Below, one piece after another: positions 1-64,000 of a stretch of 64,000 nucleotides of DNA. The position numbers and the translations under genes are program-made. The notes beneath the pieces were generated by a model. It searched no databases, had not been told where the DNA came from, and saw only the letters and a program-made list of their open reading frames with translations. The stretch's first letter is position 1. Each line of letters starts with the position of its first letter. Origin of the DNA: Acidobacteriota bacterium (lineage in GTDB: Bacteria > Acidobacteriota > Aminicenantia > Aminicenantales > Saccharicenantaceae); contig JAKLEN010000005.1 in NCBI GenBank assembly GCA_022711665.1, positions 64,261-128,260 on the forward strand. The letters run 5' to 3'.

Positions 1-3000
1 ACGAAGTGGCGGTCCTGCTGCGAGACGATCTTGGGGTAGTTCTCCTTGAAGAACAGCCGGTAGTTCTGGCCGATCTCGGCCGGGTCGACCGTCTCGTTGA
101 AGGTGTAGGTCCGGCCGGCCCGGTCCTGGAGGAAGGACTGGACGATGACCCGGCGCTCGCCTTCTTCGCCCTGGGTGACGACGTCCAGGCGCCGGTCGGG
201 CTCCATGCGCGGGAAGACCATGCGGCTGAAGACCAGGAGGTCGCGCTCGTCGTGCAGGGCCGACTGCAGGTCGGAGAGCTCGACCCGCTGCACGGCCGGC
301 TCGCCGAGGGCCGCGTTCATCCGGGCCAGCAGGCGGTCGAACAGGGTCTCGATCTTCTCGCTCCGGCCGGCGAAATACGTATGGCGGTAGAGATAGTAGC
401 GGACGATCTCGGGATAGCGGTCCAGGGCGTAGCGCCGGGCCAGGTCGAGGACCTTGCGCTCGCGGTCGCGCGGCGGGGCCAGGGGGTGGTCCTGCCGCCA
501 CTCCTGGTAGGCTTCGACGGCCGACTCGGCCGGCAGCGGGATGGCGTAGCTCCGGTCGAACTCGGCCCGGTAGCGCCTCAGCCGCACGGCCAGGTCCTCG
601 CCGGGGACGAGCGGCGCCGCGGTCCTTTCGAGGGCGGCCTGCAGGTCGGCGAAGAAGGCCGAGGCCTTGTCCCGGCCCAGGGCGTCGTAGGCGGCGTCGA
701 AGATCCAATCGAGGTCCAGCAGGTCCCGGGTCCAGGGATAGTTGGCCGAGGTCCGGCGGTAGAAGCCGTCGATCATCGGCCGGACGATCGAGAGCGGGCC
801 GGCCGAGGCGCGCCAGCCGTCGATCGAGGCCAGGAAGGTGTCGTCGCGGAACTCGAGTTCGGGCACGACGACGTTGACCGGCGAGATGCGGCCCGGCAGG
901 ACGCGGCGGCCGCTGGCCTGCCAGGCCCGGAAGAGGGCCGACATGGCCTCGACGAAGAGCTTGCGCCAGAGGGAAGGTGCGGGCAGGGGCCCGTCGGCCG
1001 CCCGCCGGCCGGCGGACTCGCGGATCTTCTCCCAGACGGTCAGGTCGCCGAGATGGCGCCAGGTCACGGCCCCCGTCCTCTCGTCGGTGGCGCCGAGCGG
1101 CGGCAGGACGCGCGGCCCGCCGGGCTGGTCCGCCAGGACGGCCGACCAGAGCCGCGTCTCGTGCTCGGCGCCGTCGCGGCGGCCCTCGGGCAGGACGAGC
1201 TTGAGGTCGTAATGGCGTCCGGCGGAGGTGTTGACGCTGATCCGGAAGGTCGTCCGGCGCGGCGCGTTGTAGATGCGCGAGACCCAGATGCCGTCCGGCG
1301 CGATCTCGGAAACCTCGAAGCTCTCGGCGCCGCAGGCCAGGCGGATCGAATCGCGCAGGAATCCCGGCAGGTCGAGGACGGCCCGGATGCGGCGCGCCTC
1401 GGCCGGGGTGACGCTGTCGTCGCACGTCGGCCGCGGCGGCCTGGCGGCGCCGGCCCGGCCCCGGAGCCGCTCGGCGTTCCGGCCGTAGTGGAGGATCATC
1501 CGGTCGAGCTCACGCTCGGCCGCGACGGTCAAGTGAGGGTCGGCCCGGTGCAGGGTCCAACTGGCCAGCTCGGCCCGGACCGGGCTGAAGAAGGACGGCT
1601 CGCGGATGCCCAGATCGGCGAGCAACCGGAAGATGCGCACGAACTGCTGCCGGCCGCTCTCGTCGACCGGCCAGGGCAACGTTTCCCGGTAGGCCCGGAG
1701 CCGGATCCTGAAGGCGTCGAGGCGGCCCCGTCCGAGGCTGGCGGAGACGATCTCGTCCATGCTCTCCCGGTTGAGGAAGGGCAGGCCCGAGCGGACGAAG
1801 GCCGCCGCCCCGCCCTGGCCGTAGTCGATGTCGGGATCGAAGAGAAGGAGGATGCGGTAAGCCCAGCAGCGCAGCTTCTCCCGGGGATGGCGGGCCAGGG
1901 CCCGGAGGCGGGCCCGGACGAGCTCCTCGGTCCGCAGAGGCGATTCGTAAAAGACCCGTTCGACCTCCGTGAGCAGCGTCCCGGGCGGCTCGTCGGCCGA
2001 GAAGAGAAGCTCGGACAGCCGGGCGTGCAGGCGGGCCAGGCCGGCGTCGCCGAGCTTGGGCGGGGCGGCGATCTCGCCGGCCGCGTAGGTCCGGGCCCGC
2101 CGCCGGGGCAGGGATATCCGGCCGGTGGCCGTGTCCAGCGGCAGGTCCCAGCCCTCCTTGACCGGGGCGAAGGCGGCCAGCGAGGGATTGCCGGCCCAGA
2201 GGGCGGGCTGGCGGGCGAACAGGCCCAGGTCGAGGATGCCGCCTTCGATCTCGTACTCGAGGTCGCCGACGAGCCAGAAGCGCTCGTCGGCGCCGCGCCG
2301 GAGCGGCAGGCGCAGGCCGCGGTTGAGGTCCTTGAGACCGTCGGGCTCGCGGACTATCTCGTCCTCGAGGATGCCCAGGTCGCGGAAGAACCAGAGCGGG
2401 ATGCGAACCCGCAGGCCCGGGCCGGCCAGGTCGACCGCCCGGCGCCGGTACAGGCCGTCGATGACCGGGGCGAAAGAGGCCTCGATGCGCTTGCGGTTGT
2501 AGGAGCTCTTGGCGGTCAGCTCGCCGCGCTCGGCGCTGAAGTCGCGGTCCAGGACGTCGAAGTTGACGACCCGCTCGTAGGGCGCCAGGCCCTCGTTGGC
2601 CGCGGTGACGATGCGGCGGTAGTACTCGCGGGCGTTCTCCCGCCCCAGGCCTTCGGCCAGGACGCGGTCGCGGTAGTCGGGGACGATGAACAGGACGTTG
2701 TAGGGCCGGCCGTCGCCGACGAGGAAGGTCCGCTTGATGCCGGGCACGCCGGCGAACTTGTCCTCGACCTTGCGCGGGGCCACGGTCTGGCCGCGGTTGT
2801 TCTTGTAGATGTCCTTGATCCGGTCGATGATCTGGTAGTAGCCGTTGGCCTGGCGCTCGAAGACGTCCCCGGTGGAGAACCAGTGGTCGTGCCCGGCGGC
2901 GCCGCCGGGGAAGGGGATGACGTCGCCCGGCCCCTTGTCCTCGAGGTAGCGGGCCACGTAATGGCCGCTGACCTGGAGCTCGCCCTCCGGGGTGAGCCGG

Positions 3001-4301
3001 GCCCGGATGCCCGGCAGAGGCAGGCCGTGCGAGCCGTCAATGTAGCCGCCCGGCGGCGTCATGGTGATGCCGCCGGTCGCCTCGGTCATGCCGAAGCCGC
3101 TCATCAGCTCGACGCCGTGGGCGATGAAGAAGCGGAAGACGCGCGGGTCGAGATAGCCGGCCGCCGACAGGCCCCACTTCAGGCGCGGCCCGACGATCTC
3201 CCGGACGATCGCCGTCGGATCGGCCTCCGGCGGGGCGGCGTCGATCCTCTCCAGGCATTTTTCGTGGAGCTGGGCCCAGCGGACCGGGACGCTGATGAAG
3301 CCGGTCGGCCGGACGGTGGGCAGCAGGCCGAACAGCGTCTCGGCCGAGGGATTGCCGGCGAAGGCGTAGGTGCCCCGCCAGAAGATCGCGCCCAGCATCT
3401 CGAGGTAGCGGCCGAAGGTGTGGTAGAGCGGCAGGAAGCTCAGGAAGACCTCGTCCGGGCCGACGGCCGGCAGGGCGGCGGCCCGGGCGAAACGCTTGGC
3501 GATCAGGTTGTAGATGGAGAACGAAACGCCCTTGGGCCGGCCCGTCGTGCCCGAGGTGTACATGACCGTGGCCACCTCGCCCGGACGGAACCGGCGGCGC
3601 TTCTCCAGCCGGGCGTCGATGTCGCGGGCGCCGAGCCGCTTGCAGAGCTCGGGCAGGAAGACGACCTCGCCGTCGTTCCGCAGGGCCGGATCGGAGACCA
3701 GGATCTGGAAGGGCCGGGCCGTCCGGCGGCGGGCCTCCTTGAGCAGGCCGAGGCGCTCGCGGTCGTTGGCCAGGGCCAGGCCGATGTCCAGGGCGTCGAA
3801 GATGCCGACGACGTTGTCCAGGCTGAAGTGGGGATTTAGCGGCGTGTCGAGGATGTCGTAGAACAGGCAGGCCAGGTCGGCGAAAGCGCCTTCGGGGTGG
3901 TTCTCGGCGTAGATGGCCAGGCGGGGCTCGCGACCGTCCCGGTCGGCCAGGAGGTGGAGGGCCGCGGCCGTCTCGCGGATGTGTCGGCCGGCGGCGTCGT
4001 AGGTCCAGACCCGGGGCGGGGAGAGGGCCATGTCCCGGAAGAGAACGCGGTCCGGGGCCTCCCGGAGCCGGTCCTCGAACAGGTCCCACAGGCCGTAGCC
4101 GGTGCGTTGAAGCAGGACGAATGAGGCCTCGGCCCAGCGGTCGAGGAGCTCCGTCGTCCCCAGTTCGCGCAGAAAGGCCGGGTCCGAGGAGCTGCGGAGG
4201 AAGGCCCGGGACTCGCTGCCGCCGGGTCCGCGCCCGGACGCCAAGCCGCGCTCGATCTTCTCCAGCAGCCCCCGGGCCGAGGAAGCGGAAGACCTTTTCA
4301 T
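1..4301 (-). CDS. AMP-binding acyl-CoA synthetase-like protein with long C-terminal extension (3' end outside window)
   Basis: The minus-strand frame is open from ATG 4301 to the window edge (over 1,430 codons, no stop). The first ~620 residues are an adenylate-forming ligase: the ATP/AMP signature MYTSGTTGRPKG is encoded near 3560-3525, followed by a GFGMTEATGG motif and an STGD..DRIKD region of the long-chain acyl-CoA ligase type, so it probably activates a fatty or other carboxylic acid. The remaining 800 or more residues do not belong to the ligase fold. A stretch encoded near 1250-850 reads like a degenerate kinase/phosphotransferase fold (YDLKLVLP, later ISPVNVVV and IDGW), which is inference. 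There is no clear Shine-Dalgarno and the -10 lies only 14 bp upstream of the ATG. The ligase call is firm; the extension is unassigned. Confidence 0.8.
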   Translation of the reverse strand, partial: MKRSSASSARGLLEKIERGLASGRGPGGSESRAFLRSSSDPAFLRELGTTELLDRWAEASFVLLQRTGYGLWDLFEDRLREAPDRVLFRDMALSPPRVWTYDAAGRHIRETAAALHLLADRDGREPRLAIYAENHPEGAFADLACLFYDILDTPLNPHFSLDNVVGIFDALDIGLALANDRERLGLLKEARRRTARPFQILVSDPALRNDGEVVFLPELCKRLGARDIDARLEKRRRFRPGEVATVMYTSGTTGRPKGVSFSIYNLIAKRFARAAALPAVGPDEVFLSFLPLYHTFGRYLEMLGAIFWRGTYAFAGNPSAETLFGLLPTVRPTGFISVPVRWAQLHEKCLERIDAAPPEADPTAIVREIVGPRLKWGLSAAGYLDPRVFRFFIAHGVELMSGFGMTEATGGITMTPPGGYIDGSHGLPLPGIRARLTPEGELQVSGHYVARYLEDKGPGDVIPFPGGAAGHDHWFSTGDVFERQANGYYQIIDRIKDIYKNNRGQTVAPRKVEDKFAGVPGIKRTFLVGDGRPYNVLFIVPDYRDRVLAEGLGRENAREYYRRIVTAANEGLAPYERVVNFDVLDRDFSAERGELTAKSSYNRKRIEASFAPVIDGLYRRRAVDLAGPGLRVRIPLWFFRDLGILEDEIVREPDGLKDLNRGLRLPLRRGADERFWLVGDLEYEIEGGILDLGLFARQPALWAGNPSLAAFAPVKEGWDLPLDTATGRISLPRRRARTYAAGEIAAPPKLGDAGLARLHARLSELLFSADEPPGTLLTEVERVFYESPLRTEELVRARLRALARHPREKLRCWAYRILLLFDPDIDYGQGGAAAFVRSGLPFLNRESMDEIVSASLGRGRLDAFRIRLRAYRETLPWPVDESGRQQFVRIFRLLADLGIREPSFFSPVRAELASWTLHRADPHLTVAAERELDRMILHYGRNAERLRGRAGAARPPRPTCDDSVTPAEARRIRAVLDLPGFLRDSIRLACGAESFEVSEIAPDGIWVSRIYNAPRRTTFRISVNTSAGRHYDLKLVLPEGRRDGAEHETRLWSAVLADQPGGPRVLPPLGATDERTGAVTWRHLGDLTVWEKIRESAGRRAADGPLPAPSLWRKLFVEAMSALFRAWQASGRRVLPGRISPVNVVVPELEFRDDTFLASIDGWRASAGPLSIVRPMIDGFYRRTSANYPWTRDLLDLDWIFDAAYDALGRDKASAFFADLQAALERTAAPLVPGEDLAVRLRRYRAEFDRSYAIPLPAESAVEAYQEWRQDHPLAPPRDRERKVLDLARRYALDRYPEIVRYYLYRHTYFAGRSEKIETLFDRLLARMNAALGEPAVQRVELSDLQSALHDERDLLVFSRMVFPRMEPDRRLDVVTQGEEGERRVIVQSFLQDRAGRTYTFNETVDPAEIGQNYRLFFKENYPKIVSQQDRHF

Positions 4302-4315
4302 GGGCGTCCCGGGAT

Positions 4316-4345
4316 ATTATATTTAAAGGCAGGCCACGGTCGCAA
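4316..4345 (-). promoter_or_regulatory. Sigma70-type promoter for the AMP-binding ligase gene
   Basis: On the minus strand TTGCGA (4345-4340) and a perfect TATAAT (4321-4316) are 18 bp apart. The predicted start of transcription falls only a few bases before ATG 4301, so the mRNA would be nearly leaderless, in line with the missing Shine-Dalgarno. Confidence 0.55.
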
Positions 4346-4386
4346 GCGGTTATTTCATGGACCAGTCCTTTTTAGGCAATTAGTAC

Positions 4387-4415
4387 TTGACAAAGGACAT
4401 AAAAACACTTATATA
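4387..4415 (+). promoter_or_regulatory. Sigma70 promoter of the GntR/glutamate mutase operon
   Basis: A perfect TTGACA at 4387-4392 is followed after 17 bp by TATATA at 4410-4415, upstream of the gntR start at 4460. The two GntR-type operators start right at the -10, so repressor binding would block initiation. Confidence 0.75.
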
Positions 4416-4447
4416 TGGTATAGTCCAAGTTGCCGTGGTACAGACCA
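4416..4447 (+). promoter_or_regulatory. Tandem GntR-type operators
   Basis: Two 12-bp near-palindromes, TGGTATAGTCCA (4416-4427) and TGGTACAGACCA (4436-4447), start 20 bp apart, about two helical turns, between the -10 and the gntR start codon. They resemble the TGGTNTAGACCA sites of the HutC/NagR/DasR branch of GntR regulators. Autoregulation by the adjacent GntR protein, and so control of the whole glutamate mutase operon, is the simplest reading. Confidence 0.65.
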
Positions 4448-4459
4448 TAAGGAGCGACC

Positions 4460-5464
4460 ATGGAAAATTTCAGGCTTGAGAAATTTCCAGGAGCCAAGCC
4501 GGCTTATCAACAGATCATATCTTTCATCGAGAAAGAGATCCAATCCGGCCGGCTCAAGCCGGGAGAAAAGCTCCCGGCCGAGCGCGACCTGGCCCAGGAG
4601 CTCCACACGGCCCGCGGCACGGTCAAGAAGGCCTACGAGGAGCTTGTCCGGCGCCGGCTCATCGAAGCCGCGCCCGGCCGCGGCAGCTTTGTCGCCCCCG
4701 AGCGCCACGCCCCGGCCGAGAGCCGCAAGGACAAGGCCCTGCGCCTCATCGACGAGGTCATCGACGAGATGGCCCGGCTGAAGTTCAACGCCAACGAGAT
4801 GCGCATCTTCTTCGATCTCCGCCTCCTCGGCCGCGAGGAGGAGCTCCAGAACCTGAACGTGGTCGCTGTCGACTGCAACCCCGAAGCCCTGGCCATCTTC
4901 GAGCGCCAGCTCCTCATCATCCCCCACATCAACCTGGCCAAGATGCTCGTCGACAACGTCCTGGCGGACCCGGCCGGCGCGGACCGGCTGCGCAGCTTCG
5001 ACCTCATCCTGACCACCACGGCCCATTTCCAGGAGGTCCTGGACCGCTTCCCCGACCTCCGGCCCAAGCTCGTCCAGGCCGCCGTGGCCCCGACCCGGGC
5101 CTCCATCATCGCCCTGGCCCGCCTGGCCCCCTCGCAGAAGATCGGGGTCGTCTGCGAGTCCAGGCGCTTCCTCGACATCATCCTGGACCACCTCCGGGCC
5201 TTCGACATCCCGGCCTCGTCCGTGGCCCCGCTCTTCTGGGCCGAGCTCGACCGGCTGGACGGCTTCCTGGCCGGCCTCGACGCCGTCATCATCCCGGCTG
5301 GCTATTCGCTGCAGAAGGGCCGGGAGCATCTGGCCGCCATCCAGGAATTCACCGAGCGCGGCGGCTCCATCATCGCCTTCGATTACCAGATCGAGCGCGG
5401 CTCGCTCCTCAACGTCGAGGAGCGGCTGCGGACCCTGCTCGACGAAGCCCGGCGGGGACTCTGA
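4460..5464 (+). CDS. GntR-family transcriptional regulator with unusual effector domain
   Basis: 334 aa. Residues ~10-80 are a GntR winged helix (YQQIISFIEKEIQSGRLKPG, then LPAERDLAQEL and ARGTVKKAYEEL). The remaining ~250 residues are not a recognisable FCD or UTRA domain. They look like an alpha/beta ligand domain (VVAVDCNPEALAIF, FDLILTTTAHF, KIGVVCESRRFLDII). The start has a good ribosome site (AAGGAG) and lies behind a strong promoter with two operators. The stop overlaps the start of the glutamate mutase small subunit gene, so the regulator is the first gene of the operon it very likely controls. The effector is unknown; glutamate or a pathway intermediate is a guess from context. Confidence 0.85.
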   Translation: MENFRLEKFPGAKPAYQQIISFIEKEIQSGRLKPGEKLPAERDLAQELHTARGTVKKAYEELVRRRLIEAAPGRGSFVAPERHAPAESRKDKALRLIDEVIDEMARLKFNANEMRIFFDLRLLGREEELQNLNVVAVDCNPEALAIFERQLLIIPHINLAKMLVDNVLADPAGADRLRSFDLILTTTAHFQEVLDRFPDLRPKLVQAAVAPTRASIIALARLAPSQKIGVVCESRRFLDIILDHLRAFDIPASSVAPLFWAELDRLDGFLAGLDAVIIPAGYSLQKGREHLAAIQEFTERGGSIIAFDYQIERGSLLNVEERLRTLLDEARRGL

Positions 5465-5886
5465 TGGACGCCCCCCGGATCGTGCTCGGAGTCATCGGGG
5501 CCGACTGCCACTCGGTCGGCAACAAGATCCTGGACGCTTACTTCACCGAGGCCGGCTTCCACGTCGTCAACCTCGGCGTCATGGTCAGCCAGGACGAGTT
5601 CCTCGACGCCGCCGTCGAGTCGAACGCCGACGCCATCCTCGTCTCGTCCCTCTACGGCCACGGCCTGATCGACTGCGAGGGCCTGCGCCAGAAGGCCGAC
5701 GAGCGCGGCCTCGACCGCGTCCTCCTCTACGTCGGCGGCAACCTGGTCGTCGGCAAGACCCCGTTCGAGGAGGTCGAGCGGAAGTTCAAGGCCATGGGCT
5801 TCGACCGGGTCTTCTCGCCCCAGGTGGACCTGGCCGACGTCGTCGTGATGCTCCGGCAGGACATCGCCGGGAGAAAGCAGGCCTGA
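5464..5886 (+). CDS. glmS: Glutamate mutase sigma (small, B12-binding) subunit
   Basis: 140 aa, the usual length for MutS/GlmS. It carries the base-off/His-on cobalamin motif DxHxxG at residues 14-19 (DCHSVG) and a Rossmann-like B12 domain (GLID and YVGGNLVVGK). With the epsilon subunit it forms adenosylcobalamin-dependent glutamate mutase, which converts L-glutamate to (2S,3S)-3-methylaspartate. Its start overlaps the gntR stop and its stop overlaps the glmL start by one base. Confidence 0.95.
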   Translation: MDAPRIVLGVIGADCHSVGNKILDAYFTEAGFHVVNLGVMVSQDEFLDAAVESNADAILVSSLYGHGLIDCEGLRQKADERGLDRVLLYVGGNLVVGKTPFEEVERKFKAMGFDRVFSPQVDLADVVVMLRQDIAGRKQA

Positions 5887-7298
5887 TGGCCGCGACGCCC
5901 CTCCTCTCGGTCGACATCGGCTCGACCTACACCAAGGGAGGACTCTTCCTCCTGGAAGGGGAGGAGCTGCGCTGCGCCGGCCGCCGGATCGTGCCGACCA
6001 CCGTCGACGACCTGGCCCAGGGTTTCTTCCGGGTCCGCCAGGCCGTCCTGGCCGGACACGCCGGAGCGGCCGGGCCCGCGGACGTGCCGGTCTACTGGTC
6101 CTCGTCGGCCCGGGGCGGGCTGAAGATCGCCGCCGTCGGGCTGACCCCCGACCTGACCCTGTCGGTCGCCCGCATGGCCGCCACCTCCGCCGGCGGCAAG
6201 ATCGTCCGGGCCTTCTCCTACGAGCTGGCCCCCGAGGACCTGGCCGAGCTGGAGGCCGTCGAGCCGGACATCATCCTGTTCACCGGGGGCACGGACGGCG
6301 GCAACTCCCGGGTCGTCCTGCACAACGCCGCCCGCCTGGCCGGGCTCGTCTCGCCGGCCGTCGTCCTCTACGCCGGCAACCGCAAGGTCCGGGACCAGGT
6401 CCTGGACCTGCTCCGGGGCCGCGACGTCGAGACGGCCGCCAACGTCATGCCCGAGGTCGGGACGATCGACATCGAGCCGGCCCGCGACGTCATCCGCCGC
6501 ATCTTCCTCGATCGCATCGTCGACGGCAAGGGCCTGTCCTCGGTCGTCGAGGCGACCGGCCGCGAGCCGCTGCCGACGCCGCTGGCCGTCTTCGAGCTGG
6601 TCCGGACGATCGCCGCCCGCGTCCCGGGATGGGAGGATTTCGCCCTCATCGACATGGGCGGGGCGACGACCGATTTCTACTCGCACACCAAGGCCTTCCA
6701 CGGCGGCGACTCGGTCATCCTGCGCGGCCTGCTCGAGCCGACGCTCAAGCGCACGGTCGAGGGCGACCTAGGCCTGCGGGTCTCGGCCGAAGCCCTCTAT
6801 CGCTCCGAATCGGCCTTCCTCGACTCGCGCCTGCGGGCCGCCGGGACGGACCCGGCCGCGCTCCGCGGCTATGTCGATGAAGTCAGCCGGCGGACCGACT
6901 ACCTGCCCGGCGACGGGACCGGCCGGGGCTTCGACCGCCTGCTGGCCGCCGCCTGCGTCCGGGCCGCTTCGCTGCGCCACGCCGGCGTCCTGCAGCGCGT
7001 CTTCACGCCCCAGGGCGGCTTCCAGGTCCAGCGGGGCAAGGACCTGCGCCGGGTCCGGCGCCTCGTCGGCTCGGGCGGCTACCTGGCCGGCCTGACCGAT
7101 CCCGCCATCCTGCTCGAGGCCTGTCCCACCGACGCCGACGACGTGGATACCCGGCATCTCGTCCCCGAGGCGCCGGCCTGCTACGCCGATGCCGAATATC
7201 TCATCCCCCTCCTGGGGAACCTGGCGGCGGACTTTCCCGGCGCGGCCGGCCGCGCCGCCGTCGCCGGCCTGAGGCCGCTCGGGCCGCGCACGAACTGA
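5886..7298 (+). CDS. glmL: Glutamate mutase MutL/GlmL (reactivating-factor-like ATPase)
   Basis: 470 aa of the ASKHA-fold MutL family that sits between the sigma and epsilon genes in clostridial glutamate mutase clusters. The N-terminus has the phosphate-binding DIGSTYTKGGLF motif, with GGTDGGN and DMGGATTDFYS as further ASKHA signatures. It is thought to exchange damaged cobalamin in the mutase, by analogy with diol dehydratase reactivases; that role is known for the family only by inference. The one-base overlap with glmS (TGATG) indicates translational coupling. Confidence 0.92.
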   Translation: MAATPLLSVDIGSTYTKGGLFLLEGEELRCAGRRIVPTTVDDLAQGFFRVRQAVLAGHAGAAGPADVPVYWSSSARGGLKIAAVGLTPDLTLSVARMAATSAGGKIVRAFSYELAPEDLAELEAVEPDIILFTGGTDGGNSRVVLHNAARLAGLVSPAVVLYAGNRKVRDQVLDLLRGRDVETAANVMPEVGTIDIEPARDVIRRIFLDRIVDGKGLSSVVEATGREPLPTPLAVFELVRTIAARVPGWEDFALIDMGGATTDFYSHTKAFHGGDSVILRGLLEPTLKRTVEGDLGLRVSAEALYRSESAFLDSRLRAAGTDPAALRGYVDEVSRRTDYLPGDGTGRGFDRLLAAACVRAASLRHAGVLQRVFTPQGGFQVQRGKDLRRVRRLVGSGGYLAGLTDPAILLEACPTDADDVDTRHLVPEAPACYADAEYLIPLLGNLAADFPGAAGRAAVAGLRPLGPRTN

Positions 7299-7309
7299 AG
7301 AGGATGACC

Positions 7310-8761
7310 ATGAAATATCATCGCCTGCCCTGGAAGGACTTCCTGGCCCAGCGCCAGACCGTCCTCGACTCCTGGCCGACCGGCCGCGAGGTGGCCGCCG
7401 TCGAAGACGGTTTGCGCTACCAGCGCGCCATCCCGGAAGGGAAGAACTTCGCCAAGGCCATGGCCCGGGCCAAGGCCGAGGGCCGGACCCTGATCCAGCC
7501 CCGGGCCGGCGTCGCCCTGATCGACGACCACATCCGCCTCCTCCGCTACCTCGAGACGGAAGGCACGGCCGACCTGCTGCCGACGACGATCGACGCCTAC
7601 ACCCGCCAGAACCGCTACGAGGAGGCCGCCCGCGGCATCGACAAATCCCGGGCCGCCGGTGTGTCGCTCCTCAACGGCTTCCCGGCCGTCAACCACGGCC
7701 GTGACGGCTGCCGCGCGGTCACCGAGGCCGTCACCCGGCCCACCCAGGTCCGCCACGGCACGCCCGACGCCCGCCTGCTGGCCGAGATCTCCCTGGCCGG
7801 CGGCTTCACCTCCTTCGAGGGCGGCGGCATCTCCTACAACATCCCCTACGCCAAGAAGGTCGAGGTGGGCAAGTCCCTGCGCGACTGGCAGTACGTCGAC
7901 CGCCTGGCCGGCTATTACCAGGAGAACGGCGTAACCATCAACCGCGAGCCCTTCGGCCCCCTGACCGGCACCCTGGTCCCACCCTTCATCTCGCACGCCA
8001 TCGCCATCCTCGAGGGCCTGCTGGCGCTCGAGCAGGGCGTCAAGTCGCTGACCCTCGGCTACGGCCAGGGGGGCAACGTCCTCCAGGACCTGGCCGCCCT
8101 GGCCTCGCTCCGCCAGCTGGCCGACGAGTACTTCCACCGGGCCGGCTTCACCGACTACGACCTGACGCTCGTCTTCCACCAGTGGATGGGCGGCTTCCCC
8201 GAAGACGAGGCCAAGGCCTTCTCGGTCATCAGCCTCGGCGCCTTCGTCGCCGGCGCGGCCCAGGTCGAGAAGACCATCGTCAAGTCGCCGCACGAGGCCA
8301 TGGGCATCCCGACCAAGGAGGCCAACGCCGCCGGGCTCAAGGCCACCCGCCAGGTCCTGAGCATGATGGCCGACCAGCGCATCGCCACCGACATGGCCGT
8401 CGTCCAGCGGGAGATCGAGCTCATCCGCCGCGAGGTCGGCGCGCTCCTGACGGCCGTGCTCGACGCCGCCGGCGACGATCTCGTCCAGGGCATCGTCCGG
8501 GCCTTCTCCGGCGGGCTCCTGGACGTCCCGTTCGCCCCGTCGATCTACAACAAGGGCAAGGTCCTGCCCATCCGCGACAACGAAGGCTATATCCGCCTCT
8601 TCGCCAAGGGGAACCTGCCCCTGGGCGAGGACATCATGTCTTACCACAAGGAGCGCCTCAGCGACCGCTCGAAGGCCGAGGGGCGCCCGGTCACCTTCCA
8701 GATGGTGACCGACGACATCTACGCCATCAGCAAAGGCAAACTCATCGGGAGGCCCAAATGA
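7310..8761 (+). CDS. glmE: Glutamate mutase epsilon (large, catalytic) subunit
   Basis: About 483 aa, the expected size for MutE/GlmE, whose TIM barrel holds the substrate and packs against the B12 of the small subunit. Recognisable blocks include LLNGFPAVNHG, FEGGGISYNIPYAK, SLTLGYGQGGNVLQDLAAL and VFHQWMGGFP. ATG 7310 is preferred to ATG 7304 because AGAGG lies at normal spacing from it; the difference is two residues. The stop overlaps the start of the next gene by four bases. Confidence 0.95.
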   Translation: MKYHRLPWKDFLAQRQTVLDSWPTGREVAAVEDGLRYQRAIPEGKNFAKAMARAKAEGRTLIQPRAGVALIDDHIRLLRYLETEGTADLLPTTIDAYTRQNRYEEAARGIDKSRAAGVSLLNGFPAVNHGRDGCRAVTEAVTRPTQVRHGTPDARLLAEISLAGGFTSFEGGGISYNIPYAKKVEVGKSLRDWQYVDRLAGYYQENGVTINREPFGPLTGTLVPPFISHAIAILEGLLALEQGVKSLTLGYGQGGNVLQDLAALASLRQLADEYFHRAGFTDYDLTLVFHQWMGGFPEDEAKAFSVISLGAFVAGAAQVEKTIVKSPHEAMGIPTKEANAAGLKATRQVLSMMADQRIATDMAVVQREIELIRREVGALLTAVLDAAGDDLVQGIVRAFSGGLLDVPFAPSIYNKGKVLPIRDNEGYIRLFAKGNLPLGEDIMSYHKERLSDRSKAEGRPVTFQMVTDDIYAISKGKLIGRPK

Positions 8762-10002
8762 AGATCGTCAAAGCCCTGTTCGTGCCTGGTTCGTCGGCGT
8801 TCTATTTCGACGACCAGCAAGCCATCAAATCCGGCGCGCCCCATGACGGCGCCGTCTACGGCGGCAAGCCTGAGACCCCGGGATTCAAGGCCGTCCGCAT
8901 CGCCGGCGAGTCCCTGTCCATCCTGCTCCTCCTCGAGGACGGCAGCTGGGCCCTCGGCGACTGCGCCGCGGTCCAGTATTCCGGCGCCGGCGGGCGGGAC
9001 CCGCTCTTCCTGGCCGCCGACTATGTGCCGCTCCTGACGAAGCGGATCCGCCCGCTCCTCGAAGGCGCCGAGGTCGGCCCCTTCCGCGAGATGGCCGGCC
9101 GCTTCGAGGCCCTCGAATTCGACGGCCAGCGGCTCCACACGGCCATCCGCTACGGCCTGTCCCAGGCCCTGCTTCACGCCCGGGCCCTGGCCACGCGGCG
9201 GATCATGGCCGAGGTCGTCTGCGAGGAATACGGCCTGCCCGTCGTGGCCGCGCCCGTGCCCATCTTCGGCCAGAGCGGCGACGACCGCTACATCAATGCC
9301 GACAAGATGATCATGAAGCGGGTCGACGTCCTGCCCCACGCCCTGATCAACAACGTCAAGACCAAGCTCGGCCAGGAAGGCGAGCTGCTGCGCGAGTACC
9401 TCGGCTGGCTCGTCAACCGCATCCGCACGGTCCGGACCGACCCGGCCTACGTGCCGACCCTGCACATCGACGTCTACGGCACGATCGGCGTCATCAGCGC
9501 CCTCAAGCCCGCCCGGGTGGCCGACTACCTGGTCTCGCTCGAGCCCCTGGCCGCGGAGTTCCCCCTCTATATCGAGGGCCCCGTCGACGCCGGCGAGCGG
9601 GAGCGGCAGATCGAGCTCCTGGCGGCCATCCGCCGCGAGCTCAAGGCCAAGGGATCGAAGGTCAAGATCGTGGCCGACGAATGGTGCAACACCTACGAGG
9701 ACGTCGTCGACTTCACGGACGCCCAGAGCTGCGACATGATCCAGATCAAGACGCCCGACCTCGGCGGCATCCAGAACACCATCGAGGCCGTCCTCTATTG
9801 CCGCAAGCACGGCATGGAGGCCTACCAGGGCGGCACCTGCAACGAGACGGAGGTCTCCACCAGGACCTGCGTCCACGCCGCGGTGGCCGCCCGGGCCGAG
9901 CGCGTCCTGGCCAAGCCGGGCATGGGCTTCGACGAGGGCTTCATGATCGTCCGCAACGAGATGGAGCGCGTCCTGGCCGTCCTCCGGGCCCGCCGGGCCT
10001 GA
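8758..10002 (+). CDS. mal: Methylaspartate ammonia-lyase
   Basis: 414 aa, the family's normal length. This enolase-superfamily enzyme removes ammonia from 3-methylaspartate to give mesaconate. Family blocks are visible: YFDDQQAIKSGAPHDGAVY near the N-terminus, PIFGQSGDDRYINADKMI, LHIDVYGTIG, YIEGPVDAG and IQIKTPDLGGIQNTIEA (catalytic lysine). The frame stays open upstream through glmE, but the ATG at 8758, overlapping the glmE stop, gives the canonical N-terminus. Confidence 0.95.
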   Translation: MKIVKALFVPGSSAFYFDDQQAIKSGAPHDGAVYGGKPETPGFKAVRIAGESLSILLLLEDGSWALGDCAAVQYSGAGGRDPLFLAADYVPLLTKRIRPLLEGAEVGPFREMAGRFEALEFDGQRLHTAIRYGLSQALLHARALATRRIMAEVVCEEYGLPVVAAPVPIFGQSGDDRYINADKMIMKRVDVLPHALINNVKTKLGQEGELLREYLGWLVNRIRTVRTDPAYVPTLHIDVYGTIGVISALKPARVADYLVSLEPLAAEFPLYIEGPVDAGERERQIELLAAIRRELKAKGSKVKIVADEWCNTYEDVVDFTDAQSCDMIQIKTPDLGGIQNTIEAVLYCRKHGMEAYQGGTCNETEVSTRTCVHAAVAARAERVLAKPGMGFDEGFMIVRNEMERVLAVLRARRA

Positions 10003-10020
10003 GGCGAAAGGAGCCTGACC

Positions 10021-11415
10021 ATGGCCAAGAAGACCGCCAAGAAGAAGGAGTTCCGGGTCCTTTCGACCACGGCCATCCTCGGCTACGGTTTCCCGGAGAG
10101 CTCGTTCCGCGCCGGCCTGGCCAAGAAGCCCGACCTCATCGGCGCCGACGCCGGGTCGACCGATCCCGGCCCCTACTACCTCGGTGCGGGCAAGTCCTTC
10201 ACCGACCGCTCCGCCGTCAAGCGCGACCTGCGCTTCATGCTGACGGCCGGCGTCCGCCGCGGCATCCCGGTCGTCATCGGCACGGCCGGCGGCAGCGGCG
10301 CCCGGCCCCACGTCGACTGGTGCGAGGCCATCATCCGCGAGATCGCGGCTGAGGAGAAGCTGAGCTTCAAGATGGGCGTCATCTACGCCGACGTCCCCAA
10401 GGCCCGCGTCCGCCGGCACCTGAAGAAAGGGGAGATCACGCCCCTGACCTACGTCCCGCCGCTGACCGAGGCCGTGCTCGACGAGTCGGTCAACATCGTC
10501 TGCCAGATGGGCGTCGAGCCCATCCAGAAGGCCCTGGCCGCCGGCTGCCAGGTCGTCCTGGCCGGCCGGTCCTACGACCCGGCCGTGTTCGCCTCCCTGC
10601 CGATCATGCTCGGCTTCGACCCCGGCCTGGCCATCCACATGGGCAAGATCCTGGAGTGCGCGGCCATCGCCGCGACGCCGGGCTCCGGGGCCGACTGCGC
10701 CTTCGGCACGCTCACCGGGGACTCGTTCGTCCTCGAAGCGCTCAACCCGGCCCGCCGCTTCACCAAGCTGTCGACGGCCGCCCACACCCTCTACGAGAAG
10801 ACAGATCCGTATCACCTGCCCGGCCCCGGCGGCGAGCTCGACCTGACCGGCTGCTCTTTCACCGAGCTTCCCGGCGGCAGGGTCGAGGTCCGCGGCAGCC
10901 GGCACGTCGAGACCGAGCGCTACTGGGTCAAGCTCGAAGGCGTCCGCCGCGTCGGCTTCCGGACGATCGCCGTGGCCGGCACGCGCGACCCGATCATGAT
11001 CCGCGAGATCGACGGCATCCTGGCCGGCGTCGAGGCCCAGGTCCGCGACCTGCTCAAGGCCGAATCGGTCGAGGGCCGCATCTTCTTCCATGTCTACGGC
11101 AAGGACGGCGTCATGGGCGGCCTGGAGCCCGAGAAGCGCATCCGCTCCCACGAGCTGGGCATCGTCATCGAGGCCGTCGGGCCGACCCAGGCCGCGGCCG
11201 ACTCGGTCTGCAGCCTGACCCGCTCGACGCTCCTCCATTACGGCTATCCCGGCCGCATCTCGACGGCCGGCAACCTGGCCTTGCCTTTCTCCCCCTCGGA
11301 TGCCAGAATGGGGGAGGTCTTCGAGTTCTCGGTTTATCACCTGATGCCCCTGGCCCGGCCCGACGACTTCCCGATGAGGGTGGTCACGCTCCGGGGCGGA
11401 AAGGAGACGAAATGA
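10021..11415 (+). CDS. AtuA-like (DUF1446) protein
   Basis: 464 aa. It has the DUF1446/AtuA signatures GADAGSTDPGPYYLGAG near the N-terminus and IGTAGGSGARPH, plus LAGRSYDPAVFASLP. The founding member, AtuA, belongs to acyclic terpene utilisation in Pseudomonas, but the biochemical activity of the family is not established. Here it follows methylaspartate ammonia-lyase with a strong ribosome site (AAAGGAG) and overlaps the DUF4387 gene, a partner it often has. A role in handling mesaconate or citramalate is inferred only from the neighbours. Confidence 0.85.
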   Translation: MAKKTAKKKEFRVLSTTAILGYGFPESSFRAGLAKKPDLIGADAGSTDPGPYYLGAGKSFTDRSAVKRDLRFMLTAGVRRGIPVVIGTAGGSGARPHVDWCEAIIREIAAEEKLSFKMGVIYADVPKARVRRHLKKGEITPLTYVPPLTEAVLDESVNIVCQMGVEPIQKALAAGCQVVLAGRSYDPAVFASLPIMLGFDPGLAIHMGKILECAAIAATPGSGADCAFGTLTGDSFVLEALNPARRFTKLSTAAHTLYEKTDPYHLPGPGGELDLTGCSFTELPGGRVEVRGSRHVETERYWVKLEGVRRVGFRTIAVAGTRDPIMIREIDGILAGVEAQVRDLLKAESVEGRIFFHVYGKDGVMGGLEPEKRIRSHELGIVIEAVGPTQAAADSVCSLTRSTLLHYGYPGRISTAGNLALPFSPSDARMGEVFEFSVYHLMPLARPDDFPMRVVTLRGGKETK

Positions 11416-11723
11416 AACGCAACATCCTCACCGCCGCCCGGGTCATCCGGTCCAAGAACTCCGGCCCCTACGAGCTGACCCTGGACATCCTGTTCAAGGA
11501 CCGGGAGCACTTCGAGCTCTTCCGCCGGCGCAACGTCGTCACCAAGCGCCGGATCGCGGGGCTCTACGGCCGGCCCGTCGCGGACATCCTCAAGATCGTC
11601 TATTTCGAGCCGTCCAACGCCCTCAAGATCACCATGCGCCGGCCCATCCCCTCGGGCGACGCCGGCGAGACCGACATCTACGGCGCCCAGCAGCACGCGC
11701 CGCTCCTGAGCCTGACCTACTGA
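11412..11723 (+). CDS. DUF4387 family protein
   Basis: 103 aa. It matches the DUF4387 pattern: ARVIRSKNSGPYELTLDILF near the N-terminus and a C-terminal region rich in Ile and Pro ending GAQQHAPLLSL. The start overlaps the stop of the AtuA-like gene by four bases, so the two are probably translated together and may form one complex, as DUF1446 and DUF4387 domains are also found fused. Function is unknown. Confidence 0.85.
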   Translation: MKRNILTAARVIRSKNSGPYELTLDILFKDREHFELFRRRNVVTKRRIAGLYGRPVADILKIVYFEPSNALKITMRRPIPSGDAGETDIYGAQQHAPLLSLTY

Positions 11724-11804
11724 GGCTGGACTATCCATGAAAACGCCCTCCGCATCTGCTTCGCGGCAAAGGGCTGGCAGCACTCCGGGCTGCGGGCGGC
11801 GGCC

Positions 11805-12752
11805 ATGATCAAGTCCCGGCCGGGGGCGGCCCACCGAGAAACCCTGCTCTACGCGGCCTACTACGCCCCGCGGGGCAGCTACCGTCTCTACCTCGTCGCC
11901 GCCGAGCTGGCCCAGAAGTACCTGACCCCGACCGACCTGCTCATCGGCATCCTGGGAGCCGAGGGCTCGGGCAAGTCCACCCTCATCAAGGGGCTGTTCC
12001 CGGGCCTCGAGCTGACCAACGACGACGAGGGCATCAACGTCCGGCCGACGCCGCTATACGATTTCGACCCGGCCGACCCGTTCTCCGGCCACACCTTCCA
12101 CGTCGACGTCCGCTACGAGCTGGCCTTTCACCAGAAATACGAGGTGGCCGAGGCCGTCCTCAAGGCCATCGCCCACAACCGCCGGGTCGTCGTCGAGCAC
12201 TTCGACCTCATCTACGAGGCCCTCGGCCACAACGCCCAGGTCCTGGTCGGCATCGGCGAAGAGATCATCGTCGCCCGGCCGACGGTCTTCGGGCCGTTCC
12301 CCCAGGTCATCAAGTCGATCGTCGACAAGACCATCAAGTACAGGCTGATGGCCCACTCGGCCGAGGACATCACGACCATGGTCCTCCAGGAGGACTACAA
12401 GATCCCGTTCCCGCCCCTGCACTCCGACGTGCCCCAGGGCTTCGTCCTCAACTTCACCGAGCGGCCGGCCGTAGACCTGCACGAGCTCGAGAAGAAGGTC
12501 CGGGCCATCATCGCCAAGGACGTGCCCATCTCGCCCTGTGGCGACAACACCATCAGCATCGGGGCCGAGACCATGCCCTGCACGGGCACCCGGACCCACG
12601 TCTCCTCGAGCGGCAAGATCGAGAACTTCCGCCTGATCAAGGAATACCGCTACGACCAGATCAGCAAGGAGTATTACGTCATCGGCCTCGTGGGCAAGCG
12701 GGGAGAGGAAGCCTTCGAGGACCTGATCGACGTCGAAGGGAACTACGAATGA
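11805..12752 (+). CDS. P-loop NTPase-like protein of the mesaconate operon
   Basis: 315 aa from ATG 11805. A Walker A motif, GAEGSGKST, lies at residues 51-59, followed by kinase-like segments (VDVRYELAFHQKYEVAEAVL, VVVEHFDLIYEALG). The C-terminus (PCGDNTISIGAETMPCTGTRTH) has a Cys/His-containing region reminiscent of the second additional domain of threonyl/alanyl-tRNA synthetases; that is a loose resemblance. No ribosome site precedes ATG 11805. The same frame stays open back to the stop of the DUF4387 gene and reads like protein (ICFAAKGWQHSGLRAAA), so the true N-terminus may lie upstream or a base may be missing near ATG 11737. The stop overlaps the next start. Function unknown. Confidence 0.7.
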   Translation: MIKSRPGAAHRETLLYAAYYAPRGSYRLYLVAAELAQKYLTPTDLLIGILGAEGSGKSTLIKGLFPGLELTNDDEGINVRPTPLYDFDPADPFSGHTFHVDVRYELAFHQKYEVAEAVLKAIAHNRRVVVEHFDLIYEALGHNAQVLVGIGEEIIVARPTVFGPFPQVIKSIVDKTIKYRLMAHSAEDITTMVLQEDYKIPFPPLHSDVPQGFVLNFTERPAVDLHELEKKVRAIIAKDVPISPCGDNTISIGAETMPCTGTRTHVSSSGKIENFRLIKEYRYDQISKEYYVIGLVGKRGEEAFEDLIDVEGNYE

Positions 12753-14341
12753 ACCTCATCGATCCGGGCCCGGACAAGGCCCGCTACCGCAAGATCGCGG
12801 CCCGGGGCGTCGGGCGGACCGTCTGCGCCGGCCGTCCCGCCCTGCGTGTCGCCGCCGGGGCCCTCGAGGTCCTGGCCCGCGAGGCCTTCACCGACCTGGC
12901 CTTCTTCCTGCGGCCAGGCTTTCTGGCGGCCATGCGCCGGATCCTCGACGACCGGGAAGCCCCGGCCAACGACCGCTTCGTGGCCGATGCCGTGCTGCGC
13001 AACGCGGTCATCGCCGCCGAGGGCGTCCTGCCGCTCTGCCAGGACACGGGATCGATCCAGGTCTTCGCCTTCCGCGGCCACCGGGTGGTCACGGACGGCA
13101 GGGACGAGGATGTCCTGGCCGCCGCCGCCTCGGAAGTCTACCGGAAGCGCAACCTGCGCTACTCGATAATGGCCCCGCTCACGGTCATGGACGAGGTCAA
13201 CACGGGCACGAACCTGCCCGCCCAGATCGACCTCCAGGCCGCTGCCGGCCCGGAGTACCGCTTCTTCTTCATGGCCAAGGGCGGCGGCTCGTCCAACAAG
13301 ATCGCCCTGTTCCAGGAATCTAAAGCCCGCCTCGAGGACGCGGCCCTGGAGTCCTTCCTGGCCGAGAAGATCCGGGCCCTCGGCGTGGCCGCCTGCCCGC
13401 CTTACCGCGTGGCCGTCGTCGTCGGCGGCCTGTCGCCCGAGATGACCCTCAAGACCGTCAAGCTGGCCTCGGCCGGCTTCCTCGACGGGCTGCCGCGGCG
13501 GGGCTCGAAGAGGGGAGGGGCCTTCCGCGACGCCGGTTGGGAAGAGCGGCTGATGGCCCTGGCCCGGGCGACCGGGCTGGGAGCCCAGTTCGGCGGCAAG
13601 TGGCTGGCCCACGAGGCCCGCTTCGTCCGGCTGCCGCGCCATGCCGGCTCGTGCCCGATCGGCATCGGCGTTTCCTGCAACGCCGACCGCGGCCTGCGCG
13701 GCAAGATCACGGCTGACGGCGTCTTCCTGGAGGACGTGGAGCGCCGGCCGTCCCGCTTCCTCGAAGGCGCCCGGCCGGCCGGTCCGGCCGCGGCCGTAGC
13801 GGTCGATCTGGAGCGGCCGATGGAGGAGATCCTGACCAAGCTCCGGGACCTGCCGGTCGGCACCCTGGTCAAGCTCTCCGGCCCGGTCGTCGTGGCCCGC
13901 GACATCGCCCACGCCCGGCTGGCCCGCGTCCTGCGGGACACGGGGGACGTGCCCGAATACTTCAAGCGCCACCCCGTATATTATGCCGGCCCGGCCAAGA
14001 CGCCGCGGGGTCTGCCTTCGGGCAGTTTCGGCCCGACCACGGCCCAGCGCATGGACGGCTATCTCGGGGAGTTCATGCGGGCCGGGGCGTCGCTCGTCAC
14101 GCTGGGCAAGGGCAACCGGACCGCGGCGGCGACCGAGGCCCTGAAAACGTTCGGCGGCGTCTTCCTCGGCACGATCGGCGGGGCGGCGGCCCTGATCGCC
14201 CGGGAGCATATCGTCTCGAGCGAGACGATCGACTTCGCCGACCTGGGGATGGAGGCGGTGCGCCGCGTCGTCGTCAGGGACCTGCCCGCGTTCGTCATCT
14301 ATGACGGCCGGGGCGGCGACCTCTACGCCCGGGCGCGCTGA
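12749..14341 (+). CDS. Class I (Fe-S) fumarate hydratase family, probable mesaconase
   Basis: 530 aa with alpha and beta domains fused, as in FumA/FumB-type enzymes. Iron-sulfur ligand contexts are visible: LPLCQDTGS, then CPIGIGVSCNADRG. The beta domain carries KLSGPVVVARDIAHARL and FGPTTAQRMDGY. Such enzymes hydrate fumarate and, in several members, mesaconate to (S)-citramalate. Its place behind glutamate mutase and methylaspartate ammonia-lyase argues for mesaconate as the substrate. It is the last gene of the operon; an IclR promoter follows. The 4Fe-4S cluster would be oxygen-sensitive, in line with an anaerobe. Confidence 0.88.
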   Translation: MNLIDPGPDKARYRKIAARGVGRTVCAGRPALRVAAGALEVLAREAFTDLAFFLRPGFLAAMRRILDDREAPANDRFVADAVLRNAVIAAEGVLPLCQDTGSIQVFAFRGHRVVTDGRDEDVLAAAASEVYRKRNLRYSIMAPLTVMDEVNTGTNLPAQIDLQAAAGPEYRFFFMAKGGGSSNKIALFQESKARLEDAALESFLAEKIRALGVAACPPYRVAVVVGGLSPEMTLKTVKLASAGFLDGLPRRGSKRGGAFRDAGWEERLMALARATGLGAQFGGKWLAHEARFVRLPRHAGSCPIGIGVSCNADRGLRGKITADGVFLEDVERRPSRFLEGARPAGPAAAVAVDLERPMEEILTKLRDLPVGTLVKLSGPVVVARDIAHARLARVLRDTGDVPEYFKRHPVYYAGPAKTPRGLPSGSFGPTTAQRMDGYLGEFMRAGASLVTLGKGNRTAAATEALKTFGGVFLGTIGGAAALIAREHIVSSETIDFADLGMEAVRRVVVRDLPAFVIYDGRGGDLYARAR

Positions 14342-14381
14342 CCGCCGGTCCCCGGGGCCGAAGAAACCCGCGAAATAGCGC

Positions 14382-14411
14382 TTGACAAAATTTCTCGCGT
14401 CATTCTATAAT
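14382..14411 (+). promoter_or_regulatory. Sigma70 promoter of the iclR-TonB receptor operon
   Basis: A perfect TTGACA (14382-14387) and a perfect TATAAT (14406-14411) stand 18 bp apart, about 36 bp before the iclR start. The -10 lies inside the first of two tandem palindromes. Confidence 0.8.
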
Positions 14412-14435
14412 AGAAATCCAATTCCTATTATAGAA
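14403..14435 (+). promoter_or_regulatory. Tandem palindromic operators, probably for IclR
   Basis: TTCTAT-A-ATAGAA (14403-14415) is a perfect 6+1+6 palindrome covering the -10. TCCTAT-T-ATAGAA (14423-14435) repeats it with one mismatch, starting 20 bp further on. The layout, two sites on one face of the helix at the regulator's own promoter, indicates autorepression by the adjacent IclR protein. Confidence 0.65.
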
Positions 14436-14446
14436 ATGGGCCGGAA

Positions 14447-15241
14447 ATGACCAAAGCTCCGAAGCCAGCCGCCGCCGGGGGCCGGGGTCCCTACTTTTCC
14501 AAGATCATCGAGAAGGGCCTGCGCATCCTGACCCTGTTCACCCCCGAAACGCCGACCTTGAGCCTGAAGGACGTCACCCTCAAGACCCGGATCAATCCGA
14601 CCTCGACCTTCCGCTTCGTCGAGACCCTGGTCCAGCTCGGCTACCTGCGGAAGGACCCGGCCACCAAGCTGCTCAAGCTCGGCCCCATGGCCCTGGCCAT
14701 GAGCCACAACATCGTCCGGAGCTTCGACGTTCTCCAGATCGTCAAGCCGCTCCTGGACCAGGCCTTCGCCCGGTTCGACGTGACCGTCGACTCGGCCCTC
14801 GTCGAGGACCGTCACCTGGTCCTGCTGTACCGGCGGGAGGCCAGGAACACCCTGACCCTGTCCCTGCCGCTCGTCTCCTCCGATCTCCACTGCAGCGCCC
14901 TGGGCAAAGCCTATCTCGGGGCCCTGGCCGAAAAGGACCGCATCCGGACGGTCGGGGGCCTCGACCTGGTCCGCCGGACGCCGAGCTCGCAGACGACCAG
15001 GGCCGGGTTGCTGGCCGACCTGAAGCGGACGAGCGAACGGGGATACGCGGTCTGCAACGAAGAATACGTCAAGGGCCTGGTGTCCATCGGGGCGCCTCTG
15101 GTCAACGCCAACGGCGACGTCCTGGGAGCGGTGTCGTTCGACACCGCCACGGCCCAATACAACGTCGAGGAGGCCGAAAAGCGATTCGCTCCGGCCGTCC
15201 TCGCCCTGGCCCGGGAGATAGGGCCGCTTCTGCCCATCTGA
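14447..15241 (+). CDS. IclR-family transcriptional regulator
   Basis: 264 aa with an N-terminal winged helix (IIEKGLRILTLF, then INPTSTFRFVETLVQLGYL) and a C-terminal IclR effector domain (LHCSALGKAYLGAL, GYAVCNEEYVKGLVSIGAPL). ATG 14447 follows GGAA at close range; an earlier ATG at 14434 is out of frame. It is followed after 46 bp by a TonB receptor gene on the same strand, which it probably controls together with the hydrolase and epimerase genes. The ligand is unknown; a peptide- or sugar-derived acid would suit the context. Confidence 0.9.
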   Translation: MTKAPKPAAAGGRGPYFSKIIEKGLRILTLFTPETPTLSLKDVTLKTRINPTSTFRFVETLVQLGYLRKDPATKLLKLGPMALAMSHNIVRSFDVLQIVKPLLDQAFARFDVTVDSALVEDRHLVLLYRREARNTLTLSLPLVSSDLHCSALGKAYLGALAEKDRIRTVGGLDLVRRTPSSQTTRAGLLADLKRTSERGYAVCNEEYVKGLVSIGAPLVNANGDVLGAVSFDTATAQYNVEEAEKRFAPAVLALAREIGPLLPI

Positions 15242-15287
15242 AACAGGAGCCATGAGATTTCCCCAGACCGAAACAAGGAGTGAATGC

Positions 15288-18107
15288 ATGAAAAGCAGGC
15301 TGCTCGCCATCCTCGTCATCCTGTCCGTCGCCGCGGCGCTGCCCTCGATCGCCCTGGCCCAGCTCAACCAGACCGGCACGCTCGAGGGGACCGTCAGCGA
15401 CGCCCAGGGACTGCCCCTGCCCGGCGTCGGCGTCACCATCAAGTCCCCGGCCATCATCCTGCCCCAGATGGCCCAGGTCACCAACGAGCAGGGCGTCTAC
15501 CGCTTCCTCTCCCTGCCGCCCGGCCTCTATGAGATCACCTTCGCCCTGGACGGCATGAACACGCTCGTCCGGCGGGAGGTCAAGGTCAGCGTCGGGCAGA
15601 CCGCGACGATCGACGCCGTTCTCGAGCAAAAAACCCTGAACGAGAGCATCGTCGTCGTCGGCCAGGCGCCGACCATCGATCAGAAGTCGACGACGGGCTC
15701 GACCAACCTCGACCAGTCCTTCCTGTCCGCCGTTCCCGCGGCCCGCAACCTGGACAGCTTCTTCAACATGGCGCCCGGCGTCGTGGCCGAGGCGAACAAC
15801 ACGAACGGCCTTATGTCCTCGGCCAACGGCGGCGGCGTCAGGGACAACACCTTCAATCTCGACGGCGTGAACATGACCGCCCCCGACGTCGGCACCCAGC
15901 AGGTCGAATTCGGCGTCGACATCATCGACGAGATCTCGATCCAGTCGGGCGGCCTGCCGGCCGAGTACGGCGACGCCTCCGGCGCCTTCGTCAACGTCGT
16001 CACCAGGTCCGGCGGCAACAGGCTGTCCGGCTCGGCCAGCGTCTATTACAACAGCGAGCACCTGCAGGCCGTCAACACCGCCGGCACGGCCCTCGAAGGC
16101 TCGACCAGCGGCTACAAGTACATCTTCGAGCCGGCCGTCACCCTGGGAGGGCCGGTGGTCAAGGACAAGCTCTGGTTCTTCGCCAGCATGAGCTACAACT
16201 CCCGTTCGGCCAACGTCGCCGGCTTCCCCTATAACCAGGAGACCCAGGTGCCGGCCAAGACGACCCGGCCGTTCCCGTTCTTCAAGCTGACCTTCCAGCC
16301 GACCCAGGCCGACCGCTTCACCCTCTCCTACAACTTCTCGGACAACCGCCAGGACAACAACGGGGCCAACCCCTTCATGACCGTGGATAGCACCATCAAA
16401 TGGTCGCAGCCCGCCCACATCTTCAACTTCCAGTGGACGCGCATGTTCTCGGCCAACCTCTACGGCGATCTGAAGATCGGCTACTTCACGAGCGAGATCA
16501 ACCTCCGGGCCAAGAACGACCAGGCCGCCCAGGTCGATGCCATGACCAACTACGTCAGCGGCGGCTACGGCATCACCGACCTCTACACGGCCTCGCGCTT
16601 CCAGGGCAACGCCAACCTGACCCGCTTCTTCGACGGCCGGACCGGCAGCCACGAGATCAAGGCCGGCGCCGAGCTCCAGATCACCGGGTCGAGCCGCGAT
16701 ATGACGCCCAGCGTCGATTCCCGGAACGGCATGAGCCAGATCATGACCCTGATGGGAACGCCGCTCTACGGCCTGGTCTTCGCCCCCGTCCACTCCAAGC
16801 TGGCCACGACCAACATCCACGGCTACGTCCAGGATTCCTGGAAGCCCAACCGGCGCCTGACGCTGAACCTGGGGCTGCGGGCCACGAACCAGATCAGCCG
16901 GGTCCCGGCCCAGAACCAGGAGGAAGGCCCGCAGACGTTCCTGGGCGTGACCTTCAACCGGAGCGTCCCCGAGTCCTTCACGGCCATCAACCGCACCTCG
17001 CTCTCGCCGCGGCTCGGTTTTGTCTATGACCTGACCGGCGACAGCAAGACGCTGTTCAAGGCCAGCTTCTCCCGCTACATCCAGGCCAACGTCACCGATT
17101 ACTACTACAAGGCCAACCCCAACGGCTTCTTCGTCTACGCCCAGATGCTGGCGCCGGACTATACGGCCATCCCGGGCGCCTACATGTTCGCTTCCTATCC
17201 CACCGCCGCCAAGGTCGGCTACAACGGCTCGGACCTCAAGTCGCCCCGGACCGACGAGGTCACCGTGGCCGTCGAGCGCGAGCTCTTCAGCGACTGGTCC
17301 GTCACCGCCCGCTATACCCGGAGGTGGGACCGCAACCTGATCGAGGACGTCGACGCCAGCCAGCTCGACATGGACGCCCTGATGAACGACGGCGAGCTCG
17401 TCTGGACCAACTGGACCCAGGTGTCCTTCACCGATCCCTACGACGGCGCCGAGAAGTACTTCTGGAACCAGAACGCGATCCTGGCCACCGACCTCTACCT
17501 GGTGAACCCTCCGGGCGCCAAGCGCGATTACGACGGCTTCGAGTTCTCAGTGGCCAAGCGCCATACCCGGGGCTGGTCCCTCATGGCCAGCTACGTCTGG
17601 CAGCATTCCCGCGGCCTGATCGGCACCGACTGGACCGGCAGCATCACCGGCTCCACGCTCTATAACGACCCGAACGCCCACATCAACGCCATCGGCCGGC
17701 TGCCTCTCGAACGGCGCAACCAGTTCAAGCTGCAGGGCATGGTCAACGGGCCCTGGGGCATCAACTTCAGCGGCTTCTTCCGCTACTACTCGGGGCAGCG
17801 CTACTCCCGGACCGTGGCCAACACGGACCTGGGCATCGCCCTCAACCAGGGCCAGGCCATCATCTTCGCCGAGGAGAAGGGATCCTACGGCCTGCCCGCC
17901 CAGTTCCTGCTCGACCTGCGGCTGGAAAAGGCCTTCGCTCTCGGCTCGACCACGTTCAAGCTCTTCGCCGACGTCTTCAACCTCTTCAACTCCAACGAGG
18001 CGACCGCGGTCCAGGTCCGGAGCAGCAGCCCGGCCCTGGTCTTCCAGCAGATGACCGCGATCATGGACCCCCGGGCCACGCGGCTCGGCTTCAAGTTCGA
18101 GTTCTAA
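15288..18107 (+). CDS. TonB-dependent receptor with carboxypeptidase-regulatory-like N-terminal domain
   Basis: 939 aa from ATG 15288, which has AAGGAG at good spacing; an in-frame ATG at 15252 lacks a site. Order: signal peptide (to about residue 25, ALA-Q), a CarboxypepD_reg-like domain (GTLEGTVSDAQGLPLPGVGV), a plug (SIVVVGQAPTID, FNLDGVNMTAPDVG, GGLPAEYGDASGAFVNVVTRSG), then a long beta-barrel ending in the usual terminal aromatic (GFKFEF). It is an outer-membrane importer or exporter of a large substrate. The two genes downstream suggest peptides or muropeptides. No SusD partner is present. Confidence 0.92.
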   Translation: MKSRLLAILVILSVAAALPSIALAQLNQTGTLEGTVSDAQGLPLPGVGVTIKSPAIILPQMAQVTNEQGVYRFLSLPPGLYEITFALDGMNTLVRREVKVSVGQTATIDAVLEQKTLNESIVVVGQAPTIDQKSTTGSTNLDQSFLSAVPAARNLDSFFNMAPGVVAEANNTNGLMSSANGGGVRDNTFNLDGVNMTAPDVGTQQVEFGVDIIDEISIQSGGLPAEYGDASGAFVNVVTRSGGNRLSGSASVYYNSEHLQAVNTAGTALEGSTSGYKYIFEPAVTLGGPVVKDKLWFFASMSYNSRSANVAGFPYNQETQVPAKTTRPFPFFKLTFQPTQADRFTLSYNFSDNRQDNNGANPFMTVDSTIKWSQPAHIFNFQWTRMFSANLYGDLKIGYFTSEINLRAKNDQAAQVDAMTNYVSGGYGITDLYTASRFQGNANLTRFFDGRTGSHEIKAGAELQITGSSRDMTPSVDSRNGMSQIMTLMGTPLYGLVFAPVHSKLATTNIHGYVQDSWKPNRRLTLNLGLRATNQISRVPAQNQEEGPQTFLGVTFNRSVPESFTAINRTSLSPRLGFVYDLTGDSKTLFKASFSRYIQANVTDYYYKANPNGFFVYAQMLAPDYTAIPGAYMFASYPTAAKVGYNGSDLKSPRTDEVTVAVERELFSDWSVTARYTRRWDRNLIEDVDASQLDMDALMNDGELVWTNWTQVSFTDPYDGAEKYFWNQNAILATDLYLVNPPGAKRDYDGFEFSVAKRHTRGWSLMASYVWQHSRGLIGTDWTGSITGSTLYNDPNAHINAIGRLPLERRNQFKLQGMVNGPWGINFSGFFRYYSGQRYSRTVANTDLGIALNQGQAIIFAEEKGSYGLPAQFLLDLRLEKAFALGSTTFKLFADVFNLFNSNEATAVQVRSSSPALVFQQMTAIMDPRATRLGFKFEF

Positions 18108-18126
18108 CGGAACGGGAGCGGCCGCT

Positions 18127-19503
18127 GTGACCGAACGAAAAGCGCCTGTCGCCCTGGTCCTGGCCGCCGTCGTGCTGGCCGCCGCCGCTTGCGCCGGCGG
18201 CGGCCGGGACGATCGCCCCGCCGGCGGGGACGCGGCGGCGCGGCTGGACGCCTATCTCCAGGCCTCGCACGAGCTCGAGCGCTTCAGCGGCAGCGTCCTG
18301 GTCGCCCGCGGCGGCCGGATCGTCCTGCGCCAGGGCTACGGCCTGGCCAATTACGAGCTCGGCGTCCCCAATACCCCCGAAACCAAGTTCCGGCTGGGCT
18401 CCATCACCAAGCAGTTCACGGCCATGATCGTCCTCCAGCTCGAGGCCCGGGGCCTGCTCAAGGTCACGGACACCGTGGCGGCTTTCTTCCCCGATTACCC
18501 GCAGGGCGACCGGATCACCATCCACCACCTGCTGACGCACACGGCCGGCATCCCCAACCTGACCGACTTCCCGGACTACGCCGCCACGATGGCCCTGCCG
18601 ACGACGCCGGCGGAGTCCCTGGCCCGCTTCAAGGACCTGCCCCTGGCCTTCGAGCCGGGCGAACGGTTCTCCTACAGCAACTCCGGCTACATCCTCCTGG
18701 GCGCCATCATCGAGAAGGTCAGCGGCCGGCCCTACGAAGAGTGCCTCCGCGAGAACATCCTCATTCCCCTGGGCATGAACGATACGGGCTACGATCACGC
18801 CGCCACGGTCCTGAAGGGCCGGGCTTCGGGCTATGATTTCGCCGACGACCGCATGGTCAACGCCCCGTACATCGACATGTCCGTGCCGTTCGCCGCCGGG
18901 GCACTCTACTCGACGGTGGACGATCTCTACAAGTGGGACCGGGCGCTCTCGACCGACAGGCTCGTTCCCCGGGCCGTCCTGGACCGGATTTTTACGCCGT
19001 TCAAGGACGGCTACGCCTACGGCTGGCTCGTCGGATCGTCCGCCGGCCGCCGCAACATCCGCCACGGCGGCGGCATCAACGGCTTTTCGACCGACATCTC
19101 CCGGTTCCCGGACGACGACGCCTGCATCATAGTGCTCAACAACTTCAACACCGGCTTCATCTCCGAGATCAGCGACGCCCTGGCCGCCGGCCTCTTCGGC
19201 CAGCCCGTCGAGATCCCGCGGGCCCGGACCGTCGTCGCGCCGCCGGACGAGGTCCTGGACGCCTACGCCGGGCGCTACCAGCCCGACGGCCTGCCGGTAG
19301 TCTTCACCATCACCCGGGACAACGGCCGCCTTTACGTCCAGGTGCCCGGCCAGCCGCGGGCGCCGCTCTGGGCCGAGTCCGAGACGCAGTTCTTCATGAA
19401 GAGCGTCAGCTTCGACCTGACCTTCCATAAGACCGCCGGGCGGGTGACCGATTTCGTCCTCGTCCAGGGGAAGCGCGAGCTCTTCGCCAGGAGGCTGGAA
19501 TGA
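18127..19503 (+). CDS. Serine hydrolase, class C beta-lactamase/DD-peptidase family lipoprotein
   Basis: 458 aa from a GTG start 19 bp behind the receptor gene. A lipoprotein signal ends in LAAAAC (lipidated Cys22). Catalytic motifs of the PF00144 family are present: S92-x-x-K95 in GSITKQFTAM, Y183-S-N in FSYSNSGY, and HGG in RHGGGINGFSTD. It is probably a periplasmic D-amino-acid peptidase or esterase and not a resistance enzyme. Coupled genes for a TonB receptor upstream and an epimerase downstream suggest cleavage of imported peptides. Confidence 0.88.
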   Translation: MTERKAPVALVLAAVVLAAAACAGGGRDDRPAGGDAAARLDAYLQASHELERFSGSVLVARGGRIVLRQGYGLANYELGVPNTPETKFRLGSITKQFTAMIVLQLEARGLLKVTDTVAAFFPDYPQGDRITIHHLLTHTAGIPNLTDFPDYAATMALPTTPAESLARFKDLPLAFEPGERFSYSNSGYILLGAIIEKVSGRPYEECLRENILIPLGMNDTGYDHAATVLKGRASGYDFADDRMVNAPYIDMSVPFAAGALYSTVDDLYKWDRALSTDRLVPRAVLDRIFTPFKDGYAYGWLVGSSAGRRNIRHGGGINGFSTDISRFPDDDACIIVLNNFNTGFISEISDALAAGLFGQPVEIPRARTVVAPPDEVLDAYAGRYQPDGLPVVFTITRDNGRLYVQVPGQPRAPLWAESETQFFMKSVSFDLTFHKTAGRVTDFVLVQGKRELFARRLE

Positions 19504-20720
19504 CCATGATCTCCCGTAAAGACTTCCTGAAGACCCTGGCCCTGGGCTTCGCCGGCGCCGGCGCGCTCGGCCGTCGGGGGCTGGCGGCCGGCCTCGACCA
19601 GGCGGCCGCCGGGGGCCTCGGCCGCCGCGTCAAGATCACCGGGGTCGACATTTACCCGATGGACCTGGCCATCAAGGAGCCGTTCCGGATCGCCATCGGG
19701 ACCATCACCGCCGCCAACGACATCCTCGTCCGCGTCCGGACCGACGCCGGCATCATCGGCATCGGCGAGGCTTGTCCGGCCCCGCCCATCACGGGCGAAA
19801 CGCAGGCCGGCTGCCTGGCCGCGGCCCGGGACATCCGGACCCTGCTCATCGGCCGCGATCCGACGGCCGTCGAGAGCGCCGTCCGGGCTTTCGCCATGTT
19901 CCTGCACACCGCGCCGAGCGTCGTCGCCGCCTACGACATGGCCCTCTACGACATCGTCGGCCAGATGGCCGGCCTGCCTGTCTTCCGGCTCCTGGGCGGG
20001 GACAAGGCCTCTTTCGAGACGGACCGGACCGTCAGCCTGGCGGCTCCGGAGGCCATGGCCGCCAAGGCCAGAGCCTTCCGGGCCCGGGGTTTCCGGACGA
20101 TCAAGGTCAAGGTCGGCCAGGATCCCGCGACGGACGTCGACCGGGTGGCCGCGGTCCGCGAAGCTGTCGGCCCGGAGGCCGGCATCCGCATCGACGCCAA
20201 CCAGGGCTGGAGCGTGCCCCAGGCCGTCTGGGCCCTGCAGAGGATGGAGCCTTTTCGCATCCAGTTCGCGGAACAGCCGGTCGTGGCCTGGGACCTGGCC
20301 GGCCTCAAGGCCGTCAAGGACCGGAGCCCGGTCCCGATCATGGCCGACGAAGCCTGCTTCCGGCCGGAGGACGCCCTGAAGCTGGTCCAGGCCGAGGCCT
20401 GCCACTACATCAATATTAAGCTCATGAAGGCCGGCGGCATCTTCAACTCGGTCAGGATCTCGCACATCGCCGAGAGCGCCAACGTCGCCTGCATGGTCGG
20501 CTGCATGAACGAGAGCCGCGTCGCCCTGACGGCCGCCGTCCACGTCGTGGCCTCGCAGCGCAACATCCTCTTCGCCGACCTCGACGGGAACGAAGAGCAC
20601 CTGGCTGACCCGGTCGTCGACGGCTTCACGATCCGGGACGGAGAGATCATCGTCCCCGAGAAGCCGGGGCTCGGCGTGGACGTCGACCCGGCCTTCCTGA
20701 AGACGCTGAAAAAGATCTGA
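19500..20720 (+). CDS. Dipeptide epimerase-like enolase-superfamily protein with signal sequence
   Basis: 406 aa. The muconate-lactonizing/dipeptide epimerase subgroup is shown by KVKVG (catalytic lysine pair), metal ligands in RIDANQGW, FAEQPV and MADEACF, and the second base in NIKLMKAGG. The known reaction in this subgroup is epimerisation of L-Ala-D/L-Glu or related dipeptides. The N-terminus, SRKDFLKTLALGFAGAGALG, looks like an export signal, perhaps Tat-type, which is unusual since the classic enzymes are cytoplasmic. Its ATG overlaps the stop of the serine hydrolase gene by four bases. Confidence 0.85.
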   Translation: MTMISRKDFLKTLALGFAGAGALGRRGLAAGLDQAAAGGLGRRVKITGVDIYPMDLAIKEPFRIAIGTITAANDILVRVRTDAGIIGIGEACPAPPITGETQAGCLAAARDIRTLLIGRDPTAVESAVRAFAMFLHTAPSVVAAYDMALYDIVGQMAGLPVFRLLGGDKASFETDRTVSLAAPEAMAAKARAFRARGFRTIKVKVGQDPATDVDRVAAVREAVGPEAGIRIDANQGWSVPQAVWALQRMEPFRIQFAEQPVVAWDLAGLKAVKDRSPVPIMADEACFRPEDALKLVQAEACHYINIKLMKAGGIFNSVRISHIAESANVACMVGCMNESRVALTAAVHVVASQRNILFADLDGNEEHLADPVVDGFTIRDGEIIVPEKPGLGVDVDPAFLKTLKKI

Positions 20721-20735
20721 GCGGCCGGCCGGGGC

Positions 20736-21332
20736 CTACTTGGCCTTGTCCGCTGCGGGCTTCTTGACGACCTCCTGGACCTGCGGGAAGATCTTCGGCG
20801 TCGAGTCGTAGGTCTCGACGGAGATCAGGCCCAGGGAAGGCTCCAGCCGGACCTGGGCGTCGTCGTAGAAGCGGCCTTCGCCCTTGCCCTTCTCGTTGAG
20901 CCGGAGCTCGATGGCCATGAAAAGATAACGGCCCCTGGTCTTCTGGTAGCCGGGATCCCACTGCTGCCGATTCATGAACAGGAGGACCTTCTTGCCATTC
21001 TCCGCGGGCACGGTCACGGCGGCGTGGATGGGGATGTTGAAGCCGCGGGCGTACATGAACCGGACGACGCCTTTATCGGCCTTGTCGAAGGCGGCCAGGT
21101 AGCCGTCCGTTCCTCCCTGTTCGAAGGCCTGCTGGAAGGCCCGGATCTCCTCAGGGGAAGTCCAGCCCTTGACCTCGATCTGGATCTTGATGAGAGGCGG
21201 CTCGACCGGCGCCTTTCCGGTCAGCATCTGGGCCCTGAAGACGGTCGTCTCGCCGTCGGGCGGGGCGGCGAATGCGGCCGCGACGGCGCAGGCCGCGAGA
21301 ACGGCGATGACCAGGGGCAGCGGGGATCTCAT
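20736..21332 (-). CDS. Secreted protein of unknown function
   Basis: 198 aa, start ATG 21332 behind GGGAGG. A cleavable signal peptide is followed by a soluble domain (IKIQIEVKGWTSPEEIRAF and FMAIELRLNEKGKGEG). I do not recognise the family. It converges on the epimerase gene with 15 bp between the stops. Confidence 0.65.
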   Translation of the reverse strand: MRSPLPLVIAVLAACAVAAAFAAPPDGETTVFRAQMLTGKAPVEPPLIKIQIEVKGWTSPEEIRAFQQAFEQGGTDGYLAAFDKADKGVVRFMYARGFNIPIHAAVTVPAENGKKVLLFMNRQQWDPGYQKTRGRYLFMAIELRLNEKGKGEGRFYDDAQVRLEPSLGLISVETYDSTPKIFPQVQEVVKKPAADKAK

Positions 21333-21551
21333 GGCGGCGTTCCTCCCTTGTTGATTTTACGAGGGCCTATCATGCCCGCAGACCCGCCGCGATGTCAAAC
21401 GGTTACTTCGGGCTTGCCGCCAGGATGACCTGGGCCTCGTCGTTGGCCCGGACGCGGGGGCCGGGACGCGAGGGGCGGGTGAGCGGGCCGCCGGGACGGG
21501 GCCGCGCCCCTATGGCCCGCGGGCGTGGTATAGTTATGCGGGGAGGAAACC

Positions 21552-21806
21552 ATGAAGCTTTCGAGATCGACGACCGTTTTCGTCAACGTCGCCCTGATCC
21601 TGCTCATCGCCCTGCTGGCCAAGGCACTGCTGACCGCTCCGGCCAGCGCCCGGGCCGACGTCGGCCGCGAATACAAGGTCGTGGCCTACCCGTCGACGGG
21701 CCAGAACGTCGAGCAGATGCTCAACCAGTACGCCGGCGAGGGCTGGCGTTTCGTCTTCGCCTTCGAGTTCGGCCGCCTGCCGTACAGCCTGATCTTCGAG
21801 CGCTGA
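21552..21806 (+). CDS. Small DUF4177-like secreted or anchored protein
   Basis: 84 aa behind a strong site (GGGAGGAAACC). One hydrophobic N-terminal segment (VNVALILLIALLAKALL) is followed by a short beta-alpha-beta domain, YKVVAYP...VEQMLNQYAGEGWRFVFAF...LIFER, the pattern of the DUF4177 family. Function unknown. It stands alone between convergent minus-strand genes. Confidence 0.65.
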   Translation: MKLSRSTTVFVNVALILLIALLAKALLTAPASARADVGREYKVVAYPSTGQNVEQMLNQYAGEGWRFVFAFEFGRLPYSLIFER

Positions 21807-21844
21807 GAGCACGTCCCCTCCGGCCGAAGCTCGAGGGGCCGCCC

Positions 21845-23320
21845 CTACCTCGCCAGGAAAGGGTTGTCGGCCTTTTCGTTCCCTATCGTGGTCGTCCTGC
21901 CATGCCCCGGGCAGACCACGGTGTCATCGGGCAGGGTCAGGAGCTTGGCCCGGATGACCTTGATCATGGCCGCCAGGGCTTCGTCCCGCCGGACGCTCTC
22001 TTCGTGCTCAACGCGCCCGATGTCGCCGCGATAGAGGGTGTCGCCGGAGAAAAGGACCTTGCCGACGAGGAAGCAGAGGCTCTCCGGGGAATGGCCGGGT
22101 GTTTGGACAACCCGGACGCGGAAGCCGTCGAATTCGAGGACTTCGTCGTTCCGGAGGAAGCGGTCAGGGGCCTGGGGCAGGCGGCGGCGGGCGGCCGCGG
22201 GGGCGAAGACGGGAGCCCGCAGGAGCGCGGCATAGAAAGCGTCGGCCCCGAAGTGGTCAAAGTGGTCGTGCGTGTTCAGGATGGCCCGGACATTGAGCCC
22301 CTGTTCGCGGACGAAATCCTCGAGGCGGGCGTCCTTGGCACCCGGGTCGATGAGGATCGCGTCCCGCGTCCGCGGGCTGAAGATGATGTAGGCATTGACG
22401 TAGATCTTCAGCGTCCCGGCCGGCTCCGGCTGATAGGCCAGGGCGAAACGGCGGACGCGCAGGGCGTCTTCCTCCGGGACGGGGATGTCCTCGAACAGGA
22501 TCCCTTCGATGGGGCGGCCCAAAGCCTTGAAAAGCCTTTCCTTGAGCTCCAGGTTAAGCGATTCATCGAGACCCTGCCGCTCGGCCTGCTCGAGGAAAGC
22601 CTGGGCCACGGCGTACTGGCGGGCGATATACGAGATGGCGATGAGGTTGTTGTAGGCATCGGCGTGCCGTGGATCGATCCGGACCGCCTCCTCGTAGCGG
22701 CGGAAGGCTTCCGGGGTCCTTTGGAGCCGGAAGAGGATATTGCCCAGGAAATATGTGTAATGCGCCTTGACGCGCCCAAAGGCGGCCTCTTTTTCGGCCA
22801 CGGCCTTCTCCGCCTGGAAGGCCTCGTTCTCGACCTCTCTTTTGTCCCATTCGATGGAGCGCCTGTTCCGGCAGGGCTCCGAGGTGTGGTCGGCCGCCTC
22901 CCACATGGCGTCGAGGGAAGCCCGCAATTCCCCGAGCTTGGCTATCTTGCGCTGTTCGGCCCGCTCTCCGAGGACCTTCATGAGATCGAGATGGGCCAAG
23001 GCCAGCTCCATCTGCTCCAGGGAGGCAGCGTAATCCCGGCGCAGGAAGAGGATGTTGGCCAGGTAGTAGCGGGCGTAAGCGTGACTCGGGAACTTGTCGA
23101 CGCAGCCGGCAAAGGCCTTTTCGGCCTTGTCCAGACGGCCGGCGGCGAAATCCCTCAGGCCCGCGGCAAAAGACGAGCTCGCCGCGCCGAGCTTCGACAG
23201 AGCCTTGTCCAGGTCATCGTCCTTCTGGCCCCGGAGCGGCGCGACTATGAGGATCGTGGCGAAGAAGCAGGCGAAGAAGGATGGCAGGAACCTGGGCGGA
23301 TTCAGGGTTTCGGTTCCCAT
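21845..23320 (-). CDS. TPR protein fused to a metallo-beta-lactamase-fold hydrolase, secreted
   Basis: 491 aa from ATG 23320, preceded by AAGAAG and starting a signal peptide (FFACFFATILIVAPLRG); the frame stays open upstream but without a site. Residues ~30-270 form TPR-like helices (AYARYYLANILFLRRDYAASL, YFLGNILFRLQRTPEAFRRY). The C-terminal third is an MBL-fold hydrolase of the glyoxalase II/Rv-type group, with THDHFDHFGADAF (HxHxDH), TPGHSPESLCF and VCPGHGRTTTIG. This probably makes it a zinc hydrolase in the periplasm with a protein-binding arm. The substrate is unknown. Confidence 0.82.
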   Translation of the reverse strand: MGTETLNPPRFLPSFFACFFATILIVAPLRGQKDDDLDKALSKLGAASSSFAAGLRDFAAGRLDKAEKAFAGCVDKFPSHAYARYYLANILFLRRDYAASLEQMELALAHLDLMKVLGERAEQRKIAKLGELRASLDAMWEAADHTSEPCRNRRSIEWDKREVENEAFQAEKAVAEKEAAFGRVKAHYTYFLGNILFRLQRTPEAFRRYEEAVRIDPRHADAYNNLIAISYIARQYAVAQAFLEQAERQGLDESLNLELKERLFKALGRPIEGILFEDIPVPEEDALRVRRFALAYQPEPAGTLKIYVNAYIIFSPRTRDAILIDPGAKDARLEDFVREQGLNVRAILNTHDHFDHFGADAFYAALLRAPVFAPAAARRRLPQAPDRFLRNDEVLEFDGFRVRVVQTPGHSPESLCFLVGKVLFSGDTLYRGDIGRVEHEESVRRDEALAAMIKVIRAKLLTLPDDTVVCPGHGRTTTIGNEKADNPFLAR

Positions 23321-23516
23321 CTTCTTGTCTCTACGATGAGTGGAGCAATATGCGTGCCAGGCATATGGCGCTTCAGGAGCTATCTCCCTGTTTCTGCAAG
23401 TCGTAGAAAAGAAACGCGATGGCCAGGTCACGGGTTTAAGCCGGCTGCGGTCCATTCAGGGAGCTCTGTAAAATAAATTGACCCGAGCCGGCAATGCGGA
23501 GTTTCACTCGCCACAC

Positions 23517-24053
23517 TCATTTCTTCGCTTTTCCGCCTAGCCAGGAAAATGACCGGACTAATGATAGGAAGTCCTTCTCGTACTTTGGGCTCTCTTCTTT
23601 CGGCCCATTTAGGACGAGTATTAAATAGAAGGGGGAATCCTCGTCAGGATCGAGAAAACAAACATAGTCAGTCGTCTTATCATCATATGAATATTTCTTG
23701 GACAAGATTTTATAGGCCGGTTCGCTTATTGTAAATTCTTGTAGTTCGAGCTTCTGATGCTGCTTGTTGTAGTCCGCGACGTCAGAGTCCATCTTCTGCT
23801 GCAGAGTCTCTCCTCTTTTGGTGTTTATCGTAATGTGCATAACAACCGACGATTTTTCGAAGCTCTTTTTCCCCAAGCAGAAATAGATATTCATGCGATA
23901 TCGATATGCATCTTCCGTATGGCCCGTCCAGCCCTTCGGTTCCCTTACATTGAACATCCAACCATTCCCAAAGATAAGCAACTCGTCCATTTGTGAAGAA
24001 CCTGCCGACACGGCAAGAAAGAAGATTATGATGGACCAAAGGCCTTTTTTCAT
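23517..24053 (-). CDS. Secreted protein of unknown function, AT-richer than surroundings
   Basis: 178 aa. A signal peptide (MKKGLWSIIIFFLAVSAGSS) precedes a soluble domain with FNVREPKGWTG, VVMHITINTKRGE and a C-terminal SLVRSFSWLG. It reads like the small lipoprotein-type PsbP/DUF1795 fold, but I cannot assign it. Base composition is clearly lower in GC than the neighbours. It lies downstream of the 3' end of tRNA-Sec on the same strand, so read-through from the tRNA promoter could reach it. Probably acquired. Confidence 0.65.
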   Translation of the reverse strand: MKKGLWSIIIFFLAVSAGSSQMDELLIFGNGWMFNVREPKGWTGHTEDAYRYRMNIYFCLGKKSFEKSSVVMHITINTKRGETLQQKMDSDVADYNKQHQKLELQEFTISEPAYKILSKKYSYDDKTTDYVCFLDPDEDSPFYLILVLNGPKEESPKYEKDFLSLVRSFSWLGGKAKK

Positions 24054-24366
24054 TGATCCTCCTCCTATGACGCAGGCTGTGCAGTTTCGCTATTGGGATG
24101 ACTGGGCCCGGCCAGATTATCGATGAATATTACGAATCCTGAAGCCCACGCCGAGGGCAAGACCGAAAGGACTATCAGGCCAGTTCCGATCCCCATCTTC
24201 ATCAGCACCTCTGCCGCGGTGTGACAACTATGAGGACATGATATGTATGGAGGACGGATTAATCAACTTATAGAATGAGAAAAAGCGCGCCTTGACCGAA
24301 GAGCGCCTTATCTATCAGGCCTCCTAGGCATGCCGGACGAGTCAACGGATAATAAAAATAAGCGAG
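24054..24366. other. Intergenic stretch without a gene
   Basis: 313 bp between the small secreted-protein gene and the tRNA-Sec 3' end. It is fairly AT-rich, with GGAGGAGGATC just before the gene start. I see no ORF, strong hairpin or repeat here, and it does not share the arm sequence found left of the two tRNA halves. Confidence 0.5.
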
Positions 24367-24461
24367 TGGCGGGAAGGTGTGGGAGTCGAACCCACCCGGG
24401 ACGTTTATAGCCCCATACCGGATTTGAAGTCCGGAAGGATCACCGGATCCTTCACCCTCCC
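24367..24461 (-). tRNA. selC: tRNA-Sec (anticodon TCA)
   Basis: 95 nt on the minus strand, the size of E. coli selC. A long acceptor stem pairs GGGAGGGTG (24461-24453) with CACCTTCCC (24379-24371, one G-T wobble). There is an extended D arm (GGATCCGGTGATCC), an anticodon loop CTTCAAA with TCA at 24427-24425, a long variable arm, a T loop GTTCGACTC, discriminator G and an encoded CCA (24369-24367). It decodes UGA as selenocysteine together with SelA, SelB and SelD at 38-43 kb. The part 5' of the anticodon loop is repeated twice further right. Confidence 0.96.
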
Positions 24462-24474
24462 GGCGTGCCGAACG

Positions 24475-24503
24475 ATGGTAGCCCCTCAGCGACGAGGTGT
24501 CAA
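24475..24503 (-). promoter_or_regulatory. tRNA-Sec promoter
   Basis: On the minus strand TTGACA (24503-24498), 17-bp spacer and TACCAT (24480-24475) lie about 14 bp before the tRNA 5' end. The same two hexamers with the same spacing recur at 27005-26977 in front of the first tRNA half. Confidence 0.8.
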
Positions 24504-24533
24504 GGTACCGAGGGCAGATCTATGGCGCTATGA

Positions 24534-25817
24534 TCATGGATTGGGGAGAATATGGCGGACGACGGCCTTGTCGGTCGGTTTCGAGACGGCCGAGACCGGC
24601 GGCTTCTGGATCGGGACGGTCATCTCGGCGCTCCCGGCCTTGCTCGTGATCTTGAGGCCGACCGTGCCCTTTTGTTTCAGCCATTCGGCGGGGATAGTGA
24701 TCTTGACCTTGTCCGGGCCGATGACGGCCGAATCGACGGGGGTCCATTGCTTGGGCCCTCCCTCGGAGGCGGCCGGGGCCGTCGAACCGGCCGGGATCGT
24801 GACCTTCCTGCCGACCAGGGTCGAGCCCGTCCCGCCCGCGCCGGCGACCGGCTTGACCGTGGCCGGCCCGGCTGGCTGGTTTCCCTGGCTCCCCATCTCG
24901 TAGATGTGTCCCACTCGGACCTCCGCTTTGTCGATCTGGAGGCCTTCGTAAGCCAGAACGATCGTGGCGGCGGGAGCGCCGATGAACAGTCCCTTCGGCG
25001 TGACGTCCTTGATCTTCGGCGGGCCGTAGACCCAAAGGGTGGCCGGGACGCAGGGACTGCCCTGCGGGTCCCTGATCGTGACCTTGTGCTGTCCGGGGAC
25101 GCTCAGAAAGCCGGCCGGAACGCCGGCCGTGATGAGGCAGGCGGGCGCCGCCTGGTCGTTCGTCACCGGCCAATCCGTCCCGTCGACGACGACGACCGAG
25201 CCGGGGGAATAATATCCGCAGACGCGGAGAGGGGAAGGGTTGGACTCGTTGACCACATAATAGGCGGGGTAGAGTGACTTGGCATAGCAGACGGGGCCGT
25301 CCAGGTAGGTTCTCACGGGAACGGGGAAGACGGCCGACCGGGTCTTTTCCTGGATCAGCATGTCCCCGGTCTGTCCGTCCCATTTCCCTTTGACCATGAT
25401 GAACTCGAGCTGCCCTTCTGTCGAGCACCAGCGCGCTTTAGGCAGCCAGACCCGAATGGACTCGTTCCAGTCGTAAGCGCAGTGCCCGTTCTCGATGGGG
25501 AAGTTCGGGTAGCCGTCGCCGCGGAGGTTGTTGTAGAGCCCCTGCCACGGCTCGCCGGTCCCCGAGCGCCGCACGTAGAGCAGGATCTGCCGCGCGTCCC
25601 AGCGGTTCTCGGCCCCGATGGCCAGGTCCTTGCCTGTCAGGAAGATCTCAATTTCGCCGCCCTCCTTGGTCACCTTGATCTGATTCGGGTGGGCGGCCTG
25701 GAAGACGGGTTTGGCGAAGTTGTCCTCGCCTGCGGCCGCTCCGGGCCGGGCCTCGGCCAGCGAGACGACCGCGAAAGAGAAAGCCAGCAGGGCCGCGAGC
25801 ATCCGGCGCACTTTCAT
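24534..25817 (-). CDS. Secreted protein with Ig/IPT-like C-terminal region, unknown function
   Basis: 427 aa from ATG 25817, behind GAGGAGG; two residues longer from a GTG. A signal peptide (MLAALLAFSFAVVSLAEA) is followed by a Trp- and Cys-containing N-terminal half (YAYDWNES-type segments, VWLPKARWCSTEG). Then come beta-rich, IPT/TIG-like segments (PPKIKDVTPKGLFIGAPAAT) and a Gly/Ala/Pro-rich linker before the end. It is probably an exported binding or surface protein. It ends 30 bp short of the tRNA-Sec -35 and lies inside putative cassette A, with its own promoter at 25857-25886. Confidence 0.65.
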   Translation of the reverse strand: MKVRRMLAALLAFSFAVVSLAEARPGAAAGEDNFAKPVFQAAHPNQIKVTKEGGEIEIFLTGKDLAIGAENRWDARQILLYVRRSGTGEPWQGLYNNLRGDGYPNFPIENGHCAYDWNESIRVWLPKARWCSTEGQLEFIMVKGKWDGQTGDMLIQEKTRSAVFPVPVRTYLDGPVCYAKSLYPAYYVVNESNPSPLRVCGYYSPGSVVVVDGTDWPVTNDQAAPACLITAGVPAGFLSVPGQHKVTIRDPQGSPCVPATLWVYGPPKIKDVTPKGLFIGAPAATIVLAYEGLQIDKAEVRVGHIYEMGSQGNQPAGPATVKPVAGAGGTGSTLVGRKVTIPAGSTAPAASEGGPKQWTPVDSAVIGPDKVKITIPAEWLKQKGTVGLKITSKAGSAEMTVPIQKPPVSAVSKPTDKAVVRHILPNP

Positions 25818-25856
25818 GTTCACCCTCCTCTGCGGCGGTGGGGAGACTTGCTTCGC

Positions 25857-25886
25857 ATCTTATCAGCTCCGTGTTCCGGCCGTCAA
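25857..25886 (-). promoter_or_regulatory. Promoter of the secreted protein gene, part of a repeated block
   Basis: Minus strand TTGACG (25886-25881), 18-bp spacer, TAAGAT (25862-25857), 40 bp before ATG 25817. The block 25855-25889 matches 32307-32341 upstream of the cupin gene at 30 of 35 positions, including the spacer. Confidence 0.6.
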
Positions 25887-26012
25887 TCGGCCGGCGGCTT
25901 GCGCGCCCGGCCGGCACGGTGGCAAAGGGCAGGGTAGTGAGGCAAGGACCGTAGCAGGGCGGAGGCAGACTGGCCCGCCGTGTCACACCGGCCAGAACTG
26001 TCCGTGGCTGCC

Positions 26013-26639
26013 TTATTGGTTTCCCAGATCGTCAAGATCGCCAACCAAGTCGATCCAGATCATAGAGATCCCCTTCGTCTCATAGATGACATTCATGATG
26101 AATTGTTTCTCTCCCGTATCTAACGTGAAGAAGGGTTCCTCGATGTCGTAGGGGATCATCGCCCAATAATAGGACAGTTCCCGGGCTTTTGCTTTCCTTA
26201 TGATGGCACTCTTCAATTCTGGATGCGATTTCCAAAGGACCTCCCAGAACGCTTCTCTGGCGGGTTCTGTTCTCAGAACGCCGCCCGGGACGACGAGGGG
26301 TTTGGACGTCTGGACCATCAGCATAAAGCGTCCGGTGTCTCCGAAACGTTTGTCTGCCGCCGTATCGATCTCCTTCCATAGCATCGGGCCAACGGTGATC
26401 AGGTTTCCGCTAAACCAGGGCGGCACCTTCTTCGAATCTTGCAGCATCTGCATGAGCCAGGACTGTACCTGTTCGTTGACAGCCTGCGATGCACGCTTGT
26501 ACGTAACGCCAGCGGGAACATCCTGCCGATTCCATCGAACGTCTGACGCTGATGTGAGGACAGAGAGGGAATAGGACGATTGCGTTGCCAAGAGTGAGGA
26601 TATGCCAAACAATGCCAACAATCCTCGGAGTTTTGTCAT
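26013..26639 (-). CDS. Secreted protein of unknown function
   Basis: 208 aa from ATG 26639 (MTKLRGLLALFGISS), preferred because GGAGGGG stands just upstream; an in-frame ATG at 26657 lies before that site. A signal peptide leads into a domain with VGPMLWKEIDTAADKRF and SYYWAMIPYDIEEPFF. I do not recognise the family. It is the first gene of putative cassette A counted from its right end, about 290 bp downstream of the first displaced tRNA half, whose promoter could transcribe it. Codon use is less GC-rich than in the core operons. Confidence 0.65.
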   Translation of the reverse strand: MTKLRGLLALFGISSLLATQSSYSLSVLTSASDVRWNRQDVPAGVTYKRASQAVNEQVQSWLMQMLQDSKKVPPWFSGNLITVGPMLWKEIDTAADKRFGDTGRFMLMVQTSKPLVVPGGVLRTEPAREAFWEVLWKSHPELKSAIIRKAKARELSYYWAMIPYDIEEPFFTLDTGEKQFIMNVIYETKGISMIWIDLVGDLDDLGNQ

Positions 26640-26767
26640 TGAAGCCCTCCCCTCCAATGGGTGCCTTGTTGGCAGATGGCATCAGGCTAGCATAGACCGG
26701 CAAGGAAAGAAAGCGTGTACAAGGTATCTCTCAGGCTGTGCGGACCACTCCGCCGCGTAACACGATC

Positions 26768-26873
26768 CCAATTAATTGTGCAAGGATTGTGCAAACCCTT
26801 GCCTAAAACAACTCAGTCCAGATAGATCAGGCTAAAACCATCAAGATCGGTAAGTGCAAGAAAACCAAACTAG
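26768..26873. repeat. Right-end arm of cassette A (matches 28565-28675)
   Basis: Shared with 28565-28675: two nearby TGTGCA motifs (ATTGTGCAAGGATTGTGCAA here), CTCAGTC, and ATCAAGATCGGTAAGTGCAAGAAAA. The match stops short of the tRNA half, with a poorly matching stretch of about 50 bp between. The paired TGTGCA motifs look like recombinase arm sites. The intact tRNA-Sec has no such sequence on its left flank. Confidence 0.6.
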
Positions 26874-26925
26874 AAACAGTCCAACAGGGAAGAACAGGCA
26901 AGTGGCGATTTCGCTCTGGGGCGCT

Positions 26926-26964
26926 TTTGAAGTCCGGAAGGATCACAGGATCCTTCACCCTCCC
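26926..26964 (-). pseudogene. Displaced 5' half of tRNA-Sec (copy 2)
   Basis: On the minus strand it runs from the acceptor 5' strand through the D arm to the last base of the anticodon loop. With the adjoining base, 39 of 40 positions match 24423-24462 of the intact gene (CAGG for CCGG in the D loop). The 3' half is missing; the sequence beyond the loop is unrelated to the tRNA. It keeps a full promoter. Confidence 0.85.
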
Positions 26965-26976
26965 GAGGGCGGAGTG

Positions 26977-27005
26977 ATGGTAATCCTCCCGGAAAAACGT
27001 GTCAA
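26977..27005 (-). promoter_or_regulatory. Promoter in front of tRNA-Sec half copy 2
   Basis: Minus strand TTGACA (27005-27000), 17-bp spacer, TACCAT (26982-26977): hexamers and spacing identical to the intact tRNA-Sec promoter, with a different spacer. It would transcribe the half tRNA and then the leader of the 26639 gene. Confidence 0.7.
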
Positions 27006-27082
27006 GGAATGAACCACCGGGCCACGGCGACGGCAAAACCCGGTGGATTCATGTCCTCGGCGAGGCGGCCTTACTGACGGCT

Positions 27083-28465
27083 CTACTTCCGGATCTTTTC
27101 CAGTGCCCTCTTGGCGGACTCCAGGCCGGGCTCTAAAGCAAGCGCCCGGCGATAGCTGTCGATCGCAAGTTGAATGTCGCCGTTGGCTAAATAGGCCTCC
27201 CCCAGGCTATCGTAGACATTGGCTGATCCCGGATAGGCCTGCGCATTGCACTTGAAAACGGCGATGGCCATGGCGCGGGATTCTTGGCGGAGCAGCTCAT
27301 AACCCTTCTGGTTTATCGAGGACTGATCCATGACTTTTCTCTCGATCGCCCGCTTCAAGATCGAGAGGACCAGCGTCTCAGCTTCCTCGGTCTTCTTTTG
27401 CAGGAATAGCATTTCTGCCTGCTTTAGACTGCTCGAGCATTCGTTATAGGCTGCGAGCAGGTTCTCCATCATTTTAGCGCGGCGATCCTCCGCGGCCGGC
27501 TCAGCGACAGCGACGGCGGCCTCGAGCGCCTTGTCCGCTCCGGTTTCGATGTCCGGTTTCACGCCAACGCCTTCCCAATTTGTGCCCGTCGTCGGATTGA
27601 TGGCCCGTCCGTAGGGTATGGAGATCCTCAAGTCCTTATAGACGACCCAACTCGAGGCCGGGTTGGCCCCGCCGGCGGATTTCTCGCCGATCACGACCGC
27701 CCGCTTGAGGGCCTGGAGGTCGTAGGCAAATTCCTCAGCCCCGGAAAACGTCTGGCCGCTGACGAGGACATACAGAGGTAAGTCGACGAGTTTCTTTCCC
27801 GGCACGCTCTCTTTCGTCCAAAACTCGTCGGTGCGGTCCCGGTCCTTCCAATAGATGCTGTTGATGTGCGTGGGCTTCTCAAAAAAATAGCTTAGAACAG
27901 AGGCCATGTAGGCGGGATCGCCACCGCGATTCTCCCGGAGGTCGATGATCAGCGCGTCCGTATTCTCCAGGAACTTCAAGGCTGCCGATACGACCTCCAT
28001 GGCCTCTCGGGAGTACATCACCGACCGGATGCGCAGGTAACCGACATTGCCGCCGAGGATCTCGACCTTGTCCAAGCCGAAATTGCGCCTCTTGCTTTCA
28101 AATTGGCCCGCGAACCTGTCCAGGTCCCGCTCCTCCTTGCTCCGCTCGTCGGGGTTGGCGCCTTTGAACATCGCCAGGTGCTTATCGTGACAGACCGACC
28201 TCAGTTCCCGGGTCATAGCCTCCAGGAACTCGTCGGAATCGGTCATTCGATCGAACGTTCCCGCTTCGAGCTTGGCCCGAATGTGCCGCTCCATCCTGGT
28301 CGCGACCTCCGGCAGGACATAAAAGCGGTTGAGGAGCTGACAGACCTTGTCGACCGCCTGGGCGATTTCAGCCCGCGTCAGAGTCGTTGCCCTGTCCTGG
28401 GCCGGCCCGGGCAGAATGAGAAACAAAACGAATACCGCACAGTTGAAGGCCACTTTCTTTTTCAT
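27083..28465 (-). CDS. S41-family (tail-specific/IRBP-like) peptidase with C-terminal TPR
   Basis: 460 aa with an N-terminal signal peptide (FNCAVFVLFLILPGPA). The N-terminal helical region ends in CHDKHLAMF, the equivalent of the GD-x-HT segment. The catalytic core has ALIIDLRENRGGDPAYM, the serine in LVSGQTFSGAEEFAYDL and the lysine in VIGEKSAGGAN. After ~330 residues a helical region with TPR features follows (NVYDSLGEAYLANGDIQLAIDSYRRALAL). There is no PDZ domain, so it belongs to the retinol-binding-protein-like type. It is probably periplasmic. It is the only gene of putative cassette B. Confidence 0.85.
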   Translation of the reverse strand: MKKKVAFNCAVFVLFLILPGPAQDRATTLTRAEIAQAVDKVCQLLNRFYVLPEVATRMERHIRAKLEAGTFDRMTDSDEFLEAMTRELRSVCHDKHLAMFKGANPDERSKEERDLDRFAGQFESKRRNFGLDKVEILGGNVGYLRIRSVMYSREAMEVVSAALKFLENTDALIIDLRENRGGDPAYMASVLSYFFEKPTHINSIYWKDRDRTDEFWTKESVPGKKLVDLPLYVLVSGQTFSGAEEFAYDLQALKRAVVIGEKSAGGANPASSWVVYKDLRISIPYGRAINPTTGTNWEGVGVKPDIETGADKALEAAVAVAEPAAEDRRAKMMENLLAAYNECSSSLKQAEMLFLQKKTEEAETLVLSILKRAIERKVMDQSSINQKGYELLRQESRAMAIAVFKCNAQAYPGSANVYDSLGEAYLANGDIQLAIDSYRRALALEPGLESAKRALEKIRK

Positions 28466-28564
28466 AACAGACTCCTATGCCCGATATAATAGATACTGGC
28501 TAGGCCGAGGTTATGTTTACGGGAAAACAAGAACGTCGGAATATTGCCGGTGGACAAGAGCCAG

Positions 28565-28675
28565 CACCAATTGAGAACATGTGCAGAGATTGTGCAAACT
28601 TCTGCTCAACATAGCTCAGTCTAGCCTAAACGTGATCAAATCGTCAAGATCGATAAACGCAAGAAAAATAAGTTA
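28565..28675. repeat. Right-end arm of cassette B (matches 26768-26873)
   Basis: Second copy of the arm sequence, with ATGTGCAGAGATTGTGCAA, CTCAGTC and ATCGTCAAGATCGATAAACG. It sits at the same place relative to the tRNA half as the copy in cassette A. Confidence 0.6.
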
Positions 28676-28728
28676 GTTGCGGTTTTACGGGGGAGAAACC
28701 GCGGACGCCGATTTCCCTCAATTTCGCT

Positions 28729-28767
28729 TTTGAAGTCCGGAAGGATCACCGGATCCTTCACCCTCCC
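28729..28767 (-). pseudogene. Displaced 5' half of tRNA-Sec (copy 3)
   Basis: The block 28729-28768 is identical to 24423-24462 of the intact tRNA-Sec at all 40 positions, again ending exactly at the anticodon loop. Perfect conservation points to recent displacement or continuing selection. The outermost copy, it is probably the original chromosomal 5' half. Confidence 0.87.
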
Positions 28768-28784
28768 GGGGGCGCAATAACGGC

Positions 28785-28813
28785 ATTCTAGCTTCTCCCG
28801 GGTGAGCCCGCAA
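28785..28813 (-). promoter_or_regulatory. Promoter in front of tRNA-Sec half copy 3
   Basis: Minus strand TTGCGG (28813-28808), 17-bp spacer, TAGAAT (28790-28785), at the same distance from the half tRNA as the other two. The hexamers differ from copies 1 and 2. Confidence 0.6.
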
Positions 28814-28854
28814 CCTTTTCGTTATGAACCCAGTCTTGATAGTGGGGGGACACA

Positions 28855-30816
28855 ATGAAAAGAACGCCGCTGGACGCCGGGAAGCTGATCCTGGCCGGCT
28901 TGGTCATGGTCTCGACCCTGGGCGCCATGCCGGGGTGCAAGCCTGGACAACCCCCGTTGATCCCCCGGGCCATCATCCTGGAGGAATCCGAGCGCGGCAA
29001 CCCGGTGCTTTCGCCGAGCGGAAGGGAGATCGCTTACATCGCCCCGGAAAACGGAGTGGGCAACATTTGGCTGGCGACCGTAGGCAAGAACGGCGACAGG
29101 ATCGTGACCCATAATGCCAAGGACGGCATCGACTATTGCTTCTGGCAAGCGGACGGGGAGCATGTGCTTTATTACCAGGATCAGAGCGGGGACGAAAACA
29201 AGCATCTGTTCCAGACGAACATCCGAACGGGGATAACCAAAGACTTGACCCCTTTTCCCGGGGCTCGTGCGACGGACCTCATCGACGATCCCCGCTGCCC
29301 GGATACGCTCCTCATCCATATCAACGCCCGGGACGAGAGTCTCTTCGATCTTTACCGACTCGACCTGAAGACCGGATCCCTGAAGCTCGATGCGGAAAAT
29401 CCCGGAGATGTGGCCCGGTTCTATGCCGACCACCAGCTGCGCGTCAGGGCCGCCTATGTGACCAAACCGGATAACTCCGCAGAGATCCGCGTGCGGGACG
29501 GCCTCGAGGACCCTTGGAGAAGCCTCATCGCCTGGGGGCCGGACGAGATGAATTCCGACTCGACAGGGATCGCAGGATTCAATGCCGAGGATACCAAGAT
29601 CTGGATCATCACCAGTCTCGGGGCTAACGCCGAGCGCCTGCTGGAGGTCGACCTTCGGACGGGCGAAAGGAAGGTCCTGAGCGAAGATCCCCAGTTCGAT
29701 ATAGCGAGACTGCTGGTCAATCCGCTGAATTCCTCACTGGAAGCGGTCGCTTATGAAAAGGAACGGCTGACCTGGATCTTCCTTGACCCCTCGGTGCGGG
29801 AGGATTTCGAGGCCCTGAGGAAGCTCCGGGACGGAGAGATCTCAATCCGCGGCCGAGACCGGACCGACAGGATCTGGCTGGTCCGGTTCGAGGCGCCCGA
29901 CAGCCCGACGACCTACTACCACTTCGATCGTTCCGCCAAAAAAGCGGTATTTCTATTTTCCGAGGATCCGAAGCTGGAGAAACTCCGGCTCGCGAAAAAA
30001 GAGCCCATCCAGTTCAGAGCTCGAGATGGCCTGACCATCTACGGCTACCTCTCGCTGCCGGTGGGCATTCGGGCCCGGAACCTTCCGCTCATCGTCCAGG
30101 TCCATGGCGGCCCCTGGGCCCGCGACAGCTGGCGCCTCGACTTTCCCGTCCAGTGCCTGGCCAACCGCGGCTATGCCGTGTTGCAGGTGAACTATCGCGC
30201 CTCGACGGGCTACGGAAAGGCCTATCAGAACGCCGGCAATCTGGAGTGGGGAGGCAAGGTCATCCAGGATCTCGTGGACGGAAAGAACTGGGTCGTCTCC
30301 CGAGGCATCGCCGACCCCAAACGGGCGGCTATCATGGGCGGGAGCTTCGGCGGCTATGCGGCGCTCGCCGCCCTGGCTTTTCATCCTCGGGAATTCGCCT
30401 GCGGTATCGCCATCAACGCCATCAGCGACGCCAATCTCTTCATGGCGTCAATGCCCCCGTATTGGACGACAACCAAGGCCAGGTTCGAGACACGCATGGG
30501 CAAAGATCCCGAGTTCTTGAAGGCCATCAGCCCAGTTCATAAATCATCCCAGGTTGTGCGCCCGCTCTTGATCATGCACAACGCCAACGACGTGCGGGTC
30601 AAGCTGGAACATGCCGAGCGGATGGTCAAGGCCCTGAGAGAAAACGGAAAGGACGTCACCTACCTGGTCTTCCCTGGCGCCGGGCATGTGGGCGGAGGAG
30701 CATACGCGGATTTCCTGAAGCGTTGGGCGGCCATTGAGGCCTTTTTGGGCAAACACCTTGGCGGACGTGTTGAGCCTCCCGGCGAAGCCGAAAGGTGGGA
30801 CCGGCTTCTAAGGTAA
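28855..30816 (+). CDS. S9-family prolyl oligopeptidase-like peptidase, probable lipoprotein
   Basis: 653 aa. An N-terminal signal ends in GAMPGC (possible lipidation). Beta-propeller-like repeats follow (NPVLSPSGREIAYIAPENGVGNIWLATV). The C-terminal alpha/beta-hydrolase domain has HGGPWARDSWRL, nucleophile in GGSFGGYAALAAL, acid in HNANDVRV and histidine in GAGHVGG, a complete S9C-type triad. It would cleave oligopeptides in the periplasm. ATG 28855 follows a run of Gs and starts the signal peptide. It begins just outside the tRNA-Sec array, so it is probably the ancestral neighbour of the tRNA gene. Confidence 0.9.
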   Translation: MKRTPLDAGKLILAGLVMVSTLGAMPGCKPGQPPLIPRAIILEESERGNPVLSPSGREIAYIAPENGVGNIWLATVGKNGDRIVTHNAKDGIDYCFWQADGEHVLYYQDQSGDENKHLFQTNIRTGITKDLTPFPGARATDLIDDPRCPDTLLIHINARDESLFDLYRLDLKTGSLKLDAENPGDVARFYADHQLRVRAAYVTKPDNSAEIRVRDGLEDPWRSLIAWGPDEMNSDSTGIAGFNAEDTKIWIITSLGANAERLLEVDLRTGERKVLSEDPQFDIARLLVNPLNSSLEAVAYEKERLTWIFLDPSVREDFEALRKLRDGEISIRGRDRTDRIWLVRFEAPDSPTTYYHFDRSAKKAVFLFSEDPKLEKLRLAKKEPIQFRARDGLTIYGYLSLPVGIRARNLPLIVQVHGGPWARDSWRLDFPVQCLANRGYAVLQVNYRASTGYGKAYQNAGNLEWGGKVIQDLVDGKNWVVSRGIADPKRAAIMGGSFGGYAALAALAFHPREFACGIAINAISDANLFMASMPPYWTTTKARFETRMGKDPEFLKAISPVHKSSQVVRPLLIMHNANDVRVKLEHAERMVKALRENGKDVTYLVFPGAGHVGGGAYADFLKRWAAIEAFLGKHLGGRVEPPGEAERWDRLLR

Positions 30817-30993
30817 CCGCTGCGGCGGGGAGGTCCACTGCGGGGCCAACGCCGCGCGCCGCCCGGCGGGCGATCGCCGGCGATAGGGGGGACCGGCACG
30901 TCCGATCGGCGCGAAGATCGCCGTGTCGCCTTTTCTGGAAGAACGATAAACGTTCGAAGCGGGCGAGGCGAAATAACGAGGAGAGGAGTCGAA

Positions 30994-31917
30994 ATGGCCA
31001 AACGAGGCGGCTTTTTCGTCGTTGTCCTCCTGGCGGCCTTGGGAGCGGGGTTGGCCCAGCCTCCCCAGCCCCCGGCCGGAAGCCCGGGCGAGCGCCTGCG
31101 GAACGAGGGGGACATCCCCGGTGCGATCGCCGAGTACCAGAAGGCCTACGCCCAAAACCCCGGCGATCCGAAGAACGTCTACAACCTGGCCTGCGCACTG
31201 TCGATCGGCCGGCGGCTCGACGAGTGCTTCGAGTTCCTGGCCAAAGCCGTGGCGCTGGAGTCGTCGCTCGCGCCCTTGATCGAGCCGGACCTCGTCACGG
31301 CCCGGCTGGACAAGCGTTGGACCGCTTTCGAGGGCGGCCTCATGGCGAAGCTCGAAGCCGGAGCCCAGCTCTCCGTTAAGGATGTGGAGTATGCCAAGGC
31401 CCTGTGGAAGCTGCGGGCTTGGGACCAGGCCTTCTTCCTCGAGGTCGGCATCGCCGGCCGGAAGATCGGCATGAGATCCTCCGTCGTGGAGGCCTTATGG
31501 GCCTTCAAGTTCATGGTCCAGGAGAGAAACCAGGCCGAGCTCGCCGCCCTGGTGGCCCGCAAGGGATGGCCCCGGGTGCGCGAGGTCGGGTCTGAAGCGG
31601 CCATGGGGGCCTACCTCGTCGCTATGCATTCCCGCGACGGGGCCCAGAAAAAATATCTGGCCGACATCAAGAGAGCCTGCCAGGCCGGGGAACTTCCCTG
31701 GGTCCGATACGCTAATATCTACGACCGGGCCTTGTTCAACGAAAACAAGCCGCAGCGATACGGCACGCACACGAAGTACAACGAGCTGACCAAGAAAGAG
31801 GAGCTCTACCCCCTCGAGGACGAATCGAAGGTGGACGAGTGGCGGAAAGAGATCGGGCTGGAGCCGCTCGAGGAGTACTTAAGGCAGTTCAATATCGTCT
31901 TCAAGCCCGGAAAATAG
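30994..31917 (+). CDS. Secreted TPR-like protein of unknown function
   Basis: 307 aa behind GAGGAGAGGAG. A signal peptide (GFFVVVLLAALGAGLAQP) is followed by a TPR-like stretch (GDIPGAIAEYQKAYAQNPGDPKNVYNLACALSIG). A longer helical domain comes next (YAKALWKLRAWDQAFFLEVG, ELAALVARKGWPRVREVG). The C-terminal part is not recognised. It is probably periplasmic. It stands 177 bp downstream of the S9 peptidase gene. Confidence 0.7.
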   Translation: MAKRGGFFVVVLLAALGAGLAQPPQPPAGSPGERLRNEGDIPGAIAEYQKAYAQNPGDPKNVYNLACALSIGRRLDECFEFLAKAVALESSLAPLIEPDLVTARLDKRWTAFEGGLMAKLEAGAQLSVKDVEYAKALWKLRAWDQAFFLEVGIAGRKIGMRSSVVEALWAFKFMVQERNQAELAALVARKGWPRVREVGSEAAMGAYLVAMHSRDGAQKKYLADIKRACQAGELPWVRYANIYDRALFNENKPQRYGTHTKYNELTKKEELYPLEDESKVDEWRKEIGLEPLEEYLRQFNIVFKPGK

Positions 31918-31925
31918 GTCGGCTC

Positions 31926-32288
31926 TCAGATCTCCTCGAATTGCGTTAGGGTCCTCTCGCTCATGACGTCGCCCGTGTGCTTGATCTTCGAGGACTCGAA
32001 GACCAGGAGCCACGTCTCTTCCTGGGCCGAGGGCTTGTGGGCGACCCCCCGCGGCACCACCGCCATCTCGCCGGGCCCCAGGCTGACCGCGCCGTCGTCC
32101 AGCTCGAGATCGAACCGGCCTTTGAGGACGTAAAAGAACTCGTCCTCGTCCTTGTGGTCGTGCCGGACAAGCTCGCCCTGGACCTTGACGATCTTGACAT
32201 CGTAGTCGTCCACGCGGCCGACGATCTTCGGGCTCCAGAGGTCGGTGAAAAGGGCGAACTTATCCTCGAGCCGAATAACCTTGATCAT
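31926..32288 (-). CDS. Small cupin-domain protein
   Basis: 120 aa, a single cupin_2 barrel: VRHDHKDEDEFFYVLKGRFDLELDDG (metal-binding H-x-H...E motif) and GPGEMAVVPRGVAHKP. Such one-domain cupins bind a metal and a small ligand or act as simple sugar or acid isomerases; nothing here fixes the substrate. ATG 32288 is followed upstream by a promoter at 32309-32338. It converges on the TPR protein gene with 8 bp between stops. Confidence 0.85.
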   Translation of the reverse strand: MIKVIRLEDKFALFTDLWSPKIVGRVDDYDVKIVKVQGELVRHDHKDEDEFFYVLKGRFDLELDDGAVSLGPGEMAVVPRGVAHKPSAQEETWLLVFESSKIKHTGDVMSERTLTQFEEI

Positions 32289-32308
32289 GGGTCGCCTCCG
32301 CAGGCCGC

Positions 32309-32338
32309 ATCTTATCCACTCCGCGCTCCGGCTGTCAA
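32309..32338 (-). promoter_or_regulatory. Cupin gene promoter, part of a repeated block
   Basis: Minus strand TTGACA (32338-32333), 18-bp spacer, TAAGAT (32314-32309), 20 bp before the ATG. It shares 30 of 35 positions with 25855-25889. Confidence 0.65.
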
Positions 32339-32419
32339 TCGACCCTTGATGTGGCCGGCGCCGCGATGATACAGTGGCACTGCCGGCCGCGCCGGCGCGC
32401 GGCCGCGGCGAGGTGAGTC

Positions 32420-33208
32420 ATGGACGTGAAAGGTCCCGGATACGTGACCGTCCCGTTCCCGCGGGTCCGGCAGCCGATCGTTGACGCCCTGCGTTGGTCG
32501 CGACGATCGACCAGCGTCATGCACGCCCTGGTCGAGTTCGACGTCACGGCGGCCAGGGCCGGCGTCCGCGAGTTTCGCAGGAAGACCGGCGAGCCGCTCT
32601 CGTTCACGGCCTTCCTGGCCTTTTGCCTGGCCCGGGCGGTCGATGAAGACCGGACGGTCCAGGCCTACCGGCGGCGCGGCCGCCTGGTCATCTTCGACGA
32701 CGTCGATCTTTCGATCCTGGTCGAACGGGACGTCGCCGAGCAGGGGAAAGCCCCGATCTATCCCCACGTCGTCAAGGCGGCCAACCGGAAGTCCCCGCGC
32801 GAGATACAGGCCGAGATCGGCACGGCCAGGGACGAGGAAACGGCCCGGATGGCCCGGCAGACGACCCGCTATTGGCATCTGCCCCGGTTCGTGCGGTCTT
32901 CGCTCTGGCGGCTGTGGCTGGGGTCCCCATATTGGCGCAAGAAACTGACAGGGACGGTCGTGCTTTCGGCCGTGGGCATGTTCGGCCAGGGCTCGGGCTG
33001 GGGTATCCCGGTCTCGTCCTACACCTTGAGCGTCGTCGTCGGGGGTCTGGCGAACAAGCCGGCCGCCGTCGACGGCCAGGTCGCAGTCCGGCAGTTCCTG
33101 AGCGTCACGGTCAGCTTCGACCACGCCATCGTCGACGGGGCGCCTGCCGCCCGCTTTATCCAGAGGTTCAGGGAGTTCGTCGAAAGCGGCGCTGGTCTCG
33201 CCGTCTAG
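32420..33208 (+). CDS. Stand-alone 2-oxoacid dehydrogenase E2-type acyltransferase domain
   Basis: 262 aa, only the catalytic domain of the E2/chloramphenicol acetyltransferase fold (PF00198). The active-site motif HxxxDG is at His235 (FDHAIVDGAPAARFIQ), with SFTAFLAFCLARAV-like and VDLSILVERD segments earlier. Lipoyl and E1/E3-binding domains are absent, and no dehydrogenase genes lie nearby. It might acylate a free CoA-linked or small-molecule substrate. GAGGTGA precedes the ATG. It is divergent from the cupin gene. Confidence 0.82.
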   Translation: MDVKGPGYVTVPFPRVRQPIVDALRWSRRSTSVMHALVEFDVTAARAGVREFRRKTGEPLSFTAFLAFCLARAVDEDRTVQAYRRRGRLVIFDDVDLSILVERDVAEQGKAPIYPHVVKAANRKSPREIQAEIGTARDEETARMARQTTRYWHLPRFVRSSLWRLWLGSPYWRKKLTGTVVLSAVGMFGQGSGWGIPVSSYTLSVVVGGLANKPAAVDGQVAVRQFLSVTVSFDHAIVDGAPAARFIQRFREFVESGAGLAV

Positions 33209-33298
33209 GAGAAGACCGGCGGCGCCTTGACATCATCGTCGCCGGTCCTTATAAAGAGAATGAAGCCGAGGTCCGGGGGATCGGTTGGGAGAATCAAA

Positions 33299-34063
33299 AT
33301 GAAAAGTATATGCGCCCTGGCCCTGGTCGTCTGCATCGTCGCGGCGGCCGCCTGCGCCGGCCGTCCGGCCCCGTCAGCGCCGGCCGGCGCGGCGGGAAAA
33401 CCTGCCTTCGAGCGGGCCCTTGACCAGGGCCTGCTGTTCCTGGCCCGGGGCGAATATGGGAAAGCCGCGGCCTCGTTCCGGACAGCCGCGGAAGCCAGGC
33501 CCGATTCGGCCAAGGCCCGCAATTTCCTGGGACTCTGCTATTTCCACGACAAGGATTATGCCCTGGCCAGGGAGCAGTTCGAAAAGGCGATCGCCGCGGA
33601 CGCTTCGTTCGCCACGGCCTACAACAACCTGGCCGGGGTCTGCTCCATCAAGAACGAGTTCGCCCGGGCCGAGGAGCTGTACAAAAAGGCCCTGGCGCTC
33701 TCGCCGGACATGGTTTCCGCCAACTACAACCTGGGAGTCCTGCTCTGCAACCTGGGCCGGGCCAAGGAGGGATTCGGGTTTATCTCCCGCGGCATCGCCC
33801 TCGATCCCGACTACCTGGAGAAGAACGCGGAGATGACCGCGGCGTTCAACGCCCGGTCCTTCGACATGAAGGAAGCCTATTTCGCCTATGCCAGGGCTTA
33901 TGCGGCCGCCGGCGACGTCGGCAAGGCCGTGGCTTTCCTGGGCAAGGCCCGGGACGCCGGGTTCAAGGATTGGACCAGGATCCTCCGCGACGCGGAGTTC
34001 GGGAAGGTCCTCAGCGACCCGAGGATCGCGAGCTTCCTCAAAGAGCCGGCCGCGTCGAATTGA
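33299..34063 (+). CDS. TPR-repeat lipoprotein
   Basis: 254 aa from ATG 33299, behind GGGAGAATC; the frame is open further upstream without a site. A lipoprotein signal ends VAAAAC. Then at least four TPR units follow (FLARGEYGKAAASFRTAAEARPDSAKARNFLGLCYF is the first, cut here for length, then YNNLAGVCSIKNEFARAEEL and NYNLGVLLCNLGRAKEGF), ending in a C-terminal TPR-end region with DWTRILRDAEFGKVLSDPR. It is probably an envelope scaffold. It is followed after 45 bp by a phosphatase gene. Confidence 0.82.
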   Translation: MKSICALALVVCIVAAAACAGRPAPSAPAGAAGKPAFERALDQGLLFLARGEYGKAAASFRTAAEARPDSAKARNFLGLCYFHDKDYALAREQFEKAIAADASFATAYNNLAGVCSIKNEFARAEELYKKALALSPDMVSANYNLGVLLCNLGRAKEGFGFISRGIALDPDYLEKNAEMTAAFNARSFDMKEAYFAYARAYAAAGDVGKAVAFLGKARDAGFKDWTRILRDAEFGKVLSDPRIASFLKEPAASN

Positions 34064-34108
34064 CGACGGCCGGGCCGGCGCCTATCATAGCCGGGAGGGG
34101 TCGCAGAC

Positions 34109-35095
34109 ATGTCCGCGGAACTTGATGCCGTTTTCCGTCAGATGCTCGCCGACCGGCGCAGCCGGCTCGACCAGGCCGCGTCGACCGGCGCCGATGGCCT
34201 TCGGGTGCAGGCGCTCATCCGCGACGTCGACGACGCGCTGGCCCGCCTGGACGCGGGCGCCTATGGCTTATGCGAAGTCTGCCGCGAGCCCATCGAGACC
34301 GAGCGGCTGATCGCCGACCCCCTGTCCCGCTTCTGCCTGGACCACCTGACTCCCTCGCAGCAGAGGGCCCTCGAGAGCGACCTGGGCCTGGCGGCCAGGA
34401 TCCAGAAGAGCCTGCTGCCCGGGCCGCAGCTGGTCCACAGGGGCTGGGAAGCCGCTTATCATTACCAGCCGGCCGGGCTCGTCAGCGGGGACTACTGCGA
34501 CCTCGTCCCGGCCCCGAACGGCGACCTGTATTTCATCCTGGGCGATGTCGTCGGCAAGGGGGTCGCGGCTTCGATGCTGATGGTCCATCTGCAGGCCATG
34601 TTCAGGACGATGATCCCGATGGGGCTGCCCCTGCGCGAGCTGGTCGAGCACGCCAGCCGGGTCTTTTGCCAGAGCATCCTGCCGAACCATTATGCGACGC
34701 TCGTCTGCGGGCGCGCCGCCGGGTCGGGCGAGGTCGAGATCTGCAATGCCGGGCATCCGCCGCCGCTCCTGATCTCGGAGGCCGGCGTGGCCGAGATCGA
34801 TCCGACGGGGGTCCCAATCGGCGCGTTCTGCGACGCTCCGTTCGCCACGACCCGGCTCCGTTTCGAGCCGGGGCAGGCCCTGCTCCTGTATACCGACGGT
34901 CTCTCTGAAGCCCGCGACGAGGCGGGCCGCATGTACGGCAGCGAACGCGTTCGCGACCTGGCCCTGCGCCGGCCGGGCCGCGCGCCGCGGGAGATCATCG
35001 ATTCCTGCCTGGCTGACCTGGAGGCCTTCCGCCGCGGCGTCCCGACGGGGGACGACCTGACCATCATGGCCATCCGCCGGTCGGCCTCGAGCTGA
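34109..35095 (+). CDS. Zinc finger (TraR/DksA type) fused to SpoIIE/PP2C phosphatase
   Basis: 328 aa. Residues 1-80 are a DksA/TraR-like module: a helical hairpin, then GLCEVC (C55, C58), 17 residues, and FCLDH (C76, with His79 in place of the fourth Cys). Residues ~95-325 are a PPM-type SpoIIE phosphatase: AARIQKSLLPGP, SGDYCDLVPAPNGDLYFILGD, VVGKGVAAS, YTDGLSEARDE and TGDDLTIMAI. Proteins of the second type regulate anti-sigma-factor antagonists. The finger could place it at RNA polymerase, which is inference. GGGAGG precedes the ATG. Confidence 0.88.
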   Translation: MSAELDAVFRQMLADRRSRLDQAASTGADGLRVQALIRDVDDALARLDAGAYGLCEVCREPIETERLIADPLSRFCLDHLTPSQQRALESDLGLAARIQKSLLPGPQLVHRGWEAAYHYQPAGLVSGDYCDLVPAPNGDLYFILGDVVGKGVAASMLMVHLQAMFRTMIPMGLPLRELVEHASRVFCQSILPNHYATLVCGRAAGSGEVEICNAGHPPPLLISEAGVAEIDPTGVPIGAFCDAPFATTRLRFEPGQALLLYTDGLSEARDEAGRMYGSERVRDLALRRPGRAPREIIDSCLADLEAFRRGVPTGDDLTIMAIRRSASS

Positions 35096-35113
35096 CGTCC
35101 GGCCGGTCCGGCC

Positions 35114-35635
35114 TCAGACCCCGAATTTTTTCTTGAGCTCGGCGTCGATGGCCTCGGCCGTCTTGCGGTCGATGCCCCTGGCCTCGGCAGGGCTCTTGGA
35201 CCGGGCCTTGGCCGCGGCGGCGCCCCGCCCGGCGGCTTTCCTGGCCAGGATGAACCCGGACGGCCGGACGACCGCGCCGTGGGCCCGGCAGTTGTTGCCG
35301 ACGAAGTTGTCGTCGGAGACCACGATGACGTCGGACTTCCGGCCCCGGAACTCCCGCACCAGCCGGACGATCTCGGCGTCGCCGCCGTGGGCGGCCAGGG
35401 AATAGACGCAGCGGACGCCGGCCCGCCGCTCGCCGACGCGGCCTCCCGAGCGGTCGAAGTCGCCGTCAAAGACGATGACGCATTCGACGCCCGGGTGCTC
35501 CCGGCTCCATCCGGCCACGCGCAGGGCCAGCTGGTTGCGGGCGTTCTGGAGCCCGTCCGCCAGGCTGGGCTCGAGCTCGGGCAGCCGATGGATGACGTTG
35601 TAGCCGTCGACGAGGAGGAGCCGCCCGGAGGGCAT
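35114..35635 (-). CDS. NYN-domain RNase, YacP family
   Basis: 173 aa. LLVDGYNVIHRLPEL at the N-terminus, ECVIVFDGDFDRSGG and VVSDDNFVGNNCRAHGAVV are the acidic NYN/PIN-like signatures of the YacP group, ribosome-associated endonucleases in Bacillus. The C-terminal tail is Ala/Lys-rich. The start codon overlaps the stop of the ABC ATPase gene by three bases, so it is the last gene of that operon. Confidence 0.85.
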   Translation of the reverse strand: MPSGRLLLVDGYNVIHRLPELEPSLADGLQNARNQLALRVAGWSREHPGVECVIVFDGDFDRSGGRVGERRAGVRCVYSLAAHGGDAEIVRLVREFRGRKSDVIVVSDDNFVGNNCRAHGAVVRPSGFILARKAAGRGAAAAKARSKSPAEARGIDRKTAEAIDAELKKKFGV

Positions 35636-36342
35636 CAGGCCGTCCTTCCGTCCTGGCCGCGGGCCAGGGTGTCGAGGAAGCGCAACTTGGCCGCCTCGCC
35701 GGCCGGCATCTCCTCGTGGAGCGAGGCCGCGCCGTCGTGCACGGTCACGGCCCTGGTCACGAGGCCGGCCAGCGGCTCCAGCGAATGCGAGACGACGACC
35801 ATGGCCGCCCCGGCGGCCGTCCGCTCGCCGAGCCAGCGCAGGACGTCGTCGGCGATCTGCCGGTCGAGCGAGTCGAGCGGCTCGTCCAGGAGGACATGGC
35901 CGGGACGGCCAACGAAGGCCGCGGCGAAGAGGGCCCGCTTCCGCTGTCCGGAGGACAGCTCCCGGACCGAACGGCCGGATTCGGCGGCCAGCCCGAAGCG
36001 CTCGAGGGCTTCGAGGCCCGCCCGCCGCGGCTCGCCCCGGAGACGGCAGACCAGGCGGAGGACGTCGGCCAGGGTGGCGTAAGGCGTGATGTCGGGGAAC
36101 TCGGGGAGATAGGCCAGCCTTCGCCGCGCCTCCACCTCCCGTTTCCAGAGATCGAAGCCGTCGACGAGGATCCGGCCGCTGTCCGGGCGTTCGACGCCGG
36201 CCGCGAGCTTAAGCAGCGTGCTCTTGCCGCAGCCGTTCGGGCCGACGAGAAGCGTCAGGCCGGGGCCGAACGTCAGGCCGGCGTCCTTGAGCACGGGACG
36301 CCCGGGCTCATAGGCGAATGTGACGCCTTCGAAGACCATCAT
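35635..36342 (-). CDS. ABC transporter ATP-binding protein
   Basis: 235 aa from ATG 36342; the frame continues upstream but this start overlaps the permease stop and gives the normal N-terminus. Walker A is VGPNGCGKST, the signature is ELSSGQRKRALFA, Walker B is HVLLDEP, and the H-loop is VVVSHS. It pairs with the membrane protein encoded just upstream, probably as an exporter of the CcmA/ABC-2 type. Substrate unknown. Confidence 0.92.
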   Translation of the reverse strand: MMVFEGVTFAYEPGRPVLKDAGLTFGPGLTLLVGPNGCGKSTLLKLAAGVERPDSGRILVDGFDLWKREVEARRRLAYLPEFPDITPYATLADVLRLVCRLRGEPRRAGLEALERFGLAAESGRSVRELSSGQRKRALFAAAFVGRPGHVLLDEPLDSLDRQIADDVLRWLGERTAAGAAMVVVSHSLEPLAGLVTRAVTVHDGAASLHEEMPAGEAAKLRFLDTLARGQDGRTA

Positions 36343-37589
36343 GGTGAGCTCCAGGAAAGGGGATCGCCGGCGCTCGAATGATGCCGCTCGACCCAGAGGG
36401 TGGGCTTGAACCGCCGTTCGGCGTCCCGGGCCAGGAGGAAGGCGGCGGGCGCCGCGGCGGCCAGGGCGAAGGACGCCGGGGGCAGAAGAGCGAGGGCCAG
36501 CGCCAGGACGACGCCTTCGCCCGCGACCTGGCCGAAAGCCCCGAAAGGACGGTCTCCCGCCTGGCGCATCGCCGCGGCGCCGCGGATCGCGAGCCAGACC
36601 AGCGGGCCCGCGAGATAGACCGCCTCCCGGGCCGGGCGGCCGAACAGAGCCAGGCCGGCGGCCAGCGGCAGGGCCAGGCTGGCGAGAAGACGGGCGTCGT
36701 CCCAAACGCGGGCGGCCGCCGACCGGGGCAGCGAACGCAGCCAGGGCCAGGCCGGGCGGCGCGAGGCCAGGGTGTCCGCGGCGACGGCGATGAATACGGC
36801 CAGGCCCAGCACCAGGCCGGCGAGCGAAACGGTGAAGGCCGGACGCGCCTCGAGGTCGTTGTTCCTCAGAAAAAGCCAACCGGCGCCGAGGACGGCCGCG
36901 GCGGGAAAGTAGGCGATCAGGATCCGGACGCGAACGGCGCGCAGGGCCAGAGCCGGGAAGAATCCTTGGGCGGGGAGACTGCGCCGCGGCCCCCCTCGTC
37001 TCTTCGCCAACTCGCCCCGGCCGGGCCGGGCTATCGGGACGGCCAGGATGACGGCGGCCAGGCCGACGATGGCGGCCTCGCCGGCAAATGAAAGAAAGCA
37101 CGCGGCCAGCGGAACGAGCCGCGCCAGGCGGGGACCCGGGGAGGGGAAACAGGCCAGGCCGGCCGCCGCCGCGCCGACGAGAAGGCCGGCCAGCCGGGCG
37201 GCGATGCGCCACGGGTCGGGGGCCGAGACGACCCCGGCCAATGCGCCCAGCACCAGCAGAGCCGGCGCTTCGGCGACGAGCACCGACAATACGGTGGACA
37301 GCCGCCGCACGCCCGCCCGGGCCGGCAGGGAACGGACCCAGCCGCCGCTCGCGGCCGCGATCCGCGGCACGACGATCCGGGCCAGGGCCACGAGGAGAAG
37401 CGTTCCGATCAGGCCGGACTCTGCCAGGCTGCCCTCGATGAAAAGGATCCTGGCCAGTTCCAGGGAGAAATTCGGCCAGAAAACATAGTAGAAGAAAAGG
37501 CCGGCGGCTAGTACCGGCGCCAGGACGCGCAGGGCCAGACGGGCTCCGACCCGGAGATGGAAGAGAAATAGGGCCGGCTCGGCTTTCAT
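36339..37589 (-). CDS. ABC transporter membrane subunit
   Basis: About 416 aa with roughly ten hydrophobic segments (LAPVLAAGLFFYYVFW, LSVLVAEAPALLVLGALAGVV, PLAAGLALFG and others) and Arg-rich loops. ATG 37589 is chosen over ATG 37598 because a TATAAT at 37604-37599 places transcription near 37590, so the mRNA would be leaderless from 37589; neither ATG has a Shine-Dalgarno. It overlaps the ATPase gene by four bases. No recognisable ABC-2 signature, so the class is inferred from the pairing. Confidence 0.75.
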   Translation of the reverse strand: MKAEPALFLFHLRVGARLALRVLAPVLAAGLFFYYVFWPNFSLELARILFIEGSLAESGLIGTLLLVALARIVVPRIAAASGGWVRSLPARAGVRRLSTVLSVLVAEAPALLVLGALAGVVSAPDPWRIAARLAGLLVGAAAAGLACFPSPGPRLARLVPLAACFLSFAGEAAIVGLAAVILAVPIARPGRGELAKRRGGPRRSLPAQGFFPALALRAVRVRILIAYFPAAAVLGAGWLFLRNNDLEARPAFTVSLAGLVLGLAVFIAVAADTLASRRPAWPWLRSLPRSAAARVWDDARLLASLALPLAAGLALFGRPAREAVYLAGPLVWLAIRGAAAMRQAGDRPFGAFGQVAGEGVVLALALALLPPASFALAAAAPAAFLLARDAERRFKPTLWVERHHSSAGDPLSWSSP

Positions 37590-37659
37590 CCGCGGCATAT
37601 TATACTCATAATACGCCGCGGCGGTCAGCCGGGATTCCCGGCCGGCGCCGATCGCCCGC

Positions 37660-38169
37660 TTATTCGGCCAGCAGGGCGGCCAGCTTGTCCAGGGACTCGT
37701 TCATCCCCCGGCGCGCGCCTTCCATGTCCCGGCCGGGAGGCAGGCCGGCGTGCGTGATTATCAGCCTGGTCTTCCCGGCCCGGTCCTCGAACGTCAGGGT
37801 CATGAGCATCTCCAGCGGGATCTCGGAGTCCAGGCCGTAATGGGAGGCCGGAACGATGGTGCCTTTCTCGTCGGCGAAGCTGTCGGTCACGACCAAACGC
37901 TGGAGGGGCGCGATCTCGCGGTAGAATCCGGTCGACCAGGTGTCCTTGCCCTCCGGCGAGCGCAGGCAAAAGAGATAGGAGCCGCCGATCCGCAGGGAGA
38001 CGCGGGCGACGGGCGCGGTGTAGCCCTTGGGACCCCACCAGCGGGTGATGAGCTCGGGCGTCGTCCAGGCCATCCAGACCTTCTCGCGCGGGGCGTCGAA
38101 TACCCGCTCGATCGTCAGGATCGATTCCGGGGACGGCATGGCCAGGGTCTCGGGACCTTTGCGGTGCAT
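37660..38169 (-). CDS. SRPBCC/AHSA1-family protein
   Basis: 169 aa from ATG 38169, behind GGAGG. The AHSA1 (activator of Hsp90 ATPase-like) pattern is clear: LTIERVFDAPREKVWMAWTTPELITRWWGPKG at residues ~20-50 (quoted motif core FDAPREKVWMAW) and FEDRAGKTRLIITH. These START-like folds bind hydrophobic ligands; bacterial members are often of unknown role. It is monocistronic. Confidence 0.88.
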   Translation of the reverse strand: MHRKGPETLAMPSPESILTIERVFDAPREKVWMAWTTPELITRWWGPKGYTAPVARVSLRIGGSYLFCLRSPEGKDTWSTGFYREIAPLQRLVVTDSFADEKGTIVPASHYGLDSEIPLEMLMTLTFEDRAGKTRLIITHAGLPPGRDMEGARRGMNESLDKLAALLAE

Positions 38170-38393
38170 GATAATCCTCCTTGTTGGCGATATTCGGCGC
38201 CTCTTGAGTGTATGCAGGATACTTGCCAAGCTCGGAGCCTCGGCGGGATCGGGCCGTCCGCCTGTAGAACGAACGCGGCGCCTGGCCCGGGCGGAGGCGG
38301 GCCCCGGCCGAGTCCTGCTGGCCGGGACGCTCATCCCGCCGGGCTGGAACGGATCAGGAGAAGGGTGCTTTCGCTCGGGCCACCAGGGGAGGG

Positions 38394-40319
38394 TCAGGGC
38401 CGCTTGGCCAGGACATGCCGGTCCTCGACGCGCCGGGTATATCCGGTCTTGTCGAAGTATTCGAGTATGGCCTGGGCGTACTTGCGGGAGAGCTCGAGAC
38501 GGTCGCGGAGGCCGGCGATGGTGACGCTGCCGTGGCGCTCGACCAGGCCGGCCACCGCGGTCCGGGCGGCCTCGAGCGTCTCCCGGTGATAGATCACCTT
38601 GGGGGCCAGCCGGACGAGCTCGCCGGAGCGCAGGAGGGCGTTCAGCGCGGGGTTGAAGACGGAGGGGTTCAGGCCGAGACGGAGCCGGACCTGATCCTCG
38701 AGCGGGGCGGCGAACCGGGCCGCCTTGAAGGCCCCTTCGATCCCGGCCCGGAGCGCCGTCTCGGCTGGATCGGTCCTGGGCTCGCGTCCGGCCAGGCCGA
38801 TCTCCGCGCCATGACGGACCAGGACGCCGGCCGCAACCGAGGCGTCGAGGAGGAGCTTGAGCGTCGCCGCGTCGCCCGTTTCGAGGAAGGCCGCCCGCAG
38901 GTCGGAATAGGGCATGGCCGGACGGCAGGGGTTCTTCTCGAAATAGGCCCGGACGGCGGCCAGGAGCCCCTCGGCCAGGCGGTCGTGCCCGGACTTGTGG
39001 AGGAAGCGGCCGGGCGTTTCTCCGGGCAGGGCGACCAGGCGTCCTTCGGCGACAAGGGCGCTGACTGCCTCGGCCACTTCGGATCCGGCCAGGCCGAGCT
39101 TGAGGGCGATGTCGGCGGCGGATTGGGGCCGGCCGGCGGACTGGGCGAACATCTGGTCCACGGCCTGGCGGGTCGTGCCACCGAGCTTCTCCAGGCCCTC
39201 GAGGACCCGGCCGCTGAAGCGCTTGTGCTTCTCGGGCGCGGCGTCGAGGACCCGGCCGCCGCCGATGGTCACGATGGGGGAGAACGACCGGATGACGAAG
39301 CGGTCGCCGGGCAGGGCGACCGTCGGGCGCTCGAGGACGAATTGGACCGGGGCCGAAGCGCCCGGGGCGATCGTCCGGCCGCCGATGATCGCCAGGCGGG
39401 CCATGACCTCGTCGGTTCCGACGTGGAGCCGGACCCGGTCGCGGTGCTTGATCTCGCGGGGGGCGCAGGGCAGGACGTCCAGGCGGGCGTCGAGGCGCGA
39501 CGTCGGCGAGAGGGAGCCGACGGCGGCGGCCACCTGGCCGCGGCGCAGGTCATCCTTGGCCGCGTCCTGGAGATTGAGGGCCGTGCGGCGGCCCAGGCCG
39601 GAGCGGTCGGCCTTCGCGCCGTGGACCTGGACGCCGCGGACGCGCGTTTCCAGCCCCTCCGGGAAGATGGCGATGCGGTCGCCGGCGCCGACCGTGCCGC
39701 CGAGGATCGTGCCGGCCACGACCGTGCCGAAGCCGTGGACGGTGAAGACGCGGTCGATGGGCATGCGGAAGATCCCGTTGTCGGGGCGGACCGGGACGCG
39801 GCGGCCGATCTCCTGGAGGGCGGCCTTGAGGGCGGCGATGCCGCTCCCGGCGAGCGCCGAGACCGGCAGGACGGGCGCGCCGTCCAGGAACGAGCCGGCG
39901 ACGAAGGCCCGGACGGCGGCCGTTACCTCGGCCAGCCGGGCCTCATCGACGAGATCGCACTTCGTCAGGGCGACCAGGCCGTGCCTGACGTCGAGGAGCC
40001 GGAGGATGTCGAAGTGCTCGCGGGTCTGAACGGCGATGCCCTCGTCGGCGGCCACGACGAGCAGGGCGGCGTCGATGTGGCTGGCCCCGGCGGCCATGGT
40101 CTTGACGAACTTCTCGTGGCCGGGGACGTCGATGAAGACGATCTGCTTGGGGTAGTCCGGGTCGTCGAGGAAGACGAAGCCGAGCTCGATAGTCATGCCC
40201 CGGGCCTTCTCCTCGGGCAGGCTGTCGGGGTCGGTCCCGGTCAGGGCCTTGACCAGGGCGCTCTTGCCGTGGTCGATGTGGCCGGCGGTGCCGATGATGA
40301 CATGGTCGGGGCCGGGCAT
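38394..40319 (-). CDS. selB: Selenocysteine-specific elongation factor SelB
   Basis: 641 aa from ATG 40319, two bases behind the selD stop. The GTPase domain has [26 protein letters not shown] and LTKCDL. EF-Tu-like domains 2 and 3 follow, then C-terminal winged helices ([26 protein letters not shown]) that bind the SECIS hairpin. It delivers Sec-tRNA to UGA codons. The length is close to E. coli SelB. It is the last gene of a selA-selD-selB operon. Confidence 0.96.
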
Positions 40320-40321
40320 GG

Positions 40322-41491
40322 TCAGGCGGAGAGGATGATCCGGGCCGGGCCCTTGCGGGCGACGCGGCCGATGACCGAGGCGGACGGGACGCCGGCGCCG
40401 CGGAGGGCGGCCAGGAAGGCCGCGGCCCGCGACTTGCGGACGGCGACGAGCAGGCCGCCGGAGGTCTGGGGATCGTAGAGGAGGGTTTCCTGATCTTCGG
40501 AGGGGGCGCGGCGGCCCTTGGCCCGCCGGACGAAGCGGCCGGCGTATTCGCGGTTGCGCTCGATCGCCCCGGAGACGAGGCCGTCGCGGATGAGGTCGAG
40601 GACGCCGGGGAGAACGGGGATGGCCGGGGCCTCGACGGCGATCTCGACGCCGCTCTGGACGGCCATCTCGGCCAGGTGGCCGGCCAGCCCGAAGCCGGTG
40701 ATATCGGTGGCCGTGGTGACGCGAAAGGCGGGCATGAGCTCGGCGGCGGCCCGGTTGAGGGCGTGCATGGACGCCTCGGCGGCGGCCAGGCCGTCGGCCG
40801 GGGCCCGGCCGAGCTGGCGGGCGAAGCTCAACGTGCCCGTGCCGATGGGCTTGGTCAGGACGAGGATGTCGCCTGGCAGGGCCCGGCTGTTGACGGTCAT
40901 GCGGCGGGGATCGACGACGCCGGTCACGGCGAAGCCGAACTTGATCTCGCGGTCCTTGAGGCTGTGGCCGCCGAGGAGGGCCACGCCGGCTTCGCGCAGT
41001 TTGGCCACGCCGCCCTGGAGCATGCGGTTCATGATCCGCGGCGAAAGGGTCTCGATGGGGAAAGCCGCGATCGAGAGGGCGGTCAGCGGCCGGCCGCCCA
41101 TGGCGTAGATGTCGCTGACGGAATTCGCCGCGGCGATCTCGCCGAAGGCGTAGGGATCGTCGACGACGGGCGTGAAGACGTCGACGGACTGGACGAGGGC
41201 CGTGCGGGGGGTCAGGCGGTAGACGCCGGCGTCGTCGCAGGTCTCGGAGGAGACGAGGACGCGGGGATCGAAGGCGCGCGGCAGGCCGGACAAGGCCCGC
41301 TTGAGGTCCTCCTGGCCGATCTTGGAGGCGCAGCCGGCGTTCTCGACGAGGCTGGTGAGGGGGACATCCTCGGGCGCGTCCTGGAGGCGCTCGCCGGCGC
41401 AGAGGCAGACATTGCGCTTCTTGAAGAGATCGCAGGGGCAGGGGGACTTGGGGTTGCAGATGCAATGGCCGAGCCGGATGGACCGGCCCAT
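40322..41491 (-). CDS. selD: Selenide, water dikinase (selenophosphate synthetase) with Cys-rich N-terminal extension
   Basis: 389 aa from ATG 41491, with GGAGG upstream. It makes selenophosphate from selenide and ATP. The catalytic motif is NAGCASKIG (Cys54, Lys57), in the Cys rather than the Sec form. Further blocks are [39 protein letters not shown] and LLGGHSLKD. Unusually, about 45 residues precede the core and contain six Cys in three pairs: Cys10/12, 18/20 and 29/31 (GHCICN, PCPCD, VCLCAG). This suggests metal or selenium binding and is not part of the ordinary enzyme. Confidence 0.95.
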
Positions 41492-41510
41492 GATCCTTTT
41501 CCTCCGGGCG

Positions 41511-41534
41511 AAAAACGGGGACGTTTCCGTTTTT
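41511..41534. repeat. REP-like palindrome between selA and selD
   Basis: AAAAACGG and CCGTTTTT flank an 8-nt loop (GGACGTTT). The GGGGACGTTTCC core resembles that of 53817-53843. The selA stop codon adjoins it. Confidence 0.5.
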
Positions 41535-41535
41535 T

Positions 41536-42954
41536 TCAAGTCAGGGCCTCGCGGACGGCCCGTTCGACGACCGTATCCTCGCCGGGCTGGACCGTCCGGA
41601 GATCCAGCAGGACGGCGCCCTTGTGGATGCGGGCGAAGACGGGGGGAGTCGAGAGGCGCAGGCGGCGGGCCAGCTCTTCGGCGCCGACGGCGCTCGAGCG
41701 GACGCTCAGGACCTTCGTCGGCAGCGTCTCGACAGGGACCGCGCCGCTGCCGACCTCGGAGGCGCCGTCCTCGACGGCTACGGCGGCCGAGGCGGGCAAG
41801 TTCTTGCGGAGCGAGGCGGCCAGGTTCCCGGCCCGGCGGCCGAGCTCGTCGGGCGTCAGGGCGAGCATGCGATAGATGGGATGGACATCTTCGAGCCTGT
41901 CGGGGGCGAGAAAGAGCCTGAGCGTGGCTTCGAGCGCGGCCAGGGTCAGCTTGCCGCAGCGGAAGGCCCGGGCCAGGGGGTTCTTGCGGATCCTGGCGAT
42001 CCAGGCGCTCCCGCCGGCGATGAGACCGCTCTGGGGGCCGCCGATGAGCTTATCGCCGCTGAAGCAGACGACGTCGGCGCCGGCCGTGACGCTGTCCCGG
42101 ACGAGCGGCTCGGCGGCCAGGCCGTAGCGGGCCAGGTCGACCAGGGCGCCGCTGCCGAGGTCGTCGACGACGGGGATGCCGCGGGCCCGGCCGAGGGCGG
42201 CCAGGTCCGCGATGGGCGGCTCCTCGGCGAAGCCGACGATGCGGTAGTTGCTGTGGTGGACGCGCAGGATGGCCCCGGTCGATTCGCCGATGGCGGCCTC
42301 GTAGTCGGACAGGTGGGTTTTGTTGGTCGTGCCGATTTCGCGCAGGGAGGCGCCGCTCATGGCCATGACGTCGGGCAGGCGGAAGGAGCCGCCGATCTCG
42401 ACGAGCTGGCCGCGGGAGACGATGACCTCTTTGCCGCGGGCCAGGGTGTTGAGGATCAGGACCGTGGCGGCCGCGTTGTTGTTGGCGACGGTCGCCGCCT
42501 CGGCCCCGGTGAGCTCGCGGAGGAGCCCTTCGACGTGCCGGTCGCGGGACACGCGCTTGCCCGAGTCGCGATCGAGGGCCAGGGTCGAGTAGCCGGAAGC
42601 GGCGTCGTCCAGGGCCTGGCCGGCGGCGGCGGACAGGACGGCGCGGCCGAGGCCCGAATGCATGATGACGCCCGTGGCGTTGACGGCCGGCGCCAGAGAC
42701 GGGGCGAGCCTGCGCTCGAGACGGGCGCGGACCCGGGGCGCCAGGGCGGCGGGGGAGAGGTCGGGGGCGGTTCCGGAGGCCGGGGCGGGGCCGGCGGCGA
42801 TGGCCCGGCGGATCTCCTCGAGCTCGCCGCGAGCCGCGGCCGCGACCGCTTCGCGGCCGTATCGGTCGAGGAGCGGGGCGGCGGCGGGATCGCCGAGCAG
42901 GGCGTCGAGGGAAGGGATCCGGCGGCAGGCCGCGTTCTTGATCGTTTCGGTCAT
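41536..42954 (-). CDS. selA: L-seryl-tRNA(Sec) selenium transferase SelA
   Basis: 472 aa from ATG 42954. It is PLP-dependent and converts Ser-tRNA(Sec) to Sec-tRNA(Sec) with selenophosphate. Signatures: VNATGVIMHSGLGRA, YSTLALDRDSGKR, VANNNAAATVLILNTL and the PLP lysine in CFSGDKLIGGPQSGLI. An in-frame ATG at 43059 would run into the upstream gene and lacks a site. It is first of the three sel genes; selD follows after 44 bp. Confidence 0.95.
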   Translation of the reverse strand: MTETIKNAACRRIPSLDALLGDPAAAPLLDRYGREAVAAAARGELEEIRRAIAAGPAPASGTAPDLSPAALAPRVRARLERRLAPSLAPAVNATGVIMHSGLGRAVLSAAAGQALDDAASGYSTLALDRDSGKRVSRDRHVEGLLRELTGAEAATVANNNAAATVLILNTLARGKEVIVSRGQLVEIGGSFRLPDVMAMSGASLREIGTTNKTHLSDYEAAIGESTGAILRVHHSNYRIVGFAEEPPIADLAALGRARGIPVVDDLGSGALVDLARYGLAAEPLVRDSVTAGADVVCFSGDKLIGGPQSGLIAGGSAWIARIRKNPLARAFRCGKLTLAALEATLRLFLAPDRLEDVHPIYRMLALTPDELGRRAGNLAASLRKNLPASAAVAVEDGASEVGSGAVPVETLPTKVLSVRSSAVGAEELARRLRLSTPPVFARIHKGAVLLDLRTVQPGEDTVVERAVREALT

Positions 42955-42976
42955 CAGGGCCAGTCCCCGGCGGATC

Positions 42977-43549
42977 CTATTTACGGAGGGCGTTGAAGCG
43001 GATCCGGCCGAAGATCTCAGGGTGGAGGTCGGCGGCGCCGCCGGCGGCCGTGACCGCAACGGCGATCTCGAAGGGCTCTTCCCTGGGAGGCAGGCAGGAC
43101 GCGTCGTTGCAGGCCTGGTAGCCCAGGGCGCCCTTGAGGACCCTGGGACCGGCGGCCAAGCCGCTTTTGGCCTTGACCAGGGCGCCCAGAATGACCTCGC
43201 CTTCGTAAACGACGAGCTCGGCCTCCGAATAGGAGAAGCGGGCCCGGCGGCCCTTGGGATAGGCGATCTCGACGATCTCGAAATCCGTACCGCCGTCGAT
43301 CGTCAGGGTCGTCGGGATCATGAACTCGTCGAGCGGGGCGTTGTCGTTGATGTGGTAGCCGGGCTGGATCCGGAGGACGAGAGCGGCCTGGAAGGTTTCG
43401 CCGGGGCGCACGGCGTCCCGTGACAGGCAGCCTTTGACCTGGACGATCCGGGGCTCGTCCTGGGCGGCCGGAGCGGGGACGGCGAGGAGCGCGGCGATGA
43501 GGGCCGCGAACGGGGCGATCCGGCAGGGGCAACGGCGAAGATGCATCAT
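42977..43549 (-). CDS. Stand-alone DsbD N-terminal (alpha) domain-like secreted protein
   Basis: 190 aa from ATG 43549. A signal peptide (FAALIAALLAVPAPAAQ) is followed by an immunoglobulin-like domain with a Cys pair in ALGYQACNDASCLPP, matching the active region of DsbD-alpha (PF11412). IQPGYHINDNAPLDEFMIPT is also typical. It would pass electrons or correct disulfides in the periplasm. The DsbD membrane part is absent. It lies just upstream of selA with 22 bp between, so it is probably in the sel operon. Confidence 0.78.
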   Translation of the reverse strand: MMHLRRCPCRIAPFAALIAALLAVPAPAAQDEPRIVQVKGCLSRDAVRPGETFQAALVLRIQPGYHINDNAPLDEFMIPTTLTIDGGTDFEIVEIAYPKGRRARFSYSEAELVVYEGEVILGALVKAKSGLAAGPRVLKGALGYQACNDASCLPPREEPFEIAVAVTAAGGAADLHPEIFGRIRFNALRK

Positions 43550-43617
43550 GACGAACCTCTGGTCAATTAGAGTGGTTTTCCCACTCCATGTCAACAGCCT
43601 GAAGACGGGGCCAAAAT

Positions 43618-43640
43618 GAGGGGGTCGAACCGACCCCCTC
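43618..43640 (-). terminator. Intrinsic terminator of the usp gene
   Basis: A perfect 10-bp stem, GAGGGGGTCG/CGACCCCCTC, with a 3-nt loop, followed on the minus strand by ATTTT. It lies 8 bp after the stop of the universal stress protein gene. Confidence 0.8.
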
Positions 43641-43647
43641 CGGATCC

Positions 43648-44514
43648 TTATTTTTCGCGGGGGATGGCGTAGACGGGCACGTCGCTGAAGGCGATGACCT
43701 TTTCGGTCGTGCTGCCCAGGAAGAACCGCGACAGCTTTTTGACCGTCGTGGACATGACAATGAGCTCGCAGCCCTTGGTCCGGGCGTACTCGATGATGCC
43801 TTCCCAGCTGTGGACGGCCTTGACCACGTCCTCGCCGATCTCGACGGCCGCCTGCGTCCGTTTCTTGCGGGCCTGCAGCTTCTTGAGCACGGCGTTGAAC
43901 ATCTCGTCGGTCAGGCGGAAGTCGTGCCCGAAGAGCTCCAAGACGTAAAGGAACGTCAGCCCGGCGCCGAGCGTTTTGGCCAGCCGCCAGGCATGGTCGC
44001 GCTCGATGTCCTCGGCGGCCGTGAAGTCGGTCGGGACGAGGATCTTCCTGATGGCCTCGGGCTTGGCCGTGGTCCCCTTGGTCACGAGCACCGGCACCCG
44101 GGAGCCGCGCAGGATGCGGTTGGCGACGCTGCCGATGAGGTTCTGCCCGTCGCCCGAACGGCCCTTGCGGCCGATGACGATGAGATCGGCGCCTTCCTTC
44201 TTAGCCGTCCGGAGGACGGTCTTGGCCGCCGATCCCTCGGTGACAATGATCTTGGACGGGCAGATATGTTCGGTCTGGCAAAGCTCGTCGATCCGGATCC
44301 TGGCCTTGGCCTTGTTGGCCTCGACCTGGGCCAGGAGCTCCGCTTCGGCCTCGGGCCAGGTCTCGTAGAGGGCGGGCGCGAAGTCGGGCACGACGTGCAG
44401 GGCCGTCAGCTTGGCCTTGAACGACCGGGCGAAGAAGTCGGCGTAGGCCAGGGCCTCTTTCGACTCGGCCGAGAAGTCCGTGGCCCAAAGGACATGCTTG
44501 ATGGATTGGATCAT
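43648..44514 (-). CDS. Tandem-domain universal stress protein
   Basis: 288 aa with two UspA folds. The first has HVLWATDFSAESKEALAYA and the nucleotide motif VIGRKGRSGDGQNLIGSVAN (G-2x-G-9x-G); the second has ILVPTDFTAAEDIE and VMSTTVKKLSRFFLGSTTEK. Such proteins bind ATP or act in stress adaptation. It is preceded by GGGAGGG and closed by a strong terminator, hence monocistronic. Confidence 0.92.
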   Translation of the reverse strand: MIQSIKHVLWATDFSAESKEALAYADFFARSFKAKLTALHVVPDFAPALYETWPEAEAELLAQVEANKAKARIRIDELCQTEHICPSKIIVTEGSAAKTVLRTAKKEGADLIVIGRKGRSGDGQNLIGSVANRILRGSRVPVLVTKGTTAKPEAIRKILVPTDFTAAEDIERDHAWRLAKTLGAGLTFLYVLELFGHDFRLTDEMFNAVLKKLQARKKRTQAAVEIGEDVVKAVHSWEGIIEYARTKGCELIVMSTTVKKLSRFFLGSTTEKVIAFSDVPVYAIPREK

Positions 44515-44650
44515 CGGTTCCCTCCCCTTGACGTTCGGCCGGGCTGCCGGCGCGGAGCGCCGTCCCGGCCTTATCCAGTCTACACAGGACGGCGTAAAAA
44601 AGGAAGGGTCCCGGCGACGGCCGGGCCGGGGGACGAGCCCCGGAGGGATG

Positions 44651-45433
44651 TCAGTATTTCTGCCAGTCGGGCTTGTGGTCGTTGACCCAGACGTAGTAGT
44701 CGGCCATCTTCAGCTCGCTCGCGGCTTCCCGGTCGGCGACGAGGATGGACCGCGGATGCATCTGGAGGATCGAGCCGGGGACCATGGCCGTGATCGGGCC
44801 CTCGACGGCCTGGGCCACGGCCCGGGCCTTCTTCCTGCCGAAGGCCAGCAGCAGGCAGAGGCGGCTGTCCATGATCGTCCCCAGGCCCATGGTGATGACG
44901 TGGTGCGGCACGGACTCCGCGCCGCCGAAAACCGCCGACGAATCGGCCCGGGTCTGCTCGGTCAGGGTCTTGATCCGGGTCCGCGAAGACAGGGACGAGG
45001 ACGGCTCGTTGAAGCCGATATGGCCGTTGGTGCCGATGCCCAGGACCTGGATGTCGATGCCGCCGGCCGAGCGGATGGCCTGCTCGTACTTGCGGCAGGC
45101 CGCGGGGATATCGGGGGTCATGCCGTCGGGGATGTTGATGCGTTCCTTGGGCATGTTGATGCCGCTGAACAGCTGGGCCCACATGTAGCTGTGGTACGAC
45201 AACGGGTGGGCCGGCGGGATGCCGACGTACTCGTCGAGATTGAAGCTCGTCACGCCGCTGAAATCGAGCCCTTCCTCCCGGTGCATGCGGACGAGGTTGC
45301 GGTAGAGCTGGAGCGGGGTGTTGCCGGTGGCCAGGCCGAGGACGGCGTGGGGCTTCTCGCGGACGGTGCGGGCGACGATGCGGGCGGCGACCTCGCTGGC
45401 CTGCAGTTGGTCGGGCTGGATGATGATCTCCAT
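44651..45433 (-). CDS. nagB: Glucosamine-6-phosphate deaminase
   Basis: 260 aa, the normal length. LATGNTPLQLYRNL binds the phosphate; FNLDEYVGIP holds the catalytic Asp, and GIGTNGHIGFNEP the active-site loop. It converts glucosamine-6-P to fructose-6-P and ammonia. GGAGG precedes the ATG. It is the last gene of an amino-sugar operon with a PIG-L deacetylase and a ROK-like protein. Confidence 0.95.
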   Translation of the reverse strand: MEIIIQPDQLQASEVAARIVARTVREKPHAVLGLATGNTPLQLYRNLVRMHREEGLDFSGVTSFNLDEYVGIPPAHPLSYHSYMWAQLFSGINMPKERINIPDGMTPDIPAACRKYEQAIRSAGGIDIQVLGIGTNGHIGFNEPSSSLSSRTRIKTLTEQTRADSSAVFGGAESVPHHVITMGLGTIMDSRLCLLLAFGRKKARAVAQAVEGPITAMVPGSILQMHPRSILVADREAASELKMADYYVWVNDHKPDWQKY

Positions 45434-45448
45434 GGGGGCCTCCTTCGA

Positions 45449-46309
45449 TCAGCGCGTGACGATCCAGTACTTCCTGAGCTTCTCTTCGACGCTCGAGCGG
45501 AACCGGTCGACATGGCCGAGGATGTAGCGCCCGACGTCCAGCGTCGGGTCGAGGACGATGGGCGTCAGGTCCATGGCGAACCAGAGGGACCCGGCCTCGT
45601 CGGTGGCGTGCGATTGGAAATAGACGGCGTTGGCCCGGCGCCGGCCGGGGGTGGCCAGGTCGTAGCGCTTGCCGCCCTCGACCTGGGAATCGTAGACGCC
45701 GAGGAGCCCGGTCGACAGGGCTTCGCGCCGGCCGACATCGAGGGGCACCTTGTCCTCGTCGTCCATCCAGTCGAGGCCGCGCCAGACCTCGCAGCCGTAG
45801 ACCGTCGACGGCCGCTCGTCGGGCTCGAGCTCGCGCAGGGCGGCCAGGGCGGCGTAGACGACCGCGACGTGGGTGTCGTGCTTGTCGGCCGGGTTGTGGG
45901 TGTAGACGACCTCGGGCCGGACGGCCTTGAGGATCTTGACCAGGTCGGCCTTCAGCCGGCCCGTGCCGACGTCCTTGACCTCGGCGCTGGCGTAGTTGAG
46001 CTGGACCAGGGCGCCGTAGTTGCCGAGGACGGCCGCCTTCTCCTGCTCGCGCCGCCGCAGCGCGGCCATGTCGGCGTCGCTGTACGCGGCGTATTCGCCG
46101 GCCCGGGGCGAGCCCGCCCCGTCGGTGGCCACGACGGCCCCGAACCAGAGCTCCTGGCTGGAGAAGCACTTCTGGATGCCGTGGAAGGCCATGATCTCGA
46201 GGTCGTCCTGGTGGGCGCCGATGCCCAGGTGGGTGACGCGGCGGAAGGCGTCCTCGGCGGCCAAGCCGTCGGGGACGAAGATCGAAGCGCCGGTCTTGTG
46301 GAATTTCAC
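45449..46309 (-). CDS. PIG-L/LmbE-family deacetylase
   Basis: 286 aa from GTG 46309, overlapping the stop of the ROK-like gene. The zinc motif is GIGAHQDDLEIM (AHxDD; Gln in place of the common Pro) with the third ligand in YTHNPADKHDTHVAV. The family removes N-acetyl groups from GlcNAc derivatives. Position before nagB suggests it deacetylates GlcNAc or a GlcNAc sugar so the product can feed NagB. That is inference. Confidence 0.88.
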   Translation of the reverse strand: MKFHKTGASIFVPDGLAAEDAFRRVTHLGIGAHQDDLEIMAFHGIQKCFSSQELWFGAVVATDGAGSPRAGEYAAYSDADMAALRRREQEKAAVLGNYGALVQLNYASAEVKDVGTGRLKADLVKILKAVRPEVVYTHNPADKHDTHVAVVYAALAALRELEPDERPSTVYGCEVWRGLDWMDDEDKVPLDVGRREALSTGLLGVYDSQVEGGKRYDLATPGRRRANAVYFQSHATDEAGSLWFAMDLTPIVLDPTLDVGRYILGHVDRFRSSVEEKLRKYWIVTR

Positions 46310-47670
46310 GTGCGGGCTCCTTTGATCTCGGGCAGGCTGGCGGCGGCCACGGCCTGGCCGACACGGCGGCTCTTCTCGTCTAGAAGGTGCAGACGGATCC
46401 GGCCGGCCGTCTCCGGATAGCGGGTCCGGAGGACATCGGCGGCCGTGTCCATGATGATCTGGCCGCCCGGTCCGGACATGACCCGGCCCAGGACGAGAAG
46501 GTTCTTGAAGCCGTAAAAAACCTCGTACCAGGGGACGGTGTGCCCGAGATAGGCGCCGATCTGCTCGAAGACGCGGGCCGCCGGCATGTTGCCTTTGGCC
46601 GCCAGGGCCTGGACCTCCCTGAGCCGCTCGGGCAGCCTCATGCCCTCGGGGAACGACAGGCCGGCCGCCGCTGCCAGCCGGGCCACGGCCTGCTGAGAGA
46701 AGTAGTTGGCCCCGACGCCGCGGTCGCCCGACCATTCGTCGGCCGCGGCCCCGGGAGCGAGGTCGACGGGGGCGAAGGCCAGCTCGTCGAGCCAGCCGGG
46801 GATGTGGCCCTCGCCGTCGAGGAACCCGGCCGCCTCGCTCGAGCCCATGGCCACGCCCAGGACGCCGGTCTCGCCAAGCGACAGCCGGCCGGCCAGGGCC
46901 GTGACCTCGCCGTCGTTGATGACCTCGAAGGGCACGCCCCATTCCCGGGCGAGACGGTCGAACATGCCCTTGACCCTGGTCTCGAAGTCGGCCGCGGGCA
47001 CCGAACGGAAAAGCGAGGCGATGCGGACCTGCCGGCGGATGAGGATGCCGGCCGACGAGCCGCCGACGGCGTCGACGCGGGGCAGGTGGGCAGCGGCCTT
47101 CTTCAGGCCGGCCTGGATCATCTCGTAGTGGTATTCGGGGTCGGCGTGCTCGGCCGGGGCCCAAGGGATCTCCTCGCTCCAGACGGGCTGGCCGTCGACC
47201 ACGGCCGCCACCTTGTAGTCGCTGGCGCCGAGGTCGAAGCCGATGCGAAAGCCGTCGAGATAGCCGCCGGGAAAGTGGATGGATTCCCGGGCCTCGGGGA
47301 AGGTGGCCGGGCTGTGCCGGACCACCTCGAAGGGACGCTCGTAGACGCCGGCCATGGTCCGGACGTCGAAGGCCCGGGGCCCGTCCGGGGCATAATCGGC
47401 CTGGAGGCGCCGGCCGATCGCGGCCGGGCCCTGGACGTGGATGCGCCAGCCGCCGCGCGACCAGAGCAGGAACTTGACGACGCGCTCGACCAGGCGGTAG
47501 GTGGCTTCGGGGTCGGCGTCCCGTTCCGGGGCGACGGCATCGAAGACCGAGACCAGCCCGTCCTCCCGCTCGACGGCCAGGCGGAGCGGCGCCGGGCCGG
47601 AGGCTTTGGCCCGGTCGAGGTAGGCCGACCAGGCGGGATAGACAGGCTGGAAGCCGGGATCGGACTTCAT
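46306..47670 (-). CDS. ROK-like (ASKHA-fold) sugar kinase-like protein
   Basis: 454 aa from ATG 47670, overlapping the upstream stop by four bases. The N-terminal ~150 residues are an extra domain (LRLAVEREDGLVSVFDA). After it come RIGFDLGASDYKVAAVVDG (phosphate 1), EVINDGEVTALAGRL and LGVAMGSSEAAGFLDGEG, the ROK order. The ROK zinc motif CxCGxxGC is absent. No helix-turn-helix is seen, so a kinase or sensor for an amino sugar is more likely than a repressor. Activity unproven. Confidence 0.75.
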   Translation of the reverse strand: MKSDPGFQPVYPAWSAYLDRAKASGPAPLRLAVEREDGLVSVFDAVAPERDADPEATYRLVERVVKFLLWSRGGWRIHVQGPAAIGRRLQADYAPDGPRAFDVRTMAGVYERPFEVVRHSPATFPEARESIHFPGGYLDGFRIGFDLGASDYKVAAVVDGQPVWSEEIPWAPAEHADPEYHYEMIQAGLKKAAAHLPRVDAVGGSSAGILIRRQVRIASLFRSVPAADFETRVKGMFDRLAREWGVPFEVINDGEVTALAGRLSLGETGVLGVAMGSSEAAGFLDGEGHIPGWLDELAFAPVDLAPGAAADEWSGDRGVGANYFSQQAVARLAAAAGLSFPEGMRLPERLREVQALAAKGNMPAARVFEQIGAYLGHTVPWYEVFYGFKNLLVLGRVMSGPGGQIIMDTAADVLRTRYPETAGRIRLHLLDEKSRRVGQAVAAASLPEIKGART

Positions 47671-48875
47671 TTGGACTTGAATTCGACCTTCACCGGCGCG
47701 AGCAGCCGAGCGGCCAGGTCTCCGGCCCGGCGGGCCCAGGCCCGGGCGTCGGCGGGCTGGGGCGCCGTGACGCCCTTCGCCCACGCGCCGGCGGTCCAGA
47801 ACGTGAGCGGCTGCCCGGAGCGGGCGGTCAGCCGGAGGGCGTGGTTGGCGCCGGCGTCGTCGCTGCCTTCGAGCTCGGAGGGGCTGAAGACGGCGGCCAG
47901 GCCGATCTCGGCCCGGCCGGCGCCGCGTCCCCAGGACCAGAGCGTGCCCTTGGCCTTGTCCAGCCCGAAGGTCTCGCCCTCGAGCCCGGCCAGGGCCGGG
48001 CCGAGGATGACGGCGCCGGCCTTGGAGGCCACGACGACGTCCTGGCGGGAGTAGATGTTGTCGGCGAAGGCCGAGTAATAGACCGTGACGGCGACGTCGC
48101 CGGCGGCGGTCTTCACGGTCGGATACTCGGCCTTGACCAGGCCGCGGATCGGGCCGGGGGAGACGACGGTGACCTTGGCTTGGGGCGCGGCCGGTCCGTA
48201 GAGGGGGATGCGGGTGGCGCCGTCCCAGACCGAAAAGCCGCCCAGGCCGGCCTTGTCGTCAGCCTGGAGCAGTTCCTGCCCCCAATCGCGGTCCTTGGCC
48301 TCGGCGGCCGGGAACGTGCGGAGGATGAGCCCGGCCTGGAGCTTGCCGTAGAGCCCGACGCGGCCGCGGACCAGCTTGAAGGCTGCCAGGTTGGATTCCC
48401 AGCCGGCTTCCGCGCCGCCCGGCTCCCAGGCGCCGCGGGCGAAGGCCTTCTGCGTGGTGATGACCTGTGGCCAGCTCCGGGCCGGGGTGTAATAACAAAG
48501 GAGGCGCGTCGTCGAGTTCGGCGGCAGGGTCCGGACGAGCGCGATCTGGTCGTGGTAGCGGTCCTTGTCCAGGTCGTCGGCCTGGGAAACGACCAGGCCG
48601 TATTCGTCCTTCGAGACGGTGAAGAGAGCGTACATGTAGGTGTTGAAATCGGGAGCGACCGCGGCCCGGATCTCGGCCACGTCGAGGATGACGGCCTGGT
48701 TCTCGAGCGTGAGCGGCGTAGGATTGGCGATCTCGACGGCGAAATGCTTGGTGAATCCCAGGGCCTCGGGACCGAGGGCTCCGGCCTGCTGGGCCGCGGC
48801 CGGGGCGGGAACGAGGGCCAGCGCGGCCGCGAGGAAGGCGGCTGCGGCGGTCAGGGGTGTAGTGACATGGCGCAT
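47667..48875 (-). CDS. DUF4861-like secreted protein
   Basis: 402 aa behind AAAGGAG. A signal peptide (AAAAFLAAALALVPAPAAAQ) precedes a beta-rich domain: VEIANPTPLTLENQAVILDV, YMYALFTVSKDEYGL, GWESNLAAFKLVRGRVGLYGK and RTFPAAEAKDRDWGQELL. This is the DUF4861 pattern, often found near polysaccharide lyases and hydrolases. Function unknown; the operon points to glycans. Confidence 0.75.
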   Translation of the reverse strand: MRHVTTPLTAAAAFLAAALALVPAPAAAQQAGALGPEALGFTKHFAVEIANPTPLTLENQAVILDVAEIRAAVAPDFNTYMYALFTVSKDEYGLVVSQADDLDKDRYHDQIALVRTLPPNSTTRLLCYYTPARSWPQVITTQKAFARGAWEPGGAEAGWESNLAAFKLVRGRVGLYGKLQAGLILRTFPAAEAKDRDWGQELLQADDKAGLGGFSVWDGATRIPLYGPAAPQAKVTVVSPGPIRGLVKAEYPTVKTAAGDVAVTVYYSAFADNIYSRQDVVVASKAGAVILGPALAGLEGETFGLDKAKGTLWSWGRGAGRAEIGLAAVFSPSELEGSDDAGANHALRLTARSGQPLTFWTAGAWAKGVTAPQPADARAWARRAGDLAARLLAPVKVEFKSK

Positions 48876-48898
48876 CGGCGGCTCTCCTTTCTCCTGCC

Positions 48899-49747
48899 TC
48901 AGGTGATGAGGTGCGACTTGAAGCCCTTGCCCAGCACGTCGTACGTGTCGTTGATGATGACAAAGGCCTCGGGATCGATCCTCCGGATGGACGTCCGCAG
49001 GTCGGCGAGCTGCTTGCGGTGGATGACGGTCAGGATGATCTCGCCTTCGCGGTTGAGGTAGAGCGACCGCGAGCGCAGGGCCGTGCCGCTGCGGTCGAGG
49101 CCGTGGAGGATGTAGTCGGCGATCTCGTCGGTCCGCGACGAGGTGATGATGACCAGCTTCGAGTAGCTCCAGCCCTCCAGGACCAGGTCGATGACCTTGG
49201 TCGAGAGGAAGAGCACGATGTAGCCGTAGAGCGGGGCCTCGAGGCTGCGCATGATGAAGCCCGAGGCCGAGATGATGATGAAGTCCGTGATCATGATGCC
49301 GAAGCCGAGCGACACCCCGGCGTACTTGCTGATGACCATGCCGATGATGTCGGAGCCGCCCGTCGAGGACCGGCCGCGGAAAACGATGCCCAGGCCGACG
49401 CCGAGCATGACCCCGCCGTAGATCGAGGCCAGGACGGGGTTGTCGGTGGCCGAAGGGAGCTTCAGGACCTTGTTGAAGAGGTCGATGAAGACGGAGGAGA
49501 CGACCATGCCGGCCAGGCTGCTCAGGACGTACTTCTTGCCCATCGTCCTCAGCCCCAGCAGGAAGACGGGGACGTTGAGGACGATGATCAGGGCGCCGAC
49601 AGGCAGGCCGGAGAAGTAGTTGCCGATCATGGCCAGGCCGGAGACGCCGCCGGGCACGAAGTGGTGGGGGATGAGGAACATGGCGTAGGCCAGGCCGCAG
49701 ATGACGCAGCCGGCCAGGATGAGAAGCGCGTTCTTGGTTTTTTGCAT
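48899..49747 (-). CDS. YitT-family membrane protein
   Basis: 282 aa. Five or six membrane segments (ALLILAGCVICGLAYAMFL, ALIIVLNVPVFLLGL, IYGGVMLGVGLGIVF) and the family motifs FVPGGVSGLAMI and RSSTGGSDIIGMVI are followed by the C-terminal DUF2179 domain (VIHRKQLADLRTSIRRIDP). Its role is not established. No Shine-Dalgarno is visible at ATG 49747. It heads the minus-strand operon; the next gene starts 23 bp downstream. Confidence 0.9.
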   Translation of the reverse strand: MQKTKNALLILAGCVICGLAYAMFLIPHHFVPGGVSGLAMIGNYFSGLPVGALIIVLNVPVFLLGLRTMGKKYVLSSLAGMVVSSVFIDLFNKVLKLPSATDNPVLASIYGGVMLGVGLGIVFRGRSSTGGSDIIGMVISKYAGVSLGFGIMITDFIIISASGFIMRSLEAPLYGYIVLFLSTKVIDLVLEGWSYSKLVIITSSRTDEIADYILHGLDRSGTALRSRSLYLNREGEIILTVIHRKQLADLRTSIRRIDPEAFVIINDTYDVLGKGFKSHLIT

Positions 49748-49960
49748 GGACGTACCGCATCATTTTACACCGTTGCCCGGGCAATGCAAAGCGGGCGGCG
49801 GTCCGCCCGCCGGCGGCGGTCCTTGGACGGCGGAGCGACGGTATGATATCTTGAGGAGGTCGCTAAGAAGCGGCTTCGGGACCGGGAACGCGGCGGACTG
49901 CGGGCGGCGGGGCCGCGCCGCCGCCGGGCCGGGTCCGGCGGCCGGAGCGGGGAGGCGGAT

Positions 49961-50608
49961 ATGACGAAAGACAAGGCCCTCGAGGGGCTCCTGGCCGCCA
50001 AGGCCGTGGCCGTCATCCGGATGAAGGATGCGGCCCGGGTGGCCGCGACGGCCGACGCGCTCCGCCGGGGCGGCGTCACCGCGATCGAGATCACCATGAC
50101 CGTGCCGGGGGCCGCCGGCGTCATCCGGGAGATGGCCAAGGCCAAGGCGCCGGGCCTGCTGGTCGGCGCCGGCACCGTGCTCGACGCCAAGACGGCGGCC
50201 GAGGTCATCGCCGCCGGCGCCGACTTCGTCGTCTCGCCCATCGGCGACGCGGAGATGATCGCCGCCTGCCGCGAGGCCGGCGTCCTCGTCGTCCCGGGCG
50301 CTTTCAGCCCGACCGAGATCGTCGCCGCCTGGCGGGCCGGGGCGGACATCGTCAAGGTCTTCCCGGCCACGTCGCTCGGGCCGGCCTTCTTCCGCGACCT
50401 GAGGGGGCCGCTGCCCCAGGTCCGACTCATGCCCACGGGCGGCGTCACGCTCGAGAACGCCCGCGACTTCATCGCCGCCGGGGCCTGCTGCGTCGGCCTC
50501 GGCACGGCCCTGGTCGACGCCAAGACGGTCGAGCGCTGCGATTGGTCGACGCTCGAAACGCGGGCCCGGACGCTCATGGCCTCGCTCGGCTCCGGCAAGG
50601 AACGATGA
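49961..50608 (+). CDS. KDPG/KHG aldolase
   Basis: 215 aa. AVAVIRMKDA, the base in AIEITMTVPG, LVGAGTVLDA and the Schiff-base lysine in DIVKVFPATSLGP define the Entner-Doudoroff-type aldolase that splits 2-keto-3-deoxy-6-phosphogluconate or 4-hydroxy-2-oxoglutarate. GGGAGG precedes the ATG. The start of the MFS gene overlaps its stop, so the pair probably handles a sugar acid. Confidence 0.92.
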   Translation: MTKDKALEGLLAAKAVAVIRMKDAARVAATADALRRGGVTAIEITMTVPGAAGVIREMAKAKAPGLLVGAGTVLDAKTAAEVIAAGADFVVSPIGDAEMIAACREAGVLVVPGAFSPTEIVAAWRAGADIVKVFPATSLGPAFFRDLRGPLPQVRLMPTGGVTLENARDFIAAGACCVGLGTALVDAKTVERCDWSTLETRARTLMASLGSGKER

Positions 50609-51816
50609 GCCGCGGTTCCGGGGCCTCGTTCTGGAACCGGGACTTCCTGCTGGCCCTGTTCGGCTACTTCTTCCTTTTCATGGCCGTCTCGCTGTTCTTC
50701 CTCTACCCGGTGGTCCTGGAGGCGTTCGGCCCCAGCCGGGGCCGGATCGGCCTGATCATGGGCGTCTACAGCGTCGTGGCCATCGCCATCCGGCCGTTCT
50801 TCGGCCGGCTCATAGATCTGCGGGGAGGGCGGCGCTTCGCCCTCCTGGGCATCCTCCTGCTGCTGGCCGTTACGCCGTTCTTCCACCTCGTCCGCGACGC
50901 CGGCTGGCTTCCGGCGCTGCTGCGGGCCCTGGCCGGCCTGGGCTGGGGCGTCAGCATGACGGCCACGATAGCCATGTGCTCCGACCTCGGGCCGGTCGAC
51001 AGGCTGGCCAAGTCCATGGGCATCATCGGCGTGGCCGGGCTGGTGGCCAACGCGCTCGGGCCGCTTCTGGCCGAGGAGCTCCTCCGGGGCGGCGGCGCGG
51101 CCCGGCTCTACAACGCCAGCCTGCTGTTCCTGGCGGCCGCCCTGGCCTGCGTCCTGGCGGCCCGGGAGATGCCGCGCGGCGAGGGCGGGCCGGAGGCCGG
51201 CGGGCTGAAGGCGCTGAAGGCGGTGCCGTGGCTCCAGGCCGCCGTCATCGGGGCGGTGCCGGTCTTCCACGGGGCCATCCGCGGGGCCATGATCTTCTTC
51301 ATCGCCGTCTTCGCCGGCTCCATCGGCATCGGGCGGGTAGGGCCGTTCTTCGTCGTCTTCTCTCTGGCCGCCATCCTGACCCGCTTCCACCTGGGCGACG
51401 TCTCGGACCGGCGCGGCCGCAAGGCGGTCATCCTGCCGGCCGCGCTGATCATCGCCCTCAACCTGTTCGCCATCGCCCAGGTGCGGAGCCTGCCGCTGCT
51501 CCTCGTCACCGGCTTCGTGGGCGGGCTCGGGCAGGGCCTGATCTTCCCGGCCCTGAGCACTTACATCATCGATTTCCTGGGCCGGGGGAACAAGGGCCTG
51601 GCCATCAGCCTGTACAATTCGCTGTTCGACGTCGGCATGGGCCTGGGGGCGCCGGTCTTCGGCTGGATCTCGGACCTGGCCGGCTATCGCTGGATGTACC
51701 GGGTGGCCGGGCTGCTGCTGCTCGTTTCGACGGCGGCCTTCATGGCCAAGGCCCCGGTGACGGAAAAGCAAGATGGGGTCAAACCTACCTTTTACCCATT
51801 TTTGGGTATAAGGTAG
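50605..51816 (+). CDS. MFS transporter, C-terminus running into a palindrome
   Basis: 403 aa with twelve predicted membrane segments. GVYSVVAIAIRPFFGRLIDLRGGRR holds the loop 2-3 motif and HLGDVSDRRGRKAVILPAALI its repeat. ATG 50605 overlaps the aldolase stop. The last 15 residues (QDGVKPTFYPFLGIR) come from the left part of a 60-bp palindrome starting at 51771, so the native C-terminus has been replaced or extended. The core is intact and probably works. Substrate unknown; a sugar acid would fit. Confidence 0.9.
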   Translation: MSRGSGASFWNRDFLLALFGYFFLFMAVSLFFLYPVVLEAFGPSRGRIGLIMGVYSVVAIAIRPFFGRLIDLRGGRRFALLGILLLLAVTPFFHLVRDAGWLPALLRALAGLGWGVSMTATIAMCSDLGPVDRLAKSMGIIGVAGLVANALGPLLAEELLRGGGAARLYNASLLFLAAALACVLAAREMPRGEGGPEAGGLKALKAVPWLQAAVIGAVPVFHGAIRGAMIFFIAVFAGSIGIGRVGPFFVVFSLAAILTRFHLGDVSDRRGRKAVILPAALIIALNLFAIAQVRSLPLLLVTGFVGGLGQGLIFPALSTYIIDFLGRGNKGLAISLYNSLFDVGMGLGAPVFGWISDLAGYRWMYRVAGLLLLVSTAAFMAKAPVTEKQDGVKPTFYPFLGIR

Positions 51817-51830
51817 GTTTGACCCCATCT
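51771..51830. repeat. 60-bp REP-like palindrome
   Basis: Two 28-bp arms (51771-51798 and 51803-51830) pair with one mismatch around a 4-nt loop. They begin AGATGGGGTCAAACC and end GGTTTGACCCCATCT. It looks like a REP/BIME-type hairpin element mobilised by a RAYT transposase elsewhere. It overlaps the end of the MFS gene. Confidence 0.85.
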
Positions 51831-51847
51831 GAAGAAAGGAGAACGAG

Positions 51848-52432
51848 ATGTGCCGGGACGATATGTTTGAGACGATCGTGGCCCGCCGGACCATCCGCAA
51901 GTTCAAGCCGGAGGCGGTGCCGCGGGACCTGTTGGAGCGTCTGATCGAGAGCGGCCGGCTGGCGCCCTCGGCGGCCAACCTCCAGCCGCTCGAGTTCATC
52001 GCCGTCGACGCGGCCGGGCCCCGGGCCGCCATCTTCCCCTGCCTCAAGTGGGCGGCTTACATCGCCCCGGCCGGCGATCCGGGCCCGGGCGAGGAGCCGG
52101 CGGCCTACATCGTGACGCTGGTCAACACCAAGATACGGGAGAAGATGTTCGAGTACGACGTCGGCGCGGCCATGGAGAACATGATCCTGGCCGCCCTGGC
52201 CGAGGGCGTCGGCGGCTGCTGGCTGCTGTCGGTCGACAGGGACAGGCTGGCGGCCATCCTGGGCGTGCCCGGGCATTATCGCATCGACTCGGTCCTGGCC
52301 CTGGGCTATCCGGCCGAGGAGCCGGCGGCCGAGGTCCTGGGCGAGTCCTGCCGGTACTGGAAGGACGCGGCGGGGCGCCTGCACGTGCCCAAGCGGCCCC
52401 GCGCCGCCGTGGCCCACTACAACGCCTTCTGA
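51848..52432 (+). CDS. Nitroreductase-family protein
   Basis: 194 aa. ARRTIRKFKPEAVP, LAPSAANLQPLEFI and DVGAAMENMILAALAEGVGGCW are typical FMN-binding nitroreductase blocks, with LALGYPAEEP near the end. It is probably an NAD(P)H-dependent flavin reductase. AAAGGAG precedes the ATG. It starts 17 bp after the palindrome. Confidence 0.9.
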   Translation: MCRDDMFETIVARRTIRKFKPEAVPRDLLERLIESGRLAPSAANLQPLEFIAVDAAGPRAAIFPCLKWAAYIAPAGDPGPGEEPAAYIVTLVNTKIREKMFEYDVGAAMENMILAALAEGVGGCWLLSVDRDRLAAILGVPGHYRIDSVLALGYPAEEPAAEVLGESCRYWKDAAGRLHVPKRPRAAVAHYNAF

Positions 52433-52492
52433 CCCGCGGCCGTCCCGGGGGAGGAGCGCCGCCGGGGCCGGGGCAGGCCCCGGCGCGGTTGC

Positions 52493-52521
52493 TTGACTTC
52501 GCCGGGGCGGGATTCTATATC
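52493..52521 (+). promoter_or_regulatory. Promoter of the DUF4412 gene
   Basis: TTGACT (52493-52498), 17-bp spacer, TATATC (52516-52521), 27 bp before ATG 52548. Confidence 0.65.
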
Positions 52522-52547
52522 TATTCCGTAATAACAAGGAGAATAAC

Positions 52548-53306
52548 ATGAAAACGAAACGCACCTGCCTTATCCTGACGCTGGCGGTCCTGGCCCTCGC
52601 GGCCTCGGCCCGGGCCGATGTCTACTTGAAGCAGAAAACGCACACGGACGCCTTTCAGATGATGGGCCAGAGCCGGCCGGCCAAGGACGGCACGTCCGTC
52701 ATCTGGATCGCGGAGAACATGGCCCGGATCGACAACGACGAAGGGACGTCCACGCTGTTCGCCGCCGACAAGAAGGTCCTTTATATGATCGACCACGCCA
52801 ATAAGCAGTATGCCGAGATGCCGCTCGACTTCGACAAGATGATGCAGGAAGCGGCCGGCGACGATCCCGAGGCGAAAGAGGCCATGGCCAAGATGCCGGG
52901 CCTGATGAAGAACATGATGGGCGGCATGTCGGCCAAGGTGACCGAAACCGGCGAGACCAAGACCATCAACGGCTGGCCCTGCCGCAAGTACCTGGTCGAG
53001 ATGAACATGGGCATGGCCGGGACGACCTCGTCCGAGACCTGGGCCACGGAAGACCTCAAGATCGATTACCTCAAGGTCTTCACGGCGGCCAGCGCCATGA
53101 TGGCCCGCATGCCCGGCTTCGAGAACATCATCCAGGAGATGAGGAAGATCAAGGGCTTCGTCGTCTACCAGGCTTCCAAGACCAAGATGATGGGCTCGGA
53201 GATGGGGTCGACGACCGAGCTGCTCGAGGCCTCGGAAAAGCCCGCGCCCGCCGGGACCTACGACCTGCCCGCCGGCTACAAGAAGGTCAAGGCCATCAAG
53301 GGCTGA
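52548..53306 (+). CDS. DUF4412-like secreted protein
   Basis: 252 aa behind AAGGAG. A signal peptide (LILTLAVLALAASARA) is followed by a lipoprotein-carrier-like beta domain (GTSVIWIAENMARIDNDEG, KKVLYMIDHANKQYAEM) with a Met-rich helical stretch (MAKMPGLMKNMMGGMSAK). The pattern fits DUF4412. It is probably periplasmic; function unknown. Confidence 0.78.
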   Translation: MKTKRTCLILTLAVLALAASARADVYLKQKTHTDAFQMMGQSRPAKDGTSVIWIAENMARIDNDEGTSTLFAADKKVLYMIDHANKQYAEMPLDFDKMMQEAAGDDPEAKEAMAKMPGLMKNMMGGMSAKVTETGETKTINGWPCRKYLVEMNMGMAGTTSSETWATEDLKIDYLKVFTAASAMMARMPGFENIIQEMRKIKGFVVYQASKTKMMGSEMGSTTELLEASEKPAPAGTYDLPAGYKKVKAIKG

Positions 53307-53720
53307 TCAGAGGTCCTTGCCGGCCGATTCGGGCTGGTAGAGGACGGATTCGACCTTGAGAACGCGGGTGCCCGAGGGCACCTTCCATTCGACCGTGTCG
53401 CCCGCCCGGTAGCCCAGGAGGGCCGTGCCGATGGGGGCCAGGATCGAGATCAGGCCCTTGGTGATATCGGCCAGGTTCGGGTAGACCAGGGTGTACTCGT
53501 GGACCTCGCCCGAGGCGGCGTCGCGCACCCGGAACCGCGAGTTCATGGTGATGACGTCGGCCGGCACCTCGCCGGGTTCGACGATGGTCGCCCGGTCGAG
53601 CTCGGCCCTGAGCTCCGAGAGATGGTCCCGGTCGGGCCCCTGCTGGGCGATCGGGGAGTTCAGGATGGCCGTCAGCAACCCATGGTCCAGACTGGTGATG
53701 ATGATCTCTCGTCCTGGCAT
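53307..53720 (-). CDS. Rnk/GreA-type transcription-factor-like protein
   Basis: 137 aa with GGAGG upstream. The N-terminus (HGLLTAILNS...LSELRAELDRATIV) is a short helical region; the C-terminal half is a GreA/GreB C-terminal domain (VITMNSRFRVRD, HEYTLVYP, SILAPIGTALLGYRAGDTVEW). This is the Rnk arrangement: it binds RNA polymerase without a full coiled coil. Its stop directly abuts that of the DUF4412 gene. Confidence 0.88.
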   Translation of the reverse strand: MPGREIIITSLDHGLLTAILNSPIAQQGPDRDHLSELRAELDRATIVEPGEVPADVITMNSRFRVRDAASGEVHEYTLVYPNLADITKGLISILAPIGTALLGYRAGDTVEWKVPSGTRVLKVESVLYQPESAGKDL

Positions 53721-53816
53721 GGCGCGACCTCCGTCTGTGAGAGGTTATTCTACTACACTCCAGGGATATGATAAACCGAAACCTTTCGATCCCTCCGGAC
53801 GACGCCCCGGAAAGAC

Positions 53817-53843
53817 GGGGACGCTTCCAACCGGAAACGCCCC
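53817..53843. repeat. REP-like palindrome downstream of GH97
   Basis: GGGGACGCTTCC and GGAAACGCCCC flank a 4-nt loop with imperfect pairing. The core resembles the palindrome at 41511-41534. Confidence 0.45.
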
Positions 53844-53849
53844 AGCTCT

Positions 53850-55889
53850 TTATTTAACGGGCATGAGCATGACCGCGGCGCCGCCGCCGGGCGCCAGCCG
53901 GAGGGCCAGGCGGTCCCCGGCCCCGACCGTCCGCCGGGAAACGTCGAGGCTCGTGCCGTCCTCCGCCGCCCCGGGGCCGTCGGCGAACACCGTGGCCTCG
54001 TACGCGCCGGCGCCCAGGAAGTCGAGCGGCAGGTCGAGCGCGCGCCCGTCCCAGTCGGCCATGGCCCCGATCCACCACCCGTCGCCGCTGCGCCGGGCTA
54101 TGGCCACGAACTTCGCCGGCTTGCCCGCCAGGACCTTCGTGTCATCCCACACGACCGGGACCTTCTCGATGAACTCGAGCCCCGGCTGGCCCTCGCAGGC
54201 CTCGGGGTAATCGGAGACCATGACCAGCGGGCTCTCGTAGACGACGTACATCGCCAGCTGATGGGCCCGCGTGCCCTGGGCCATCGGCGCGACGTCCCGG
54301 GCCTCGAACTTGCCCCGAGCCGCGTTCCGCATGGCGCCGGGGGTGAAGTCCATCGGTCCGGCCAGCATGCGGGTGAACGGGATGGTCACGTCGTGCGTCG
54401 GCGTGATGCGGTCGCTCCACTTGCTGTACTCGAGGCCCATGACGCCCTCGCGGGTCAGCAGGTTGGGGTAGGCCCGCCGCAGCCCCGTCGGCTTGTAGGC
54501 GCCGTGGAAATCGACCGTCAGGCGGTGCTCGGCCGCCTTCTTCACCACCTTCTGGTAATAGTTGACCATGTCCTGGTCGTCGCGGTTCATGTAGTCGACC
54601 TTGATGCCGGCGGCGCCCCACTTCTCGAACAGGGCCAGGGCTTCGTCCATGACGCGGTCCAGGGCCTGCCATTCGACCCAGAGCAGCGTGGCCACGCCCT
54701 TGGACCGGCCGTAGGCGATGATGGCCGGCACGTCGACCTCGGGCCGGAAGCGGAGGATGTCCTCGATCCGGCCGTCCTGCGACAGGGGCGCCCAGCCGGC
54801 GTCGACGAGCATGTACTCGAGCTTGTGGCGGGCGGCGAAGTCGATGTAGTGCTTCATCGTGGCCGTGTTCATGCCCGGCTTGAAGGGAACGCCCGTGGCG
54901 TAGCTGCCGGACCACCAGTCCCAGGCGGCCTTGCCCGGCTTGATCCACGAGGTGTCGGCCAGGGCGCAGGGGGCGCTGAGGTCGAGCACGAGGTAGTTGT
55001 GCTCGATGAACCGGGCCGGGTCGGGGCCGACCATCAAAACGCGCCAGGGCGTCGTCAGCGGGGTGGCGCCGACGACCGGGCGGTCGAGGCGGCGGCGGGG
55101 CGCCACGGCCAGGCGGGCGGTCAGGGCGTTGGGCACGCCGGCGACGCCGCCGACGTACATCCCGGCGTAGTCGGTCAGGTCGGCCTTGAGGAGGGCGGCC
55201 CAGAGCCCGGCCTCGGGCATCTCGACGAGCAGGGGCACGTGGACGAGCGAGGCCGGCTTGATGTCGGCCAGAGGCGTGCGCAGGTACTCGCCCTCGTTGC
55301 TGGTGTCCCAGCGTCCCAGGTTCTGGGCGAAGGCCGAGGCCGTCCCGGCGAAGTAGAAGCCGGTCGTCTCGGCGGCGATGGCGACGTCGGACAGGGCCTC
55401 CTGCTTCGGCAGGATGTAGCGGAAGGCCACGCCCTCGTCGTAGGCCCGCAGGACGACGTCCAGGAGCCGGTGCGGCGGGTTTTTCTCCCGCAGCCGGATG
55501 GCGAGCTCGTTGTACCTGTCGGGGACCGTCCGCCGGGCCCCGAAGGCGTTCTCCCAGGTCGCGTCGTTCGAGCGCCGGTCAGTCGAGACGACCTCGAGGC
55601 CGTGGTCCAGGGCCGGGCCGCCGGCCAGGTCGAGGCCGAGCGGCGAATCGGCGAGGACGGGCGCGCCCTTGTAGGTCACCCGGTAGTACAGGCGCTCCCC
55701 CGGGAGATAGGGCTGGGGCTTGGCGGCCAGGGAAACGGCGATCGCCAGCGAGCCGTCGGGCGAGGACACGGCGAGCGGCGATCCGGCGCCGTTCTTCCCG
55801 TTCCCGGCCGGGGCGCAGGCCGAACCGGCGGCGGCCAGCGTCAGCGCGGCCGTGAGCACGATGAAGGATATCCGTCGTTTCGAGAGCAT
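53850..55889 (-). CDS. Glycoside hydrolase family 97 lipoprotein
   Basis: 679 aa behind GGAGG. An N-terminal signal ends in AGSAC (likely lipidation). A beta-sandwich (SSPDGSLAIAVSL, VLRAYDEGVAFRYILP) precedes the TIM barrel with YMLVDAGWAPL, GIKVDYMNRDDQDMVNYY, FHGAYKPTGLRRAYPN and HDVTIPFTRMLAGPMDFTPG, all GH97 hallmarks. Family members are alpha-glucosidases (SusB) or alpha-galactosidases. Which one is not decided here. It is exported, facing the periplasm. Confidence 0.92.
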   Translation of the reverse strand: MLSKRRISFIVLTAALTLAAAGSACAPAGNGKNGAGSPLAVSSPDGSLAIAVSLAAKPQPYLPGERLYYRVTYKGAPVLADSPLGLDLAGGPALDHGLEVVSTDRRSNDATWENAFGARRTVPDRYNELAIRLREKNPPHRLLDVVLRAYDEGVAFRYILPKQEALSDVAIAAETTGFYFAGTASAFAQNLGRWDTSNEGEYLRTPLADIKPASLVHVPLLVEMPEAGLWAALLKADLTDYAGMYVGGVAGVPNALTARLAVAPRRRLDRPVVGATPLTTPWRVLMVGPDPARFIEHNYLVLDLSAPCALADTSWIKPGKAAWDWWSGSYATGVPFKPGMNTATMKHYIDFAARHKLEYMLVDAGWAPLSQDGRIEDILRFRPEVDVPAIIAYGRSKGVATLLWVEWQALDRVMDEALALFEKWGAAGIKVDYMNRDDQDMVNYYQKVVKKAAEHRLTVDFHGAYKPTGLRRAYPNLLTREGVMGLEYSKWSDRITPTHDVTIPFTRMLAGPMDFTPGAMRNAARGKFEARDVAPMAQGTRAHQLAMYVVYESPLVMVSDYPEACEGQPGLEFIEKVPVVWDDTKVLAGKPAKFVAIARRSGDGWWIGAMADWDGRALDLPLDFLGAGAYEATVFADGPGAAEDGTSLDVSRRTVGAGDRLALRLAPGGGAAVMLMPVK

Positions 55890-55974
55890 GGGGCGCCTCC
55901 GTGATCCGCGAGCGATGGGTCTGCCAGGCGATTATATCCTCGCCTTTCCGCCATGGCAACGAGCGGCGGCGGCG

Positions 55975-57636
55975 TCAGGCCAGGCGGACCCGGGAGGCAA
56001 TGGGCATGCGCCGGCCGACGCCGAAGGCCTTGGCTGTCACCTTGATCCCCGGCGCGGCCTGGGCCCGCTTGTATTCGTTGCGGTCGACCAGGCCGGCCAC
56101 CCGCCTCACCACGTCGGCCTCGAACCCCAGGGCCGCGATCTCGTCGACCGACCGCAGCTCCTCGACGTACTCGCGCAGGATGGCGTCGAGGATGGGGTAG
56201 GGCGGCAGCGAGTCGGTATCGAGCTGGCCCGGCCGCAGCTCGGCGCTCGGCGGCTTGTCGAGGATCGTCCGCGGGATGATCTCGCTCCGGCCGGCGGCGT
56301 TGATGAAGGCGGCCAGCTCGTAGACCATGGTCTTGGGCACGTCGGACAGGACGGCCAGGCCGCCGCTCATGTCGCCGTAGAGCGTGCAGTAGCCGACGGC
56401 CAGCTCGCTCTTGTTGCCGGTCGAAAGGACCAGGCAGCCGAGCTTGTTGGAGAAGGCCATGAGGATGTTGCCGCGGATGCGGGCCTGGATGTTCTCCTCG
56501 GCCGTATCGGCCGGCCGCCAGGCCAGGTGCGGCCCGAGCGCGGCCAGGTAGGCTTCGTAGACGGCGGCGATCGGGACCTCGAGGCAGGAGACGCCGAGGC
56601 GCGCCGCCAGCTCCCGCGAGTCGGCGACACTGCCGGGCGACGAGAAGGGCATGGGCATGGTGACGGCCAAGACGTTCCGCGGCCCGACGGCCTCGGCCGC
56701 CAGGCAGCACGTCACCGCGGAATCGATGCCGCCGGACAACCCGACGACGGCCCGGCCGAAGCCGCATTTGCGCATGTAGTCCCGCAGGCCCAGGACGAGG
56801 GCCTCGCGGACCGAGGCGATCCGCGCGAGCGGAACGAAGAGGCCCGGCGTTCCGGGCCGGCCGGTGTCGACCGTCAGCACGTCCTCCCGGAAGGCGGCGC
56901 CGACGGCCACCGGCTCGCCCGCGCCGTCGAAGGCGAAGCTCCGGCCGTCGAAGACGAGCTCGTCGTTGGCTCCGACCTGGTTGACGAAGACGAATGGCCG
57001 GCCGTGCCGGCGGGCGTGACCGCGGATGAGGCCGAAGCGCGTCTCCTCCTTGCCGGCGTGGAAGGGGGAGGCCGAGATATTGACGAGCACGGTCGCGCCC
57101 TTGCCCGCCAGGACGCCGACTGGATCGAGGCCGTAGAGGCGGCCCTTCGGCCAGAGCGCCGGATCGTTCCAGGCGTCCTCGCAGACGGTGATGCCGAGGA
57201 CCTCGCCCTTGAAGGCGACCGTCCGGATCTCGGGCGCCGGGGCGAAGTAGCGCGTTTCGTCGAAGACGTCATAGGCCGGCAGGAGCGACTTGGGCTGTTC
57301 GAGCAGGACGCGGCCATCGCCGGCCAAGACCGCGGCGTTGTACAGGGGCTTGCCGGCGCCGGCCCGGCGGGCCGGGCGCGGCGCGCCGAAGAGCAGGCCC
57401 GTCCCGGGATGCGCCGCGGTCAGCCGGACGAGCGCCTCCGCCGCCGCGCCGGCGGCCTTGACGAACCAGGGCCGCTCGAGCAGGTCCCGGGGCGGATAGC
57501 CGGTCAGGAAGAGCTCCGGCAGGACGACGAGATCGGACCCGGCCTTGGCGGCGGCTTCGTAGGCCGATGCGGCGGCGGCCCGGTTCCCGGCCAGGTCGCC
57601 GACGACCGGGTTGAGCTGGGCCATGGTGATCTTCAT
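55975..57636 (-). CDS. nadE: Glutamine-dependent NAD+ synthetase
   Basis: 553 aa, two domains. Residues 1-270 are a nitrilase-type glutaminase (LPELFLTGYPP, catalytic Cys in GITVCEDAWN). The synthetase follows with the PP-loop GLSGGIDSAVTC and DMSGGLAVLSDVPKTMVYEL. It makes NAD from deamido-NAD, ATP and glutamine. GGGGAGG precedes ATG 57636. It ends 86 bp before the start of the GH97 gene on the same strand. Confidence 0.95.
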   Translation of the reverse strand: MKITMAQLNPVVGDLAGNRAAAASAYEAAAKAGSDLVVLPELFLTGYPPRDLLERPWFVKAAGAAAEALVRLTAAHPGTGLLFGAPRPARRAGAGKPLYNAAVLAGDGRVLLEQPKSLLPAYDVFDETRYFAPAPEIRTVAFKGEVLGITVCEDAWNDPALWPKGRLYGLDPVGVLAGKGATVLVNISASPFHAGKEETRFGLIRGHARRHGRPFVFVNQVGANDELVFDGRSFAFDGAGEPVAVGAAFREDVLTVDTGRPGTPGLFVPLARIASVREALVLGLRDYMRKCGFGRAVVGLSGGIDSAVTCCLAAEAVGPRNVLAVTMPMPFSSPGSVADSRELAARLGVSCLEVPIAAVYEAYLAALGPHLAWRPADTAEENIQARIRGNILMAFSNKLGCLVLSTGNKSELAVGYCTLYGDMSGGLAVLSDVPKTMVYELAAFINAAGRSEIIPRTILDKPPSAELRPGQLDTDSLPPYPILDAILREYVEELRSVDEIAALGFEADVVRRVAGLVDRNEYKRAQAAPGIKVTAKAFGVGRRMPIASRVRLA

Positions 57637-57711
57637 CGTCCGCCTCCCCGTTCCGATCCGCTTATACCAATAAAAAGCGGAGGGCGCAAGGCGGCCCGCC
57701 GCGGGCCGGGC

Positions 57712-57740
57712 TTGTCAAGGCCGGGCCCGTTCTCTATACT
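57712..57740 (+). promoter_or_regulatory. Promoter of the glycan-degradation operon
   Basis: TTGTCA (57712-57717), 17-bp spacer, TATACT (57735-57740), 43 bp before ATG 57784. Confidence 0.65.
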
Positions 57741-57783
57741 CTGGGCAATCGAAACGGATCCCGTTCCGGAGAAGGAGAGCGGA

Positions 57784-59931
57784 ATGATGATCGGAGTGAA
57801 ACGCGGCGCGGGGCGGACCGCCTCTTTCGCCGTCCTGGCCCTGGCCCTTGCCTGCCTGGCGTCCGGCTGCGGCGCGCCCGGCGACGGGAAGACGAAGATC
57901 GAGAAACGCGGCCCCGGCTATGCCCTCAGCCTGGACGGGGAGCGCCTTCTGCGCTTTTCGGCCCCCGCGCTGGCCGGCTCGGGCGGGCCCGCGGTCGATA
58001 TCGGGGAGCCCGACGCCGACGGCTGGCGCCGCGTCCGCATGACCTGGGAGGTCGCGCGCCCGGCGGCCCAGGATGAGCTGGCCGTCGCCTTCGACGTCGA
58101 GATCGATCCCGACTTCTGGTGGGCGCCGCACCTCTCTCCCGAAGAAGGCTTTGTCGTCGCCCAGCACGTCTTCCGCTCGCCGGCGCTCATCGCCGCCCGC
58201 GGCCCCGTCACCCTGGCCATCGTTCCGGACCTGGACATCGTCGGCGCCCGGCCGGAGAACCCCTGGTTCCTGGATTCAGACGCGCCTAAAAAGAAGATGG
58301 CCCTGGGGATGGTCCGGACCGAGATCCCGCAGCACGTGCTGTTCAAGAAGGTCCCGGGAATGACCTTCGCCCCGGGTAAGGTCGAGCTGGGCTTCTACAT
58401 CGCCGCCTACCGCGACGGCTCGGCCGTCCCGGATCCTTGGGCCCGGGCCGCCAGGTTCCTCTGGGCGCGCTGGGGCCGCCCGCTGTACGCCCGGGGCGAG
58501 CCGGTCCAGGCGCCGCTCGAGGCCTACGCCCGGCGAACCTACGATTGGGCCTTCAAGGGCTGGGGCGATTCCGTTTGGCAGGAGTTCGACCTCGGCGGCC
58601 GGCGGGTCGGCGCGCCGCAGTTCATCGTCAACGTCTCGCAATCCCCCAATTCGCCCGAGCCGTGGTTCCAGCGCGAGTTCCTGTCGATCTGGAACCAGGC
58701 CTGGTTCTCGTCGCTGCGGAGCGCCTCGGGCCTCTATCGCTTCGGGCGGCGCATCGGCGGGACCGAGGGCCGGGACTTCATGGCCCGGGCCCGTCTGACC
58801 AAGGAGCTGGCCCTGGCCGCGCCGCTCTCGGACGGCCTCTTCCCGTCCGTCCTCCGCACGGCCAACGAGGAGGTCGAGATCGGGGGCAAGAAGCTCGTCC
58901 GGCCCCGGCCCTGGTCCGAGGCCGTCTGGACCAACTCCAATCGCGCCCCCCGGGACCACGGCATCACCGCGGAGTGGTACCATGTCCTGGACATGAGCTG
59001 GACCGCGCTCCTGATGCTGCGCTGGCACGATGAGCTCGAAAAGGACGCCCGGCTTCTCGACTACGCCCGGACGTACGGCCAGCGGCTGCTCACGCTCCAG
59101 GACGGCCAGGGGTTCTTCCCTGGCTGGCTCCATCCCCAGACGCAGGCGCCGGGCCCGGTGATGAACAGGACGCCGGAGACGAGCCTGAGCGCGACGTTCC
59201 TGCTGAAGCTCGCCGAGATGACCGGGGAGCCGCGGTACCGGACCGCAGCGCTGCGGGCCCTGGACGCGGTCCTGAATAACATCGTGCCGGAGGGCCAGTG
59301 GCTCGACTTCGAGACCAACTGGTCGTGCTGCCGCTGGGGCCGCGACATCTATCTGGACAAGAGAATCGAGCGCAACGCCAGGCACAAGCAGAACACGCTG
59401 TCGATGTTCTGGACGGCCGAGGCGCTGCTGGCGGCCTACCGGGCGACGGGCGAGCGGCGCTATCTTGACTGGGGCCGCAGGACGCTCGACGAGCTGTCGA
59501 TGTTCCAGCAGGTCTGGCAGCCGCCGTTCATCTACGTCCCGGCCCTCGGCGGGTTCGGCGTCATGAACTCCGACGGGGAGTGGAACGACTCGCGGGAGAC
59601 GCTTTTCGCCGAGCTCTTCCTCGACTACGGCAAGGCGACGGGGGAGCCGGCCTACGCCGAGCGGGGGATGGCCGCGGTCGAGGCCGGCTTCGTCATGATG
59701 TACTGCCCGGAGAATCCCGCGGTCAAGGCCATGTGGGAGAAGGTCTACCCCTGGTTCGGCCCGGCCGATTACGGCTTCACCATGGAAAACTACGGCCACG
59801 GCGGCCGGACCAGCCCCGAGGGTGAGGGCATGGGCGTTTTTACGATCTACGACTGGGGCAACGGCGCCGCGGCCGAAGCCGCCATGCGCATCCTCGACCA
59901 CTCGTCCGGAACGGTTCCGGCCAAGGATTGA
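57784..59931 (+). CDS. Lipoprotein with a six-hairpin glycosidase-like C-terminal domain
   Basis: 715 aa from ATG 57784, behind AAGGAG; the frame is open far upstream, but that part is antisense to nadE and GH97. The signal ends LACLASGC. After a beta-rich N-terminal part comes an (alpha/alpha)6-like region with repeated helical hairpins (YAFTYDWAFKGWGDS-type segments, RTPETSLSATFLLKLAEMTGEPRYR, NTLSMFWTAEALLAAYRATGERRYLDWG). The conserved WCCRWGRD-like CCRWGRDIY segment may be catalytic. I cannot assign a GH family. It is the first gene of an operon with GH172- and GH3-type genes. Confidence 0.72.
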   Translation: MMIGVKRGAGRTASFAVLALALACLASGCGAPGDGKTKIEKRGPGYALSLDGERLLRFSAPALAGSGGPAVDIGEPDADGWRRVRMTWEVARPAAQDELAVAFDVEIDPDFWWAPHLSPEEGFVVAQHVFRSPALIAARGPVTLAIVPDLDIVGARPENPWFLDSDAPKKKMALGMVRTEIPQHVLFKKVPGMTFAPGKVELGFYIAAYRDGSAVPDPWARAARFLWARWGRPLYARGEPVQAPLEAYARRTYDWAFKGWGDSVWQEFDLGGRRVGAPQFIVNVSQSPNSPEPWFQREFLSIWNQAWFSSLRSASGLYRFGRRIGGTEGRDFMARARLTKELALAAPLSDGLFPSVLRTANEEVEIGGKKLVRPRPWSEAVWTNSNRAPRDHGITAEWYHVLDMSWTALLMLRWHDELEKDARLLDYARTYGQRLLTLQDGQGFFPGWLHPQTQAPGPVMNRTPETSLSATFLLKLAEMTGEPRYRTAALRALDAVLNNIVPEGQWLDFETNWSCCRWGRDIYLDKRIERNARHKQNTLSMFWTAEALLAAYRATGERRYLDWGRRTLDELSMFQQVWQPPFIYVPALGGFGVMNSDGEWNDSRETLFAELFLDYGKATGEPAYAERGMAAVEAGFVMMYCPENPAVKAMWEKVYPWFGPADYGFTMENYGHGGRTSPEGEGMGVFTIYDWGNGAAAEAAMRILDHSSGTVPAKD

Positions 59932-60021
59932 ACCATGAGCCGCGTTCCCGAGGGACATGTGGCCGGGGCAGGACAAACCTTTGCGCGCGAAAACCCCTTT
60001 ATTAGAGGAGGCAAACAGAGC

Positions 60022-62052
60022 ATGAGCTTCCGGGAAAAGATGCGTTCATTGAGCCTGGCGGCGGCCGTTCTGACGGCGGCCGCGATGACCTGGTCCTGCT
60101 CCAGACCGGCGGCGCCGGCGCCGCCCGCCGCCGCGGCGGCCGTCGGCATCGACGAGCTCGTCCGGCTCGACCTTCTGCCGCAATTCAAGCGGTCGGTCGA
60201 GGTCGGGATGGTTTCGAGCTATGACCGCAGCGGCGGCAACGATGACGGCTTCAGCGGCGCGTATTCGTTCATCCGCAAGGAGCCGGGCGGCCTGGTCCTG
60301 GCCGACCTCGAAGGGCCGGGGGCGGTCTACCGCATCCATACCCCGACCCCCACGGACGACGTCCTCGAATTCTACTTCGACGGCGAGGCCGCGCCGCGGC
60401 TGGCCCTGAGGTTCAACGACCTCTTCAACGGGACGCGCCCGCCGTTCATCGCCCCGCTGGCCATGCCGGGGGCGGGCGGTTATACCTCGTACGTTCCGCT
60501 GACCTACCGGAAGTCGTGCCGGATCGTCCTCAAGGCGGAGTCCTTCAAGTTCTACGACATCAATTACGCCGTCTTCCCGCCGGGCACGGAGGTCGAGACG
60601 TACACCGACCCCCCCTCGGCCGAATTCCTGGGCCGCGTTGAAAGGGCCGCCGCCCTCCTGCGGCGCGCCGGCTCGGACATCGGCGACGCGCTCGTCCCGG
60701 CCGGGGCGCGCGTCTCGAAAAAGACAGTCAAGGCCAGGGTCGGGCCCGGCGGCCGGGCCGTTCTCTTCGAGGCCTCGAAACCGGGACGGATCGTCGGCCT
60801 GCGGCTCGGGCCGGCCTCGGCCCTGGCCGGCGACGGGCGCGACATCGTCCTCCGGGCCTATTGGGACGGCGCGGCGGAGCCCGGGATCGAGTGCCCGGCG
60901 GGCGACTTCTTCGGCTACAGCTTCGGCCAGCCGGCGGTCAGGTCGCTCCTGCTGGGCACGACGGACTACGGGACGAACTATTTTTATTTCCCCATGCCGT
61001 TCGAGCGGTCGGCCCGCATCGAGCTCGTTTCGGAGCGGGCCCCGGGCGGGCGGGAGGTCGAAGTCGAGGCCGAGATCGTCACGGCCGACGCGGGTAAAAG
61101 GGCGGAAGAAGGCCGGTTCTACGCCCGCTGGCGGCGCGAGAACCCGTGCCTCGAAGGGCGGCCGCACACCTATCTCCGGACGGAGGGGCGCGGCCATGTC
61201 GTCGGCGTCATCCTCCAATCCCAGGGGCTCGAGACTGGGAACACCTACTATTTCGAAGGCGACGACCGGGCCCTGATCGACGGCCGGCTGGCCGTGCCCG
61301 GGACCGGCACGGAGGATTCGTTCAACGGCGGCTACTACGACGTGCCCGGGAGGTGGGAGACGCGGACGTCGCTGCCGCTCAGCGGCTGCCTCGACTACAA
61401 GAAGGCGCTGGGCCGGACCGGCGGCTACCGCTTCTTCCTGACGGACGCCTACGCCTACTCGGCGTCGATCGATTACACCGTCGAGCACGGCGGCGAGGGG
61501 AACTCCGTTCCCGCGGATTACGCCAGTGTCGTCTTCTTCTATTCTCAGGAGCCTCCGCCCCCGGCCGAGCCGCTGGGGCCGGTCGCGGCGCGGCGGGTCA
61601 CGGCGCTCGACCGGGTCGTCTTCACCCCCGGCTGGAACGTCCCCATCCACACGATGTCGCTGCAGAACGCGACCTGGACCAAGATGTCCACGACGGTCGG
61701 GCCGGACAGGATACGCGTCTTTTCGATGAAGACCGCCGGGAACGACTCCTTCGGCCCCCACCATGTCTCGTTCATCTGCGACCTGCCCGAGGCGGGGACC
61801 TACCGGGTCTCGGTCACGGCCGTGACGGGCCCGGACCAGGGCCTCCTGCAGCTTTTCGAGCACGACAAGCCGGCCGGCCAAGCCGTGAACCTGTACTCGC
61901 CGCAGCGGACGATCAGCGGTCCGCTGCCCCTCGGCGAGTTCGAGCTGCAAAAAGGGGAGAACATCGTCTATCTTCACTTGGTCGGGGCCGATCCCAGATC
62001 GAAGGGCGTCGGGTTCGACCTGGCCCGGATCATCTTCGAGCGGATGCGCTAG
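60022..62052 (+). CDS. DUF2961/GH172-family protein, exported
   Basis: 676 aa from ATG 60022, behind GAGGAGG. The signal sequence ends near MTWSC (possible lipoprotein). DUF2961 blocks: NDDGFSGAYSFIRKE, DLEGPGAVYRIHTPTPTDD, VPLTYRKSCRIVLKAE, FFGYSFGQPAVRSLLLG and GTGTEDSFNGGYYDVPG. Family members with known activity are GH172 furanosidases acting on fructofuranosyl or arabinofuranosyl links. A C-terminal beta-sandwich follows. The substrate here is unknown. Confidence 0.85.
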   Translation: MSFREKMRSLSLAAAVLTAAAMTWSCSRPAAPAPPAAAAAVGIDELVRLDLLPQFKRSVEVGMVSSYDRSGGNDDGFSGAYSFIRKEPGGLVLADLEGPGAVYRIHTPTPTDDVLEFYFDGEAAPRLALRFNDLFNGTRPPFIAPLAMPGAGGYTSYVPLTYRKSCRIVLKAESFKFYDINYAVFPPGTEVETYTDPPSAEFLGRVERAAALLRRAGSDIGDALVPAGARVSKKTVKARVGPGGRAVLFEASKPGRIVGLRLGPASALAGDGRDIVLRAYWDGAAEPGIECPAGDFFGYSFGQPAVRSLLLGTTDYGTNYFYFPMPFERSARIELVSERAPGGREVEVEAEIVTADAGKRAEEGRFYARWRRENPCLEGRPHTYLRTEGRGHVVGVILQSQGLETGNTYYFEGDDRALIDGRLAVPGTGTEDSFNGGYYDVPGRWETRTSLPLSGCLDYKKALGRTGGYRFFLTDAYAYSASIDYTVEHGGEGNSVPADYASVVFFYSQEPPPPAEPLGPVAARRVTALDRVVFTPGWNVPIHTMSLQNATWTKMSTTVGPDRIRVFSMKTAGNDSFGPHHVSFICDLPEAGTYRVSVTAVTGPDQGLLQLFEHDKPAGQAVNLYSPQRTISGPLPLGEFELQKGENIVYLHLVGADPRSKGVGFDLARIIFERMR

Positions 62053-62088
62053 GCGCCGCCCCAGGCTGTTGAGAAGAAGGAGAAGACC

Positions 62089-63930
62089 ATGAGATCGCGA
62101 AAACCCATTTCGATCCTCGCCGTCATCCTGGCCGCCGCGGCGGCCCTGACGCTGGCGCCGGCCCGGCCAGCCCACACGGCCCCCCAGGCGGGAGCGGCCG
62201 CAGCCGCGCTTACGCCGGCGGACGGCCTTTCCGCGGCGGCCGCGGCCTGGGTCGCGAAGACGATGGCCGGGCTGACGCTCGAAAAGAAGATCGCCCAGCT
62301 GGTCACGGCCGATGTCGCCGGCGGCTACATCGCCGACGACGATCCGCGGCTGGCCGGCTGGACCGCCCTGGCCCGCGACCACGGCCTGGGCATGTTCGTC
62401 TTCTACGGCGGAACGCCGCGCGACGTCGCCCGGCTGCTCAACCGCCTCCAGAAGGCGGCTGCCGTCCCGCTCCTGATCTCGGCCGACTTCGAGGGCGGTC
62501 CCGGCCAGCAGGTGACGGGCGCCAGCGAGTTCCCGGCCAACATGGCCTTCGCCGCCGCCGGCGACGAGGACCTGATGTACCGGGCCGCCTCGGCCGCCGC
62601 CGTCGAGGGCCGGGCCATGGGCGTCCACCTGACCTACACTCCGGTCTGCGACATCGCCTGGAACCCCGACAATCCCGCCGAGAGCGTCCGCTCCTTCGGC
62701 GGCGACCTGGACCGGCTCGGGCGCCTGGTCCGGGCCTACGTCCGCGGCTACCACGAGCACGGCATGCTGACCTCGGCCAAGCACTTCCCGGGCCGCGGCG
62801 ACGTCGCCAACATGCCCGGCAATCCTCCCTGGGCCTGGAACCCCAAGCCGGCCGCTGACATCGAATCGCAGGAATTCGCGGCCTTCAAGCTCGGCATCGA
62901 GGCCGGCGTTGATTTCGTCATGACCGAGCACATCGCCGTGCCGTCGGTCACGGACGGCTCCCGGCTGCCGGCGAGCGTCGAGCCGAAGCTCGTCGCCGGC
63001 TGGCTCAAGGGCCGGCTCGGCTTCAAGGGCCTGGTGACCTCGGACGACCTCTGGTACGACCACGTCGCGGCCCGGTTCGGGGCCGAGGAGGTCGCGGTCA
63101 AGGCCTTCGAGGCGGGGCATGACATCATCCTCAAGCCCAAGGACCCGGTCGCGGCCATCGGCGCGCTGGCCGCGGCGGTCCGGTCCGGCCGCATCCCGGA
63201 GGCGCGGGTCGACGAGGCTGTGCGCAAGCTCCTGACGCTCAAGGCCCGGCTGGGCCTGCACCTCGACCGCTTTGTCGACGAAGCGCGGGTCGGCGAGTTC
63301 GTCGGCACGGCCGCCCACCAGGCCCTCGTCCGGGAGGTCGCCGACCGGTCGCTGACCATGCTCAAGAACGACGGGGTCCTGCCGCTCGGCGCCGGGGCCG
63401 GTCGCGGCGCGGCGGGGCGGCCGGCCGGCCCTTCCCGGATCGTCAACATCGCCGTCCAGAAGGTCGACGGCGACACCGGGCCGGCGGCCCTGGCGGCCAA
63501 GCTGGCGGCGGCCTTCCCGGGCACGCCGAGCTTCGCCTTGCGGCCGGACATGGACCCGGCCTATTACGAGACCGTCTGGAAGGCTGTCGGCGAGGCCGAT
63601 CGCGTCGTCCTGTCGCTCTTCGTGGCCCGGAGCCGGATGGGGGACGCGGCGCCTTTCCGGGACGGCGACCTGGCTTTCCTGAAGAAGGTCATCGCGGCCA
63701 AGCCCAAGGCGGTCGTGGCCATGTCCTACGGCAATCCTCAGCTGATCCGCAAGATCCCGGACGTCGGGGCCTTCCTGGTCGGGTACGGCGAGCGCGGCTG
63801 GTTCGGGAACCAGTCCGTCTACTTCGACTCGTTCATCCAGGCGCTCAAGGGCGGGCTCCAGCCGTCGGGCCGGCTGCCGGTGCGGGTCAGCGACCGTTAC
63901 CCGATCGGCGCGGGGCTCAGCGGCCGTTGA
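62089..63930 (+). CDS. GH3 beta-N-acetylglucosaminidase (NagZ-like), exported
   Basis: 613 aa. A signal peptide (ILAVILAAAAALTLAP) is followed by a GH3 TIM barrel: KIAQLVTADVAGGYI, SADFEGGPGQQVTG, the NagZ-type KHFPGRGDVAN with the acid/base His-Asp loop, and the nucleophile Asp in GLVTSDDLWYD. A C-terminal domain follows (SLTMLKNDGVLPLG). KHFPG and the loop point to N-acetylglucosaminidase. Its substrate may be murein or chitin fragments. Its 3' end overlaps the 3' end of the next gene by 14 bp. Confidence 0.9.
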   Translation: MRSRKPISILAVILAAAAALTLAPARPAHTAPQAGAAAAALTPADGLSAAAAAWVAKTMAGLTLEKKIAQLVTADVAGGYIADDDPRLAGWTALARDHGLGMFVFYGGTPRDVARLLNRLQKAAAVPLLISADFEGGPGQQVTGASEFPANMAFAAAGDEDLMYRAASAAAVEGRAMGVHLTYTPVCDIAWNPDNPAESVRSFGGDLDRLGRLVRAYVRGYHEHGMLTSAKHFPGRGDVANMPGNPPWAWNPKPAADIESQEFAAFKLGIEAGVDFVMTEHIAVPSVTDGSRLPASVEPKLVAGWLKGRLGFKGLVTSDDLWYDHVAARFGAEEVAVKAFEAGHDIILKPKDPVAAIGALAAAVRSGRIPEARVDEAVRKLLTLKARLGLHLDRFVDEARVGEFVGTAAHQALVREVADRSLTMLKNDGVLPLGAGAGRGAAGRPAGPSRIVNIAVQKVDGDTGPAALAAKLAAAFPGTPSFALRPDMDPAYYETVWKAVGEADRVVLSLFVARSRMGDAAPFRDGDLAFLKKVIAAKPKAVVAMSYGNPQLIRKIPDVGAFLVGYGERGWFGNQSVYFDSFIQALKGGLQPSGRLPVRVSDRYPIGAGLSGR

Positions 63931-64000
63931 GAGGGCGGAGCCGGATCATGACCACGCCGTGGCGGGCGACGTAGGCCTCGAAGGAGCCGTCGAAGACGCC
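63917..64000 (-). CDS. C-terminal end of a minus-strand gene
   Basis: 27 codons and a TGA at 63919-63917 read in from the right edge: VFDGSFEAYVARHGVVMIRLRP. The AHGVVMIRL-type ending resembles the last strand of the C-terminal beta-sandwich in alpha-galactosidase-type hydrolases (GH27/GH31 or similar). Too short for a firm call. Confidence 0.5.
   Translation of the reverse strand, partial: GVFDGSFEAYVARHGVVMIRLRPLNGR

Follow-up and report, generated by a model that had tools for sequence, protein, structure and literature searches.

Why does this locus carry the 5' half of a selenocysteine tRNA gene three times over, and what set the copies apart? The window, a stretch of 64,000 nucleotides (G000:C9:64261-128260, G000 being the host genome, a relative of Candidatus Aminicenantes), holds an intact tRNA-Sec gene, whose anticodon loop and 5' half we call copy 1, and two further 5' halves, copies 2 and 3 (Table 1). 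Both lie on the 5' side of the intact gene and share its orientation, with start-to-start spacings of 2503 and 1803 bp that delimit unit A and unit B, respectively. A first-pass annotation had described tiny units of 2.5 and 1.8 kb and half genes identical to the intact gene at 39/40 and 40/40 positions, and recomputation gave the same values. Since the next best site in a 5'-half search of the window reaches only 24/40, a chance origin of copies 2 and 3 is excluded. The anticodon loop (TTTGAAG on the + strand) marks the start of the block common to the copies. Copies 2 and 3 lack the 3' stem strand; the halves do stop at the loop, as annotated. Neither a fourth 5'-half copy nor a remnant beside selB was found in the 64-kb window.

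Table 1. Features of the tRNA-Sec locus, in positions of the window.
Feature	Position	Strand	Evidence or remark
Intact tRNA-Sec, anticodon TCA	24367..24461	-	ARAGORN; Rfam tRNA-Sec match, 81 bits
Intact tRNA-Sec, 3' half	24367-24422	-	
Copy 1 (anticodon loop and 5' half of the intact gene)	24423-24461	-	
Promoter of copy 1, TTGACA-17-TACCAT	24475..24503	-	13 nt from tRNA 5' end; consensus scan
Unit A cargo, 429-aa protein, no Pfam match	24534..25823	-	No relative in 94 genomes of the order
Unit A cargo, 214-aa protein, no Pfam match	26013..26657	-	
Arm left of copy 2 (TGTGCAAGGATTGTGCAAAC...)	26777..26925	+	Ungapped match with copy-3 arm, 99/151
Copy 2, tRNA-Sec 5' half	26926..26964	-	39/40 identity
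Promoter of copy 2, TTGACA-17-TACCAT	26977..27005	-	12 nt from half gene; consensus scan
Unit B cargo, S41 peptidase with C-terminal TPR, 460 aa	27083..28465	-	Pfam
Arm left of copy 3 (TGTGCAGAGATTGTGCAAAC...)	28580..28728	+	Match with copy-2 arm; 88% over 93 bp in G003
Copy 3, tRNA-Sec 5' half	28729..28767	-	40/40 identity
Region upstream of copy 3, with a weak, shifted promoter	28768..28813	-	
selB, here 13.9 kb from tRNA-Sec, its ancestral neighbour	38409..40319	-	

We consider it highly probable that the array derives from two tRNA-targeting elements that integrated serially at tRNA-Sec, replaced its 5' half and have since been reduced to these remains. The attP site of each element would have carried the 5' half of the tRNA gene together with its own promoter, unlike the 3' half carried in most tRNA islands. 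Two such elements would have inserted in turn by crossover in the anticodon loop, with TTTGAAG (+ strand) as a 7-bp overlap. Each integration would join the element's 5' half to the chromosomal 3' half, rebuilding the tRNA, probably under the element's promoter, and would displace the old 5' half to the element's far end, where it would lie behind the arm. The geometry suggests that unit B inserted first and unit A second, an order that is not fully settled and that the promoter of copy 3 fits poorly. Both units would then have lost the integrase gene and its arm, leaving cargo, one arm and the displaced halves.

The sequences flanking the half genes support serial integration: the anticodon loop is the exact end of each copy, and arms are found at copies 2 and 3 on that side only, with none adjoining the intact gene. 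Positions 26777-26927 and 28580-28730 align without gaps at 99/151 identical positions (66%), and the next best place in the window reaches about 60/151, which bears out the annotated arm common to copies 2 and 3 and absent at the intact gene. An arm pattern searched with up to three mismatches in 94 genomes of the order matches only G000, twice, and G003, once; the copy-2 arm, compared with 142 genomes of the class, finds only G000 and one 24-bp match. The half genes are 97–100% identical (copy 2, 97.5%) whereas the arms are only 66% identical, which fits different elements on one target and makes a recent duplication of the whole block unlikely.

Upstream of the half genes, the hexamers are common to copies 1 and 2 and different in copy 3, which has TTGCGG-17-TAGAAT 17 nt from the half gene. 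The spacing to the half gene is therefore alike only for copies 1 and 2, and not for all three as first annotated. A consensus promoter scan lists copies 1 and 2 and not copy 3, which reads TGCCGT at the position where copy 2 has TACCAT; the copy 3 promoter has probably decayed. The upstream region of copy 2 resembles those of the sister genomes G009 and G002, G009 being the closest. The genus-typical promoter is found at copy 2 and not at copy 3, the outermost one. This counts against the proposed history: what lies upstream of copy 3 does not resemble the genus promoter and yet the half gene of copy 3 is unchanged, a combination that simple displacement and drift do not explain.

The cargo had been annotated as secreted proteins, a reasonable call given the hydrophobic N-termini seen by eye; one protein is the S41 peptidase with TPR, and the other two match nothing in Pfam. 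Relatives of the S41 peptidase reach at most 44% identity, with none at E ≤ 1e-40 in G002, and the cargo of neither unit was found at the tRNA-Sec locus of relatives. By these comparisons the cargo of both units is accessory. As the annotation had it, the units lack an integrase: no PF00589 match was found in the window and no convincing integrase remnant within unit A or unit B. A search of the host genome for a cognate recombinase gave four PF00589 matches, each inspected with 11 kb around it, and none has a tRNA-Sec core or an arm match long enough to be useful. Viral contigs searched for the tRNA-Sec 5' half and for the integrase of G049, a genome of another family described below, gave no match.

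A recognisable tRNA-Sec is present in six genomes of the window's genus, G000 among them. The sister genomes G002 and G009 have one tRNA-Sec each and no 5'-half copies, although such counts are lower bounds in relatives, most genomes compared being metagenome-assembled and broken at repeats. A loose Rfam tRNA-Sec search returned mostly other tRNAs and was of no help with half genes. G002, the closest in the left flank (91–95% DNA identity), has an ordinary 3'-side island instead, with a 3'-half copy 3.1 kb off, arm-like repeats at both ends and an integrase stump. The gene selB lies directly at the tRNA-Sec 5' end in many genomes of the order (G013, G036, G053, G054, G061, G062 and G069) and serves as a landmark; within the genus, the distance from tRNA-Sec to selB is 1.8 kb in G011, 8.9 kb in G009, 9.8 kb in G002 and 13.9 kb in G000. 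Subtracting the 4.3-kb array from the G000 distance gives that of G002 within about 0.2 kb, and the array accounts for the difference in length between the two. The accessory cargo and this difference in tRNA-to-selB distance by the length of the array support its being an insert. The agreement is one of size only: to the right of copy 3 the relatives are not colinear with the window, which leaves no base-perfect empty site and likewise counts against the proposal.

The same anatomy occurs elsewhere with an integrase. Contig C139 of G049 has a displaced 5' half at 4530-4573, 4.6 kb from selB, with an arm (GTGTGCATAATTTGTGAATATTC) at about the arm distance seen in the window; the contig begins with another 5' half, cut by its end. 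On contig C38 of the same genome, which has three intact tRNA-Sec copies, a 374-aa tyrosine integrase ends 10 bp from the 5' end of an intact tRNA-Sec, and its gene contains GTGTGAATAATTTGTGAATATTC, a 22/23 match to the arm. C38 and C139 may be one element. The two C139 copies and the selB-linked genes of G054 and G058 all keep a -10-like TATTTTA (+ strand) 8 nt from the half gene, and beyond it the sequence differs, which is how a promoter carried with the half gene would be expected to look.

We searched the phylum with the G049 integrase and scored each relative by the side of the tRNA on which it lies. Six integrases are on the 5' side (G049 Sec, G210 Lys, G286 Arg, G166 Sec, G212 Arg and G203 Arg) and at least eight relatives on the 3' side. 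The 5'-side integrases do not form one clade, as supported branches force at least two changes. In G210 the integrase lies 5' of tRNA-Lys, and a perfect copy of tRNA nucleotides 1-40 is found 10 kb away, beyond the integrase; in G203 it lies 5' of tRNA-Arg, with a copy of nucleotides 1-41 (98%) 10 kb away. Both loci are complete 10-kb islands of the 5'-fragment layout, with a like arm motif at either end, close to the integrase end and next to the displaced half. The arms start about 139–149 bp from the core in G000, G049, G210 and G203 alike. A 10–11-bp periodicity of the arms is strong in G049 and G210 (0/2000 shuffles each) and moderate for copy 3 (34/2000 shuffles). For copy 2 it is not significant (245/2000 shuffles), which counts against the proposal.

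Serial replacement of the 5' half, suggested by the first-pass annotation, thus gains strong support from the sister genomes without copies and from the same anatomy in G049, G210 and G203. The outcomes that the annotation named as refuting it did not occur: relatives do not all have the three copies, and copies 2 and 3 do not have flanks common to both sides, as a segmental duplication would. Against it, neither an integrase nor a 5'-side arm is left in either unit; the latter, seen in the G049 element, was not found next to copies 1 and 2. In G049 this arm lies inside the integrase gene, so a loss of that gene would remove both at once.

The main alternative is that the units never had an integrase and were small elements moved in trans by the integrase of another element, in the manner of CIMEs or a cassette system. 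We regard this as unlikely. Both units are tiny and integrase-less and have kept arm and core, and in G049 the integrase-less C139 stretch bears the arm of an integrase found on another contig, all of which fits movement in trans; the two contigs, however, may belong to one element. The 5'-side arm of the G049 element is missing from the window, G000 has no integrase with matching arms, and the integrase stump in the 3'-side island of G002 indicates that loss happens at this locus. We infer that the integrase was lost rather than originally absent. The annotated likeness to a cassette array gains no support as a working system; one arm is missing, and no cognate integrase or further arm was found in G000.

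It is far less probable that a block of arm and half gene was duplicated in tandem, with no site-specific recombination. Copies 2 and 3 do match across 209 bp in one register, but the gap between 66% identity in the arms and 97.5% in the half genes, the unrelated cargo of the two units and the fact that copy 1 shares only half gene and promoter led us to reject this reading; it also leaves unexplained the break at the anticodon loop and the like layout of integrase-bearing islands. Least credible, and likewise rejected, is that ordinary 3'-half islands left several full tRNA-Sec genes, two of which later lost their 3' halves by insertions or deletions: tRNA-Sec is a hotspot for such islands in the order (G002, G004, G053, G036 and G049) and G049 has its three intact copies, but no 3'-half copy was found in the window (next best 33/63), and it is unlikely that 3' halves were lost twice independently, each time up to the same base and with homologous arms in the same register.

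Among known systems, the reduced islands proposed here can be set beside several. The selC islands of enterobacteria share tRNA-Sec as the target, but it is the 3' half that they rebuild, from a position on the 3' side; they bear integrases and are far larger. In CIMEs and the tandem accretion of ICEs, IMEs and CIMEs, integrase-less units bounded by att sites are stacked at one target, as here. They are described for the 3' ends of genes, with related integrases in the same genome, and a CIME keeps attL and attR, lacks an integrase and is mobilised in trans; in the window, arm and core are kept but one arm is missing, and no partner integrase was found in G000. Integron gene cassettes, defined by an IntI integrase and attC sites, do not match the locus, where no integrase gene is present and the core is half a tRNA gene.

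The closest class is that of 5'-fragment islands, which is known but rare: of 3919 islands in Islander, 159 have a 5' fragment and 3760 a 3' fragment, and the database records 125 tandems, each with at least two members (PMC4383910). These islands share with the window a tyrosine-recombinase-type insertion in a tRNA gene, crossover in the anticodon loop, a rebuilt gene and a 5' fragment displaced upstream. In the window, an intact tRNA gene is accompanied by upstream 5' fragments in the same orientation that end at the known crossover site (TTTGAAG), and the insert is absent from the close relatives G002 and G009, whose flanks are not base-perfect empty sites. It differs in that its units are integrase-less, that unit B is 1.8 kb long and that two are stacked on one gene. 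As Islander asks for an integrase in every island and accepts none shorter than 2 kb (PMC4383910), it would reject the array, and the lack of an integrase makes the array derived from, or working like, 5'-fragment islands rather than a full member. The stacked, integrase-less pair is an unusual variant of these islands; in the literature searched we found no description of this form at tRNA-Sec. Island finders that filter for an integrase miss such arrays.

In most tRNA islands the 3' half is exchanged and the host promoter stays in place. An element that exchanges the 5' half has to bring a working promoter as well, so that expression of the tRNA comes to depend on mobile DNA; at this locus, this has probably happened repeatedly to the selenocysteine tRNA. 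With selB beside tRNA-Sec in many Aminicenantes, the locus gives insertions a direction and lets promoter replacement be tested. Expression of a rebuilt tRNA from the side of the element is rarely encountered in bacteria, and pTN3-like archaeal integrases use the tRNA 5' half (review PMC8371274). The likeness to the latter lies in that expression from the element's side; the difference is that in the archaeal case integration splits the integrase gene, from whose promoter the tRNA is driven, whereas each module of the window has a tRNA-type promoter and no integrase left.

The displaced promoters could also act on the cargo. The TTGACA-17-TACCAT promoter of copy 2 faces the two unit A genes across the arm, and promoter and genes alike lie on the tRNA strand. 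That displaced tRNA promoters drive the adjoining cargo, somewhat like an integron with a moving promoter, is a doubtful reading, and one that would not be general, given that the G049 cargo genes are oriented the opposite way. If it applied here, every integration would deposit a tRNA promoter behind the unit that came before.

The sister genome G002 carries an island of the ordinary type, 3.1 kb long, on the 3' side of its tRNA-Sec gene, comprising a copy of the tRNA 3' half, small genes that match no Pfam family and the C-terminal stump of an integrase. One of its genes, encoding 178 aa, is shared with the window, where it lies on the 3' side of tRNA-Sec in a segment with a G+C content of 47%, as against about 67–71% in the surrounding chromosome. 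This segment is likely the remainder of an older 3'-side island that has lost its 3'-half copy.

Positions of the features described here
Feature	Genome	Position
Low-G+C segment	window	23456-24366
Shared gene	window	23517-24053
3'-side island at tRNA-Sec	G002	L029:13805-17039
tRNA-Sec 3' half with following sequence	G054, C181	L048:3012-3104
Copy-3-like arm	G003	C7:118011-118103 (L117:10012-10104)

G049, from another family, has three intact tRNA-Sec genes (contigs C38, C203 and C26; loci L046, L045 and L047), one of which is separated from a 3'-half copy 2.35 kb away by a sigma-factor-like gene. The 3' half in G054 runs into different sequence, and ARAGORN nevertheless folds the whole as tRNA-Sec; this half gene passes for a full gene with gene finders.

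On the 5' side of tRNA-Sec, the distant phylum member G166 (L190, L204) encodes an integrase interrupted by one internal TAG; no displaced tRNA half was found within the 16 kb read. The arm of copy 3, the outermost 5' half in the window, has a counterpart in G003 (88% identity over 93 bp), directly past the stop codon of a Ser/Thr kinase-like gene (961 aa); neither a tRNA gene nor half of one lies close by. An element at a different target may end with this arm.
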